This document shows positions 1 to 64,000 of a stretch of DNA of 64,000 bases, piece by piece. Position 1 is the stretch's first letter. Every line of letters starts with the position of its first letter. Below the pieces are notes generated by a model. It made no database searches, had not been told where the DNA came from, and worked only from the letters and a program-made list of their open reading frames with translations. The position numbers and the translations under genes were made by a program. The DNA is from Labia minor (lineage: Eukaryota > Arthropoda > Insecta > Dermaptera > Spongiphoridae). The stretch lies in contig OY720346.1 of the NCBI GenBank assembly GCA_963082975.1, positions 21,508,720 through 21,572,719 on the forward strand. Reading direction: 5' to 3'.

Positions 1-27
1 AAACTTTTCAGACCACCCTCGTACTAT

Positions 28-90
28 GTATCACCTCGGGGGTACAGGGGGCAGAGCCCACGTCTAGTTGTGAAGAGCACCGAATATATA
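28..90 (+). mobile_element. Helitron 3'-end remnant
   Basis: The sequence from ACTATGTATCACC through GGGGGCAGAGCCCACGTCTAG and GAAGAGCACCGA matches the last ~80 bases of the better-preserved Helitrons ending at 50407 and 63340. Here the terminal GAGCGCC/GGCGCTC hairpin is broken and no final GCTAG-T is left. The element runs off the left edge of the window, so its body cannot be judged. Confidence 0.6.
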
Positions 91-905
91 AAAATATAAA
101 ACTAGATTTGTACATTTATCTTAGTTTTTAGTGGATAGGTATTAGCTAGTATTTAATGGAATTTAAAAGTAGGAAAAGTATAATATGTCTTCATTCTTTC
201 ACTGTCACTCGTATTAAGATATACGTTATCTGGAAATTGAATTCGATGGCTAGACGGATTCAAGGTAGAAAAGCTTTTAAAATAATTCCACCCTTCTAAA
301 GGTTGTTGAAAAAAAACATAATTCATATATATCTTAGAAAAATCTTACTTTATTCAAATATGATGTTAAAAATAGTAAAAATTATTTATTATTTTTAAGT
401 AAATGTAACCTGAATAATAAATATAAAATGAAAGAAAAAAAGTAATGATTCAAATAAATTCTTATTTATTTTTATTTTTTAAATATATTTTTAATAAAAA
501 TATTTAAGTAATTAATTGAAATCAATATTTTTAAAGGCTTTAAGACTTAGGCCTAAATGTAAACAATCAGATAGAGAGCTCAACCCGCTTAAAATTAGAT
601 CAATAGCAGCCCGGTGAGGGGACGGTGGTGGGGAGGTGGCCCAAGTCCACCCTAAACCTTATATATATATATATATTACTCGTTTTTTTTTCTTTTACTT
701 CTATACCTACGATACTTAAATGAATACGCAAAAAATATGATGATTATTATATTGAGTTGAGTATTTATGTTATTATTAATAAATAAATTAAGGATTGAAT
801 TGAAAATTATAAAAAAAACAATGTTTTACAATTCTTAGATTTTTTTCATTTAATTTAAAAAACTTCCCAAAAATTAATTAATATTATTATATGTAAATAA
901 AAGAA
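91..905. other. AT-rich intergenic DNA
   Basis: Mostly A/T runs with a (TA)n tract near 661-676. A short GC-richer patch at 600-655 (GGTGAGGGGACGGTGG...) matches nothing I recognise. No coding region seen. Confidence 0.6.
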
Positions 906-1158
906 GCCTCACACTGGGTTAGCCCACATTCTCATGATCCTGGATTCAAGTCCCGGGCCTAGCAAAGGAATTTTTTTTGCTGGGAGTCAACCCAGTCCCC
1001 GGAATCAAAATTGGGAAGCTACTTGATAAAAAGTAGCATCTCCGATCAAGAAAATTAAGGTAAAGGTTGATAGGACCTGTACTACTGATCAAAGAACACC
1101 TAATTATATAATCGACTTGATAGGCGCTGTCGGACGTACAAAAAAAGTCAGAGATTTA
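906..1158 (+). mobile_element. tRNA-derived SINE, copy 1
   Basis: The 5' part is tRNA-like. GGTTAGCCCACATTCTC resembles a D-arm/anticodon-arm region, and GGATTCAAGTCCC fits a Pol III B box. It is followed by a body, GGGAAGCTACTTGATAA...GATCAAGAAAAT...ACTGATCAAAGAACACCT, shared with the copies at 20300-20590 and 44862-45052, which lie on the minus strand. The shared tRNA-like head plus shared non-tRNA body is the standard SINE layout. No target duplication was found, so the ends are approximate. Confidence 0.72.
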
Positions 1159-1404
1159 TTTATTATTATTTGTAAATTAAATAATATAAATATCAAATTT
1201 AATTAAATATTATGGATTGTTTCTCAAATAATTCAACAATAATTCAGTGTATTGTTAGGTGTTAATTTTAATTATAAATGACTTAACACTATTTTTACAG
1301 TTTTATAGAACCATATGTTTTCAACATAACGTTTCTGATGAGTTAGAAAGTTAGCTTTGTTGATTTTTTTTTGTTTCATAATAATTTAAAAAAAAATTAA
1401 ATAA

Positions 1405-2017
1405 GTTGACCTGTGGCCAGGTCCGAACCGACCGACGGTTTGAAGTAAATTAATTAGCAGCTACAGAAACAATTTCAAATAATTTTAATATATCTATTAA
1501 TGTAATAAAAAACAGATATGGATACATAAATAATAAATATAAACATTTTTAATTTTATTTTATTTATAATATATATGCAAGACCAGACTGTGACGTCATG
1601 AATGGCTGGATGACGTCATATAACTTTAAATTAAGAAAAAACTAATAAAGATGATTTTTCTCAAGGATAAAACCAATACAAAGTGCATGATTCGTGGTGA
1701 TATGTAAAAAATCTCCTCATGTGAAATTTGGTGTGAAAATAACCCTTCCCTTCCTATCGTCGATCGCTAATACTACCACTTCGGGTTTCCGGATTTGCAC
1801 CAAAAGTTGATCAATTCATCATACTGATGCATTAAGTAAATATACCAAATCTCATCAAAATCCGTTCAGCCGTTCAAGCTGTACACATCTATACGGAAGG
1901 ACGGACAGACATCATTTCTGTTAAGAAAATGCATGATTCGTGGAGATATGTAAAAATCTCGACATGTGAAATTTGGTGTGAAAACAATACCTCCCTTACT
2001 ATCGTCACTGGGTAAAA
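1405..2017 (-). mobile_element. HINE-C element, copy 1 (Helentron-like, non-autonomous)
   Basis: Read on the minus strand, it ends with subterminal repeat CCGTCGGTCGGTTCGG followed by the hairpin ACCTGGCCACAGGT and GTCAAC. Its 5' inverted repeat, at the right edge, is worn (CGTCACTGGGT instead of CGTCGGTCGGT). The inside carries CACACCAAATTTCACATG, a GTCY-type microsatellite (CGGACAGAC on the plus strand), CCGGAAACC and two TGACGTCA-like sites around 1590-1620. Same family as 13139-14064, 25946-26576 and the tail at 35538-35941. No coding capacity. The Helentron assignment is an inference from architecture. Confidence 0.72.
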
Positions 2018-3506
2018 AAGGAGTAGTAGAGCAAAAGAAATAATCATAAATATTAATCTAAATGTGATGATATGCATGCATATCATGAAAAGTAATGAAT
2101 TTAGAGAGAGATCAGGCTACTATATATTTCAAATTCAATAATAGTTCTAGTTTTAAAAACCGTTACGGTTATTATTATTATTATCATCATTATCATTTAT
2201 TTGATAAAATACAGAAATTATGTTACCACAGATGTGGTTGAAAAAAAAAGAGATAATAACCTAAACAATAATAATAAAAAGATAGAGCAATCTTTTTTAT
2301 TTGACTACATATATACACATTTGTTTGATACATACAGATTTTTCAATTAAATAATAAATGGAGGTTTTAAAAACAGAAATTAAATTTTCGAAAGGTCAGT
2401 AATGATTTTTAAATTAATTCAATATTAAATTTAACAAAGCTTGAGGAAAAACTAACGAAACGTGACTGGAAAAACAAAAGTTACAGAGAAAGCTTCGCTC
2501 ATCATATAGGATTGTAATATATATATATAATCAATTTAAAAAGACATTTAATAAAAAAAGAGAGAAAAAATTGTATGTATAATAGATAACCTATAATTTT
2601 AACTTATTAATCTGACGTCTTTGACCTTTAGAATTCGCAAAATATAATTAGGCTCTATCATTAAAATTTATTGAATGTTTAGATGAGATTTAAAACTATT
2701 ATTATACGGTTAGACTCAGAATTGTTCAAGGTTAAGTCTAATTAATTCATTAAATCGTTTTAGTTAAAAAGAGGGTAGGATGAGAAGTAAACAACACTCC
2801 CCAGTTATAAAATTCGCTAACAGTCGATGGTTAGGGGTGTTTATTAAGTGACATGTTTAGGTAAATAATATATGATAAATGATAAATAAATTAATGTTAG
2901 TCGTTCCTCTATAAAGGATTTTATTATTACATGAATAATATCACAATTAATAATCGATAGTAATGATTCTATTTCAGTGGAAGATTATTTGCACATTATT
3001 TAAAAGATGTCGAAAGGGTGTGCTCATTTAGTTCTATTAAAAACATGGTTATTTAATAAAACCTATTAAAACTAATAAATAAATATTATTACTATTGTAC
3101 TTGTTAATATAGTACTAAAGAAATAATGGGTGAAAATAAAGCAAAGCTTAATATATATATATATTCTATAATAAATAAATATGTATATGAATAAAAAATA
3201 CTTACATAAATTAAAACACAACTAGACTACTATACTATAAATTCATATTTCAATTTCAAATATATCGAATTAAAAAAAAATGATAGATAATAATATTGAA
3301 TGAGTAAATTAATATGTAATTTAAACATGATTTTAAATGTAGCGTATTATAAAATAAAATATTTCATTCATTTATATTATTATTATTTGTTCGTGTAATA
3401 AATATTCAGATAAAATGATATTTAAAATAATAATCAGTTTTTTATTTCCTATTTTAAAATCTTCTTATGTAATTCTTTCTATATATTATTTTATATTAAT
3501 TTTTTT
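2018..3506. other. AT-rich intergenic DNA
   Basis: Simple A/T-rich sequence with ATT/TTA microsatellites (about 2168-2190) and (TA)n at 2518-2530 and 3151-3163. No repeat ends or coding region recognised. Confidence 0.6.
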
Positions 3507-4034
3507 ACTATCTCGCCGAAAATTTTCGATGTTGAGATTTAAATGTTTTTATACGTTTTGAAGGTTCCTGAATCATTTTCACTAAGGTTGAGAAAGATGT
3601 CTGTGTGTGTGTATGTATGTAACCAAGATTACGCAAAAACAGTTTGAGCTAGAATGATGAAATTTTGTACATGGGCATTATTCAAAATTCATAGTTTTCT
3701 AGGAACTTTTGGGAAATGTAGCTCAACCGGAAGAGGGTCATTAACTACAACGTTTTGATTTTTTTTCTTCTAAAGTGACCGTAAAAATAAAGATATATAT
3801 TTGATAATTTTTCACATGATTAATAATTGTATAAAACTGCTATATATAGAATTTCAGCTTGATTGAATCGCTGAAAGTACCAGAATTAATTTTTTAACAC
3901 TGCAAATCTCACGCGCCAACACGTTTATTAATTTTAATGTATAATTTATAATTAATTAAATTTAATTTAAATATAATATATTATGTTATTTAATCCAATT
4001 CAAATTTCGAGATAGTCGAGTGGAGACACTCCAG
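3507..4034 (+). mobile_element. HINE-B element, copy 1
   Basis: Begins ACTATCTCGCC and ends CGAGATAGTCGAGTGGAGACACTCCAG. The ACTATCTCG/CGAGATAGT pair forms the subterminal inverted repeat, and TGGAGACACTCCA is a terminal hairpin. Inside are TGTGTGTGTATGTATGTAA, TTTGAGCTAGAATGATGAAATTT, CAACCGGAAGAGGGTCATTA and CACGCGCCAACACG, all shared with the copies at 38474-39066 and 42982-43587. The second arm of the 5' hairpin (CAGAGATAGTATTGCGATCACG) has been deleted here. No protein is encoded. Confidence 0.78.
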
Positions 4035-5036
4035 ATTTTTTATTATACTTATCAATTAAAATATGCATATTTAATGATCGGATTAATTTATTGTTTTTTT
4101 AAATAATTGTGAATTAAGTATTAAATCAAAATAAAAAATTTAAGAATATTATATAATGTAGCGAGAGTTGTAATATTATAATTTTTCAGGCAGTACAACT
4201 ATATATATAATGACCCTATTCTATGCTACCTCTAATCTATGTCTATTTTTTCCCACTTCTTTCTCGCATATCTTTTTGGTCTCCCAGCCTGTCACTTCTC
4301 GATTGACCTTCCCACAACTACTTTAATCATCAACTATATATTAGAAATATTAAATATTTATTTATAAATTTAAAATTCTGTTATTTATAGAGTTCATTTA
4401 TAGTTAAAAGAAAATAATAATAAAATTTTCATATTATATAATAATTATAACATATTATTCTTAATGTAAATAGATCATATAGATTTATAGTTAAATTTTA
4501 TCTGTTGCTTTGCTTTTACTAAATAAATTTCTTTCAAAAATTATTTATTGATAAAAATTAATTTTTTTTTTAAAGGTAGGCAAGTATATATAATCAATAA
4601 AAATCCCTCAGGGAACGATAACTGTTTTTATATTTTCATTACTTAACTAGAATTATGTTTGTTTTTCAATTTTTTTCTTATACTTAAATTTGTTAAATTT
4701 TTATTCATTTTATTGTATTATATATACATCGTATTTTGTTAAATATTCAACGTTTGTTTATTTTTACAATCAATTTGCTAATGCAGATATACATATATAT
4801 TTTAATCCGATTATACTAACAAATCGAAGTTTATAAGTACGTCTTTCAAATTTCCAAAAATATACATTTTTATGGAATTTACGTAAAAAATGGTCTGTAA
4901 TATGAAAAATGATTTATATATGTTTGATCAATGCGTAAAGTCATTTTAATTAATGTTACTGATAACAAGTTCCAATAAAATGAATATCCCAATCAAAACA
5001 TTAAGGTGATTCAAGATAGTTTTGTTTAGGTAAACA
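4035..5036. other. AT-rich intergenic DNA
   Basis: AT-rich sequence with a slightly GC-richer stretch at 4212-4325 (CTACCTCTAATCTATG...CTCCCAGCCTGTCACTTC) that matches nothing else noticed here. An 8-bp copy of GGTAAACA at 5029-5036 is the left target duplication of the next MITE. Confidence 0.55.
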
Positions 5037-5273
5037 TAGGGGGTGACCATATTTCGAAAACACCAAACCGGGACATTTGTAAAAATTGGTTTAAAAATTT
5101 TTTTACCTTGTTTTTAGAGCCATATTAAATGAAAAAAAACATTTTTTACACTCGTCGGACCTAAATATTTAAAACCGGGACAATAGACTGTCCCGAAGAC
5201 ATTTTTCGGGACGCCGGGACAGAGCACCCACAAATTGGGACAATCCGGAAAACCGGGACGTTTGGTCACCCTA
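5037..5273. mobile_element. TAGGGTGACC MITE (family D), copy 1
   Basis: Starts TAGGGGGTGACC and ends GGTCACCCTA, which are terminal inverted repeats. Direct repeats GGTAAACA at 5029-5036 and 5274-5281 are a perfect 8-bp target-site duplication. The inside repeats CCGGGACA/TGTCCCGG motifs. Length is 237 bp with no coding capacity. An 8-bp duplication fits a hAT-type mobiliser, but superfamily assignment from the short TIR is uncertain. Related copies: 5417-5572 (inverted), 49609-49794 and 62592-62772. Confidence 0.88.
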
Positions 5274-5416
5274 GGTAAACATTATATTTATATGAATATT
5301 ATTATTATTATTAACATATATATTCTAAATTTATATTATTTAAAAAAAGACAATTTTTTCTTTAATTAATATATATTCATAGAATAGAGAATATTGATCA
5401 TTATTAATATCCCCAT

Positions 5417-5572
5417 ACTATTGTCCCGGTTTTTAAATATTTAGGTCCGACGAACTTTTTCTTACAATCAGTTTGGCTCTTCTTTTCGATTTTTCATTCA
5501 ATATGGCCATAAAAAAAGGTAAATTTTCTTACAAATGTCCCGTTTTGGTGTTTTCGAAATATGGTCAACCTA
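5417..5572. mobile_element. Family D MITE, truncated inverted copy
   Basis: Reverse complement of most of the neighbouring copy: it keeps TAGGTTGACCATATTTCGAA at its right end (5572) and CGGACCTAAATATTTAAAAA with CCGGGACAATAG at the left. The opposite terminus is missing. An apparent 60-residue reading frame across it is accidental. Confidence 0.75.
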
Positions 5573-6214
5573 CCATACAATATGGTAAAATTCTTAAAAC
5601 AATAGGCACGAAAAGAATATTATATTTTTGTAATATGATATTAGAGATTAAATAAATATTTTCATTAAATTTGCATTTAAACATTTTCTCTTTGGATAAT
5701 TTAAAATCTTTAAATGAAATAGTAATCTTCTTTTTGATTAAAATGAATTTAAAAGTAAAAATTATTAAATGATTGATATTATAATATCATAATATCATAT
5801 CATATTATAATATCATAAGTTTTGTCGTGGACTTTAACGTTTTTAAAAATAATTTATTGGAATTGAGAATACAAAGTTTATTTGAAATGTTACAATTTAA
5901 TATAATATTAATAAAAAAATTATAATGTTTATAAATATAGAATGTTAAGTTGAGTTCTTTGAAAATGGAACTCAGGTTATGCTCCTTAAGGAAGATTATT
6001 AGAAATTTAGAATTTAACAGTATTAGAAATGTGTTGGTGATTAGCAATTAATCCCGAAAATAAGAGGGTAGCGGAGCAGAGCTTCCGACCAGTACCAAAT
6101 AGAGCAATAATCCTCAGAAGCATGGAGGTGCACTAAAATTCTTATTATTTATACTTATATTTAGGGAACGAGAATGGATGAGAGAAGAAGGTGAGAGTAG
6201 GTTACAAGAAATAA

Positions 6215-6260
<46 letters not shown>
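5573..6260. other. AT-rich intergenic DNA with (TA)n tract
   Basis: AT-rich; 5773-5816 repeats ATAATATCATA several times, and a long (TA)n tract fills about 6219-6262. The TA target of the Tc1 element sits at the end of this tract. Predicted reading frames here are low-complexity (Ile-Tyr repeats). Confidence 0.6.
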
Positions 6261-6262
<2 letters not shown>

Positions 6263-6265
<3 letters not shown>

Positions 6266-7578
6266 TATCGAACAGATTAATTGAAACAAAAACATTTTCT
6301 TGCATTTTTGCACTTTGTCGCCCTTGTTACTATTTGTAAAGGCAATACTGTTGTTATTTTTATTTTTGACACAACTAGCAAGCATTGCTCAGTGTGTAGC
6401 AGTGTGTTTTAATATCGATTGAGTGATTTTTTTGTTATTTCAAATAAAAGTTGTTAAATATCAGCATTTTGCCCTTACCAACAAAGATGGATTTATCAAT
6501 GAATAAACGAGTAATGATAGTGACAATAGCTAAGCATACCACAAAAACATTGCAGCAGAGGTTCGAGTAAGTTTGGCTACAGTCAATTGGATGTTCAATC
6601 GCCATAAGGGTTCAGGGAATATCTCTGTGAAGAGAAAGAGAAAATGTGGCGCAAAAAGAACGAAAAATAAACGAAATGACCAGCGATTACTGAATTCTAG
6701 CCGAAATGATTGCCGTAAAACTGCAGTAGACCTTGCTTGAGAATTGGCTAAACTGGTGTCCACGTAACTCCCATGATTGTTCGTCAAAGACCTCTTGAAG
6801 CGGGAAGACCAGCAAGGAAACCTGACAAGAAACATCTTTTAACAATGACAGAGAAAGCCCAAAGGCTTGCAAGGGCCAAAAAATATGAAAATTAGATTGA
6901 AGATTGAAAAAGAGTGTTGGTTTCTTATGAGTCACTTCATCGTGCAAGGCCAATAATTTCGGTTCATTCGAAGGCGAAAAGAAAAACTGAGCTCGTCACA
7001 CACACACATCATCTAAACCACCAAAAATCCCCTTAAAAAAATGTTCTGGGGGTGTTTCTCAAATTATAGACTAGGGCCTGTTGTATGTATGACAGGTATG
7101 ATGAATAGTGAAAAGTACCAGAAAGAATGATACCAGAATTGAAAAAGCAGTGCCCAAATAGTGAGTGAGTTTTTCAGCAGGATTTTACTCCCTGCCATAC
7201 TTCGAAAAAAATAGTAAAATCTTTTTCGTAAAACCATATCCCCATATTAAATTGGCCAGGGAATTCACCAGACATCAACCCGATAAAGAATCTGTGGACA
7301 ATCAAGACAAACAAGAATCGATTGTCTACATTGGATTGTACCACAGTGGAAACATTAAAAACCGCAATTATCACTATATGGTTTTGAGATGAAAGGATGC
7401 TTACAATCAGCAAAAAACTTGTGGATACAATGTCAAACAGGTTCAAACTCTTAATTGAGGCCAATGAAGGCCCCTTAAAATATCAATCGTAATAATTTGT
7501 TTCTATTATTGAAATGAATGATAAATTAAAGATTTTATACAAATTTTCATCTTGTTTCAATTAATCTGTTCGATACTG
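6263..7578 (+). mobile_element. Tc1-family DNA transposon, full length, inactive
   Basis: The first 27 bases, beginning CAGTATCGAACAGATTAATT, are repeated exactly as the reverse complement at the right end, giving perfect terminal inverted repeats. TA dinucleotides flank both ends (6261-6262 and 7579-7580), the target duplication of Tc1/mariner elements. The length of 1316 bp is close to the usual ~1.3 kb, so little has been deleted. The transposase inside is broken, so the copy could move only if transposase came from elsewhere. Confidence 0.93.
6487..7492 (+). pseudogene. Tc1 transposase pseudogene
   Basis: This would encode the transposase that cuts and rejoins the element at its inverted repeats. 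Conserved Tc1 blocks are readable after allowing several frameshifts and in-frame stops: an HTH region (SVKRKRKCGAKRTKNKRND), GVHVTPMIVRQRLLEAGRP, ILNWPGNSPDINPIKNLW, and the tail LLIEANEGPLKYQS before TAA. The catalytic triad is damaged. The block normally reading FSDES is VSYES, so the first Asp is lost. FQQDFTPCHTS keeps the second Asp. INPIKNLW carries Lys where the final acid of DD34E is expected. The start is the first ATG upstream of the HTH region. The gene is almost full length, so decay came by point mutation and small indels. Confidence 0.9.
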
Positions 7579-8499
7579 TATATATCAGTATATATCAATT
7601 TCAATTGTCTCAAATTCAATAATCATAAACGATTGTCATTTTTTATTATTTATGTTTCATTTGTATATTTTTTTTTATCATTGAGTATCATAAACGATCA
7701 TTAGGCAAATTATGCGACAAAAAAATTTAGAATTTCCTCTCTTGTTGTTTATTCAGTTATAAAAATGTATATTATAATTATAATCGAAATGTATGAAATA
7801 CAATCTATTATCTGTTTTGATGGATTAAATAAATTATGCAGAAGAGTATTCCAGAGACATTGTTTATTGCAATTTTTATATTTGGTCATTATAAAATAAA
7901 AATATTTTTTTTTCTTTTTGGTTTTTAATACCACATAAGTATTCTAATCTGAATTAATCCGATGTTTTAATTTAATGGTGAAGAATTATAAAATAAACAT
8001 AAATAATAATACATGATGAGTGATTTCCTTAAGGGATTTGAGTATTTTTTTTTAACTATGGAATAAATTCTATGAAATCAATGCCAATAAGAAAGATTGA
8101 AAAAATTTGAAAATTATTAGTCGCAACATGAAGATTTCGCTTACAATTTCTGTTCTGTCCGGCCTCCATCCAACACTTATTTTCTCTCAACTTTCTTGCT
8201 TCTCTTAATCATGTGATCTATATATTTAATTTTTTATGATCTAAAAATTTAATTAAATTATTAATTAAAATGAGAACTTTTAGAATAAATTATTTAATTG
8301 AATTGATATTTGAATATTAGAATTTAAAATAAAAAGTTAAATATTATAATAATTCTTTGATTGGGAATCGCTAGAGAAATTTATACACATTGTGTAAAAT
8401 GAGTCCACCGGTCAGTGGGCCACGCCAGGCTCTTGAATGAACAACACGGAGAATTATATGAACTTTAAAAAATTAATTTCTGATTAGATATTAATAAAA
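7579..8499. other. AT-rich intergenic DNA
   Basis: A/T-rich with no recognisable gene. A GC-richer point at about 8398-8440 (GTCCACCGGTCAGTGGGCCACG) contains a small palindrome and may be a decayed element end. Confidence 0.5.
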
Positions 8500-8703
8500 T
8501 TTATAGCCTATGTTACTATAGAAGTATATAAGAATATTGTGATGTAATTTCATAGAAATCGGTTCAGCCAATTTTGAGTCTAGACAGACATGAAAAATTC
8601 TAAAGTCACTTTTGAATTCTAGAGGTCATGAAACGCGAAGATATGCAAAAAAATTTAAATTCTGAGCAATGTGCAGACAAAAACCTTTTTTTATATATAT
8701 AGA
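8500..8703 (-). mobile_element. Helitron 5'-end fragment
   Basis: On the minus strand it starts A|TCTATATATATAAAAAAAGG, followed by TTTGTCTGCACATTGCTCAGAA, CATGACCTCTAGAATTCAAA and TCATGTCTGTCTAGAC. This matches the 5' ends at 18857-18983 and 59208, and TC after an A is the canonical Helitron start. The 3' end was not found, so the left limit is approximate. Confidence 0.68.
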
Positions 8704-11700
8704 TGGTATGTTAGTATGTTACCATTATCAATACTTTGATCAAATCAACAAATTGAAATTTTTTGAAATAAAAAAAAATAATAAAGATAAAAATAATAAT
8801 ATAATAATAATAATAAAATAAAGATAAAAAAAATTAATCAATAATTTATACAAAATAAATATTACCTAGAAATCTTTATAAATGAAGTTTAACAAAAAAG
8901 TAAATTCGCGTTATAACGCATCGTTCATTGCAGGTGTTGGAGGATTAATAATCAACGACAGTCCTCATTTCTCAACATTCTGTTCAAAAATAAAAAAAAT
9001 GAGTAAAATAGAGAAAAAAAACGAAGAAAGTTGAAGGGTAAGTGAAAAGTTTTCAAATTAATCTCAAACGAAAAAAGACAAAGAAAAAGAGTAAGATAAA
9101 AAAAAATTAAGAATTCCAGAAAATTAAGTCAAGTATTGAAAATAATATATATTTTTTTAACAAAATAGATTTCTTAAGGTAAAAATATCAATCAATAAAT
9201 CTTATTATAGGCTTTACAATAATTTGTTGTAATTCAAAATTATAATTCTGACACTTTCATAATCAAATAAAATCCACTTTATTCAATAATAATAATTTAA
9301 AATACTAGTAATTTCAATGGAAATAATTAAAATATAAACTGAAAGTTTTGTCATAAAAAATTAATTGTATTAAACTATTTTGTTCTCTACTAAACTTGTT
9401 TTTTACTCTTTTTCATTTTTATGCATTAATATTTTTTTATTAACATTTTTCTGATAACTTTGCTTTAAGTAAATAAATCGTATTAAATATTATCTAAATG
9501 GAATGGGAGTGGGATGGAGGATATTTTTATTATAACGTAATTCATAACTGATTCAGATTGAAATCTGGATTCGTAAATTGATTTTTCATAGACCAAAATT
9601 ATCAATTTATTTAATATATTGATATGCTTTATTTCTAATATGATAAAAATATAAATTATATATAAAATTATTCTATATATAATAAGAATTTTAAACTCTT
9701 ACAATATTTCACTCCAGCAATTTTCTAACATATATTATTCATTAGAAAAGGAAGAAATGGATGAAAAGAATTTATTAAGCCAGTTCTCCTGTTAGATATG
9801 CAACTAAATATCTCGTCATTCGTTCACCTTGTCTATCTATTCTGTAATTTCTTTCGTGAATAAACCTCAATCATCGAAAAATCAATTTTAATTTTTCTCT
9901 TTTTTTTATATTATTCCCATTTTTTTATATGTAATTAACTTTGATTTTGAACAAATATGTTCAAATCAATAATTTAAAATAAAATATGAAATTATAATAT
10001 GATTTTTGGTAAATATCAGAATTTTTTTTATCCAATACCAATATTGTAGGTATATTCAAAAAATAAGTAAAGCAAAACAGATAAACTCAATAATGAAATA
10101 TTTCTCAATTTTATATAATGAATTATTTAGTATATTTCAGTCAAATTTAAAAAGATAAACAAGAAAATATGCTATTCAATATGAAGGTAGATTAAAAAAA
10201 AAATTAGAGTCCATTTAATCGATGAGTCATTTTAATTCAAATAGAAAGATGAAATAAGTGTAATTTCAATTATATTGTACTTAAGAGGTAATTACTGAAT
10301 CAATAATAATATCTCGTTAATAGCTTAAATGTGTATTTTTAAAAGGTAGTAATATATATAAATATTTTCAAAAGAAAATATTTATAGCAATTATATATAT
10401 ATATATATATATATATTGCATTATATAAAAAAGTAAATGTTAAGAAAATTAATTAATTATCGTAAATATATATAAAAAATATTTATCTTTATGGTATTAA
10501 TCGTTTGGTTGAAAATGATGTTCTTAATAATTTTTCACTAGGAAGGTATAAAATAAAATATTGTAGTTTTTTATTTTTATAAATTATTTTAGTTTTATCA
10601 TAAAAATGATAATATTTCTTTGAAAATATATAAAAAAAATAAATAAATTTAATAAAAATAGAAAAAACGTTGATACATTAATTTTTTCTTGGAAATCATT
10701 TTTATTTTAAAATTTAAATATATTTTGCGAGCTTATCAGCGGAGTTAATTAATTTATTAGAAAGTTATATATTTTTTTAATTATTTATATATAGAATAGG
10801 TACACATTTTTTAGATTAGGAAAATAAAATATACTATTTTTAATTTTAATTTTTACATACATTATCATAAAATGAAATAATTGAATAAAAATAATTCTAA
10901 AAAATACTTAAAATTGTTATAACAAGTCGAGAAATATAATAAATACTATATTATTAATTTATTATACGAATAAATCATTTTGAATTGAATCACTTAATTG
11001 TATATTAGAATCTGTTAGTGTTAATCAGATCTACACCGATCAATCCCTAATTCAGTGATTGTTATCTAGTATGAGGTATATCTTGATACTAGTTAAGTAA
11101 TATAATTACCTAGATGATTATTTATACTTATGATTTTATAAATATTAAGTAAATAATTTATATATCTATAATCTACTAAAAAAATGATTAGAGGTACCTA
11201 TCAACCATTTTCATATCCGCAAAATATTCAATATAGAACCAATTATATTTTATATAAGAAAATACTAGATATTAATTTTAAAAATAAATAAACTACGTAA
11301 TTATGTCAAAATCATTTCAATAAGTAGTAATAAATAGTAATAAAATATATGCAAATTCTCTCTCTCTCTCTCTTTCTCTCATTAATGGTATTATATATAT
11401 TTTATAAAATAATTTATTATTATAAAAAACTGTCAATTGATTTAGTTAATAAAGGGTATATAATATTATATGTATAACATACTCTCTCCCCCTCTCTCTC
11501 TCTATATATATAGAATAATTTAGCTTATTTGGTTTGTTGTAAATTATATTATAATAGAAGACCAATCAGCCGCTGGAAAACAATGACATAGCTTCTGGTA
11601 AAATATATAATTACTTAAAGAGGGCAAAATAAAGGTAACAAGTCACAAACACAAACAAGAATCAAGCAATTAATCGTATTTGTTCCATTAAACAATTAAA

Positions 11701-12060
11701 TGAAAATTACAGATATTTTTTATAATTGAACTATAGAAATTTACAAATTAATTTTATTATTAAAAACATAAATCATATAATACATATTATATGGTATTAT
11801 TTTAAATTATGATTATTTAATTATTTTAAAATTAATTTAAAAAAAAACACAAAATTCAGAGATCAATTAATTATTTTTTTTGTGATTATCTTAAAATAAA
11901 ATAAATGAATTTATTTTACCTGAAGTTCTAGTAAATCGTTAAATTGTCTGATGCGGTATTCGTGTTGTCCCCGTACTTAATTAATAAAAAAAAACACGAA
12001 ATTATTTTTTTTTTATTATTATTATATAGAAAAAAATTATATATTAACGGATTCGGATAA
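8704..12060. other. Long AT-rich gene-free stretch
   Basis: More than 3 kb of very AT-rich DNA with (TA)n at 10397-10418, (CT)n at 11356-11380 and a second CT-rich stretch at 11481-11502. No open frame with recognisable content, no repeat family member and no RNA gene was seen. Confidence 0.6.
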
Positions 12061-12356
12061 AATTCTCACGTCTATTAATCGTATGCAATTACGGGGGCGA
12101 TACTTTGGTTAAGCACCATGATGAACGCGCACCGGTGACCGAGAGAGCGACGAAGGGGCGCGTGGTTCGATGCGTGCGATGCGCGATGCGCGACCCCGAC
12201 TGCCGATAGTTGGCCACCGGTCGCCAAGAGGGCGGCAGTCGAAACCACCCGGGGAAACTGCGCGCGCAATACCACCCACCATCACAAGGGTATTAGTAGG
12301 TTATGAGGGAAGGGGGTGAAAAGCCACTCACGTTCTAAGGACACGACCTTTGGCTT
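12061..12356. other. Isolated GC/CpG-rich island
   Basis: A ~290-bp island rich in CpG (e.g. GCGATGCGCGATGCGCGACC, CTGCGCGCGCAAT) set abruptly in AT-rich DNA. It contains an imperfect GATGCG tandem repeat around 12168-12191 and paired CCGGTGACC/GGCCACCGGTCGCC segments. A minus-strand frame of 66 codons (12075-12275) crosses it, but its Ala/Arg-rich translation resembles no family I know and probably reflects base composition. It could be a promoter/first exon, a foreign insertion or a decayed GC-rich repeat. Confidence 0.5.
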
Positions 12357-13133
12357 CTATATATAATACTACAATTCTACTCTATTTGGATCATTTTTAA
12401 ATTTTAAAAAAATATATTTTTTTTTAATTTATATATGTATATATATAATTATCATTAGAAATAATTATTTATTTATTTATTTATTTTCTCTAATAATTAT
12501 AAAATAAATATTATTAAAAATAGAAAATGAATTCGAATTGAACCCAATATTAATTTTTTAATTTTTAGAAAACAAAACCAAAACCAAAATAATTGATTTA
12601 TTATATTTTTTAGTTAATTATATTAACAATTTTTGTTGTTTTTTTTTGCAAATTTATACTTTTTCATTTAAATTAAACAGAAAAATTTTAGATTATTTTT
12701 AATTAATTTATTTATTTTGTTAATATGCTAATAATTTTATAAATATATAAATTCATTTATTTATACAAATTATTGTAAATAATTAAATTTAGAAACTGGA
12801 AATCCGAAGGAAAAAATGCTTGTACTAAAACTGAAAAAGAACAAATTTTTTGAATAATCGGCGTGTTTACTAAATTGTAATCTCACATAAATTTAGAATT
12901 ATCAGAACTGAATTCAAATAAATCGATTTATTTACAATTTACACGTATGTATATACCTTGGTCGAATTGTTATAAATATCTATAATATATATATATAGGG
13001 TGTTCCAAAACAAATGTTGGTTTTGTTTTAAATAAAACATATTTATATATATATTTGTGAAACATATATAAATAACGAAGAACACACATGAGATTATAAA
13101 TGGAATAAGACATCGAACAAATGACCGGCCGTG
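12357..13133. other. AT-rich DNA with a possible mariner-type end
   Basis: A/T-rich sequence with (TTTA)n at 12464-12484. At 12997-13012 GGGTGTTCCAAAACAA resembles the terminal sequence of some mariner elements, and ATAAGACATCGAACAAATGACC follows ~90 bp later. No matching opposite end was found. Confidence 0.4.
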
Positions 13134-13138
13134 TTTTT

Positions 13139-14064
13139 ACCGACAGACGATAGTAAGGGAGGTATTGTTTTCACACCAAATTTCACATGTGGAGATTTTT
13201 TACATATCTCCACGAATCATGTATTTTCTTAACAGAAAAAAGTATTTTTACCATGATTTCTGTCCGTCCGTCTGTCTGTCCATTGTGTGTCCGTAGAGAC
13301 GTGTATAGCTTGAACGCCTCAACGGATTTTGATAAAATTTGGTACCACGAATTCATCAACTTACCGGAAGTAGTAGTTTACAAAGTATTAATTTTATATT
13401 CATTGTCGAAAATTTTTCACTTAAAATATATTAGTAATTAATAATTAAATATTTAACTAAAAATAAATACTAAAATAACATAATTTAATAATTTTAATTC
13501 AAGTTTTAAAAATATTTTTTTTTATACTTTAGATATATATATATAATGTTGTTTGGAAATTAACCCAAATGTTCAAGACATCGATAATTTATATTATTAA
13601 GAAAACTATGTCACGGATTTTGATGAGATTTGGTATATTTACTTAATGCATCAGTATGATGAATTGATCAACTTTTGGTGCAAATCCGGAAACCGGAAGT
13701 GGTAGTATTAGCGATCGACGATAGGAAGGGAAGGGTTATTTTCACACCAAATTTCACATGAGGAGATTTTTTTATATATCACCACGAATCATGCACTTTG
13801 TATTGGTTTTATCCTCGAGAAAAATCATATTTATTAGTTTTTTCTTGATTTAAAATTATATGACGTCATCCAGCCATTCATGACGTCACAGCCTGGTCTT
13901 GCATATATATTATAAATAAAATAAAATTAAAAATATTTATGTTATATTCATATCTGTTTTTTATTACATTAATAGATATATTAAAATTATTTGAAATTGT
14001 TTCTGTAGCTGGAAATTAATTTACTTCAAACCGTCGGTCGGTTCGGACCTGGCCACAGGTCAAC
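13139..14064 (+). mobile_element. HINE-C element, copy 2 (compound)
   Basis: 5' repeat ACCGACAGACG, then TCACACCAAATTTCACATGT, a (GTCY)n tract (GTCCGTCCGTCTGTCTGTCC at 13262-13281) and the phrase ACGGATTTTGATAAAATTTGG. A second version of that phrase and of CCGGAAGTRGTAGT recurs at 13613-13710, so two HINE-C relatives appear fused around an AT-rich join at about 13400-13610. The 3' end has CCGTCGGTCGGTTCGG and the hairpin ACCTGGCCACAGGT, finishing GTCAAC. TGACGTCA sites occur near 13861 and 13880. No protein is encoded. Confidence 0.78.
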
Positions 14065-15248
14065 TTATTTTAATGGGGATCAAATTTGTTTATGTTCATA
14101 TATATTTAAAAAACACTTTAACATGAAATGAAGAAAGTTCCAAATTATGAAATTGAATTTTGAAATTGAGTCTTGATCTTAAAATCTCTAAATAAATATT
14201 AGAATATCTTATACTTAAAGGTAGTCATAAGATATAAAATTATTATTTCAATTACAAAGATTTTTTATATATATAAAGTATTTTATAGTATTAATCCTGG
14301 AGGGGTTAAAGGAGATACATGAAATCAATTTATATAATTATGAACTACAAATTTCACTTCTATTCATTTCTAATAAATATAAGTTAAATGAAATTTTCTT
14401 GTTATTATTTTTATTAATATAATAATAATCTTTTATATTCAGGATTTTTAGTTTTTAATTTTTTCGAGATATAAAAGACATTTAATTAATTTATGAAATA
14501 ATTAATCTAAAAAGAGTTCATTTAATTAAATGAAAACCCTACATGAGTGCAATATGTAAATGTTTAAATTTCATTAAAGTATTTTAATGAATACAATGTT
14601 AGTAATTAAATGAGAGATTAAGTACCATGAACAAAGATAAGTAACTAGATATCCAAATAAATTTAATTTTTCATTTAGGTACTTTTTTTCATTAAACATA
14701 ATTGTAACTTTATTAAGTAAATTTGCTTATATATTATTTTCAATTAATAGGATTTTATTGTAAAAATTATTTAATAATTATAATTGATTGACCCATTTTA
14801 TTATAACGTTTTTCTTAATTGGCGTCTGTCTCTCTGTCTGTTCGCTCTTTTGACAAATTGAAATCGACTTTTTATTGAGATAGACTTTTGAAAATTTTTA
14901 TAGATATTTCAATGGGTCCCTAGAAGGTATAGAGGAAATATAATTGAATTATAATTAATTAATGGTAATTAAACAGACAGACAACAAATATTCTAAATCT
15001 TTATTTGGATTTTCATGATCATGAAAGTCAAGGAGACACCATGACGATTAAACCAAATAAGTTAAATTATTTTCATTAAAATTAATATTACAAATATTGT
15101 TGTTTTCAACTTGATATTGCGTTAGAAATTTAGAACGCAAACTAAGTACTTTATTATATGTATATCATTTTATAAGATCCATTGCGAAAGTTACGTTTGA
15201 ATATTTATGTTTATATTTAAGGTAATACGAGACTTACATTTTCACATA
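14065..15248. other. AT-rich intergenic DNA
   Basis: A/T-rich. 14820-14850 reads GGCGTCTGTCTCTCTGTCTG followed by TTCGCTC, with TAGACTTTTGAAAATTTTTATAG and GACAGACAGACAAC further on. These GTCY-like traces suggest a badly decayed rolling-circle element, but I cannot delimit it. Confidence 0.45.
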
Positions 15249-16144
15249 CAGTGGTGTCTCGCATCAAGAACGCCTTGCACAACGAACGCTGAACACAACG
15301 AACTTCATTTCACACTCATTTCATGATTCATACAACGAACTTCGTTTCACACAACGAAGACGCCCGAGCTTCCGCGATCATTATGGCAATACGACTTATA
15401 CAGAAGGCCTGGGAAGAAGTGTCACAAGGACCCTCATTTCTGCTTGGAAGATGCTTGTGCTTTCGTGGACCCAGGAAGAAGCAGTAGTTGATGACACAGA
15501 AGTGTTGAAGGCCATCATCACAGTGGCCTAAAGGTTGGAATTAGAGGTGAAGGAAGAGGATGTAAAGGAGCTTATTGAGGAACACGAAGAAGAGCTACAA
15601 GCACTTCTGGTCCAGCAACAGGACAATGCTCAAAGGGAAGCGTTATCTGATAACAAGGAGCAACAATCAAACAATCAACCAATCCCAACTGCTGACATCA
15701 AGAACATCCTGGTCAAATGGAAAGCAGTTCAGGAGCTTACCATTGCCCACTAACCGGATTCAGCTGAAGCAAACAGGATCAACAATCTTTACACCGATAT
15801 TCTTGTCCGTTATTTCCGTCAGATGTTGGTGAAAAGAGAAAAACAAATGATTTTGGACAGGTTTTTCATGAAACCATCGGCCAAAAAGCAGAAAATGGAT
15901 GAAGATATGCAAGATTCGGTAGACTCTACTTAGTCTGTCTTAAAATTAAAAAAATGTGTGTTTTTTTAAAAAAATTATGTTTTTAGATGTATCTTTTTTA
16001 TGTCATCTTAGCATATTTTATGCTTCAGAACGAATTATTTTTTTAACATGTATTGTTATGGGAAAACGCGTTTAACATAACGAACTTTTCACATAACAAT
16101 CTTGCTCCTGAAACGAATTAAGTTCGTTGTGTGAGACACCACTG
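15249..16144 (+). mobile_element. Tigger/pogo-like element, internal deletion derivative
   Basis: Starts CAGTGGTGTCTCGC and ends in the reverse complement of CAGTGGTGTCTCACACAACG, with TA at both flanks (15247-15248, 16145-16146). The CAGTG terminus and TA target fit pogo/Tigger elements. Just inside each end the motif ACAACGAACTT recurs: several times on the left, and as AAGTTCGTTGT and related words on the right. The 896-bp length is well under the 2-3 kb of intact members. What remains of the transposase is its C-terminal third. Confidence 0.88.
15390..15933 (+). pseudogene. Tigger transposase pseudogene, C-terminal part
   Basis: Remnant of a DDE transposase of the TIGD/jerky-like group; only the part after the catalytic domain survives. 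The first block, KAWEEVSQ...LISAWKML, corresponds to the region before the acidic tail. Next come EEDVKELIEEHEEELQALL, the long acidic segment typical of TIGD1-like proteins, and PTADIKNILVKWKAVQEL. After one further stop comes INNLYTDILVRYFRQMLVKR with KQMILDRFFMKPSAKKQK, ending at TAG. In-frame stops near 15485 and at 15529-15531 and 15751-15753 break it. DNA-binding and catalytic domains are absent, probably lost in the internal deletion. Confidence 0.85.
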
Positions 16145-17493
16145 TATTTCAAACTTATGTAATTATTTAAAAGAGAATCTGATTTTAAAAAAGAAAATAT
16201 TTTCTTTTTTTTTTATAATCGTTAAAAATTAACTCTGGTATTTTTTATCAGTCTATGCACTTAATCCAGCAACAGCTCTTTTTAGAAGAAGGCCAACCTC
16301 TTAAATTAGGCCAAATAAATTAGTAATAAGAACTTTGTGAAATTTTTTTTTGTCGCATTAAGAATTGGATTTTATGTAAATTACAAAATTCAAGCTTCCT
16401 TTATATATAAGAATTACAAATTAGAAAAATATATCTAAAATATATACTTTCTTTTGAAAATATAAGAATAATTAATAATTAGTAATTATATTATATTAAG
16501 TAAGTTCTAACTATTTTATATACTTTAATGATACTGTGTCATAAATTTATAGTTTAAAAAATAATTATAATATTATATGTATTATAATTTTTTATAAAGT
16601 AAAAATTGTTATACAAATCATGAATTGCAAATAAGAAAAATAATATCACACCAATGGTGAAACATTTCAACATCTCAAAACTTCCAGTTTATTACTCTTT
16701 TCAACTAGACTTTGTGACTAATTTATTCAATGAAAAATTAGATAATATTATGGATCTTGTGATGGAGCTTATTTCATGTTCACGACTGAGAAATACTGTT
16801 TAGATAGTTATATATGAACTTCAAACCTCTCTCTAAAAGTCCTTGAAATGTTATATGTTTCGATTCCTATTTGATCTTGAATTTCTTTTCGGAAAGAAGG
16901 AAAATAAATTTTTGAGAAAGTAATACTAATTTATATTTTTATTTATTTATTGCTTGAATTAATGTATATACTTTTATTAAAAACATATGTAGGTATTGAA
17001 CATAAAAGGTATTTACCTTTTAAAAAAAATATTATATATTTATTTGTCGTTTAAGAAAAAGATTAATTAATTTTTTTATTTTAAATTTAATGGCCATATA
17101 ATAAAGGTTTGAAAATATTAAATATAAAATAATTAATTAATTTTTATTTCTTTTTTTTTTCTTTTAATAATTTTTAATGAATTAAAAATTATGGTTAAGT
17201 TAAAACACAACTATTTATACATATATTTAATATAAATATTTATTAAAAAATTAAATCATTTGTTTTTAAATATTGTAATTACTATTATATTTAAAATTGA
17301 ACTGTGGTGAAAATAGAGTTAAATTTATTAACATCAATAAAGTATGTATTTTTAGTGAATTAGAGCAGTGATACGCGAGATTATAGTCTCGGCGATTGCC
17401 ATTTTCTTAAAAAAAGATTTGTAAAAATTAATGTTTTGTGGTATACTATAAAAATAAAAAAAATATTTATTTTTCTTGTATTCATTGTTTTTA
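16145..17493. other. AT-rich intergenic DNA
   Basis: A/T-rich, low complexity. A modestly more complex stretch at 16640-16880 has no reading frame or family that I recognise. Confidence 0.55.
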
Positions 17494-17586
17494 GATAGTA
17501 TTGCGATCACGTAAAATTTTCGATGTCGAGATTTTGATGTTTTTATACGTTTTGAAGGTTCCTTAGTCATTTTCACTAAGGTTGAG

Positions 17587-17681
<95 letters not shown>

Positions 17682-17825
17682 CAAGATTACGCAAAAAACG
17701 GTTTGAGCTAGAATAATGAAATTTGGTACACAGGCATTCTTCAATATTCGTAGTTTTCTATCAACTTTTCGAAACCACGTTTTCATTTTTTCCCTTAAAC
17801 TGACCGTAGAAATAAGATATATTAA
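17494..17825 (+). mobile_element. HINE-B element, 5' portion with expanded microsatellite
   Basis: Shares GATAGTATTGCGATCACG, ATTTTCGATGTCGAGATTTTG, TTTTATACGTTTTGAAGGTTCC, CATTTTCACTAAGGTTGAGA and GGTTTGAGCTAGAATAATGA with other HINE-B copies. The short TG tract usually found after GGTTGAGA is replaced by a compound (TA)n-(TG)n-(GA)n repeat at 17588-17677. The 3' part with CCGGAAGAGGG and the terminal hairpin is missing. A 183-codon minus-strand frame (17352-17903) is antisense to this and its Ser-Leu/Thr-His/Ile-Tyr runs come from the microsatellite. Confidence 0.75.
17588..17677. repeat. Compound microsatellite (TA)n(TG)n(GA)n
   Basis: Three pure dinucleotide tracts follow one another without interruption, about 30 bp each. 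They occupy the position where other HINE-B copies have TGTGTGTGTATGTATGTAA, so they arose by slippage inside the transposon. Confidence 0.95.
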
Positions 17826-18856
17826 TAAATCAAGTACATATATAATATTTAGAGCCAACATGGAAGTTAGCCAAAATTTGAATATAAAATTCCATCCAAA
17901 CACAATCAGTAATTTAATATAGAGGATGTAATTATAATTAAACTGATCGTTATTTACTAACCAATAACTTTTATTAAGTTAAAAGTAAGATAATTGTTAT
18001 TTTGAAGCCTCGTGGCATTTAGGTACAATAGATTTGTAAAAGATATAATAATAAATTTTGTCTTGTTTCTTTAAATCGAGAATTTATTTCTGTACTTAGA
18101 ATATAAATTCTTATATTTATTCAATTATTATTCCTCTTGACAAATCAGACCGTGTTAAATATTTTCCCCTCTTGCATGATTTAATATTTCTTTTTTTTGG
18201 TAGATTAATGAATAACCTTAATAAATTTTTATAAAATAAAAATTATCTAACCTAAGATATATTGAATTTAAATTTATTTTTTAAATAATTTGGGTTAAGA
18301 AATATGTTATGTTGATTTTGAAATAATTTAAAATTCATTATTATAATTGATTTATAATTTAATTTTAATTTCTCAATTTTATTCATTTCAAGTAATTTTC
18401 GAAATTTTATAATTCAATTAACTTTTATAAAAATTTAAAATATTTTTTGCATTTAGAAAATTCATATTTATACAATCTGATCCTCTCATACATCTCTTCA
18501 TACATCTGCCCCTGTACCTCCGAAATAATACATAGTAATATATTTAATTGAAAGTTGAAAAAGTTTTTCACTCATTTTATTTTAGTCAGTATATTAAAAC
18601 ATTCATATCTTTTTGTGTTTATTATTTAAAATATATTTTAATTTAATTAGTAAAATTAATTATATATTTTATTGTATATGTTATAATAGTGTAAGGTAGA
18701 GTTCTCTCTTACCCATTTTATTTTAATATTTAAATGATTTATTGAATATTTTTTAATTATAATGAAATTTTAGGAAATGCAAAGTAAAAGACTATGTTCA
18801 AGTTCATGTATCTAAGAATATTAATAGAATTAATCCATAACATCTCAATTTTCCGG
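17826..18856. other. AT-rich intergenic DNA
   Basis: A/T-rich throughout; no repeat end, RNA gene or coding region identified. Confidence 0.6.
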
Positions 18857-18983
18857 ACTGACAGAGAGTCATGAAAAATTCTAAAGTCACTTTTGGATTC
18901 TAGGGGTCATGAAACCCCAAGATATGCAAAAATTTTTAAATTTTGAGCAAAGTACAGAAAAAAGCCTTTTTTTATTTATATAG
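18857..18983 (-). mobile_element. Helitron 5'-end fragment
   Basis: On the minus strand: CCTATATAAATAAAAAAAGG, TTTGCTCAAAATTTAAAA, GCATATCTTGGGGTTTCATG, CCCCTAGAATCCAAAAGTGA and TCATGACTCTCTGTCAGTCC. This matches the 5' ends at 8500-8703 and 59208 onward. The canonical TC start has drifted to CC. It lies 37 bp beyond the 3' end of the next Helitron in the same orientation. Confidence 0.68.
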
Positions 18984-19020
18984 GTATTGTTACTTATAAA
19001 ATGATCTGATATATTAATAA

Positions 19021-20050
19021 CTAGCAGACCCGGCAAAGCATCGCTTTTGCATGTGTGTCTGTATACATATATACGTATGTGATAACTGAACACTTAATAA
19101 TAATAATAATAATGGATTAAATGAATATAATTGAAATTTTAGTTTTTATTATTACATTTTTATTTTTATTTTTTTTGTTAATTTATTTTTATTTTTTATT
19201 TTTTTTTGTTAATAATTATTACATTTTTATTTGTTGGAAAATTATTTCTACTTTATTAATTGTTAATAGTTATTACATTTTAATTAACAGTTTTCGGAAT
19301 AAGTATATTTTCTTATTATAGAGATTCTTATTGTTTGTCTCACAAGTCTACCTACATTATTTCATTACCATTGTATGATTCAAAATAAAATTCAAAATAT
19401 TTAATAGGACATGACATGATCTTAGTATTTTTCCCATCCCAGAATATTTGCTAATATTACATGTTGGAGTTCCAATTACCTGCATATTTAATGGCAATTT
19501 CAATGGTGAATATGCTTTTAAATAAAAAAAAAATTGAATAAAGTAATTGGAATTATTATTATTAAGAATCAATAAATAAATGTATTAAATATACATTTAA
19601 ATATGTAAATAAATCTATATATAAATTTAATAAATATTCAAAAAATAATTGAAACAATATAAATAAAACGATTCAATATTTTACTTACATTGTGATTTAT
19701 ATTTTTATTTTTATTACAACTGTTATTATGGGTATGTTATTTATGACAGTTTAAAAAAATTAAAAATATTAATAAAATTTATCAAAATAATAAGTTGAAA
19801 AGATTTCCAATTATTTTTATTTATTTATTGTAAATTTTTCAATGTAACCATGAATAGACTTTTACCAAAATATTATTAATTAAATTAATTTTGGATAAAT
19901 TAATTTTGGATTTAACTACACTAAAACCTTCCTTGGTATGCCCACAACAATCCCTGAAAGTTTCATCGCAATCGGATGGGTAGTTTTTGAGTTTAGGCGA
20001 GACACACCACCACACACACAGACAGAGACATTGCCTTTTATATATATAGA
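19021..20050 (-). mobile_element. Non-autonomous Helitron, complete
   Basis: On the minus strand it begins A|TCTATATATATAAAAGGCAA and ends GCAAAAGCGATGCTTTGC-CGGGTCTGCTAG|T. TC start, GC hairpin about ten bases before CTAG, and insertion between A (complement of 20051) and T (complement of 19020) are the canonical Helitron signals. Just inside the 5' end are GTCTCTGTCTGTGTGTGTGG and an ACTACCCATCCGATTGCGAT segment, wording common in animal Helitron 5' regions. It is 1030 bp with an AT-rich interior and no Rep/helicase sequence, so it depends on an autonomous partner not present here. Confidence 0.88.
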
Positions 20051-20299
20051 TTAATTAATTGATTATAAATAGATATTTGATGTATATAGATATTATATTA
20101 AATATTTATAGAAATATAAGAAATTAATCAACTTAAATATTTATACTGAATTCAAAACGTTGTCTGAACCTAATTGATTATTTATTTGAATTAATCATTA
20201 GAATTAAAAAAGATTTAATTTTAAATTCAAATGAATTAATAACAGGATTAATTACTTTAATAAACATTTAGAAAAAAGTCCACCTATCTAATCTCAGAG
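20051..20299. other. AT-rich spacer
   Basis: Short A/T-rich spacer between a Helitron 5' end and a SINE; nothing recognisable. Confidence 0.5.
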
Positions 20300-20590
20300 A
20301 ATTTCTGACCTCATGACTTGAATGGATGCGATTTCTGACTTTTAGTACCTTCTACGAAAGTACAACTCGGTTGTCGCCTAAGAGTTATAAAGGTTTTCTT
20401 TGATCAGTAGAACGGATCCTCTCAATCTTAACCTATTTTCTTGAGGGGCTACTTCTTATCAAGTAGCTTCCCAATTTTGATCATGGAGGCTGGATGGTCT
20501 CAATGGTCTCGAACTCTAGTCCCCAGCTAAAGAAATTCCCAAGACAGACCCGGGAGTTAAACCCGAGACCACGAGAATATTAATAGATGT
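20300..20590 (-). mobile_element. tRNA-derived SINE, copy 2
   Basis: Minus-strand reading: TTCTCGTGGTCTCGGGTTTAA (tRNA-like arm and B-box region), then AGCTGGGGACTAG, TCAAAATTGGGAAGCTACTTG, CTCAAGAAAATAGG, GAGAGGATCCGTTCTACTGA and TCAAAGAAAACC. The order matches the copy at 906-1158. Its B box is degraded (GGGTTTAACTCCC), so it is probably silent. Confidence 0.72.
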
Positions 20591-21691
20591 TATCATCCAC
20601 CCTTTCAATGTTTTCTTGCTTATTAATTTTTATTCTTAGTTATTAAGAATGTATTCAATAATTCATTTTAAAAAATACTATTATTTTTAACTCAAATTTA
20701 AAATAATTAAAATTTAATTTTGTTAATATATTTTTTAATATTGGATATTTTAATATTTAAAATTCACTATCTCTCTAAATAATTCAAAATTTTAATAATA
20801 CTAAAATACTCAAATTACGGATGACATTTTCTACTAAAATCCGATAATTATTACAACAATAATTTCAATCCCACATGTGTATTACACTATTGAGTATATT
20901 TTTTATTATTCTTTTACCCCTTTCTCCCTTCGAATATCAAAGAAAACTGTTTGAATTATTTCAAATAATTAGATAAAAGAGGCAGCAGATGGGTGGCCGG
21001 GATGAAGCAAAGTTGGAAATGTTGAAACTTTTTCTCGTTAATAAACTGAGTTTTACTTCAGTGAATTAAAAAAATAATTTGGTTATTCTCTCTCACTTTC
21101 TCTTATTCACTTTCTATCTATATTTTAATTTATCTATTATGACTATTCATGTATTATTAAATTTCTAATCATATGAATTAAGGAAATGAAAATGAAATGT
21201 TTATTTTATGGTAGTCAATTGATTTTTTTGCTAAAAATAAGTTAATACATTATTATTAGCACCGTATTTATATGCAATTATTTTGAAATTCGGCCAAATA
21301 TTCAAATTTGCCTCTTTTTTGCCATTAGGTACTCTCTTTGATATATTTATTTATTTATATTCTTAACTATTTTTTGATACTGTAGATACATTCCTTAATA
21401 AACTGTGCAAATAAATCGTATAAATAAATACATTTAAATTTAGAAATGTTTCACAAAAATCATGTAAAATTAAAAAACTAGTATTTTTTTAAAAAAATAT
21501 TTAAAAAGATTAATAATGAAATCAATATTACATATTTATAAGACAATACCACTTATATTTATGTATAACAAATATTTATTTATTTATTTATTTAAGTCTT
21601 TAAATAGTTAAAAAGAGTTAAAATATAGTTTAAAAGAGTTAAAATATAATACAATATAATATATTATATAATATATAATATTATATATTAT
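20591..21691. other. AT-rich intergenic DNA
   Basis: A/T-rich sequence with TATTTATTTATT near 21576-21594 and an ATATTATAT-rich run up to 21699. No gene recognised. Confidence 0.55.
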
Positions 21692-21699
21692 AGTATATT

Positions 21700-22024
21700 C
21701 AAGGCCATCCCGGCCCGGAGGTGCAGGGTGGTGCGGGGGCACCCGGGCGGCAAGCCCAGGAGGGCGACGCGAGCCGCCTTGAAAGTACTTATTCATTTTA
21801 TGTTTTATTAATTTTTTTCAATTTGGTTCTAAAAAAAGTTCCAATGATTTTGCAATCAGGATCTTAAATACTTTCGATTTTTTTCAATTATTTTCAAAAA
21901 CTAAATTAATCTTATCTTTTTTATTTGTAAATTTCAAACAACTTTGGGGGAAGGAGTTGGGTTAGGGAAGAGGCGGCAAAATTATTCTGGCACCCAGGTG
22001 GCATATACCCTAGGAACGGCCCTG
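21700..22024. mobile_element. hAT-type MITE, 325 bp
   Basis: Ends CAAGGCCATCCCGG and (reverse complement of the right end) CAGGGCCGTTCCTAGG pair as imperfect TIRs. AGTATATT directly precedes (21692-21699) and follows (22025-22032), a perfect 8-bp target duplication typical of hAT elements. The left 90 bases are strikingly GC-rich (GGGCACCCGGGCGGCAAGCC) and the rest is AT-rich. No transposase homology. Confidence 0.9.
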
Positions 22025-22032
22025 AGTATATT

Positions 22033-23667
22033 ATTTACAATAGTATAAACTTTAGTTCTTTAGTCTCTAATTTTTAGTTCATTCCAATGAAATTATTGAC
22101 AAGTCTTTAAATAGTTTTAAAAATAGTTTAATTAAACAAAAACAAATTCTTTTAAAACAATAACAAGAATAGAATCTCGTTTGTTAAAAAAGAGGAGAAT
22201 GCAATGTAATTTTTGGTTTATTGTATTTTATTAGAAGTATAGTTGTTCATTTATCAGGTCGATTCGTAAACATTCCTAAGTTGAAAGGTGTTTGCTAATT
22301 AGACGTGGTTTTATTATCCATTTGCTGTTTCCTATTTTTACTCTAACTGCCATAAACATTAAATAAATAATGTGTACAGTTGCGGTTGCCATATATCCTT
22401 AATTAAATGTAGATAATAATAAAACTCATTAAAACATTTATAAGTGTTAGATGATGCATAAGTGGATGGGTGTGAATTTGGAGAGCAACCACACCAAACT
22501 CTGTGGTCAGGATGCCGAACCTTCCCTTAACTATTGACTTTAATCCCCACAGGACTATATATAATGAACTAATTAGGTGTTTAGAACGTTGTCTACTCTT
22601 CATCATGCATAAATATTTAGCACATCAATAGGCAGATCCCTCTATTTGATATAAGGTGTGTTTATTGTGCAATATATGTGAATTTGTGGGAAATCTGTAT
22701 TCAAAAATCCAAAAATTGATTGTTTTCTAAATGCAAATTCAGAAAGAAATTAAAAAACTAGTATAGGTTTTATTATCAAATAATATAGTTTCAATTTGAA
22801 TTTAAATATTTTTGTATTATATATATTTGAGGGAAAAAAGAGTTATAGATATTAATTATATAAACAATTATATAAATGAAAATTTAATTTCGAGTTGTTT
22901 TGACGTTGATTATAAAGATTTGAATTTCGACGATTTGGGGTTTATTTGAACCCTATTTTCAAGAGAGTTTTGGGAAGATAAATTTAGAATTCTTAGTCAA
23001 GTTCGTGTGACTAATAGCCATAGTTCCTATTTTGGGTTGACTCGATAGATAATGATTGACTTACTCTGTTTTGAAGGGTCTAAGGATCCCCGGCACTAGC
23101 AGGGCCACTTCCACAACAAATGTAGTCCTACTTGTAGGACTGCCTAAAGGCAAGGATAAAAACTCAAGATATTAAATATTTTTTGATATATTAAACAAAT
23201 TATAATCTCAATGATTCCGATTCAACTCGTAAAGTCTTCTGTGTATGTGGTTGTGCTCTAATTTATTTTCAATGGCCATTTAAAAATTACAGAAATAAAA
23301 AATTAATTAATTTAAAAAAATAAATTCCCTATCAATTTTTTTTTAAAAAATAATACCTCCATAATAAACAATTTATGATAGCAGCAGCATTTTTATGATA
23401 AAACGACGATGGACATGATATCTAAAAAAATTTATCGTACTATCATAAAGATTATATCTTAATATTAAAATATACCTGAACATTTAAGTATATAAACCTA
23501 AATTATTTAAAAAATATATACATACATATAACGTGACCTCTATTGATGAAATCTTTACATTTATTGATGATCAGAAAGAAATTCAAATATTTAAATATAT
23601 AGTTATTAAAAAAAAGATGATCTGCTAAATTCATTACAATGAATATATTTGTTTATGAAATAAGATC
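22033..23667. other. AT-rich DNA with two more complex patches
   Basis: Mostly A/T-rich. The patch 22430-22620 (GGATGGGTGTGAATTTGGAG, CCAAACTCTGTGGTCAGGAT) and the patch 23020-23170 (GGATCCCCGGCACTAGCAGG, AGTCCTACTTGTAGGACT with a self-complementary core) are not explained by any family seen here. They may be remnants of older insertions. Confidence 0.5.
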
Positions 23668-24440
23668 TGGACAAGCCGAGGACAAAATAAAATATTGTCG
23701 AGCCTGTCGGATCACCTGTGACACTAGTGGAGGAGTTAAAAAAAAGAATTCTCAACTCTTTCACACGGGGAGTAAAATAAAATTATTGGGGAAAGGAGCC
23801 TTGAAATAAACTTCACCAAAGAGTGCAGTACGTTTGACTATTAGTGCTTAGGCGATTCGGAACCAAAACCGGAAAGAAATAATAACAAATTAAATTAATC
23901 AAAATATCCGATGCTAACATATGGACCTGCAAAGGAAAGATTAGGTTCACTTTTTTACGAATAAAAGAAAAAGGTTCGTTGCCACGTTATAATATTTAAT
24001 GAAAAGAAAATTAATATAAAGTAAAAATAAAATGAAATTAAATATAAAAATAAAAATAAATAATAACTCAACACAGTTTACCAAGCACGTGGTTAACAAA
24101 AAATGGCGAATTCACATCCAAAAGCCAAAAGCGTGTCAACGATATTAAAGTCCAAAAAGCAAGTGCACAACAAGAAGTATGAAAAGCAAGTGAGGAGAAC
24201 GCCTCTCCGAAGCTCAAGGCAGAAGGCTTGAGCCCAACATCAATAAAAGGCAGCAAGATGATTGGCTGTGAGGGGTCAAGTGACCCATTTGTAAGTCAAA
24301 ATAGCGACTGAACAGACCGACCACGTGGGTGAATATAAATATACAAAAAAATATTTTTAAAAGAAAAAAACTTATAAAAATTATATAAAAATAAATTGAT
24401 ATTAAAATAAATAAATCTAAATCAGGGAGATGCTTTAACA
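23668..24440. mobile_element. Solo LTR, family G, copy 1
   Basis: Runs from TGGACAAGCCGA to GCTTTAACA, TG...CA ends as in LTRs. AGATC lies immediately outside both ends (23663-23667 and 24441-24445), a 5-bp target duplication. An inverted homologue with its own different 5-bp duplication lies at 29970-30808. No retrotransposon interior adjoins it, so it is a solo LTR left by recombination between two LTRs. Transcription-factor-like motifs inside include AAAATGGCG, GATTGGCTG (CCAAT box on the minus strand) and CCACGTGG. Both orientations give TG...CA, so transcription direction is undecided; the CCAAT box favours minus. The superfamily (Ty3, Copia or BEL) cannot be told from an LTR alone. Confidence 0.9.
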
Positions 24441-24445
24441 AGATC

Positions 24446-25945
24446 AGTTTAAAAGTTTAATTGTAAAAAAAAAATTACAAAAAACTGAATTATAAGAAGA
24501 AAATGTAGATCACTAATAAATCTAAGATTGGGACTAAGAAAATTATTTCAATAAATGTCAATAAATCTCATTTAAATTGCACAGTTTAATTTCTGAGAGA
24601 ATTAGAAATATTGATTTAAATAATAAATACCCGGCCCGCCAGAAGACTATCCGACCTCGAAGAATTTTTAAAAATATTGTATTATGAACACCAAAAGGAA
24701 GAAAACAATTTTTATAATTAATTTCATTATATTATAATTTAACCATATAGGTCAAGTATTTGTGTATTTGTAATTAAGTTTTATAATTAAAATTTAATGC
24801 TTCCTTTGCATATATAACCCGATGCAATGATTAAATCACCCATCTTTGCTTTAAATTAATTTATATTATTTAATTTAATATTTTTATAATTTAACCATTT
24901 TTACAAATAATTTTTTTGAAATGTTTTACATTTTTTTGTTTTGGCGATGGTTGAGTCTAGGTTGGTTTATAAATTATTTTAATTTAAAATATAAAATAAT
25001 TTGTTGTTTGATCCCTGGAGATGTTTCTTGAGGACAAAGGTTGCTGGTTGGTGGGCTCCTCCTCGGGGATGTGATACTCCTTTATCAGGAAATCCAAGTT
25101 GAAACTTGGTTTGGACACTTGTCCCTGTCACTGAGAGACAGGACTAATGCTTCGTTCAACACATTTACTCAAATCCCTTTCCCCCACCACATCCTCTCTA
25201 CCAATCCCACCCAAACCATTCCTATACCCATTATTTTGGTTTCTCTTGTCAAGTAGTAACATGAATCAGATGACGTCAATTAAAATGCGTTCATTTGGAT
25301 AATTTCCAAATAGATCGGATATCCATTCTTAATTAAATACCTATAAACAAGTATATCATTTTCATTGATCTAACCTTAAACGGAATAAAAAATAAAATAA
25401 AACTATTACATAATTTCCATGAACAAGATGTTAGAATGTCTAACAAGTGTCAACGATTTAATTAATTCAATTTCTAATTCTATTCGTATATGTTATAAAA
25501 TAGCTGTTGCTATTGTAAAAACTTGTTGCTTATTATATAAGCTTAAAAACAACCTGTAAATATATAATCTTAAAATAAACTCAATTTAAATATTAAACTA
25601 ATTATAATAATATTTATAAAATGCACGATTTTAAACATAAATCCATTTTTCATAAATTAAAATTAAATACACTCGTATAATGTGAAATAATATTGATAAG
25701 ATCGAATTAATTTATTCTGAAATGAGATTTCAATTTCAGTTTTTATTATCTTTTATTTAAATGTTTAATACATTTTTTAATTTTTATTCAATGGTATTTA
25801 TTCATTAATTAATGATAAATAAAATTTTTAAAATTCAAAAATATTATTTAACTTTTACAAGTTCAAAGTACTTATTTAATTAATTTTTGTATTCAATATA
25901 AAAATAAAACTGAAATAGAAAATGATCTTTGAATAAGATAAATAA
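24446..25945. other. AT-rich DNA with a mixed-composition patch
   Basis: A/T-rich except 25018-25258, which reads GGTTGGTGGGCTCCTCCTCG ... CTTGTCCCTGTCACTGAGAG ... CCCTTTCCCCCACCACATCC. Part of it (25071-25100, GTGATACTCC...) recurs at 26979-27008 with one mismatch. A 71-codon plus frame crosses it without recognisable content. Confidence 0.5.
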
Positions 25946-26576
25946 GTTGACCTATGGCCAGGTCCGAACCAACCGACGGTTTGAAGTAAATTAATTTCCA
26001 GCTACAGAAACAATTTCAAATAATTTTAATATATCTATTAATGTAATAAAAAACAGATATGGATACATAAATAATAAATATAAACATTTTTAATTTTATT
26101 TTATTTATAATATATGTATATGCAAGACCAGGATGTGACGTCATGAATGGCTGGATGACGTCATATAATTTTAAATCAAGAAAAAACTAATAAATATGAT
26201 TTTCCCGAGGATAAAACCAATACAAAGTGCATGATTTGTGGTGATATATAAAAAAATCTCCTTTGGTGTGAAAATAACCCTTCCCTTCCTATCGTCGATT
26301 GCTAATACTACCACTTCCGGTTTCCGGATTTGCACCAAAAGTTGATCAATTCATCCCACTGATGCATTAAGTAAATATACCAAATTTCATCAAAATCGGT
26401 TGAGCCATTCAGGCTGTACACATCTATACGGACAGACGGACGGACGGACAGACATCATGCTAAAAATATTTTTTTCTGTTAAGAAAATGCATGATTCGTG
26501 GAGATATGTAAAAATCTCCACATGTGAAATTTGGTGTGAAAACAATACCTCCCTTACTATCGTCGGTCGGTAAAAA
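25946..26576 (-). mobile_element. HINE-C element, copy 3 (best-preserved ends)
   Basis: On the minus strand the 5' end is TTTTTACCGACCGACGATAG and the 3' end is CCGTCGGTTGGTTCGGACCT with the partly decayed hairpin ACCTGGCCATAGGT and GTCAAC. ACCGACCGACG/CGTCGGTTGGT form the subterminal inverted repeat. The middle has (GTCY)n (plus: GGACAGACGGACGGACGGAC), CCGGAAACCGGAAGTGGTAG and two TGACGTCA-type sites. Its 631 bp are the likely standard length for the family. No coding capacity. Confidence 0.8.
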
Positions 26577-27360
26577 TGACAGTATAATAATATTAAAGTA
26601 ATATAAAAATTATTATTGCATTTTCAATATTTTGGTCAGAAGTGTCTTTTCAAGATGTCCATATAGTAATAATAAGTATCTAATAAATTTTAATAATCTG
26701 TATTATATAATATTATTTTTAGATTTATTAAAAAAAATATTTTCACAAGGATGACTATAATGGTTTTTAACCAATAATAACAGATAGCAATGTGATATTT
26801 TACTATTGATCATTTAAAGATAAACATTATCAAAAATATATTAAACTATAATATTTGTTAATGGTATCGTGTCTCATGAGTCCTGTTCATGTTTAAAATG
26901 TATTTGTAATGTCATCATTAAGAGTTTATATTGATAGAGTTTTCATTCATGAATTTTCCATAATTTGTCTTCTTCTCTGTGATACTCCTTTATCAAGAAA
27001 TCCAAGTTATTCTATGTCTCTAATCAGCCTTACTTACTGAAAACCATAGCTATAACATTCTATCTACCTATTTTGCTCAAAACCGATCTACATGAAAGAC
27101 AACAAGACATTATCTAATTGCATTATGTTCTTTGGAAGAAGAGAAAAAGACTGGAATACAAAGTCTACAAATTACAATTTTTGAATTATATGATTTAATT
27201 TAATTACATTATTAAATGTTCTTCTAATCTATTTTATTTATACTTCAGTATAAATTAATATGATCTTAAATTTTTAAATTAATAATATAAATATAGAGTT
27301 TTTTATTAAATAAAAAACAGAGTGTATCTAATTATAAGTTTATTTCAAAGAAATGTAAGA
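26577..27360. other. AT-rich DNA with a short recurring segment
   Basis: A/T-rich. Positions 26979-27008 (GTGATACTCCTTTATCAAGA...) repeat a 30-base word present at 25071-25100 with one mismatch. No gene recognised. Confidence 0.55.
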
Positions 27361-27535
27361 AAAAGGTACAAGTTAGCATTCACTGAGCATTAGAAGCCGA
27401 CTGACTGCAAGTCAAAATGGCGGTTGTCTCTAGCAGGAGATGGCGTCGCTCGACACCACGTGATTTTCCTGACTGCTCTGATTGGCACTGCTTAGCAATG
27501 GGACAGTATATGGCTTTAAATTCCTCTCCTACATA
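27361..27535. promoter_or_regulatory. Candidate promoter-like GC-richer patch
   Basis: A compact block carries GTCAAAATGGCGG (YY1-like), GACACCACGTGATT (E-box) and CTGATTGGCACT (inverted CCAAT box) within 90 bases, in a setting that is otherwise AT-rich. The motif set resembles the block inside the solo LTRs of family G (AAGTCAAAATAGCG...CCACGTGG), so it may be a decayed LTR relative and not a host promoter. No transcript start can be placed from sequence. Confidence 0.4.
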
Positions 27536-27759
27536 TATATATATATATATATTCATAATTATTTGATATGTTAATTATTTTATTAAATGTTTTGGAATAT
27601 AAGTAAATTTTAAATAATTTCTTTAATTAGAATTAACATTTCGACCAAAATACGATTTTGTGTATATATATAAAAACAATCAAAAATTTAATTTTTTCCT
27701 TCATCCTTTTCAAAGTGTATTCAAACATGCTGAAGAATAAAATCCCACTGGAATTGGGT

Positions 27760-28067
27760 AGATTGCGTATCAACTTTGTCTCCACCGTATAAATGTGGTA
27801 GTTTGTAGAAGAAATAAACGCCGAGAGGTTTCAAAGTCGCTCTTAAGCGAAATTAATATTATCAAACGCAGCCTGCGGGTGATCACTAGTCTCAAATGGG
27901 ACTCGGGCGTCGACGACTACGTCAGAGGGGGATGCAAAAGAAGGCTGGCTGCTTGCTCGGCAGAAGGAGATCCTTTCTCTATTCGAATTGCTTCGCTAAG
28001 AAATATGATCCGTTTTTATATGTATATAAGAATAAATGCAATGATTGTAAATTATAGATCGGAATAA
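27760..28067 (+). other. GC-richer patch with an unrecognised 90-codon frame
   Basis: From ATG at 27795 an open frame of 90 codons runs to TAA at 28065-28067. The translation (segments NKRREVSKSLLSEINI and LKWDSGVDDYVRGGCKRRLA) is basic, has no membrane segment and matches no family I know. The DNA is clearly richer in GC than its surroundings between 27810 and 27990. It lies 260-430 bp downstream of the promoter-like patch, which would suit a short first exon, but no convincing splice donor or continuing frame was found. Confidence 0.3.
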
Positions 28068-29964
28068 TTTCATGGGAAATTCGATTTGGAACTCAATTGG
28101 GTGGCAGTGTTATTATCATCTCTCATTTCCCCTTCCCCACCGTTTTAAGAACACTTGATTCGCAACCTTACAGAGGATATCAATTTCAGAGGGAAATGGA
28201 CTCTAAGACAATTAAAACTTTTCCTTTACTAACTAATAAAGAAAACTCAAGAAGTTACCAGAAGTATGTAAATACTGCCGGGCAAATATTCTAGAATACT
28301 AAACTTTTAAGGTAAATCTGAAATTTAGAAAAGATGAAATTCTTGATTCTTTGATTAAAATTAGATTATAAAAACAAACACTTGTATTTTAAAAAAAAAA
28401 AAAAAATTATTTAAATAAAAATATTAACATTAACTTCCGAAAAAATGAGATGCAAAATTTTTTTTGGGGACTATAAAAATTGGCCAAAAATAATTATTAA
28501 GTTCATTATTTAGAATTTATTTAGTATATTAATGTGTATTTATTTCAAATTATAATTTAATAAATGAAAAAAAAAATTTACAATAAAAATAACTCATTAT
28601 ATGGTTTATTATGAAATAAAAATAATAATAATAGTTATTACTCACTAGAAGTAAAAAAAATTTTATCATAGCATTACATATTTATATTTATTATTATTAA
28701 TTATATAATTAATTATATTTTAATATAATGCAAATATTTTGTCAAAATTTAAATATTTCTGTATTAAACAACATTTATAGCACAATAAAATAACAAAATC
28801 ATTTGAGTTTATGGAGTTCTAGTGAAGTATGAAGTATTATATATATTTATTTATTAGTTTATACTTTCTATTTATTTTTATTTCATCACATTAAATGTTT
28901 GTAAACTATATAGTTTATAGGTTTGAACTTTCATTGTCAAGTTCAATAGTTCAGGACTTTACCACTGACATGAGCTTTAAATAATTTAAGAGTAAATAAA
29001 TTGATTGATATAATTTTCTTAATTCTCAGAAAAAAATTTCGGTTCTACATTTACATTCACATTACACGCATTTATATACCCTTCTAATCACTTAATTAGT
29101 ATTATCAGTTAAACTTAAATTAATTAAATGTTTTATTCATCTACACGTGTGTATTTTCCACCATCAAAAATTTCAACAAGAATTATAAGAAAATAATTTT
29201 ATACTAGAATTATGAATGCAATTCTTATTTTTAGGATTTATTTTTTTATTTTGATTTTTTGAATTTTCTCTCAGAAAATACAATTTATTGATTTTAAAGT
29301 GAAATTATTTAAATAAAAATGTTATTTACCTAGTTTAATTCTTAATTGAATTTTATTATTGACAATTCGAGTAACATTTAATCAAATTGTATTTTTATTG
29401 GCCTAAATCAATTAATTATGAAAATGTTTATTCAATTATTTTCAATTGTTTCATTTACTTATTGGTATATCCAATAATTGCTTTATTATTTTTTTGTGTT
29501 CCTCTTCATATAAGATATTGAATTTTGGAGATTTGTGCCATTTAATTGGAGTCCAGATCAATTTGTATAGCGAAGTTAGTACTTCTTTCTCCTTCCACAA
29601 CCCACCTCTTGGACCATGCTGGCCTACATAAATCTCAGGCCTAACAAACTCTATCCGCTTATCCTTTGGCTAGATCAACTCCATTCACTTCTCTAAGCTT
29701 TTGTTAAATAAACAAATCAATACCCCTCTCCCCACATACGCCAAAAGACTTTAATGGAATTAACTATAAATCGATTTCAAGTTAAATCCCTTTTCTTACT
29801 ATAAACTATTCAAATAATTAAAGTCATCTTGAATTAATCCTATGATTATAAAAATTAACTAGAGAAGGTGAATTATCAGAGATTATAAACTACAGATATT
29901 AATAATCAAACAAAATTGGGTGTGTTCAAGTAAAATTAATTCAATTCCAGAACTGTTCAACTTA
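28068..29964. other. AT-rich DNA with a mixed patch at 29530-29760
   Basis: Mostly A/T-rich. 28097-28294 holds a 65-codon plus frame without recognisable content. 29530-29760 is more complex (CTTGGACCATGCTGGCCTAC, CTCAGGCCTAACAAACTCTA) and could be an old insertion. A 28390-28406 poly-A run and several ATT repeats are the only other features. Confidence 0.5.
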
Positions 29965-29969
29965 CTAGT

Positions 29970-30808
29970 TGTTAAAGCCTCTCCCTGATTTAGATTTATT
30001 TATTTTAATATCAATTTATTTTTATATAATTTTTATAAGTTTTTTTCCTTTTATACATATTTTTTTTGAATATTTATATTCAACCACGTGGTCTGTTCAG
30101 TAGCTAATTTAACTATAAAGGGTCACATAACCCCTCACAGCCAATCATACTTTTAGTTGATGTTAGCCAAGGGCCTTGGCATGAAGATTTGATCTCTTCA
30201 CTTGCATTTTGGACTTGATATTGTTTACACGCTTTTGGCTTTTGAGCTGTGAATTCGTCATTTTTAGATTTGTTGGCCACGTGTTTTTTAAACTGTGTTT
30301 TGAGTTATTATTATTATTTTTTTGTAAACTTGTTTTGTTTTAGTTGAGCATTAGCTAGCATTTATTTCTTTTTATTTTTATATTTAATTTGTAAGTTTTA
30401 AGGATTCTCTCCTGTTAATTTTATATCAATTTCATTTTTTTATTTTTACTTTATATTAATTTTCTTTTCATTAAATATTATAACGTGGCAACGAACATTT
30501 TTCTTTTATTTGTAAAAAAGTGAATCTAATTTTTCCTTTGCAGATCCATATGTTAGAATCGGATATTTGGAATAATTTAATTTGGTACTATTTCTTTCCG
30601 ATCTTGGTTCTCCAAGGCGAATCGCCTAAGCACTAATAGTCAAACGTACTGCACTCTTTGGTGAAGTTTATTTCAGGGCTCCTTTCCCAAATAATTTTAT
30701 TTTACTCCCCGTGTGAAAGAGTTGAGGATTCTTTTTTTTAACTCCTCCACTAGTGACACAAGTGATCCGACAGGCTCAACAATATTTTATTTTGTTTCGG
30801 CTTATCCA
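29970..30808. mobile_element. Solo LTR, family G, copy 2 (inverted to copy 1)
   Basis: Reverse complement of the LTR at 23668-24440: plus-strand ends are TGTTAAAGCCTC and GGCTTATCCA. CTAGT at 29965-29969 and 30809-30813 is a perfect 5-bp target duplication, different from that of copy 1, so the two arose by separate insertions. Shared words include CCTTTGCAGATCCATATGTT, TATAACGTGGCAACGAAC and CGTACTGCACTCTTTGGTGA. At 839 bp it is longer than copy 1 (773), mainly through indels in AT-rich parts. No internal retrotransposon sequence adjoins it. Confidence 0.9.
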
Positions 30809-30813
30809 CTAGT

Positions 30814-31620
30814 TAAGACCACTCCTTCACCTGTTCTCTAAAATAAAGAAATAATTTACAGTTTAGAGTGAATAATTTTATTAAATTTAATTTTCAAAAT
30901 TGTTTATTTTATTTTAATTTTTAAGCCGGAATAAGATGAAAAAGAATTTTCAATAATTTAAAATCAAAGTGATATTTTTAAATATATAATTATTTACTTT
31001 CAGAGCCTTCGTATAAATACATATTGATGATCAAATAAATTTTTTTTATTTTAAAAAAAATGCATATAAAACTTAAGATATTATTAATATTTTTCAAATA
31101 AAAATATAATTAATTATTTTAATTGATTATTATATTTAATACTAATGTTCAACTCAAACTGAATAAAATGCAGTTATAAAAATGGAAATAAAAAGGTGGC
31201 TTATATAAAAAAAACAATATATATGAATATAAAAATAGCACGAATATTCGAAAGAATTCAATGAAAATATAAAATATTATGGCAAAATGATATTTTTATT
31301 TTCATAATAAAGATTTTATTTATTTTCTTAAAAATAACATATTAAATATTATTAATATTCTGCAAGAGGCTATGACTTTTTCTTGATTAATCAATATCCC
31401 CCCCCCCCCGCAATATGTTTGAAAAATTTCCATCATATAATAAACTAAGGGAGATCAAAAAAGGAAGGGGTTCTATAAATTTAAATAAACTATAAAACTA
31501 GACATTATATTTTTATATTTCAAATAGTATTTCAAATTACTTTAATAACACAGAAAAAATTTAAAATATTATTAAATTCTTTATCAATCTAATATTTATA
31601 TCAATTCGATAGGAGCTATA
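30814..31620. other. AT-rich intergenic DNA
   Basis: A/T-rich; contains a short poly-C run at about 31400-31409. Nothing else recognised. Confidence 0.55.
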
Positions 31621-31628
31621 TCCTACAT

Positions 31629-32063
31629 CAGAGGTTCTTAAACTGTGGTCCGCGGACCCCTGGGGGTCCGCGAAGCCTTTACTGGGGGTCCGCAAAGCCA
31701 TCGTACAGGTGCACGAGAAAATGATGAGTCAGTTAAAACTTTATTTAATATAAAAGGAGCGATGGCATGGCTTTGTGAGGAAACAGATCAAATACCCAAA
31801 TTCAACGAAATGTGCAAGAAAATTATTGCTACCGTTTCCATCTTCATATTTAGCTGAATTTTCTAATAAAATCTGTTCTACAATATGCAAAAAAATCGTT
31901 ATTCACCAATCACTGTTAGAAATATTCATCATTGTTCTTATGAGATCTTAAGCCAGAAATTAACTAATAAAATGACGTAAAGTACCTAAAGTTGGGATGG
32001 GGTCCGTCAAAAAGAATTTTCTCAAGTGGGGGTCCGCGGAGTACATAAGTTTAAGAACCTCTG
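31629..32063 (+). mobile_element. hAT element, internal deletion derivative
   Basis: TIRs start CAGAGGTTCTTAAACT on both ends (right end read in reverse). TCCTACAT at 31621-31628 and 32064-32071 is a perfect 8-bp target duplication. The 435-bp body keeps a scrap of hAT transposase. TIR sequence and duplication length together make the hAT assignment firm. Confidence 0.93.
31706..31945 (+). pseudogene. hAT transposase fragment
   Basis: The stretch translates to SVKTLFNIKGAMAWLCEETD, and after frameshifts to LLPFPSSYLAEFS followed by a Lys-containing tail. FPSSYLAE resembles the PxSxxxER-like/CGFS block in the C-terminal dimerisation domain of hAT transposases of the ZBED5-like group. The RNase-H-like catalytic domain and the BED zinc finger are missing. 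It is too short and shifted to encode a working protein. Confidence 0.68.
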
Positions 32064-32071
32064 TCCTACAT

Positions 32072-32805
32072 TATGTTATTTAATAACTTATTTAATTATA
32101 TATAGTGATAATATAATCAATCAATTTTATTATATTTAGAATTAAATTGCTGATTCAATAATGAATAATATTTATGTTGTATATATAGATATATATAGTA
32201 GATACTACTTTTATATACATATAATTTACATATATATATATTATCTATGGACTAGCCCTTGTTGATAATTATTTATCGACTTGACTTATTAATTAATATA
32301 TTTATTGATTCAGAAAAGAGTAGGTCGGAAAGGGTCGATTTTATCTTACCTAGCTTTACAGGTTGGTGAATATTTATTTAATATATTTTCGAGTCATTAA
32401 TGTGGAAAAGACCTCTTATTAAATAGGATGTGAATTGAGAGAACTCACTTCTTCTATAAGTACTTGAGGTGTTGGAGAACTTAAGATTATATTTTCCAAG
32501 ATAAGTATTTGGATGCGTTAAAATATTTAAATTAGAATCTAAAATATCAGTAAATCAGGAAAATTGCCTTAAGGTATAAAATGAAGGTGGAAAATTGGAC
32601 TTTCAACTAATGTGATGCAAGATCTGTCAGTGATAAGCTACGGATTTAAATTTGTGTATATCTTCTCTAAACGAATAGGTAAAGAAAAATTGCTCGAATA
32701 CATTATGGTTTAATATATAATTTATGCGTATCTCAAAATGGTGATCAATTTTATATAAAGAATTTAAATACACATCTATATTATATATATATATATATAT
32801 ATATT
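32072..32805. other. AT-rich intergenic DNA
   Basis: A/T-rich with (TA)n tracts at about 32229-32240 and 32781-32804; no gene recognised. Confidence 0.55.
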
Positions 32806-32813
32806 ATCTAAAC

Positions 32814-33084
32814 CAGGGGTGGCCAACACGCGGCCCGCGGGCCGCATGCGGCCCACCGTGAACATTTTTGCGGCCCACACTTTTATCATTATTATTATAT
32901 TATATATGTTTATATGTAAAAATAATAGTAAACATAATAAAAATTCATTATTTTTCAATTTTTCACACCAAAGAATATCTACAATGGGTATAAATCTAAT
33001 ATGGGTATGTATAATTTTATATGCGGCCCGCAAAGTTATGATGCAAAGTGGCCCGCAAGATCATTTGGGTTGGCCACCTCTCTG
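32814..33084. mobile_element. hAT-type MITE, 271 bp
   Basis: CAGGGGTGGCCAACACGCGG at the left pairs with CAGAGAGGTGGCCAACCC (right end reversed). ATCTAAAC at 32806-32813 and 33085-33092 is a perfect 8-bp target duplication. GCGGCCC repeats occupy both ends and the middle is AT-rich. Two 85-88-codon frames across it, one per strand, are by-products of the inverted design. Confidence 0.93.
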
Positions 33085-33092
33085 ATCTAAAC

Positions 33093-34755
33093 CTTAAATA
33101 ATATATTTCTCTATTATCTACAATATATTATATATTATATTTTATTTTTCTACTAATAGATTCAGGAATCAATAAAAGTATACCTAAAATTAAATAATTT
33201 CTGAAAATTTCTGGTTTTTTTCAAGAAAATCTTGATTTATACAGATTTTATTTGTAATTTGAAACATTACTAATAAGTAGTATAAAAATAGGGTATAAAA
33301 TTATCAGATTTATTATCTCCTATTAGTATAAATAATAATATTATTAATTTAAATTATTATTATTTAAGTATATTAATTAATTTACCTATAATATTAAAAT
33401 ATTAGTTATTAGGTTATTCTATTAAAATTAATTATTAATATATATGTACAATATATTTATTTAAAAGTTTTTTTAATAATTGATACTAAAATTAATATCT
33501 AATTACATAGTTCTATATATTAGGATATATTATATTATTATTATTATCTATATATTAGGTCATACAAACAAAAATGTTGAAAAAAACAAAACAATGCAAA
33601 TTAAAAAATGGCAATTCAACAAAAAAGTTAAATAATTTAGAATTTGGTTATAAATAAATAAAGAACCACACACATTACACAAAAACTAAAAAACAAAACT
33701 AAATGTAATTAAGTTAAAATTCCATTTTAGTAATTGATTTGTTATTTAATTTCTAAGATAAAAAGTATATTTCATGTTAAAATCATACAAATTCTTTGTA
33801 ATCGTATATATTTTACATTTCCTAAATTTCTGATTCAATGAATTATATGTACGTATTATATTATACTTTAAATGTTTTATCTCATATATAATTTACTTGA
33901 TTGTGATTAGTAATCTATTATTAATCTATTATTAAATGAATTATATTTTTTGATAAGTAAATGAATAAAAATGAAAAAATAAACAACGACACATTATTTA
34001 ATATATAGAATGAATAGAATTTGTTCATTCATCCATCAAGAATTCTCAAGTGAAAATTGATCAAGAATAAATGAAACCACCCTTCAACAAACAATCGATT
34101 TTATTGATGGGTCGAAGTTTTGATAGAGGTCGACTTTGTTTTTCATATTTCATACAGGTTGCTTAGATTTATAGTCAGTCGTACCAGCTATTGATCATTC
34201 ACAAACAAATAATTTATGAATTTTTTTTAACTAAAAACTAAAATGTTGTTTGTATATTAAAATGTGAACAGAGGTTTAAAACAAGATTTTTTTTTCTTTT
34301 GGTTATGATTATAATATAGTTAGTTATATATATATATAAAATAAAGACAATAACGTAATTATAAATAATAAAAATTAATTTATTAAAGCTAATTACTGTG
34401 TTATTTAATATTTAATCAAATTATTATAATTTTATTTAACTAATATAGAAAAAAACTAATAGAAAGGAATAAAATAAATAGTAAAAAAAAATTACTTTAA
34501 TTAAATATAAAGAAAAAATTAAGGTATTTTGAATGAAACTAAAGGCTATTTAGATAGATTTTAAGGAAATATTAAATTTTCATCATTCGGGTAATAATGA
34601 TTTCAATACGAATATTTTAAATGAAATATATATTTAAGAAGTAGCTAAAATATATATTATGATCTGTTATAATGTTATGAAAATAATGTGGTTAATATAA
34701 AAATAATGTATGTATGTGTTTAGATAGGTATTAGTAGATTAGGATGATTTGGGTA
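33093..34755. other. AT-rich intergenic DNA
   Basis: Over 1.6 kb of A/T-rich DNA. 34080-34200 (GGGTCGAAGTTTTGATAGAG, CAGTCGTACCAGCTATTGAT) is slightly more complex but unassigned. Confidence 0.55.
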
Positions 34756-34915
34756 GAATACTGACTTACTGGCTCATTGCTGGCACCGAAGAGGCACGTT
34801 ATTATAGGAGGTGCCTTACTATGCATGCGCGCTCGTGCATCGACTCGGCCTGACTGAACGGTAAACAGTAATAGACAAGAGCCCCTGGCATTTAGGCAAC
34901 CAGCAACACTTTTCA
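34756..34915 (-). repeat. Unclassified GC-rich repeat H, copy 1
   Basis: Shares with 47845-47965 the words CCCCTGGCATTTAGGCAACC, GCATGCGCGCTC (GCATGCGCACTC in the other) and ATCGACT...TGACTGA in the same order and similar spacing, over ~100 bp. No terminal repeats or target duplication could be set. A minus-strand frame (VAGCLNARGSC...) crosses it, but the homology looks like a DNA-level repeat. Confidence 0.55.
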
Positions 34916-35286
34916 AATTTTTAAATATTTAAATAATATTTTATTTTTTTATTCATAAATACTTTATTTTGACTTGGTATATATATATATTCCACTATTC
35001 CACTTTTTATTAAACTTATTTAATCAAACAACATTTAAACTTAATTAAAGAAATAAATTTTTTCAGGTATTCTTTTAAACAGTGAAATACGATTATCAAT
35101 TAAAATTGTAATAATATTTCAGCTACATTTTAATTTTAATTTAAATTCAATTATAGTAATCTTATTGTATTAAAATTTTTATCTTAGGTAAGATTGAATC
35201 CCTAGATATTAAATTTTAAAATGGGAAGGTCGTCAATTACGAATATCATTTATAATTTTATTTTCTAAGAAGTAAAAAACTTGCAT
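34916..35286. other. AT-rich spacer
   Basis: A/T-rich spacer with (TA)n at 34979-34990; nothing recognised. Confidence 0.5.
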
Positions 35287-35537
35287 TTTCACTAAGGTTG
35301 AGAAAAATGTCTGTGTGTGTGTGTATGTGTGTATGTATGTAACCAAAATTACGCAAAAACGGTTTGAGCTAGAATGATGAAATTTGGTACATGGGCATTA
35401 TTCAAAATTCGTAGTTTTGTAGAAGAAGAGTTTTGTAGAGAAATGTAGCTCAACCGGAAGAGGGTCATTACCTACAACGTTTTGATTTTTTTTCCTCTAA
35501 AGTGACCGTAAAAATAAAGATATATGTTTGATAATTT
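35287..35537 (+). mobile_element. HINE-B fragment joined to HINE-C tail
   Basis: Contains the central HINE-B block (CACTAAGGTTGAGAAAAATG, TG-rich tract, CGGTTTGAGCTAGAATGATG, CAACCGGAAGAGGGTCATTA, TTTGATAATTT). The HINE-B 5' hairpin is absent. The sequence changes without a gap into HINE-C at about 35538. Confidence 0.78.
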
Positions 35538-35941
35538 GAATTGATCAACTTTTGGTGCAAATCCGGAAACCCGAAGTGGTAGTATTAGCGATCGACGATA
35601 GGAAGGGAAGGGTTATTTTCACCCCAAATTTCACATGAGGAGATTTTTTACATATCTCCACGAATCATGCACTTTGTATTAGTTTTATCCTCGGGAAAAA
35701 TCATCTTCATTAGTTTTTTCTTAATTTTATATTATATGACGTCACCCAGCCCTTCATGACGTCGCAGCCTGGTCTTGCATATATATTATAAATAAAACAA
35801 AATTAAAAATATTTATGTTATATCCATATCTGTTTTATATTACATTAATAGATATATTAAAATTATTTGAAATTGTTTCTGTAGCTGGAAATTAATTTAT
35901 TTCAAACCGTCGGTCGGTTCAGCGCCTGGCCACAGGTCAAC
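35538..35941 (+). mobile_element. HINE-C 3' portion, copy 4
   Basis: Starts mid-family at GAATTGATCAACTTTTGGTG and runs through CCGAAGTGGTAGTATTAGCG and TGACGTCAC to the 3' end CCGTCGGTCGGTTC with hairpin CCTGGCCACAGG and GTCAAC. Same strand as the HINE-B block before it, making one chimeric unit with a B head and a C tail. Confidence 0.8.
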
Positions 35942-36480
35942 ATATTTAAAATTTGTCTTTTATGATTATGAAATTCATAAAAAAAATTTATACTCAATCA
36001 ATTCTCATTCAGTTAATTGATGGAAGTTTATTAGAATTGGTTATCATTTCTTTTCATAAAATATTTGATAAATTATTATTAGATATTTTAATAAAATTAT
36101 TTTTTTTTATTTTGAAAAATAAATTTAATTAAATTACTAATATCCAATAGTAAATATTTTCGATTGGAAAATTTTATTTCCATTAAATAATTTAGTTATT
36201 TGTCAATTGTATTATTTATTAGACTGATTGTATGAATGCATCTCACACCCCCTATCTCTTCTTCACATGGATTTAATTAAATATTGACAAATATTAATAT
36301 ATTAGTTATATTATCAGATGACAAAAGGGTTAAATTTTTTTTCTAAAATCTGAATATAATATATGAATAGCTTTAAATATCAATTTATTGAATAATTGGA
36401 TATAATTATATATGAATATAATGACACAGAATTTATAAATAATTTTCATTATATTTAGTATAGTGCCTAGGAATTGTTCA
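35942..36480. other. AT-rich intergenic DNA
   Basis: A/T-rich; nothing recognised. Confidence 0.5.
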
Positions 36481-36845
36481 GTTGTTCTTCATCTCTACTA
36501 GCAGCGTATGTTTATTTTATTAGGAAGTGTCATCGATTGATGTATTAGTGTGTTGGTGGGTCGTGTCTTAATCCGTAATCCCTCAGCCATCTGCCCTGGT
36601 TCCTAGTCCCTTTATGGTGCAATAAAGGACTGTTGAGCTCAAAAGCAGCCCGGGATCACAGAGAGAGCCCGCCTCCTCTCTTATCCCCGCCTCCACAATC
36701 CCCTCCAGATGTCATAGAAGGCGATGAGAAAGAAATTAATGTCCACGACCCATTTTCAATTTTTCCTCTTTTAAATAATATATATTCCCCTCTTTCCCTA
36801 TCAAAGTTTTATTTATGCACCACTACGGTCATTGCTCCAATCGGA
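36481..36845. other. Unassigned mixed-composition patch
   Basis: GC-richer stretch including GTGTTGGTGGGTCGTGTC, CCATCTGCCCTGGTTCCTAG, GTGCAATAAAGGACTGTTGA and GCAGCCCGGGATCACAGAG. A polyadenylation-like AATAAA followed by a GT-rich run recalls the 3' part of an LTR, but no paired terminus or target duplication was found. A 71-codon plus frame (36633-36848) is Pro/Ser-rich and unrecognised. Confidence 0.4.
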
Positions 36846-37106
36846 TAATATTCAGATTTATTATCACCAAATGACATTCGAATCTTTTTTTCAATTTTTT
36901 TCTAAAAACAGAAATCTGAGCGTTAATTCAATAACATTCCTTTAGTTGATTATATTAAGATACTTTTAATTAATAATGACACAAAGCTAATAACATATAA
37001 ATAAATATAAACATTTAATTTTTATTTTATTTTATTAAAAATTTATAATTGGATTGGTATAATTTATCGAAAACGTTTATTTAATAGATTTTAGATATAA
37101 AAAAAT

Positions 37107-37801
37107 CGGGAGTGTCCTCCTCTAGACTTTCCCGCATATAAATAGGTATCAAGAGTTGTGTTGATCAAATAATAAAATAATAATATAGAAATACAATACC
37201 TAAAAGAATAAATTAAATTAAGTTATTTTTAACCATTATCTTGAGAACGAGAAAACATAAATAATTAACAACAATAAAAATAAACAAACTAATTAATTTA
37301 AATTATAAAGTAAAATGGTTTAACACTATTATATATATTTATAATGTACACCTAACGCTACTTGTATAGGTAAAATGTCACTTCCGGTAGTCAGGTCATT
37401 ATGAAATTTGGTATCTGAATTTTTTTCATATTTTTAAATCTATATACAAAATAGGAAGCAAATATCTCGAAGCAAACTGGTACTTTACTTGAAAGGTAAA
37501 CGCAACCAGTGTAGGTAAAGTACCACTTCCGGTTAACCGATTTTGACGAAATTTTGATAGAAATCTACAAACTGTGAATAATATCGGTGTACCAAATTTC
37601 GAAGTCCTAGCTTGATTAGTTTCTGAGTAAATTCGCTCACTGACAAACCTTACATACATCCATACATACACACACAGACATAATTCGAAAAATGGTATTT
37701 TCCGACTCAGGGCGGTCTAAAACGTCAAGATCTATCGAAATCTCGAAGTCGAAATTTTTGACGATTCCAATACTTCCCTTATATGAAGTATGCGGGAAAG
37801 T
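37107..37801 (-). mobile_element. HINE-A element, copy 1
   Basis: On the minus strand: 5' subterminal repeat ACTTTCCCGCATA, CTTCATATAAGGGAAGTATTGG, GACTTCGAGATTTCGATAG, a GT tract, CAAGCTAGGACTTCGAAATT, GGTTAACCGGAAGTGGTACT, then 3' repeat TATGCGGGAAAGT and the terminal hairpin GGAGGACACTCC with CCG. Same plan as HINE-B and HINE-C. An 81-codon minus frame (37426-37671) lies inside; the same frame recurs in the other copy because the DNA is a repeat. Confidence 0.82.
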
Positions 37802-38473
37802 AAAAATAAGTCCTAATTTTTATTTATCTCATTATTTGTTTATAAATTTATTTATTTTTGCCTTTACATAATATCTAATTTAATTAAAATTATATATATA
37901 TATATATATTTCAAACATTTAACAGTTACTCCTTTATAATTTTTTCTTCAGAAAAATTATCTAGTGTTATATTTTAAAAAATAAATTACAACAGTCAGTT
38001 TCTTAAATAGGCTCTAATTCATAACTGGACGTGCGGGTATTATTATAGATTGATTTGCGAGGCCTTCTAATTCCAGTATTGTCATTCAGATATGACTTTT
38101 GGCTTGATTGTGGGGTAGTTAGATCGTTGTATTAGAAGCTCAAGATATGTATAATTGGAAAGAAGGATTTAACTCTCTGTTCTCCTCCTCCACCCAATAA
38201 ATAAAGACTTAATCTTTATTATAAAATTGTTACTAATTTAAAAATTGACTAAAGTATTTTATTTTATTTATTTATTCATTAACAAATTTGATACATGTAT
38301 TTTATATTTTTCCCTTTTTTAGAAACAGATTACATATTCCCATATTTACAAATGATTTCCATTTTAATTAATGGATATAAATGCCTAATAATAAAATATT
38401 AATTGATATAATTTCAAAATTTGATTTAAATTCAAGAACAAAACACATTATTATATTTTAATAGAAAAATAAA
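37802..38473. other. AT-rich intergenic DNA
   Basis: A/T-rich with (TA)n at 37891-37908. 38020-38200 is slightly more complex (ACTGGACGTGCGGGTATTAT, GATTGATTTGCGAGGCCTTC) and unassigned. Confidence 0.5.
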
Positions 38474-39066
38474 CTGGAGTGTCTCCACTCGACTATCTCG
38501 CAATTTGAATTGTATTAAATAACAACATTAAATATATTATATATACATTAAATTTAATTAATTAAATTATATATTAAAATTAATAAATAATATTTATTTA
38601 ACCAGTGCATGTTTGGCTCTTTGTTGATGGCACCACGGCACGTGTTGGCGCGTGATTTGCAGTGTTAAAAAATTAATTCTGGTACTTTCAGCGTTTCAAT
38701 CAAGCTGAAATTCTATATATATAGCAGTTTTATACAATTTTTAATCATGTGAAAAACTATCAAGCATATATCTTTATTTAATAGAAAAAAATTCAAAACG
38801 TTGTAGGTAATGCCCCTCTTCCGGTTGAGCTACATTTCTCAAAAGTTGATAGAAAACTACGAATTTTGAATAATGCCCGTATACCAAATTTCATGATTCT
38901 AGCTCAAACTGTTTTTGCGTAATCTTGTCTACATACACACATACGCACACATAAATTTATCTCAACCATAGTGAAAATGACTCAGGGACCTTCAAAACGT
39001 ATAAAAACATCAAAATCTCGACATCAAAAATTTCCGTGATCGCAATACTATCTCTGGCGAGATAGT
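38474..39066 (-). mobile_element. HINE-B element, copy 4 (complete)
   Basis: Minus strand: ACTATCTCGCCAGAGATAGT (5' hairpin CTATCTC/GAGATAG), TTGCGATCACG, CACTATGGTTGAGATAAA, CAGTTTGAGCTAGAATCATG, CAACCGGAAGAGGGGCATTA, the CACGCGCCAACACGTGCC block, then GCGAGATAGTCGAGTGGAGA with terminal hairpin TGGAGACACTCCA. Nearly co-extensive with 42982-43587 on the other strand. Confidence 0.85.
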
Positions 39067-39269
39067 AATTATGAAAAATATATTCATCTATTTACACCAC
39101 TTTATTTATTCACATATAGAGAAGCTCACATTTTATTATTCTCTCCCACCTCACACCTTATTTGTGGCAGAGTTACATATAATTTCAAAAAAAATATAGA
39201 ATCAAAAATAAAACAAACAAAAACAAGAGAAACAGAACAAAGAAACGCAACACTCAACCTTCACTCTTC

Positions 39270-40215
39270 CAATATGAATGAACTTACTTTTAGGAGACCA
39301 CTCATAAATAATAGATCTTATTTACATCCTCCCAACCTTCGTCCGTGAGAATCATCTCCAAGTTAGCTTTCTTTAAGAAATGATTTCTCAAGTGGTCATT
39401 GGGTAGCGCAGCAATAGGCGACTTATATCCTCTCTCCTGCATGTTTCAAATTTTACACAATTAACCCTGGTCAATTTTGTTCAGAACTCCATTGGTGGCA
39501 AAAATCTCTTGATCTATTGTATATAATTCACTCAGCTTTTGGGACAGTAATTTTGTTTTACTCTTGATGGTATTCGGATCCTGATTCTGCCAAAGAGGCC
39601 CTTCCCACGAAATATTAAAACAAGATTTAATCTGAAAGTTCTAGTTATATGAAAAATCTGTTGTGTCGATCACAATCAACACTTTTAACTTCTCTTCGTT
39701 GACATCTAGAAGATTTTTTAGAGTATAAGTGGACAATGTCGATGCTTTTTTGCAGGCTTATGTGCAAATATCACCAAGTCATCCGCGTAAAATTAGGCCG
39801 GAAGATCATAAGTACCATCGATATTAACACCGATCACCCCGTTTCCCTCCATAAAATCCACAAAATCCGCTAAAACGATGGGAAACAGAAGAGGGCTCAT
39901 GGTATCCCCCTGTACTACCCCATTTGATATGTTTATTTCGTTTTTTTTCTAATACTAATTTGCCCTGATCGTATAGGTTTATTAGAATTTTAATTATTTT
40001 TATTGAGCAGCCGTGATTGTGTAAAGTTTTTCAAAGTATAGAATGATCGAACGTGTCAAAGGGAACTTTAAAATCTATGAAAGTGCAGTATAATTTCTGA
40101 ACTTTAATTTTTAAGAGGTTGTTTATGACGCTATTTAATATGAAGAGGTTGACTCTACATCCTCGCTCTTCTCTGAAACCTGATTAGTATTCAGGGATAA
40201 TAGGTATCCGCCCAA
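39270..40215 (-). pseudogene. LINE reverse transcriptase pseudogene
   Basis: Minus-strand remnant of a non-LTR retrotransposon polymerase, which copies element RNA into the genome. In order: a fingers/palm portion (RGCRVNLFILNSVINN, FDHSILWKTLHNHGCSIKII), motif NGVVQGDTMSPLLFPIVLAD, then after one in-frame stop the catalytic FYADDLVIFAHKP, and a worn thumb region (RIRIPSRVKQNYCPKS). Further stops and frameshifts follow. QGD...SP.LF and YADD are the standard RT motifs; both catalytic Asp of YADD remain. The endonuclease and ORF1 are absent. The spacing resembles RT proteins of RTE/CR1/Jockey-type LINEs, but I cannot settle the clade. Confidence 0.85.
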
Positions 40216-41965
40216 ATAATCATTCCAATTAAAGTATTTTTATTTGGTTAATATATAGATTTATAATTGTAAAATTATTAAAATTTATTGTAAATAAATT
40301 ATTTGCTGACATAAACCTTAAAATTCAAATCAATTCTTTTGAAAAGTAAAATCAATAAAAACTCACCAATCATTTATCATATAATAAATTAGTAAATACA
40401 AACACCCAACAAATTAAAGACCCATTAGTAACAGTTGACTAAGATATATTACAGTTTCCATTCATAAACTAAATAGATTTTTTTAGAGTTAGGTTTATAT
40501 AAATAATATATTACAGAATGAACAGTTGATAAATGCATTGACATTAATAAAAATAAATAATTAGTTAATTTATTTAATAAGATATTTTTTTATTATTTAA
40601 CATTTCTTATTTACAATTATTAAGTGATATTTTTGATAAAATTAAAATTTTAATTGAAGGATTATTAAAAATTAAATTTGTCTTATTGTGTTTGTTACAG
40701 AGTAAAGTGAAAAAATAATAATATTAATTATTTCTCAATTTAAAAGTAAAATTGCAACATAAAGTGTATAATTAACAATAGTCACACATTTAGTATTGTT
40801 TAGCAAATATTTAGATGTAAGTTTAATTAGTATAATATGATTTTGATTTTCTTCCTTAAAGAAAGTATTCGGATGGACGCTCCAATTTTATTTCATTTTA
40901 TTGCTTTCAGTATCTAAAATCATTTTAGCCAGATTTCGAATTTACTTAAATTTAATTATTACATAACTTAAATGAATTAGATTTTATTAATTTCAACTTT
41001 ATATTATATTATGCAGTTGATAATATATTTTAAAATGTGTATAAAAACGCAATGAAGAAAATTTCTAGTAAAATATTTATCTAAAGATATTAATTAAAAT
41101 AAAATGAGTTCAAAATGTCTTGAAAAAAATGTCTTTATCAAGTCATTTACTAAAAAAACTTATCTCTATAAAAAGAGAAAAAAGAACCTTGTAGTATAAA
41201 TATAAAATTAATGAAAAGTTAAGATTGCTTTCTATTTAATTATTCTTAAATTTTTTAAATATTTATTGTTAATTTTTAATTATTTATTCTAATAGACATT
41301 ATCTTAATTGGAAAAACGATGAAATAAAAATTATTTCCATTATGTAAATCAGTATAAATCATACATAAAGAAAATTACTTAAGGAAAATAATTGTAGGAT
41401 TGGGTTAATTACTAGTGACTCACCTGATTGTGTTAGAGAGTGATTGATTCAAGTGAGAATGGTTTTTGGACATCGACTAATAGCACACATTCAATGCCAA
41501 ATGTTTCCATACTCTCAAAATAAAGTCTTGTTAGCTAGCTTCTTGAAAAAAATGTTTTATTTCTTTGAATTGTTTTTTTTTTTATTTTTTTTTTTTGTGA
41601 AGGACTTCTTGTTATAAATTTTAAAATAAGAATGAGAAGATGAAATCACTGAATTACGGGTAGCCTATCTATTCATGTCAAGGAATGCCAGTACAATCTT
41701 GAAAAAGTTATTTTACAGGGTATTTTATTCTGCTCTTGCCTATTTTAATAATTATTTTTTTTGTCAAAATACGCATCAGTGAATAAATTAATTATTTATT
41801 TAAAACTTTTATAAAATAACCATAATAATACTAATTTAAAAAAATAAATAAATATAAATAAAATCAATAAATCATGAATATTAAATTTATTCATAAAATA
41901 ATTGAATGCACACATGATCACTGATGAAGGAAAACAGTCAAGTCCTCAAAAGGAGTATAATAAAT
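40216..41965. other. AT-rich gene-free stretch
   Basis: A/T-rich. 41398-41530 (GACTCACCTGATTGTGTTAG, CTAATAGCACACATTCAATG) is somewhat more complex, with no family match noticed. Confidence 0.55.
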
Positions 41966-42057
41966 AAAATTCATGTTTACTAAAATAAAAAAAATATTTT
42001 TTTATACAAAATTCATGTTTACTAAAATAAAAAAAATATTTTTTTATACAAAATTCA
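41966..42057. repeat. 42-bp tandem duplication
   Basis: A unit starting ATTCATGTTTACTAAAATAA and ending in a T-run plus ATACAAA is repeated head to tail without a mismatch that I can see (first unit from 41969, second from 42011). Confidence 0.93.
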
Positions 42058-42269
42058 CTATTTTCTACTTTATGAAGATAATAATTTACAAAGAATATAT
42101 TTAAATATGGCCTCTAGTTTAGTTACTCAGATCAAAAGAGTCGGGGTTCATGCCAAATACCGTTGCATCTAAGTTTAAATAGAATCAAGAACTAAAGCAG
42201 ACCAAATAATGAATTTTGGATATTTTACCGTGTCATAATAACCTGGTTAAGTAGATAGTATTGGTGGGT

Positions 42270-42750
42270 ATGGAGATTAGTGCCCAGGATAGAAATTTCG
42301 GGCTTGGCAGGAGAAAGGGCACCACAATGCCTTAATAATCCATGTAAAAGCCGCGTGCGGTGGATAATTCAACGAAGATACTTACTTAGGACCCCGTTGC
42401 TATTATTAAATTTAGCCGGGAAGTTAACGGCTGCGAAATTGTTTTGTGAACATCAATCAAAAGGAAGTTTACAAACTCGTAAAACGAGTGACGGCAAACC
42501 GAAAATGATTGTCGATTATCTTTCCCTCGTCTTTAGTTTTCCAATTGAATTTTCATTAATGATCTCTGAGAGGTCCAAAGCATTCACTTCTCTTATTCTA
42601 AGAATCGATCCTTTTATCCTTAAAGGTATTGTTTCGTAAAAGCTCGGTTTTACTAATAAAATTCTTAAGGCTTTCTCTAATGAGTTCAATATTTAATAAG
42701 CACATGAAAGTTCTCTCTTGTCACAGATGGGCTCAATGGGGCAACTAAAC
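42270..42750 (+). other. GC-richer patch with unrecognised 119-codon frame
   Basis: An open frame runs from ATG at 42280 to TAA at 42637-42639. Segments such as PRIEISGLAGERAPQCL and RTPLLLLNLAGKLTAAKL match no family I know. Base composition is more balanced than the surroundings from 42250 to 42610 and again to 42750 (CAGATGGGCTCAATGGGGCA). There is no repeat copy elsewhere in the window and no promoter that I can identify. It could be a host exon, a fragment of an old transposon or chance; the frame is longer than most in this AT-rich DNA. Confidence 0.3.
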
Positions 42751-42981
42751 GAGATCTGCATGAATAAATTACTGAGGGTAGACAATGTATTTAATTATAG
42801 ATTAAAAATCTTTATATCAATGTTTTAATTTGTCATACAAGAAAAAACTAATGATAATATTATGAAATTTTAAGACGGTTTTTATAGTACAATATAGATT
42901 AGGGATTTAAGATATTTATGTTTTATTATAAAGTTAGTTAAGATAATAATAATATAAGATTTTTGATAAATTTTTATAATT

Positions 42982-43587
42982 ACTATCTCGCCAGAGATAG
43001 TATTGCGATCACGAAAATTTTCGATGTTGAGATTTTGATGTTTTTATACGTTTTGAAGGTCCCTGAGTCATTTTCACTAAGGTTGAGAAAAATGTCTCTC
43101 TCTGTGTGTGTATGTATGTAACCAAGATTACGCAAAAACGGTTTGAGCTAGAATGATAAAATTTGGTACATCGGCATTATTCAAAATTCATAGTTTTCTA
43201 TCAACTTTTGAGAAATGTAGCTCAACCGGAAGAGGGTCATTACCTACAACGTTTTGATTTTTTTTCCTTTAAAGTGACCGTAAAAATAAAGATATAGGCT
43301 TGATAATTTTTCACATGATTAATAATTGTATAAAACTGCTATATATAGAATTTCAGCTTGATTGAATCGCTGAAAGTACCAGAATTAATTTTTTAACACT
43401 GCAAATCTCACGCGCCAACACGTGACGTGGTGCCATCAACAAAGAGCTAAACATGCGCTGGTTTAATAAATATTATTTATTAATTTTCATTTATAATTTA
43501 TAATTAATTAAATTTAATTTATAAATATAATATATGTGTTAATTAATTCAATTTAAATTGCGAGATAGTCGAGTGGAGACACTCCAG
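42982..43587 (+). mobile_element. HINE-B element, copy 5 (complete, reference copy)
   Basis: Starts ACTATCTCGCCAGAGATAGT (hairpin), then TTGCGATCACGAAAATTTTC, TATACGTTTTGAAGGTCCCT, CTCTCTCTGTGTGTGTATGT, CGGTTTGAGCTAGAATGATA, CAACCGGAAGAGGGTCATTA, CAGCTTGATTGAATCGCTGA, CGCGCCAACACGTGACGTGG and the end GCGAGATAGTCGAGTGGAGA with hairpin TGGAGACACTCCA. At 606 bp it is the cleanest copy of this family. It has no reading frame of note. Confidence 0.88.
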
Positions 43588-44860
43588 ATTTTTTTTAAAA
43601 TAGATCACTGTGCTGCAGAGTTTCAGCCACATGCATCCAGTAGTTTATTTGCAGTAGTTTTGATCAAATAAAATTTATAAATTAACACATTTGCTGAAAT
43701 ATGGATAAAAGCAATATGAGTGTGGTGATAAATTGTGTTAAATGTTTTATATATTGTTATCGTTATTATATTGTTAGAATCGTGTTTAAATAAGTTTAAA
43801 CACTATTTAGATGTGTATGTATATCAAAGAAATTAAAGAGGATACAATTATTCAGAATGTTAGATATTTAGTTTAAATTTAAAATTTAGATATTTGAATA
43901 TTTATATTTTTTATAATCTCTTTACAATCATCCAGCCACTTGATTTCATTTCCAAAAAAAAAATAAAATGTTTGTATTCAGTGAACTGAATAATCTTTTT
44001 TGGTTAATTTTTTTTATTTATTCATATTCCTAGAATATTTATTATAATACATAAATTTAAGTAAATAATTTTTTCATAAATTATGTTATAGAAAATATTT
44101 ATTTGGATTTTAATTTTAGTTTTTTTAGATTTATAATAACTTTTAATATTTCTAAAATTTTACTTTCTATACTTCACTTAATAATAATCTCGAATATAAA
44201 GTGTAGAGATTTTCTAAAATTTAATCCAATTTGCCTGGTAAACTTTCGTCTAGGATTAATTTTGATAACAACTTGTGTCCATAATTAAAATGAATATCTT
44301 AAGTTCAGTTTCTCGTCCCATCCTATGACCTGTGACCTCTTGAGAATCCTATATAACAAGAACAACAGGTGACCCGGGATATTCCCCCCCCCCTCTACGC
44401 TCCAAAAATCCCACACAACGGACACACCCTGAGTACCTGCATTGCTGCAGAGGGTTGAACCTCCTCGACCACTCCCTCTCTCCTCAAATGTTTATTTAAT
44501 GTCAACCCCTGAAAAACACTAAATTGCATGCAAATGCATTATTAAAAATCTTTTGAATTGAAACACTTTATATTCATAAATATATGGAATTTATTTTAAA
44601 ACATTCAACAAAATATATTTGTCAAAATTAGGATCATTTTCCTTTCAACTAAATAATGAGGCTTACAGTGCTCTGTAAACAGAAAATATTAATTCAATTA
44701 TTTCATACTATTTTATTTTAAACCTTCTAGATATATTTTGTAATATAATATATATAAAAATATAAAAATAATATATATAGAATATCTACAGCAGAAATTA
44801 AGAGCAAATAAACAAAAAACTTTATTTAAAAATTTATAGTTGTTTCTTTCCTACGCAAAA
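43588..44860. other. AT-rich DNA with one mixed patch
   Basis: A/T-rich except 44305-44520 (CTCGTCCCATCCTATGACCT, GCATTGCTGCAGAGGGTTGA), which includes a poly-C run at about 44385-44393. No family or gene recognised. Confidence 0.5.
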
Positions 44861-44861
44861 C

Positions 44862-45052
44862 GCCTATCATGTTGGTTATATAAATCAGGTGTTCTATGAT
44901 CAGAAGAACGGGTCCTATCAATCTTTAAATTGATTTTCTTGATCGGAGGCAGTACTTTTTATCAATTTTGATTCTCATAGACCCCAGCTAGAATAATTCC
45001 CTTTGCCATGCGCGGAACTTGAACTCGGGACCACAAGAATGTGGGTTACATA
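44862..45052 (-). mobile_element. tRNA-derived SINE, copy 3
   Basis: Minus strand: GTAACCCACATTCTTGTGGT, whose CCACA/TGTGG arm looks like an intact anticodon stem, then CCCGAGTTCAAGTTCCGCG (B box GAGTTCAAGTTCC), AGCTGGGGTC, GATCAAGAAAATCAATTT, GATAGGACCCGTTCTTCTGA and TCATAGAACACC. This is the copy with the best tRNA-like head among the three. Confidence 0.75.
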
Positions 45053-45140
45053 ATAATTGCCCTATTTTTTAATAAATATAGTTAATTAATATATTTTAAA
45101 AGATTTTATATTTTGATAAATAATTTAGTATAAATCACTT

Positions 45141-45427
45141 CTTCTTCTTCGTTGTCGATAACTTCCTAGCGGAAGTGTCGTGGCCCTAATAACTCCACAG
45201 GAGTCATAGGGTGTTCATGGGAAAATTTGACCGAAGTGGTTTCCCCTTGCCTTCTTCGGTGGGGCAGCCGATGTTAAATTGAATTAAATTTTTATATTTA
45301 TTAATTATTAATTATTAATTATTAATTATAATAATTAAATTAATAAATATATAATCTTGAGTTCTATGCTGGGATTCGAACTGATGTAGAAATCTAGTAC
45401 TCTACCCACTCAGCCATACTGCCCCCA
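45141..45427 (-). mobile_element. Second SINE family, complete with target duplication
   Basis: On the minus strand the head reads TATGGCTGAGTGGGTAGAG (A box) and CAGTTCGAATCCCAGC (B box), a Pol III promoter derived from a tRNA. An ATTA-rich linker follows, then a body (CGGCTGCCCCACCGAAGAAG, GGCAAGGGGAAACCACTTCG, CCCATGAACACCCTATGACT) and a tail CGACAACGAAGAAGAAG. TATAAATCACTT at 45129-45140 and 45428-45439 is a perfect 12-bp target duplication, as LINE-driven retroposition makes. It differs from the other SINE family here in both head and body. Confidence 0.88.
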
Positions 45428-45534
45428 TATAAATCACTTAATTCTTCGAAAATAATATGTATGGTTTTTTAATGGCCTATCGAAATAAACCTTTTATATA
45501 TTTATATAAAAAAGAATTTTAGGACAATATCAAG

Positions 45535-46392
45535 GCGTGTACAAGCCAATTCGATCAACATTAGATCAGATAATTTCATCCGGATAGAGTTTTTCAAATT
45601 TCTCTTGAATGTAGTAAAGGAAGAGTAAGATAAGGGAATAAAGGGTGAGAAACTTTCAAAATTCTGAATGGATAAATATAAGGGATGCATTATTACGAAT
45701 TTTATTTAATTTAGTACTGTGTACTGTGATTAGACAAATTGAGGAAAAATCAAACAGAATATAATTAAACAAAAAATTCAAGAATTAGGTTACATAGACG
45801 ACTTAACATATAATATAATAGAATATAATAGAATATTCGGCTATTAAAGGTAGCTTAAAAAAAATAATTGAGGCTTGAAAAGAGATGGGCTTGAAATTAA
45901 TAGTGTTAAGACAAAATTTTTAGTAACAGAGAGGAATAGTATTAACAGATGTAATGTGTAGAATTTGAAAATGTAGAAAAATTTAAATACTTAGCAAGAT
46001 GAGGTCACCGGGGGATGGCGGAGACTGCTTAACGAGGGATTGCATGACCTCTATGCATCTCCAGAACTAGTTACAATATCGAGAAGAAGGGAAACTGATT
46101 GGGAAACGTCCGGTTGGAAGACCAAGGACGCGGTGGGTAGACAATTTAGGAAAGGACGTGGGAGAGATGGGTAAGGTAAGGAGTTGGTTATAGCTCAGGA
46201 TAGGGAGAAATTTGGTTGCTGCGGCTCGAGTACCATATATATAATAATAATAATATATAATTAATTTGCTGATTAAAATAAAATATATTTTAAATAAGAA
46301 CACAAAAAGATATTAATGTGTTAATAAACTGATTGAAACAAAATGAATGAAAACCTTTGACATACAAACTTTCAACCAAATACTATGAATTA
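45535..46392 (+). mobile_element. Helitron-type tail with captured RT fragment, degenerate
   Basis: The right part (TGATTGAAACAAAATGAATG, ACATACAAACTTTCAACCAA, ATACTATGAATTACTTCGAG) matches the 3' ends of the Helitrons at 50407, 58307 and 63340, but the final hairpin and CTAG are gone. Upstream is a longer stretch of the same LINE reverse transcriptase seen in those elements. The 5' end was not located. Confidence 0.6.
45640..46215 (+). pseudogene. Captured reverse transcriptase fragment
   Basis: Plus-strand, multi-frame remains of a LINE reverse transcriptase. LFNLVLCTVIRQIEEKSN corresponds to the block after motif QGD.LSP. LGYIDDLT holds the YxDD active site with Ile in place of Ala. GLKLIVLRQNF and the ENVEKFKYL-like segment precede the thumb. 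MRSPGDGGDCLTRDCM, IGKRPVGRPRTRWVDN and VGEMGK form the C-terminal tail typical of arthropod LINE RTs. Several stops and frameshifts make it non-coding. Confidence 0.75.
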
Positions 46393-46479
46393 CTTCGAGG
46401 ACAGAGCGAAAAGTGCCGAAAGTGGTCTGAACAGTAATAATATAATCTCTAGGATATTAGTGTCTTTTTGATTAGTGAC
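46393..46479. other. Spacer
   Basis: Short A/T-rich spacer after the degenerate Helitron tail; nothing recognised. Confidence 0.4.
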
Positions 46480-46960
46480 TTAGTTTATTTTTTGATGGAA
46501 ATATAAATCATTTTTAATAATAATAATAATAATAATTGTACAATGAATGGTTATTGTTCGATTGTATTTTAATTGGAGATCAATAAAGGAATCGTCAAAT
46601 TGGTTGCCTATGTCAATAGGGGAGGTGGGCCGTTGATCGATTCGAACGCGAGCTCCGCTATTGAAAGGATTCGTCTTTAATATGTAAAATCGTTCATTCG
46701 AGAGAATGGGATGCTCCAAATGGAAGATGTTCCTCTTCTCTCGAGAATGTTCATTTTCCGCCCGAAGCCACAAAGACACTTAAGTCCATTTAAAATCTTA
46801 TAGAACTCAAGTGCCTATTTGTGCTTGCCTGCAATTGAACGAAGAACGAATAAGAGCTGATTGTAGCAAGTGCTGGTCTCCTCAAACATATGTAAAAACA
46901 TGAAAAAGAAGCATTCACTTTGACCTAGCTTAGTACTCTTCAATTATCCCCTCCCCCCTC
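46480..46960 (-). other. Mixed-composition patch with unrecognised 99-codon frame
   Basis: A minus-strand frame spans 46480-46779 (SLWLRAENEHSREKRNIFHL, TNPFNSGARVRIDQRPTSP) and ends in poly-Ile from an AAT repeat. The DNA from 46580 to 46880 is more balanced in composition than the flanks. TTCGAACGCG and GAACGAAGAACGAATAAGAG give no tRNA-like structure. No family recognised. Confidence 0.3.
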
Positions 46961-47844
46961 CTCATGTTACCATTTCTTTTTTATTTTGCACTTTCAATAT
47001 TCTCAAATAAATAAAGAGAATTCAAGATAAGATGAATTAAATGAACAAAAATGTGGAACAGAGATAAAAATAGAAGTAAATTTGAGTATTGAAGTAAATA
47101 TTACATAAATTTTTTATTATTATATCAAATCAAAAATGGGTAAGATAAAATATGAAGAAGAAACTTTCTAAAGGGAATGCAAATCATTTAATAAAAGTTT
47201 TCTTACCAATGGATTGAATAGAAAAAAAATTTTATGAAAGATTTTCAAAAGCTGGATTCGTAATGCACTTTTTATATTGGATTCCACAAGTTTCGAGGCC
47301 GTGATTAAAGAAAAGGGAGGAAGAGGAAAGGAGACGCAACAAACTCAACACAAAAAAGAGATTAACATATTTTATATAATTTGGAAGATTTTTAATCTAA
47401 TATAAACGATTTGATTTATATATATTATTTAAAAAAAATGTATAGTATCTTAAATAAATATCAATGATAGAGGTATATAGTTATTGAAAGATAGATATGA
47501 ATTAATAAAAATCTTTATATTCATATAATACTAGTATAAATATTATATATACATTTAATATCAGATTAGTAAGTTATTTTGAATCATTGAAATTCTTTGA
47601 ATTTGAAATCTTTTGTTTTATATTAATTTATTAATAAAATGATATTAATTATTATAATTTATTTTGAAAACAATTAAATTAATCTTCAAGCTATGTTCTC
47701 TAAATGTTTAATTCCTTAATCTATCTTCAATATATATAAAAAATGATGGTAGAGGTGATGTTAATTGATCGCTTTATATTGGTGAATTATGATAATTTCA
47801 AGAGAAAATACACTTACGCTTTTGATATAGTAGAGAGAAAAAGA
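46961..47844. other. AT-rich intergenic DNA
   Basis: A/T-rich, nothing recognised. Confidence 0.55.
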
Positions 47845-47965
47845 GCGTCAACGCCGCCCGCCTGGTTTGAGTTGGCATGCGCACTCACACAACGAAATCG
47901 ACTGACTGACTGTGTGAGCGTTAACTCGACTAGGGGCCCCTGGCATTTAGGCAACCTGCAATACA
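47845..47965 (-). repeat. Unclassified GC-rich repeat H, copy 2
   Basis: Homologue of 34756-34915 (CCCCTGGCATTTAGGCAACC at its right end, GCATGCGCACTC and ATCGACTGACTGACTG inside). Here CTCACACA and TGTGTGAG can pair as a stem around ATCGACTGACTGAC. A 78-codon plus frame crossing it has no recognisable content. Confidence 0.55.
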
Positions 47966-47979
47966 AGCAAAAAATTTAA

Positions 47980-48634
47980 ACTTGAAATATTTAAATAGTA
48001 TACTCTATTATTAATTATTAATCGTATTAATTCTGCATCTAATATTTCCATAAAAAATATTAATAAGCATGCAAAAATTTTAAAATAAATTTATATATAT
48101 TGAATTTTCAAATATAAGAAACGAATGGTTATCAATTTTAATAGAATTTAGAAAAAAAATAAACAAATAAAAATTTTAAAAGAAACTATTAGAAAATAAA
48201 ATATGAATTATAGTATAATATCAAGATAATATCAAGATGATAGATATATCATATATATTAGGTTTTTTGGAATATTGTTTTGATATTTTCATAAATATGG
48301 GTTTAAATAGAATTAATAAAAATAGAAAAGTAAAGAGATATCAAAAGATGATTTAATACGAGATAAAAAAAGAAAATTTAAACAAAATTGATAAAGGTAC
48401 CTTAAGTCTATACCAGTCTATGCCAGTAGGTATAGATGATTATTAAGAATAAGTAAATTTGAAAATTTACTTTATTTAATAAGTTAATTAGTGTTTCATA
48501 TTTTCTCTCTTTAAATGACAGTGGGGTAAAAAAGATCATCCACCCCCTTTTGTATTGAATGAGGTGTGTGATTCTATCTATCCGATCATAAGATTTAAAG
48601 TTTTTAACAAAATTTTCACTGATAATACTAATAC
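47980..48634. other. AT-rich intergenic DNA
   Basis: A/T-rich; no gene recognised. Confidence 0.5.
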
Positions 48635-48675
48635 TATGTACCACTCGGGGGTACAGGGGACGGTAAATCTATAAA
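48635..48675 (+). mobile_element. Helitron 3'-end remnant
   Basis: ACTATGTACCACTCGGGGGT and ACAGGGGACGG match the bases before the terminal hairpin of the Helitrons ending at 50407 and 63340; the hairpin and CTAG are lost. Confidence 0.6.
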
Positions 48676-49289
48676 AATCATATGTAGAACAAATATATTA
48701 TATTAAGTGCTTCAAAAACTTAAACTTAAATAACAACTCTACTAAATAAATAAATAAATAATAAATAAATATTAGAGTTTTTTAAGATTAAATAAAATAT
48801 TTTACAAGTTTTAAATTACTATTATTAAATTATTATTATTATTTTTATTTGTTTATTTTACTTTGTTTTTGGGATCCATGTCATAGCCAGACTTCTATAA
48901 TTTTAATATAATATTTTAATAATCTATATATTTAATACGATAGTGTCCGTCTGTACGCAAAAAACTCCAGAGCCTAAACTACAAGGAGTAAGGTAACCAA
49001 ATTTTTCTGAGGTGAAGGGTACCTCAAATGATGAAAAATAAAAAAGAAATTAGAATCTTAGGTAACTCCTGAGCTGAGCTGCGGGTGTTCCATTTTCCAG
49101 AAATATATATAAAGGAGAGTGTTTGTATGTATGTAATTTGTTTACTTTTTTGCTGTCATAGAAACAGATATATAAATATATATATATAATTAGATCCTCT
49201 CTCTCTCCCTCTATTTAAAATTTTAAAAAATGGAGTGTTCTAGCCAAATTAAGAAATTTAAATTCCTTATGCAACATTGATAGGTAAAT

Positions 49290-50150
49290 GAATTGGACTA
49301 GAAGAGGAGACATGTGATTAGAGAAATTGGGGAAAAATCAACCGAAATGTAATTAAACAAAAAAATTCAAGAATTATGATACGGATATGACTTACATACA
49401 ATTAACATACAAAATGTAGAATTTGAAAAAGTATAAATATTTAAATACTTAAGATCTCTAATCACGAAGAATAATAATATCCGAGAAGAATTTAAATCGA
49501 CGTTGTAATTGAGTAACGCCTGTTATTATGCAGTAAAGGGGCTTATCTCATCAAAGAGGATCAAAATTGAAATATATAAAACAATTATTTTTCATGTTGA
49601 TCGATGACTAGGGTGACCATATTTCGAAAACACCAAACCGGGACAAGCGGTATACCTTTTTTTTAGAACTAAATTGAAAAAATTTTGAAAAAAAAATTAC
49701 GAAATGTCCTAAATATTGAAAAAACGGGACAGTAGGGTGTCCCGAAGACATTTTTGGAACAGAGCACCTAAAGACGGGTCGTTTGGTCACCCTATCGATG
49801 ACTCTGGGAGACGAGAGTAGATTTAGAGTATTTGTGAGATTAATATTGTTCGCAGCATTTATAGACCAAAAGAAGATGAGGTCACAGGGGATGGCGGAGA
49901 AGGCATAACGAGGAATTGCATGATCTCCAGTTATAGTTAAGGTTATAAATTCGAGATGGCTGGGATGGGAAGGGGACGTGGTTGGAATTGGAGAAACTAG
50001 AAATTGGGAGAAACCGATTGGGAAACATCCGGTGGAAGACCAAGGACCAAGGTGGGTGGACAATGAAGGAAGGGACTTGGGAGAGATGGGACTGGGTAGG
50101 ATTTGGTTGTAGCTCAGGATAGGGACGCTTAGAGAAATGTGGATGCTCCA
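49290..50150 (+). pseudogene. RT fragment inside Helitron E copy 1
   Basis: Plus-strand remains of the thumb and C-terminal region of a LINE reverse transcriptase. Readable segments are HVIREIGEKSTEM, NVEFEKV, FKYLRSLITKNNNIREEFKS, LSNACYYAVKGLISSKRIKI and EIYKTIIFHV. The MITE then interrupts it, and after the MITE come GIGETRNWEKPIGKHPVEDQ and GEMGLGRIW with frame changes. No catalytic palm motif is included, so the captured piece starts after YxDD. A 196-codon antisense frame (49608-50198) is a by-product. Confidence 0.8.
49609..49794. mobile_element. Family D MITE nested in Helitron E copy 1
   Basis: TAGGGTGACCATATTTCGAA to GGTCACCCTA, flanked by TCGATGAC at 49601-49608 and 49795-49802 (8-bp target duplication). 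Same insertion site and duplication as in the Helitron at 61954-63340, so it was inherited with the Helitron. Confidence 0.92.
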
Positions 50151-50407
50151 GCTAAGAACTTTCGAAAACTGTAGAGACACAGAGTTAGATAAATACAATA
50201 ATAATATATAATTAATTTACTGATTAAATTAAAATATATTTTACAAGAAAACAAATACATGTCTTATCTACTTAAACTGATTGAAACAAAATGGATGAAA
50301 ACCTTTTACATACAGACTTTCAACCAAATACTATGTATCACCGGGAGTACAGGGGGCGGAGCCCCCGTCTAGGTGTGAAGAGCGCCGAAGGCGCTCGGAG
50401 CAGCTAG

Positions 50408-53027
50408 TAATATGTTAATGTGTGTTTCTTAAATGAGGGAGATCGAAGCATACAGAGGTAGATCACTTATATATATCATTCATTATCTTTCCCCATATGT
50501 GATAAATAACAAAACCAAAGCCTTGACTATTCAAGTCATTATAGGGGATCGAAACTTTGACATATTAGTTTAAAAAAGAAAGTGAGTTTCATTTCTAAAC
50601 ATTTTTTGTTTCCCTCTTACTTTTAACTTTTAATCCATTATTTAATATTGTATATATAATCATTATTATTACTATTATTACCCAAGGTAGTCTAATTATA
50701 ACAAAATAAAGTTCATAAAATTAGATTAATTATTTTCTTCATAATGTTATTTTACAATACATGCTGAAAATCAAATCTTCAGTCTGAATTTTGTTTATTA
50801 CATTATTATTATTTGAATAAATGTTAATCCACCTTGGTAAACAGCAATTTGGATGGTAATATTCAAACGCGTGGGAAATGAGAGAGATAGACTGGAAAGG
50901 GAGGGGAAAGAGACCTGGGCTATTTGATCAATTATTTATTTTTTAATTAATCCTGATGCTAATCTTTGAACTAAATGCAACATTTGCTCGGATTAATTAA
51001 AAAATACATAAATGATAGAATAGCGTTGGAAGAGAGAAGCTTGGGAGGTACTCTCTTTCTCTCTCTATCTTTTTTTCTTTCTCTCTCTCTCTCTCTCTGG
51101 GAAAATTTATCGGTTAATTGAATCTATTTCCAATTTTCATCCAAATGGGTTTACTTTCATTAAGAGGAAAGATTATCAGAGTGTTTCTCAACATTTTATT
51201 AATTAAAATCAAACGATGTGTCCATACTTCTTTTTAATTCATCCTGATTTATTATTTTTTTATCGATTTTTATTCTTTGGTGAAAAAGAAATTATCATTA
51301 AAAATTGATTTAGCTTCAAAGGACTAAATCAAGAGAATTTTAAATAAGATTCAGAGTATGATATAATTAAGAAAATAGACTGGGGTATGTTTATTATAAG
51401 ATTTTTTTGAAGGATTAAATTTATTCTAATACGTATATATACACATATTATGAATGTTTTTGAATTTTAAGGTTATATTTTTCACGAATATATTTATTAA
51501 AACTTTTGTGGTTTTTATAATTATTGTGAATTTATAATTATTATTATTTTATAATTATTATTAAATTATTTATTAATACAATATCAACTTTTACCGTACG
51601 CTTTCACTGACTCAAGCAGTCTGCTTGATAACGACTAAAGAATAAGCAGTTGAAACGTTGTACATTTATTTTACTAAATAAAAATAGATTATACAAATAT
51701 GTGTGTATTAATACAAATCCCTTTAATTATCATGAATGTAATTATTCAATTTATTAATTTATTTTCATCTAATTTCTCATCATCAAATAAAAAAATATTG
51801 AGAATATATAAAAATTGATTTAAAATATTTTATTATTATATATATATACTAATTAAAAATAGAATAGAATTGTTTAAATTTAGCCTTAGTTAATAATTTC
51901 TAAAAAGTTAAATAAATTTTAATTTTTTCAATTAATTGAAACAATTTAGTTTTGGTGACGTAGTTACCTTTACTAATCAAATATAAATATCATTTCCCAT
52001 TTAAAATATTAAAAGTTAGGATAAATTTTTTTTTTTTAGTAATTTATTAAAATATTCAAATATATATTTATACATAATTTTAAAAATTAAACAAAAAGTT
52101 GATATTTATTAAATGACCATGAATATGAAAAATATGATTATAATAAAATAAAAAGTTAAATAATTAAAAATTCTAAATGAATCAAATAGAAAAAATGATA
52201 TACGTATATAAATGAGTAGTTAATTTCAGGTTTTTTTTTTTAAATTCATTAACTGAGTTTTGAATCTCATATTGAGAATTTATTTCTGTAGCTTTTGGAA
52301 GTTGATGGCAATTAGTTGGCGATTTTGGAGTGATTTGATCACGTTAAAACGATTATCCCTATGGACAGGTGTCGGTAGGGATTTGGTCTCTGAATCAAAT
52401 TATTAGACTTCCGAAATATCCTAAAGATCCTGAAATTTAGACTGTGTTAGGTCCAATGTATAAGTGACTTCTCATAAGGTTATTTTCAAGGAAATTTACA
52501 GAAAGAAATTTTGGGGTTCTGAGTTTTATTTTGTGTTACCAAGAATTATTGTTGGTGTTTTAGTTTAAATGGATGGTGTTAATGTTTGACTTTTTGTGTT
52601 TTGAAACTTAGGAGATGGGGAATATAATTAAGTTTTTAAATGAGCTTAAAGCTTATTGCCTTCCAATATGAAATCTTACAATCAAATTTGCTAAAATAAA
52701 ATATTTTTTTTTCTTTTAAATTTTATTTATCTACTATCTATCTCCCTTTGTGCCTCTACGGTACTGGAAAGCTCATGGCAGTAACAACCACACTTCTCCA
52801 AAGATCCATATCCTTACCCACTCTCAACCAACTCCCTCATGTCTCTAAATGAAGACTTCCTAATGGACATGATATTGAAATCCCGAGAGTTATGGACTCT
52901 CATAAGAAGGGCATACGTACAATCCTACAAAAGAATGATGTACGAAAGCCATATTAAATAAGATGTAAGGGAAGGGAAGCCCAGTGGTATGCTAACGCAG
53001 TTAACTGGGAGTCTCCTTTATCTCAAA
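50408..53027. other. AT-rich gene-free stretch
   Basis: Over 2.6 kb of A/T-rich DNA with (CT)n-rich sequence at 51050-51100. Somewhat more complex are 51590-51660 (GCTTTCACTGACTCAAGCAG) and 52735-53020 (GGTACTGGAAAGCTCATGGC; GAGTTATGGACTCTCATAAG; GCCCAGTGGTATGCTAACGC). The last reads as an open stretch ELWTLIRRAYVQSYKRMMYE on the plus strand, which I cannot assign. Confidence 0.5.
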
Positions 53028-53035
53028 CTGTATAT

Positions 53036-53308
53036 CAGTGATTTCCAAAGTGGGCGTTGGTGCGATCCAGGGGGCGGTGATGGCCACAGGTGCATTTAGG
53101 GAAATTTCTTCTATATTACTTTTCTATTCTGAGATCATAAATTCAATGTTTCTAATTTACACCTTTATTTATAATATTTTGCAAATAGGTACATTTATCT
53201 TTCTGTTTAATTGTTATTAAAATTAAAAAAAGTTAATTCCCAAGGGGGCGCTGAGTAAATTTTTTTCTGGAAAGGGGGCGCTTGACTAAATAAATTTGGG
53301 AACCACTG
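53036..53308. mobile_element. hAT-type MITE, 273 bp
   Basis: TIRs CAGTGATTTCCAAAGTGGGC and (right end reversed) CAGTGGTTCCCAAATTTATT. CTGTATAT at 53028-53035 and CAGTATAT at 53309-53316 form an 8-bp target duplication with one mismatch. GGGGGCG repeats lie inside both ends. No coding region. Confidence 0.87.
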
Positions 53309-53316
53309 CAGTATAT

Positions 53317-54449
53317 AAAGAATCTTTATGAGAATAATAATTTTCTCTTTAATACCTTAAATATAATAAATATTATTATTATTTATCTAATTAGATATAT
53401 CTTTAATAAGTATCATATTATTATCTAATTGAATTTTTTATTTTGAAAAAAGTTATATAAAATTCAAAAGAAAATTGACATATTAAAATGATTATTAAAA
53501 TAATGATGGTTTTTTGTGAACATAATTCTGAATGAAAAATATCAATAAATATCTAAATTCTGTTCAGACTTAGTCGCCCTGAGGGTTAGTAAGGGTTTGG
53601 GTGGGGTTGGATGAGCGACGCATCTAAAGAAGCAAATTCTTTCTTTTCACGACTCGCCGTCCACAAAGATGATTTTTCTCTTATTGATTTAAAAGAAAGG
53701 TGGAAATGGTTTCGTTGTGACTGGCTTAAACTATATTTTTCTAGTGGATAGAAGAGTAACTTTAAAAAAAAAACAACGTATCGCCAACTCAATAAAACTA
53801 AATTGCACAAGTTTTTCATTCGAAATATTGACAACTCATCCAACTTTTACTTTAAAAAGTTATAAAATTTTTAAGATATTATATGTGATCGCCAAACAAA
53901 CAAGAACAAACAAACAATCAAAAGAAAAGAAAAAGAACATGTTTGTTTACTCAAAGGCGTTGGAATCTATTGGCTATTTTAGAATGGCCAATATTTCCTT
54001 CCAAAGAGCATTAAGTATTGTTTTACTTCCACATCATTTCTTTATCGAAATTAACAAATATTAGATAAGTATATCACCATATTAGAGTAGATCTTTATTT
54101 AATATTTAATTACATATTAATAGTGATATATATATATATATAAATATATTAAGGAAGTATCAAGACATCAATTAAACAAAGTGATGTGCTTAAAAAATTA
54201 GAAATCATTTATATTAGGCTTTAGAAAAAATTAATTCATTAAAAATAAAATTATAGTGATTTTAAAATTAAGAATAAATATTTAATTAAGGTATATTTAG
54301 AATTTTAATCAATATTCGATAATATAGAACATTCTCCTTTTAACCCAATCACAAAATCAAAATTCAAAACATTCTTTATACAAAATGTGTTTTCTTAGCA
54401 AAATATATTTTATTATTTTAAATAATTGATCATATAAAAAGTTTCCCGA
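53317..54449. other. AT-rich DNA with an unassigned frame
   Basis: A/T-rich except 53570-53740, where a short frame from ATG 53611 reads SDASKEANSFFSRLAVHKDD and KERWKWFRCDWLKLYFSSG before a stop. Its charged, aromatic-rich text could be part of an old LINE protein, but I cannot assign it. (TA)n occurs at 54126-54141. Confidence 0.4.
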
Positions 54450-55631
54450 TTTTTTACCACTAGATTGCCAAACAATATTTTTTATAGTCTGTTCTTTTTC
54501 AAATGATTCCTAACTGTGGTTAATGATTAGTAGCTCCGCTATTTGCCAAGTTTGCGTGCCGGTCTTGGTCCATCAGTTACAATATTTCATCGACTTTTTC
54601 AGTGACTAGCCGATTAGAGCGAGATGCATCTTTGAAATTTCCAGAACGGAATCGAGCCAATCCAGAATCTTTAGATTTCAATAGATTTGACCAATTATTT
54701 TTTTTTTATAATAAAAAAGCAACACCTATTCAAAAGAAAGGTGAATTTTGAATTTCCATAGGATGTGTACATTCGTTTATCGAAATATTTTTGGTTATGT
54801 TGGTACACATATGTTTCTCATATGTTGACATTATCAGCCATTTTGGATTAGTAGTTTGTTTTTGAAAACTGAAAAAGTTAGTCACGATTTTGTGTGCTCT
54901 TCGATATTTTATTTTAAAAAAATAAATGGATCAAAGAATCTGTATTAAATTTTGCCTTAAAAATGGAATAAACTGCTCCAATGCGCGTAAAATGTTGACT
55001 GTGGAATTCGGCGAGTCTACCTTGTGTTTCAGTGGTTTATAAGTGGTACAAGCTCTTTACAGAAGACCGAGAAGATGTAGACTTGTAGACGCACGCCAAG
55101 TTCGATCAAATGTGAAGTTTTTGCTCACATAATCATACAAGGAAGTTATGCAACATTTGCGTGAAACAATACGGTTCAAACGGTCTGAATTGTGGAAAAA
55201 TAAATTATTATTTCTGCATGACGATAATGCACTAGCTCACACATCATTGCTTGTTCGTGATTTTTTGGCCAAAAACAACACGGTAATCATGCCTCAGCCA
55301 CAGTATTCACCAGATTTGGATCCATGCAACTTTTTCCTATTCCCAAAACTGAAGAGATTAATGAAAGGAAAGCGTTTTGCCACAATTGGTGAGATAAATT
55401 CGGAATCGAAGAATGAGCTGATGACCATACAGAAAAGCGAATTTCAGAAGTGCTTCGACAATTGGAAGAATCACTGGCATAAGTGCAATTTATCTGAGGG
55501 GAATTACTTTGAAAGGGACAAAATGGATATTGATAAATAAATAAATACTTTTCGAAATAATTCAAAATTCATTCATTTAAGACGTTTAAGTAATTGTTGT
55601 CTAATTTATAGACAATAACAGTGGTAAAAAA
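54450..55631 (+). mobile_element. Mariner element, internally deleted
   Basis: TTTTTACCACT near 54451-54461 and AGTGGTAAAAA at 55620-55630 are candidate terminal inverted repeats around a mariner transposase remnant. Only 11 bases pair well and no clear TA duplication is visible, so the ends are tentative. Length is a little under the ~1.3 kb of intact mariners, consistent with the deletions seen in the coding part. Confidence 0.75.
54926..55540 (+). pseudogene. Mariner transposase pseudogene
   Basis: Would encode the DD34D transposase. The N-terminus is recognisable (FCLKNGINCSNARKML, then YKWYKLFTEDREDV in another frame). A large segment is missing, including the first catalytic Asp. The text resumes at ARQVRSNVKFLLT, loses a second segment, and continues open from 55148 to the TAA at 55540: ELWKNKLLFLHDDNALAHTS, MPQPQYSPDLDPCNFFLFPK, QKCFDNWKNHWHKCNLSEGN. 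The second catalytic Asp is present in HDDNA. Exactly 34 residues later PCNFF carries Asn where the last Asp of DD34D should be. The element is therefore doubly dead, by deletion and by active-site loss. Confidence 0.9.
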
Positions 55632-56879
55632 GCGATTACATGGTTATATGACATAATATTTTTTAAAGAATTAAAGTGGAAGAATAAATTAAACAAAAAA
55701 ATAAATTCTTAAATTGATTTTAAAGAATCAATTTTTTTTTTAATTTAATATTAAATACAATGCCGATTGTTGACAAAATGGTCCTTACGTTATGATTATT
55801 TGGTTCTCTTTATTTTCTCCAAAATAATAATCTTTTTATTTTGAATTTTAAAAAGATCATACCTTACATTGAAATTTAATTAATTTAACTATTAACTAAC
55901 TAATAACTAATAATAAAAAACATTGAATTATATTATATATAATTATTATATTATAGTATTATAGTTATTATATTTTAGTATATTTATCAAGTATTTTACT
56001 CATTTTTATTTTATATTAAAATCGTTATTAAAGGATTGATTTCATATTAGACAAGAAATAAGAAATTGTAATTAAGTCTTGCATCTATTATCTAATAAAC
56101 TTCTATGAAAGTATAATAAAACAGAATAATTTTTGAAATCAAATAGTGTTATAAACGTTTGTATTTGATTAAGAAATTTTCACATTTTTTTTTCTTTACA
56201 ATTGTATGTATGTACTTACAAGTTTGTAACTGGAAAATTTCAAGAGGGGAAGTTTTATTAGACACTTAGTTAAATAAAACCAATTTCTTGAGTGGATGTC
56301 TGTTTGCCTGAATATATGTAGTTCAAAAACTAATAAACGAATCATCACTTAATATTCTGCCAAAAGTTGTTTGTATTCTAGTTGAAACAACTTTGTTCCT
56401 GAACTCAGAATAATTAAGCAAAAATCAACATTTGAAATAAACTTTAATCTCCTAGGAAAATATTACTATCCAAAAAAAAGTGAATGTGGCTTGAATTTAA
56501 CAGGGCTATGGCCGAATGTTGTTCATTCTTAAAACAAAATTGAACTTTAGGTTTCAAAACTTATAAAAATCTTTATTATTAAAAATATGAAATTTAATGA
56601 AGTTTTATCATTAATCATGTTATATAAAAATAAAAAAGTTTTAAGATTTCTCAAGAAATTTAATATAGACCAGAGTGCTATATTTTTAATCTATTATATT
56701 ATATTATTATATATTAATTCTAGTTTTTTTTATTTGACTAAAAATATAATAAAGAAAAAAAAATATTTTCCAATCAAATTTATGGAATATATATATAGAT
56801 ATAAGATTAAATATTTATAGTCACAAGCTTCTATCCTGGAAAAACTTTTTAAACTTTATACCAGAAACAAGGAACTGTG
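55632..56879. other. AT-rich DNA with Helitron-like wording
   Basis: A/T-rich. 56205-56400 (TGTATGTATGTACTTACAAG; GTTCAAAAACTAATAAACGA; ATCATCACTTAATATTCTGC) uses phrases seen in rolling-circle element 5' regions, but no start could be fixed. A 77-codon plus frame at 56587-56820 is Lys/Ile/Tyr low complexity. Confidence 0.45.
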
Positions 56880-57052
56880 ATGGTATAATACCTTTATGGA
56901 GGACAGTCCTTCATTTTCAAGCTGTCTTCTTTTGTAAGTGTCCTCCTAAATGTCCTTCTTTTTGATATCTGTCCCGATTTTTGAAATATTTAGGTCATTT
57001 CGTACTTTTTTTCAAAATTTTTTCAATTTGCTTCTACAAAAAAGGTCAAACG
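56880..57052. mobile_element. Family D MITE remnant, inverted
   Basis: Read on the minus strand it contains GACCTAAATATTTCAAAAAT, CGGGACAGATATC and repeated AGGACA words. These match the interior of the TAGGGTGACC MITEs (CCTAAATATTGAAAAA...CGGGACAG). Termini are lost. Confidence 0.5.
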
Positions 57053-58307
57053 TTTTCTGGACTAAGCTTTTGAACATTTTTTTTATTTACGCTCCAAGTG
57101 GAAAAACAGAGAACGTTTAGTAAAGCATACGTATGACTCAATAGATCCGGATAAACTTTTTCAAATTTTTTTTGATGTTCAAATTTGTCTTCAAGGTAGT
57201 AAAGAAAGAATAAGATGCGGAAATCAATTGTCAGAAACTTTTGAAATTCTGAATGGGATACACTATCACCAATTTTAATTAATTTAGCATTTGAGTATGT
57301 GTTTACACAAATTGGGAAAAAATCACTCGAAATGCAATTAAACAAAAAATATTCAAAAATTAGGCTAAGCAGACGTCTTAAATATTATAGGATATTCGGC
57401 AATTGAAATTAAAGATAGCATAAAAAGGCAAGAAATAAGAAGAGGATTGAAATTAATAGAGATAAAATAAAATATTTAGTAAGAGAGAAAAACATTATTA
57501 ACACACAAAGGATTAACATACAAAATGTAGAATTTGAAAATGTAGAAAAATTTAAATACTTAAATTAACGTAATAAAGGATAATAATAATGGATAAGAAT
57601 TTAAAACGAGGTCGCAATTGGGTAGCGCCTATTATCATACAGTAAAGAGGCTTATCTCATCAAAACTTTTATCAAAATGGATGAAAATTGAAATATTTAA
57701 AACAATTATTTTGCCTGTTGTATTATATGGGTGGTCGATGTTCTTGGGAGTAGATTTAGAGAATTTGTTATTAGGATTGTTCGCAGCATTTAAGGGCCAA
57801 AGAAAGATGAGGTCACCGGGGTATGGCGGAGATGGCATAACGAGGAATTGCATCTCCAGATATAGTTAAGGTTATTAAGGTTATAAAATAGAGAAGGCTG
57901 GGAGGGGAAGGGGTTATGGCTTGAATGGTAGATTAAAGATCGGCGAAATTGGTGGGATTGGGAAGATCAAGGACTCGGTGAGTGGACAAGATAGGGACCT
58001 GGACAGATGGGACAGGGTACGAGTTAGATGGTTATAGCTCAGGATTGGGATACTTGGAGAAATGGAGTTGCTTTCGAGGTCCGTAGAGGCACAGAGAGAG
58101 ATAGATATAACAAATACAATAGTAATATATAATTAATTTACTGATTAAATTAAAATATCTTTTAAATAAGAACAAAAACAGAAATGATAATACAATGTAA
58201 TATACTGATTGAAACAAAATGGATGAAAACCTTTTACATACAGACTTCCAACGAAATACTATGTATTACTTAGGGAGTACAGGGGGCGGAGCTGTGATCA
58301 CAGCTAG
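57053..58307 (+). mobile_element. Helitron with captured RT, 3' part
   Basis: The right end GGCGGAGCTGTGATCACAGCTAG|T carries a hairpin (GCTGTGATCACAGC) directly before CTAG, followed by T 58308. The preceding AAAACCTTTTACATACAGAC and TCCAACGAAATACTATGTAT match the other Helitron tails. Its hairpin differs from the GAGCGCC stem of the E copies, so it is a diverged subfamily. The 5' end was not found; the left limit given is that of the recognisable RT text. Confidence 0.75.
57110..58060 (+). pseudogene. Captured reverse transcriptase fragment
   Basis: Plus-strand remains of a LINE RT. GNQLSETFEILNG, DTLSPILINLAFEYVFTQIG and KKSLEMQLNKKYSK cover the motif normally written QGD.LSP.LFN and beyond. 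KRLISSKLLSKWMKIEIFKT and IILPVVLYGWSMF cover the thumb, with an LYG motif. RKMRSPGYGGDGITRNC is the start of the tail. One 83-codon frame (57618-57869) is open, but stops and frameshifts elsewhere prevent a full protein. It retains more upstream RT sequence than the copies at 49290 and 62280. Confidence 0.8.
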
Positions 58308-59207
58308 TTATTTATAAAAACAATTATTTCAACAGAATTAGGGGATCTGTTTAGAACATAATTTTCAAAAATCTTTATTGACATAATATTAAAACTGAGT
58401 TTTATTTCTTTTAATTAAATAATTTATATAATAATTTTTTGGGATATTTTTTAATATTAATTTTGTCATTGAATAATAAAGTAAAAAACCACCCAGGCAC
58501 ATTTAAAGATTTTAATCCTACTACCGCCATCTCTGTGAAATTTGCTGACCTTCTATAAATGCCGCTCATTTTGTGATTGTTTCAAAATCGATTAATATTT
58601 TAAACATAATTTTTATAAACTTTTTATAGTAACATAAATTTTAAAAATGTGCAAATAAATGTAGAAATTAAATTTTTATTTTTTTATTTTATCTTATTTA
58701 TTATCTAATATAATCTAATCTATTGATCTTGAGTATTATTTTAAATAATAAAAAATAATTGAAAGTTAATTTAAAATAATTTCTTAAAATTAACTATTAA
58801 ATTCTATTTTATAGAAAATAATAAAAAGAAATATAAGAAAATAACAAATTTTTAAATTTATTTTTTATAATCGTTTAGACTAGTGGTCGGAAAATAAATC
58901 TACAAGAGTTAATAAGAAGTTAATAAAGTCAAATTAATAAACTAGTACATATAATATTTATCCTATAGCTAATTCCTTAATTTAATAGTTTGAAAAAAAT
59001 AATTCAAAAATTGATTAATCTTTAATCAAAACGTTTCAATTAAGTAATACTTATAATTTTTTTAGAGTTACACGGAATTTTCATGAAAATAATAAATAAT
59101 TTAGCAAATAATACATAGTATACCTACATTTAACTAGTTTCTAGCAATTCAATAGATTCCTCACCCCGCCTTAATTTTTTATGCTTCACAAGTTCTTATT
59201 ATCTTTA
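58308..59207. other. AT-rich intergenic DNA
   Basis: A/T-rich. 58490-58570 (CCACCCAGGCACATTTAAAG; CTACTACCGCCATCTCTGTG) is slightly more complex and unassigned. Confidence 0.5.
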
Positions 59208-59617
59208 TCTATATATAAAGAAAGATTATTGCCTGAACATTGCTCAGAATTTAAAATGTTTTTGAATATCATGGCTTTTATGACCTCAAGAATCCAAAAG
59301 TTAATTTAGAATTTTTGATGTCTCTCAGTCTGTCTGTGCAAATCAACTTGCTATTAAATTTAGAAATGAGTTCAATTTTAATACTTTAAAATGTGTATAT
59401 TTAGTTATAATAGAAATATTCTTGGGGAATATTTAGAAACAAATTATATATTCTTTATTTATTTATAATCTCTCTCTCTCTCTGCCTCTATTTTAAAATT
59501 TAACAAAAATTGGAAAAAAAATAAATATAATAAATGAAAACCTATTATATACAAGCTTTCAACCAAATAATACGTATTACTAGGGACAGAGGCCCTGAAA
59601 GGAGTTTGAGCAACTAG
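59208..59617 (+). mobile_element. Minimal Helitron, 410 bp
   Basis: Begins A|TCTATATATAAAGAAAGATT, continues TGAACATTGCTCAGAATTTA and GACCTCAAGAATCCAAAAGT (shared with 8500-8703 and 18857-18983). It ends ACAAGCTTTCAACCAAATAA, AGGGACAGAGGCCCTG, GAGCAACTAG|T. A 59207 and T 59618 flank it. GGGACAGAGGCCCT may serve as the terminal stem, since the usual GC hairpin beside CTAG is gone. It has both ends and almost no middle. Confidence 0.83.
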
Positions 59618-59816
59618 TATTAATTATGAAAACTATCACTAGATGGCAGCACTTGACAAGCGAACAAATTGGTTTTCTAAGCTTTTCACTTAAAAATTTT
59701 ATATAATAAATTTATATTGTTATTTAATTTTTATTATTATTAACGCATTGATTATTCAACGGGTAGAAAAAAAATAAAATAAAAATAGATAAATAATACA
59801 TTTATTCTTTTTTAAG
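59618..59816. other. AT-rich spacer with a CTCF-like site
   Basis: 59637-59650 reads TCACTAGATGGCAG followed by C, close to the CTCF consensus CCASYAGRKGGCR. The rest is A/T-rich. Confidence 0.4.
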
Positions 59817-60080
59817 GATGTCAGTAGAGGGTTATTCCCGGAAATTCCAGGGCGGGAAATTATTTAATTTTTATTTCTCCATTCCCGTGAAAAAACGAAA
59901 CATTTCCCGGGAAAAAAAACAAATTATTTTTCATGCTGATTACTATGCCGATACCGAAATCTTTGTTAACTGAACTAGTCGTAATAAATATAAAATTCAA
60001 GGGTACATACATACATTTGTCTTTTGTTATAATTTTTTTTTCCTTTTCTTTCTTTCTCTCCCTTTAATTTTTCTATTTTT

Positions 60081-60675
60081 ACTTTCCCGCATACTTCGTA
60101 TAAGGGAAGTATTGGAATCGTCAAAAATTTCGACTTCGAGATTTCGATAGATCTTGACGTTTTAGACCTCCCTGAGTCGGAAAATACCATTTTTCGAATT
60201 ATGTCTGTGTGTGTGTGTATGTATGTATGTAATGTCTGTAAGCAAATTTACTCAAAAACTAATCAAGCTAGGACTTCGAAATTTGGTACACCGATATTAT
60301 TCACAGTTTGTAGATTTCTATCAAAATTTCGTCAAAATCGGTTAACCGGAAGTGGTACTTTACCTACAATGGTTGCGTTTACCTTTCAAGTAAAGTACCA
60401 GTTTGCTTCGAGATATTTGCTTCATATTTTGTATATAGATTTAAAAATATGAAAAAAATTCAGATACCAAATTTCATCATGATCTGACTACCGGAAGTGA
60501 CATTTTACCTATACAAGTAGCGTTTCCTTTTTACCGACCGACGATAGTAAGGGAGGTATTGTTTTCACACCAAATTTCACCTGTGGATATTTTTAGGTTA
60601 TTACATTCTAAATATTCATTCACAACTCTTTATACCTATTTATATGCGGGAAAGTCTAGGGGAGGACACTCCCGC
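60081..60675 (+). mobile_element. HINE-A element, copy 2
   Basis: 5' repeat ACTTTCCCGCATA with the foldback CATACTTCGTATAAGGGAAG, GACTTCGAGATTTCGATAG, GTGTGTGTGTATGTATGTAT, CAAGCTAGGACTTCGAAATT, GGTTAACCGGAAGTGGTACT, 3' repeat TATGCGGGAAAGT, then hairpin GGGAGGACACTCCC and GC. A HINE-C 5' end (ACCGACCGACGATAGTAAGG, about 60534-60594) lies inside, between the body and the 3' repeat. An 83-codon plus frame (60201-60452) recurs in the other A copy as part of the repeat. Confidence 0.85.
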
Positions 60676-60839
60676 TTATTTGAGTTATTTTTACAGTGAA
60701 CTCTGGCAGACTGCAGTTGTCATTGCCAAATTATTTTGTATTTAACTTTTTTTTGTATATATATATAGTTAAATGTCTGCACGTGTAATAGAAATTGACA
60801 TAACTTATAACTATCAATCAACCTATAGACTTTTTTTTG

Positions 60840-61667
60840 TTTAACTTCCAATAAAAGGACTAGACAGGATTAAGATAGGAAAATAGGTGTTGAGGATATT
60901 ATAAGGGACAAGTAGAGAAGATCGAGCGATTGACTTGAATCAAACCGTTAATCGAAAGAGAATTGAGTCTGTCGTGTATCAAGTCGTTAGGTCTAAATCT
61001 TTTTAGTTTTCTGATTAGTCCTTGTGTATCAGTAAGTTGTCTCACTTTGTCGTTAACATGGTTTTGTAGACTGTTGAGGTAGCGTATGTTGTTTAACTGT
61101 ACCTCCGCCACAGTTCTAACATTGAGATCTCCATGGATTATCTTATTAGATATGTACCATGGAGCGTTGACCATTTCCCTCAATGTCTGGTATTTCTTAA
61201 TTATGAACATATTAGTATTGTTCGTTGTTCCCCATAATTGAATACCATATGTCCATATTGGTTTGATCAGCATATTGTATACCAATAGTTTGTTGTCTAT
61301 AATCATTTTAGATTTGCGTCCTATCAGCCAATATAGTTTGTATAGTTTTAATTGTAATTGTTTTTTTTGTCCGTATGTGCATTAACCAAGTCAGTCTTCT
61401 GTCTAAGTGCATACCTAAGTATTTCACTGTCTTTTTAATTGGGATATTTTTGTCAAGTTCAACAGCCGAGCAGGTCGCTCTATTTAGTGTAAATGTCACG
61501 AGTGCTGACTTTTCTTCATTAGCTACGATTCTCCATTTGTGAAGCCATTTGTCACACACACAAGCCCAATTTTTTTCAATTAATTGTGGCTCGCACTGCA
61601 TGGAGGCGCTAAGAACTTTGTTTGAAATATATGGTCTGTGATTTATTTTATTTTTTTGCAAAAACAT
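60840..61667 (-). pseudogene. Jockey-like LINE reverse transcriptase tail
   Basis: Minus-strand fragment of a non-LTR retrotransposon polymerase covering the thumb and C-terminal region after YxDD. The first frame (61667-61308) has CDKWLHKWRIVANEEKSALV, TFTLNRATCSAVELD and TVKYLGMHLDRRLTW, the KYLGMHLDRRLTW box being typical of Jockey-clade elements of arthropods. After a frameshift near 61307 the second frame (61306-60899) gives DNKLLVYNMLIKPIWTYGIQ, LWGTTNNTN and REMVNAPWYISNKIIHGDLN. The palm, endonuclease and ORF1 are missing, as expected of a 5'-truncated LINE. Beyond the stop, 60840-60898 may be 3' UTR. Confidence 0.9.
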
Positions 61668-62279
61668 TTATTTAACTTTTTCGAAAAACATTTACAATTT
61701 CCACCTCAAATTTAGTATTTTTTAAATTTCCCGATTCCCGTGAACGAAAATAATTCGAGAAAAATTACCATCTAGGTGTCAGTTTAAATTAATTTAAAAA
61801 AAAACTATTACTAGGTGGCCAAACGAACAATTTGTTTTTCTTATCTTTTCACTAGAAAATTCTCGAGTATTTATTTAATGAATATCGAAGTAGAAAGCCA
61901 ATTTGTTCGAGTAGATTTTATTCATTCAAAAATATAAAATGATTCTAAAATAATCTATATATTTAATACGATAGTGTCCGTCTGTACGCAAAAAACTCCA
62001 GAGCCTAAACTACAAGGAGTAAGGTAACCAAATTTTTCTGAGGTGAAGGGTACCTCAAATGATGAAAAATAAAAAAGAAATTAGAATCTTAGGTAACTCC
62101 TGAGCTGAGCTGCGGGTGTTCCATTTTCCAGAAATATATATAAAGGAGAGTTTGTATGAATGTGTAATTTGTTTACTTTTTTGCTGTCATAGAAACAGAT
62201 ATATATATATGATTAGAACCTCTCTCTCTCCCTCTATTTAAAATTTTAAAAAATTTCTTAAGCCAGGTAAATGAATTGG

Positions 62280-63045
62280 ACTGGAAGAGGAGACATGTGA
62301 TTAGAGAAATTGGGGAAAAATCAACCGAAATGTAATTAAACAAAAAAATTCAAGAATTATGATACGGATACGACTTACATACAATTAACATACAAAATGT
62401 AGAATTTGAAAAAGTATAAATATTTAAATACTTAAGATCTCTAATCACGAAGGATAATAATATTCGAGAAGAATTTAAATCGACGTTGTAATTGAGTAAC
62501 GCCTGTTATAATGCAGTAAAGGGGCTTATCTCATCAAAGAGGATCAAAATTAAAATATATAAAACAATTATTTTTCATGTTGATCGATGACTAGGGTGAC
62601 CATATTTCGAAAACACCAAACCGGGACAAACGGTATACCTTTTTTTTAGAACTAAATTGAAAAAATTTTGAAAAAAAAATTACGAAATGTCCTAAATATT
62701 GAAAAAACAGTAGGGTGTCCCGAAGACTTTTTTGGGACAGAGCACCTAAAGACGGGACGTTTGGTCACCCTATCGATGACTCTGGGAGACGATTTGGAGT
62801 ATTTGTGAGATTAATATTGTTCGCAGCATTTATAGGCCAAAAGAAGATGAAGTCACAGGGGATGGCGGAGATGGCATAACGAGATATGTCCAGATATAGT
62901 TAAGGTTATAAAATCAAGAATGCTGGGATGGGAAGGGGACGTGGTTGGAATTGGAGAAACTAGAAATTGGGAGAAACCGATTGGGAAACATCCGGTGGAA
63001 GACCAAGGACCAAGGTGGGTGGACAATGAAGGAAGGGACATGGAA
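62280..63045 (+). pseudogene. RT fragment inside Helitron E copy 2
   Basis: Same captured thumb/C-terminal RT segment as at 49290-50150: HVIREIGEKSTEM, then NVEFEKV, FKYLRSLITKDNNIREEFKS, KGLISSKRIKI, then the MITE, then GIGETRNWEKPIGKHPVEDQ. The stop positions noticed match those of the other copy, so the fragment was already a pseudogene when the Helitron copied it. It breaks off before the GEMGLGR segment. Confidence 0.8.
62592..62772. mobile_element. Family D MITE nested in Helitron E copy 2
   Basis: TAGGGTGACCATATTTCGAA to GGTCACCCTA, flanked by TCGATGAC at 62584-62591 and 62773-62780. Identical target site to the MITE at 49609-49794. Confidence 0.92.
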
Positions 63046-63340
63046 TGATAATTAACAAACAAGTGCATCTAAACTTGGCATTGGAATGGATTTGAACCCT
63101 TTTTTAGGCAAACAAATAACCGATAGGAACTTGGCCTCCTTTTTAACAGGTATGTTTTGGATTAGATATATTTTACAAGAAAACAAATACATCTCTTATC
63201 TACTTATACTGATTGAAACAAAATGGATGAAAATCTTTTACATACAGACTTTCAACCAAATACTATGTATCACTCGGGGGTACAGGGGGCGGAGCCCCCG
63301 TCTAGATGTGAAGAGCGCCGAAGGCGCTCGGAGCAGCTAG

Positions 63341-64000
63341 TTATAATTATTTGTCCGCGAAGAAAGCAAATATTTATTTTTAATAATAAATTGCTGAGAT
63401 AATTGGTTTATTTAATGTGATATAATTTGTTCAAAACAATTTAAAAATATAATAATTTATTTAAATTTAATTAAGTAAAAAAACTATAAATTGAATATTT
63501 TTATGTTAAATATTTTTTTTTTCCTTTTCAGAACATTAGGGTAATAGCCACCCACGCAAAAATATTTTGGAGTAAGGTCTAAAAAAAATCTTAGACTATG
63601 CTGAAAGAAGAACAAAGAAGATATGGTGTGGATTATGTAAAAAAATACAACATATTTCAAACTTTGACTGTTTAATACAAAAAATAAATAACCGATTATT
63701 ATGTAAATCATAAATTAATTGATTTTTATAAAGTTGAAAAAGTTAAAAATTAGGTTCAAAATAGAATTTATAAAACAATACACTTATTATATATAAATTA
63801 AACAAAACAATTATTTTCTAGAAATACATGAATATATCCTAAATGCACATTAGAAAAGAGTTTTATATATATATAAATATATTTTTATTATTTTTCTTTT
63901 TTTATTTTTAGTTTCTTACAGATGTTTAATATATAGTAATAATCTACTCTTTCTATTGTTATTAAATGTAAATATTTAATTAAAATTAAATTAGCCACTA
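63341..64000. other. AT-rich intergenic DNA to window end
   Basis: A/T-rich sequence with TTTTTTTTTCC at about 63511-63523 and (TA)n near 63865-63875. No gene or repeat end recognised. Confidence 0.55.

Follow-up and report, generated by a model that had tools for sequence, protein, structure and literature searches.

Three repeat families of the dermapteran Labia minor with Helentron-like ends, and a coding Helentron bearing the 5' end of one and the 3' end of another

Introduction

The element at positions 42982 to 43587 belongs to one of three repeat families, A, B and C, which a reading of the sequence alone had placed under one Helentron-like blueprint and one rolling-circle machinery. 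The questions raised by this locus are whether the three families are indeed Helentron-associated, and whether a single coding element could be responsible for all of them.

Copies of families A, B and C in the window

The window, that is the whole stretch of 64,000 nucleotides analysed (C4:21508720-21572719, contig OY720346.1), has a GC content of 20-31% per 4 kb, and the genome searched comprised 604 Mb in 71 contigs. Eleven copies had been listed in the window. Eight of them have both ends, whereas those at 17494 and 35287 turned out to be B fragments and that at 35538 the 3' half of a C element:

1405..2013, minus strand: family C, both ends, with mutations in the 5' repeat (ACCCAGTGACG)
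3507..4034, plus strand: family B, both ends, without the distal arm of the 5' hairpin
13139..14064, plus strand: family C, both ends, longer copy
17494..17822, plus strand: family B fragment with neither end, long TA/GT/GA microsatellite
25946..26571, minus strand: family C, both ends
35284..35537, plus strand: family B internal fragment (B positions 88-328), directly abutting a C fragment
35538..35940, plus strand: family C 3' half including the C 3' hairpin, joined to the B fragment
37107..37801, minus strand: family A, complete, its 3' end lying at 37107
38474..39066, minus strand: family B, complete copy
42982..43587, plus strand: family B, complete copy, both ends matched
60081..60674, plus strand: family A, both ends; encloses a piece of C 5' end at about 60525-60595 (a small A/C chimera)

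The complete B copy at 42982-43587 begins with a 5' hairpin (ACTATCTC-GCCA-GAGATAGT), continues with a GT/GTAT microsatellite and with AAATTTGGTA ahead of a CCGGAA core, and on its 3' side has the repeat GCGAGATAGT and then the hairpin TGGAG-ACA-CTCCA. The window also holds a long repeat pair (49282-50080 and 62265-63043, several blocks, 94-98% identical) with related pieces near 45700, 57300 and 59500, and a large inverted repeat pair (23682-24441 and 29969-30795) which is 88-97% complementary.

Genome-wide ends and copy numbers

Exact 3' ends were counted with a 29-mer for A, a 33-mer for B (CTAAT form) and a 37-mer for C, diverged copies lying outside these counts. This gave 2,642 ends for A, 6,373 for B and 12,786 for C, a total of 21,801, and 0 for each of the reversed-pattern controls. 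The B 3' end had 0 exact matches in viral contigs, a search which may not include the window's own records.

For family B the 30 best-scoring loci, which are not a random sample, were compared with both end patterns, two substitutions being allowed. Both patterns were matched at 29 of these loci (L011, whose 5' tip is missing, was dropped), one of the 29 (L009) has the 3' hairpin deleted, and fixed ends with an intact hairpin site were found at 28 of the 30. Pairwise identity among the 29 copies ranged from 0.925 to 0.988 (mean 0.95). For A and C, 10 copies each were taken from at least 40 matches, those of A for near-full coverage and neither set at random, and all had fixed ends up to single-base changes. 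The A copies start, after a T, with ACTTTCCCGC (one with ACTCTCCCGC) and end in CCCG with A or C ahead of the T, except for deviating tails in two; the C copies start with TTTTTACCGACCGACG (one with ACTGACCGACG) and end with CAGGTCAACTTATT. The 3' ends are consistent, as had been predicted, up to the hairpin. The last bases of B vary: after CTCCAG the 29 tails read CTAA (12 copies), A (12) or C (4), each before T, or otherwise (1).

Structure of the ends

In each family a repeat of 10-13 bp at the 5' tip occurs again, inverted, 18-22 bp inside the 3' end of the element and just ahead of a short 3' hairpin. The exact inverted repeat is 13 bp in A, a length reached by 0 of 2000 single-base shuffles for both copies, and 10 bp in B (3 and 5 of 2000 for two copies). 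Both exceed chance, but in the two window copies of C that were tested the repeat is mutated to 6-7 bp, which 743 and 169 of 2000 shuffles reach; a perfect 11 bp repeat was seen by eye in 7 of the 10 genome copies of C. HINEs, the non-autonomous partners of Helentrons, are described with an inverted repeat of 11-15 bp at the 5' end and again near the 3' end (excerpts of Thomas et al. 2014, PMC4067079). A and C agree with this, and B falls one bp short of the 11 bp rule.

The hairpin that had been proposed as terminus stands at the same place after the 3' inverted repeat in all three families, with pairing kept despite the different stem sequences (GGGAG/CTCCC in A, TGGAG/CTCCA in B, ACCTG/CAGGT in C). 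Taken copy by copy the stem is not unusual: in all six copies tested, 57-586 of 2000 shuffles do as well, a program found a rival stem of equal length at the B end, and the A end is predicted to fold best with bases other than GGGAG/CTCCC paired. The weight of this feature comes from its fixed position and from thousands of exact copies. In DNA folding of the 3' segments, structures as stable were found in 20 (B), 4 (A, with the rival pairing) and 6 (C) of 200 shuffles. At the 5' end, B forms a hairpin with a perfect 8-bp stem which contains the 5' repeat, as in Helitron2 elements, and 1 of 200 shuffles is as stable. The corresponding numbers are 8 of 200 for A and 68 of 200 for C, and a 5' hairpin in C is unsupported by folding.

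The microsatellites are present in A, B and C, and the phrase ATTTGGTA that had been noticed ahead of the core does precede CCGGAA in all three, by 65, 65 and 58 nt, respectively.

Relationship of the families

The families had been described as different in primary sequence. This does not hold for A and B, which align over about 560 bp through the core with a score of 82, the best of 200 shuffles scoring 25. It holds better for C. Under loose scoring A and C reach 27, where the best shuffle gives 22 (0 of 200 reach the score), and under strict scoring 6 of 200 shuffles reach it; for B and C, 3 and 11 of 200 do so. A and B are homologous, and C is a distant third family having the same end design and at most a weakly shared core.

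Target site and head-to-tail copies

Insertion between Ts without target duplication had been predicted, and for B this was borne out. The base before the 5' tip ACTATC is T in 28 of 29 copies, and TT precedes it in 27 of 29; in A a T precedes the 5' tip in 10 of 10 copies. For 46 distinct A, B and C copies the flanks were joined and matched to the genome loci retrieved, and among the 49 rows obtained two B cases were informative (L014 and L006); self and partial matches (the B copy L004, and L062) were dropped, and so was the AT-rich match, at 77%, between a C copy and L067. L014 is a B element inside another B element and reads TTTTTT, the element ending in CTAA, and TTTT, against mostly eight Ts in other B copies. 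For L006 the paralogous empty site has three or four Ts fewer than the filled one. In both cases the number of Ts is the sole change in the target. Insertion into TT or T-rich sequence with the target otherwise unmodified, typical of HINEs and Helentrons, is thus found for B and, as far as the flanks tell, for A. In C the strings TTTTT and TTATT flank 10 of 10 copies. Since they are constant they may belong to the element, which leaves the C boundary and target ambiguous; the boundary is likewise ambiguous in a C copy that sits in a relative of B (C2:41503730).

Short, non-coding elements with inverted repeats could also be MITEs moved by a cut-and-paste transposase, the repeats being ordinary terminal ones and TT a 2-bp duplication, and the two Ts that the filled site L014 has beyond most other B copies are what such a duplication would give. 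We consider this extremely unlikely, as the 3' repeat sits ahead of a hairpin, 18-22 bp from the end, the three or four Ts gained at L006 show that their number is not fixed, and the coding element with the B 3' end, described below, encodes a Rep-helicase.

In 72 places of the genome (reversed control 0) a B 5' end begins no more than 20 bases after a B 3' end of the same orientation, and 22 of these 72 junctions read CTAATTT. Two junctions lie 657 bp apart (G000:C5:63721423 and 63722080) and two others 649 bp apart (C1:124094336 and 124094985), the latter both reading ATAATTT, which occurs nowhere else among the 72; these pairs look like arrays of at least three B copies. Rolling-circle read-through or circles with joined ends would give such tandems, and a preference for T-runs beside an older copy, or unequal exchange, could give them also.

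A coding Helentron with the B 3' end

A PF14214 profile search of the genome gave 104 matches. One of the loci (L064, contig C1, minus strand) has a frame of 2,181 codons without a stop, encoding a DUF6570 domain, a Helitron_like_N (Rep) domain (E 1.3e-23) and a PIF1 helicase (E 1.9e-31). An endonuclease (EN) match to Exo_endo_phos_2 is weak (E 0.0013, score 19.0, below the curated cut-off of 27.4). Its Rep motif VEFQMRGSPHEH is of the Helentron type RGSPH, the S being a mark of Helentrons (Thomas et al. 2014, PMC4067079); L061 and L062 have RGLPH instead. Rep, PIF1, a fused EN (below cut-off) and RGSPH are what is expected of a Helentron partner. The C-terminal stretch of about 230 residues weakly resembles Peptidase_C48 (Ulp1; E 0.00098, 19.5 bits, cut-off 20.7), with GHW, FDS, QSQQ and DCG recognized by eye. 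Among the papers searched none names both Helentron and Ulp1, and Helitron, Ulp1 and endonuclease do occur together.

A genome search with the EN tail gave 88 matches and placed the L064 lineage at three loci. Distant EN frames were found at C1:55797785, at C1:44701107 and twice on C63, and many short matches of about 75 residues are probably retroelement endonucleases. The first two copies of the L064 lineage both finish with GCGAGATAGTCGAGTGGAGACACTCCAGCTAA followed by TTTT, which is exactly the B 3' end, and beyond it their flanks are unrelated (ungapped identity 0.326 over 92 positions). The second copy has a stop in its EN part and a rearranged 5' side, and the third has no 3' end within the 1.8 kb read. 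The B 3' end is therefore present on both copies in which the 3' side was reached, and the open copy has the C 5' end, not that of B. Within the stretches read, which on the 5' side were chiefly that of the open copy and cover a minority of the Rep matches, no coding element with A ends or with the B 5' end was found. A Helentron with Rep, helicase and endonuclease had been sought for each set of termini; the one seen has the 3' end of B and, upstream, the 5' end of C.

B and the coding copy share only about 37-41 bp. This counts against the Helentron reading, and is unlike the 84-99.9% or >95% identity given for HINE partners in mite and Culex (excerpts of PMC4067079).

On L112 an A 3' end (about 1393-1446, reverse strand) was seen some 1 kb past the point where the second coding copy finishes, and an unrelated abundant repeat is situated inside the 3' UTR of the coding element. 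The motif ACTATCCGC at position 1801 of the coding-copy stretch was considered as a 5' end and rejected, homology to L063 spanning both sides of it.

The C-head junction

On the upstream side of its coding part the first copy carries a head, CTTATTAAAGTCG, and ahead of this lies C sequence (positions 1-512, counted from the C 5' tip) with a GTCY microsatellite. The head region recurs elsewhere in the genome (78 first-look candidates). In 12 sampled copies T-rich sequence precedes it and its start is sharp. Ahead of the head we found a hairpin end, GAGAGCGG...GCTCTCGTTATT, in five of the 12, the full C 3' end in one, C internal sequence in two (besides the first coding copy), and other sequence in four, three of them with a common flank.

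The C-to-head junction pattern has three exact matches in the genome (control 0). All three read AATGTTATATTT, whereas the four plain C copies of that form read AATGTTTATATTT (set aside were eight rows with a different C form and an incomplete one), so that a one-base deletion is present in 3/3 junctions and in 0/4 plain copies. Upstream of the C tip the flanks, compared by eye, differ at all three loci, the tip itself having been read for its first nine bases at the second. Given the shared deletion and the differing flanks, the C-to-head junction has probably moved as one unit, and the simplest account of its origin is a single Helentron insertion into a C element, after which copying started at the outer C 5' end. 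Beyond the second junction and across unread intervening sequence come a Rep match, at about 3.6 kb, and, at about 12 kb, a frame which combines EN (37% identical) with an OTU domain (E 8.6e-10).

The C 5' end could instead be a chance neighbour, brought there by nested insertion and without a role in the movement of the coding element. The head CTTATTAAAG starts sharply after varied T-rich sequence in the 12 copies, much like a 5' end which could land in the T-run of C; the shared mark is a single base; and the tip-to-junction part of about 500 bp is unread at two of the three loci. We regard this explanation as unlikely, though worth keeping in mind, because one insertion copied as a unit fits best with three loci that share junction and deletion but differ upstream of the C tip.

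Other coding lineages

Several Rep and EN lineages coexist in the genome. Seven copies of a canonical-type Helitron (L037-L043, e.g. G000:C10:14925745 and C9:45506044) are 99.9-100% identical over 3.56 kb; the family looks very recent, five copies keep frames of 1652 codons, and by eye it has a hairpin end of its own, GGTACTAA before T. Another Helentron-type Rep family (RGSPH; L056-L059 and L063, four near-identical copies) shares in two copies a 5' start, TTTACCACG after T, and its 3' end was not found in the stretches read. The 3' ends of A, B and C were searched for in L113-L117 (1.8-3.5 kb each) and none occurred within 5 edits. At L114:1665-3501 a fragment resembling, by eye, a retroelement polyprotein lies beside the second EN frame. 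A palindromic B-like piece in L062 was rejected as the end of that Helitron, because a second copy (L066) diverges at 7798, before the piece.

The near-identical copies L037-L043, the RGLPH motif of the L062 copy and the 12 B tails of 29 that read CTAA before T, in keeping with CTRR before T, might suggest that canonical Helitrons (Helitron1) move the families. We judge this very unlikely. Canonical elements have a 5' TC and a 3' CTRR and insert between A and T, whereas B starts with ACT after a T (5' flank T in 28/29) and 16 of its 29 tails are A or C before T. Moreover two copies of the L062 family, when compared, show a 3' end of their own, and in the stretches read no canonical Helitron protein was found on an element with both B ends.

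Comparison with known systems

Like the HINEs and DINE-1 elements of PMC4067079, the families described here have inverted repeats at the 5' and subterminal 3' ends, a 3' hairpin, a microsatellite, a Helentron partner and a T-rich target with a variable number of Ts. Unlike those HINEs, B and the coding copy share the 3' end only, and the coding copy bears the 5' end of a second family. Helentrons are reported there with OTU proteases (Thomas et al. 2014), whereas the stretch fused to the C-terminus of L064 is weakly similar to Ulp1 (C48).

Features in common with Helitron2, as described in excerpts of Bao and Jurka (2013, PMC3627910), are a 5' tip repeat within the 5' hairpin (in B; less clearly in A), a 3' repeat directly ahead of the 3' hairpin and insertion after Ts. 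Helitron2 is described in those excerpts as without endonuclease, in contrast to the weak EN match of the L064 frame.

For Fusarium elements with several 5' ends it has been proposed that self-insertion came first and that copying then began from whichever 5' end lay outermost (excerpts of Chai et al. 2016, PMC5148889). The C-head-Helentron unit proposed here would resemble these composite FoHelis in having two 5' ends and one 3' end, and would differ in that its outer 5' end comes from a different, very abundant non-autonomous family.

Mechanism and implications

The proposed Helentron-like reading of the three families is supported, every check suggested for it that was run having come out in its favour. 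A, B and C are very probably non-autonomous Helentron-associated elements of the HINE/DINE-1 type with a Helitron2 end architecture, moved in trans by a Helentron Rep-helicase-endonuclease, and that they belong to this already known kind of element is well supported. Weighing against this reading are the small stretch that B shares with the coding copy, the constant T-rich strings beside C, the unsupported C 5' hairpin and the weak EN match; moreover, of the three coding copies one showed no 3' end within 1.8 kb and another has a rearranged 5' side.

In such a mechanism the Helentron protein would act in trans on the three families, start at the 5' tip with its inverted repeat (and hairpin in B), peel off one strand and stop at the 3' inverted repeat and hairpin, and the product would be joined into a T-run without target duplication. 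The L064 protein or a close relative may move B and C, and A may use a related Helentron protein; these assignments and the strand-transfer steps are inferred. The idea of a single machinery for three lineages is borne out in part only: one unit does combine the C 5' end with the B 3' end, but the coding elements seen include none with A ends or the B 5' end, and several Rep and EN lineages coexist.

A further reading, to which we give less than even probability, is that Helentron ends are modular across sequence-divergent families, a C 5' end and a B 3' end being accepted together, so that one lineage could move both families and new families could arise by recombination of ends.

With 21,801 exact 3' ends and an open Helentron frame in one genome, partner recognition becomes directly testable. 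The mixed-end C/B unit is the part worth following, as a ready-made case for asking how exacting a Helentron protein is about each of its ends.
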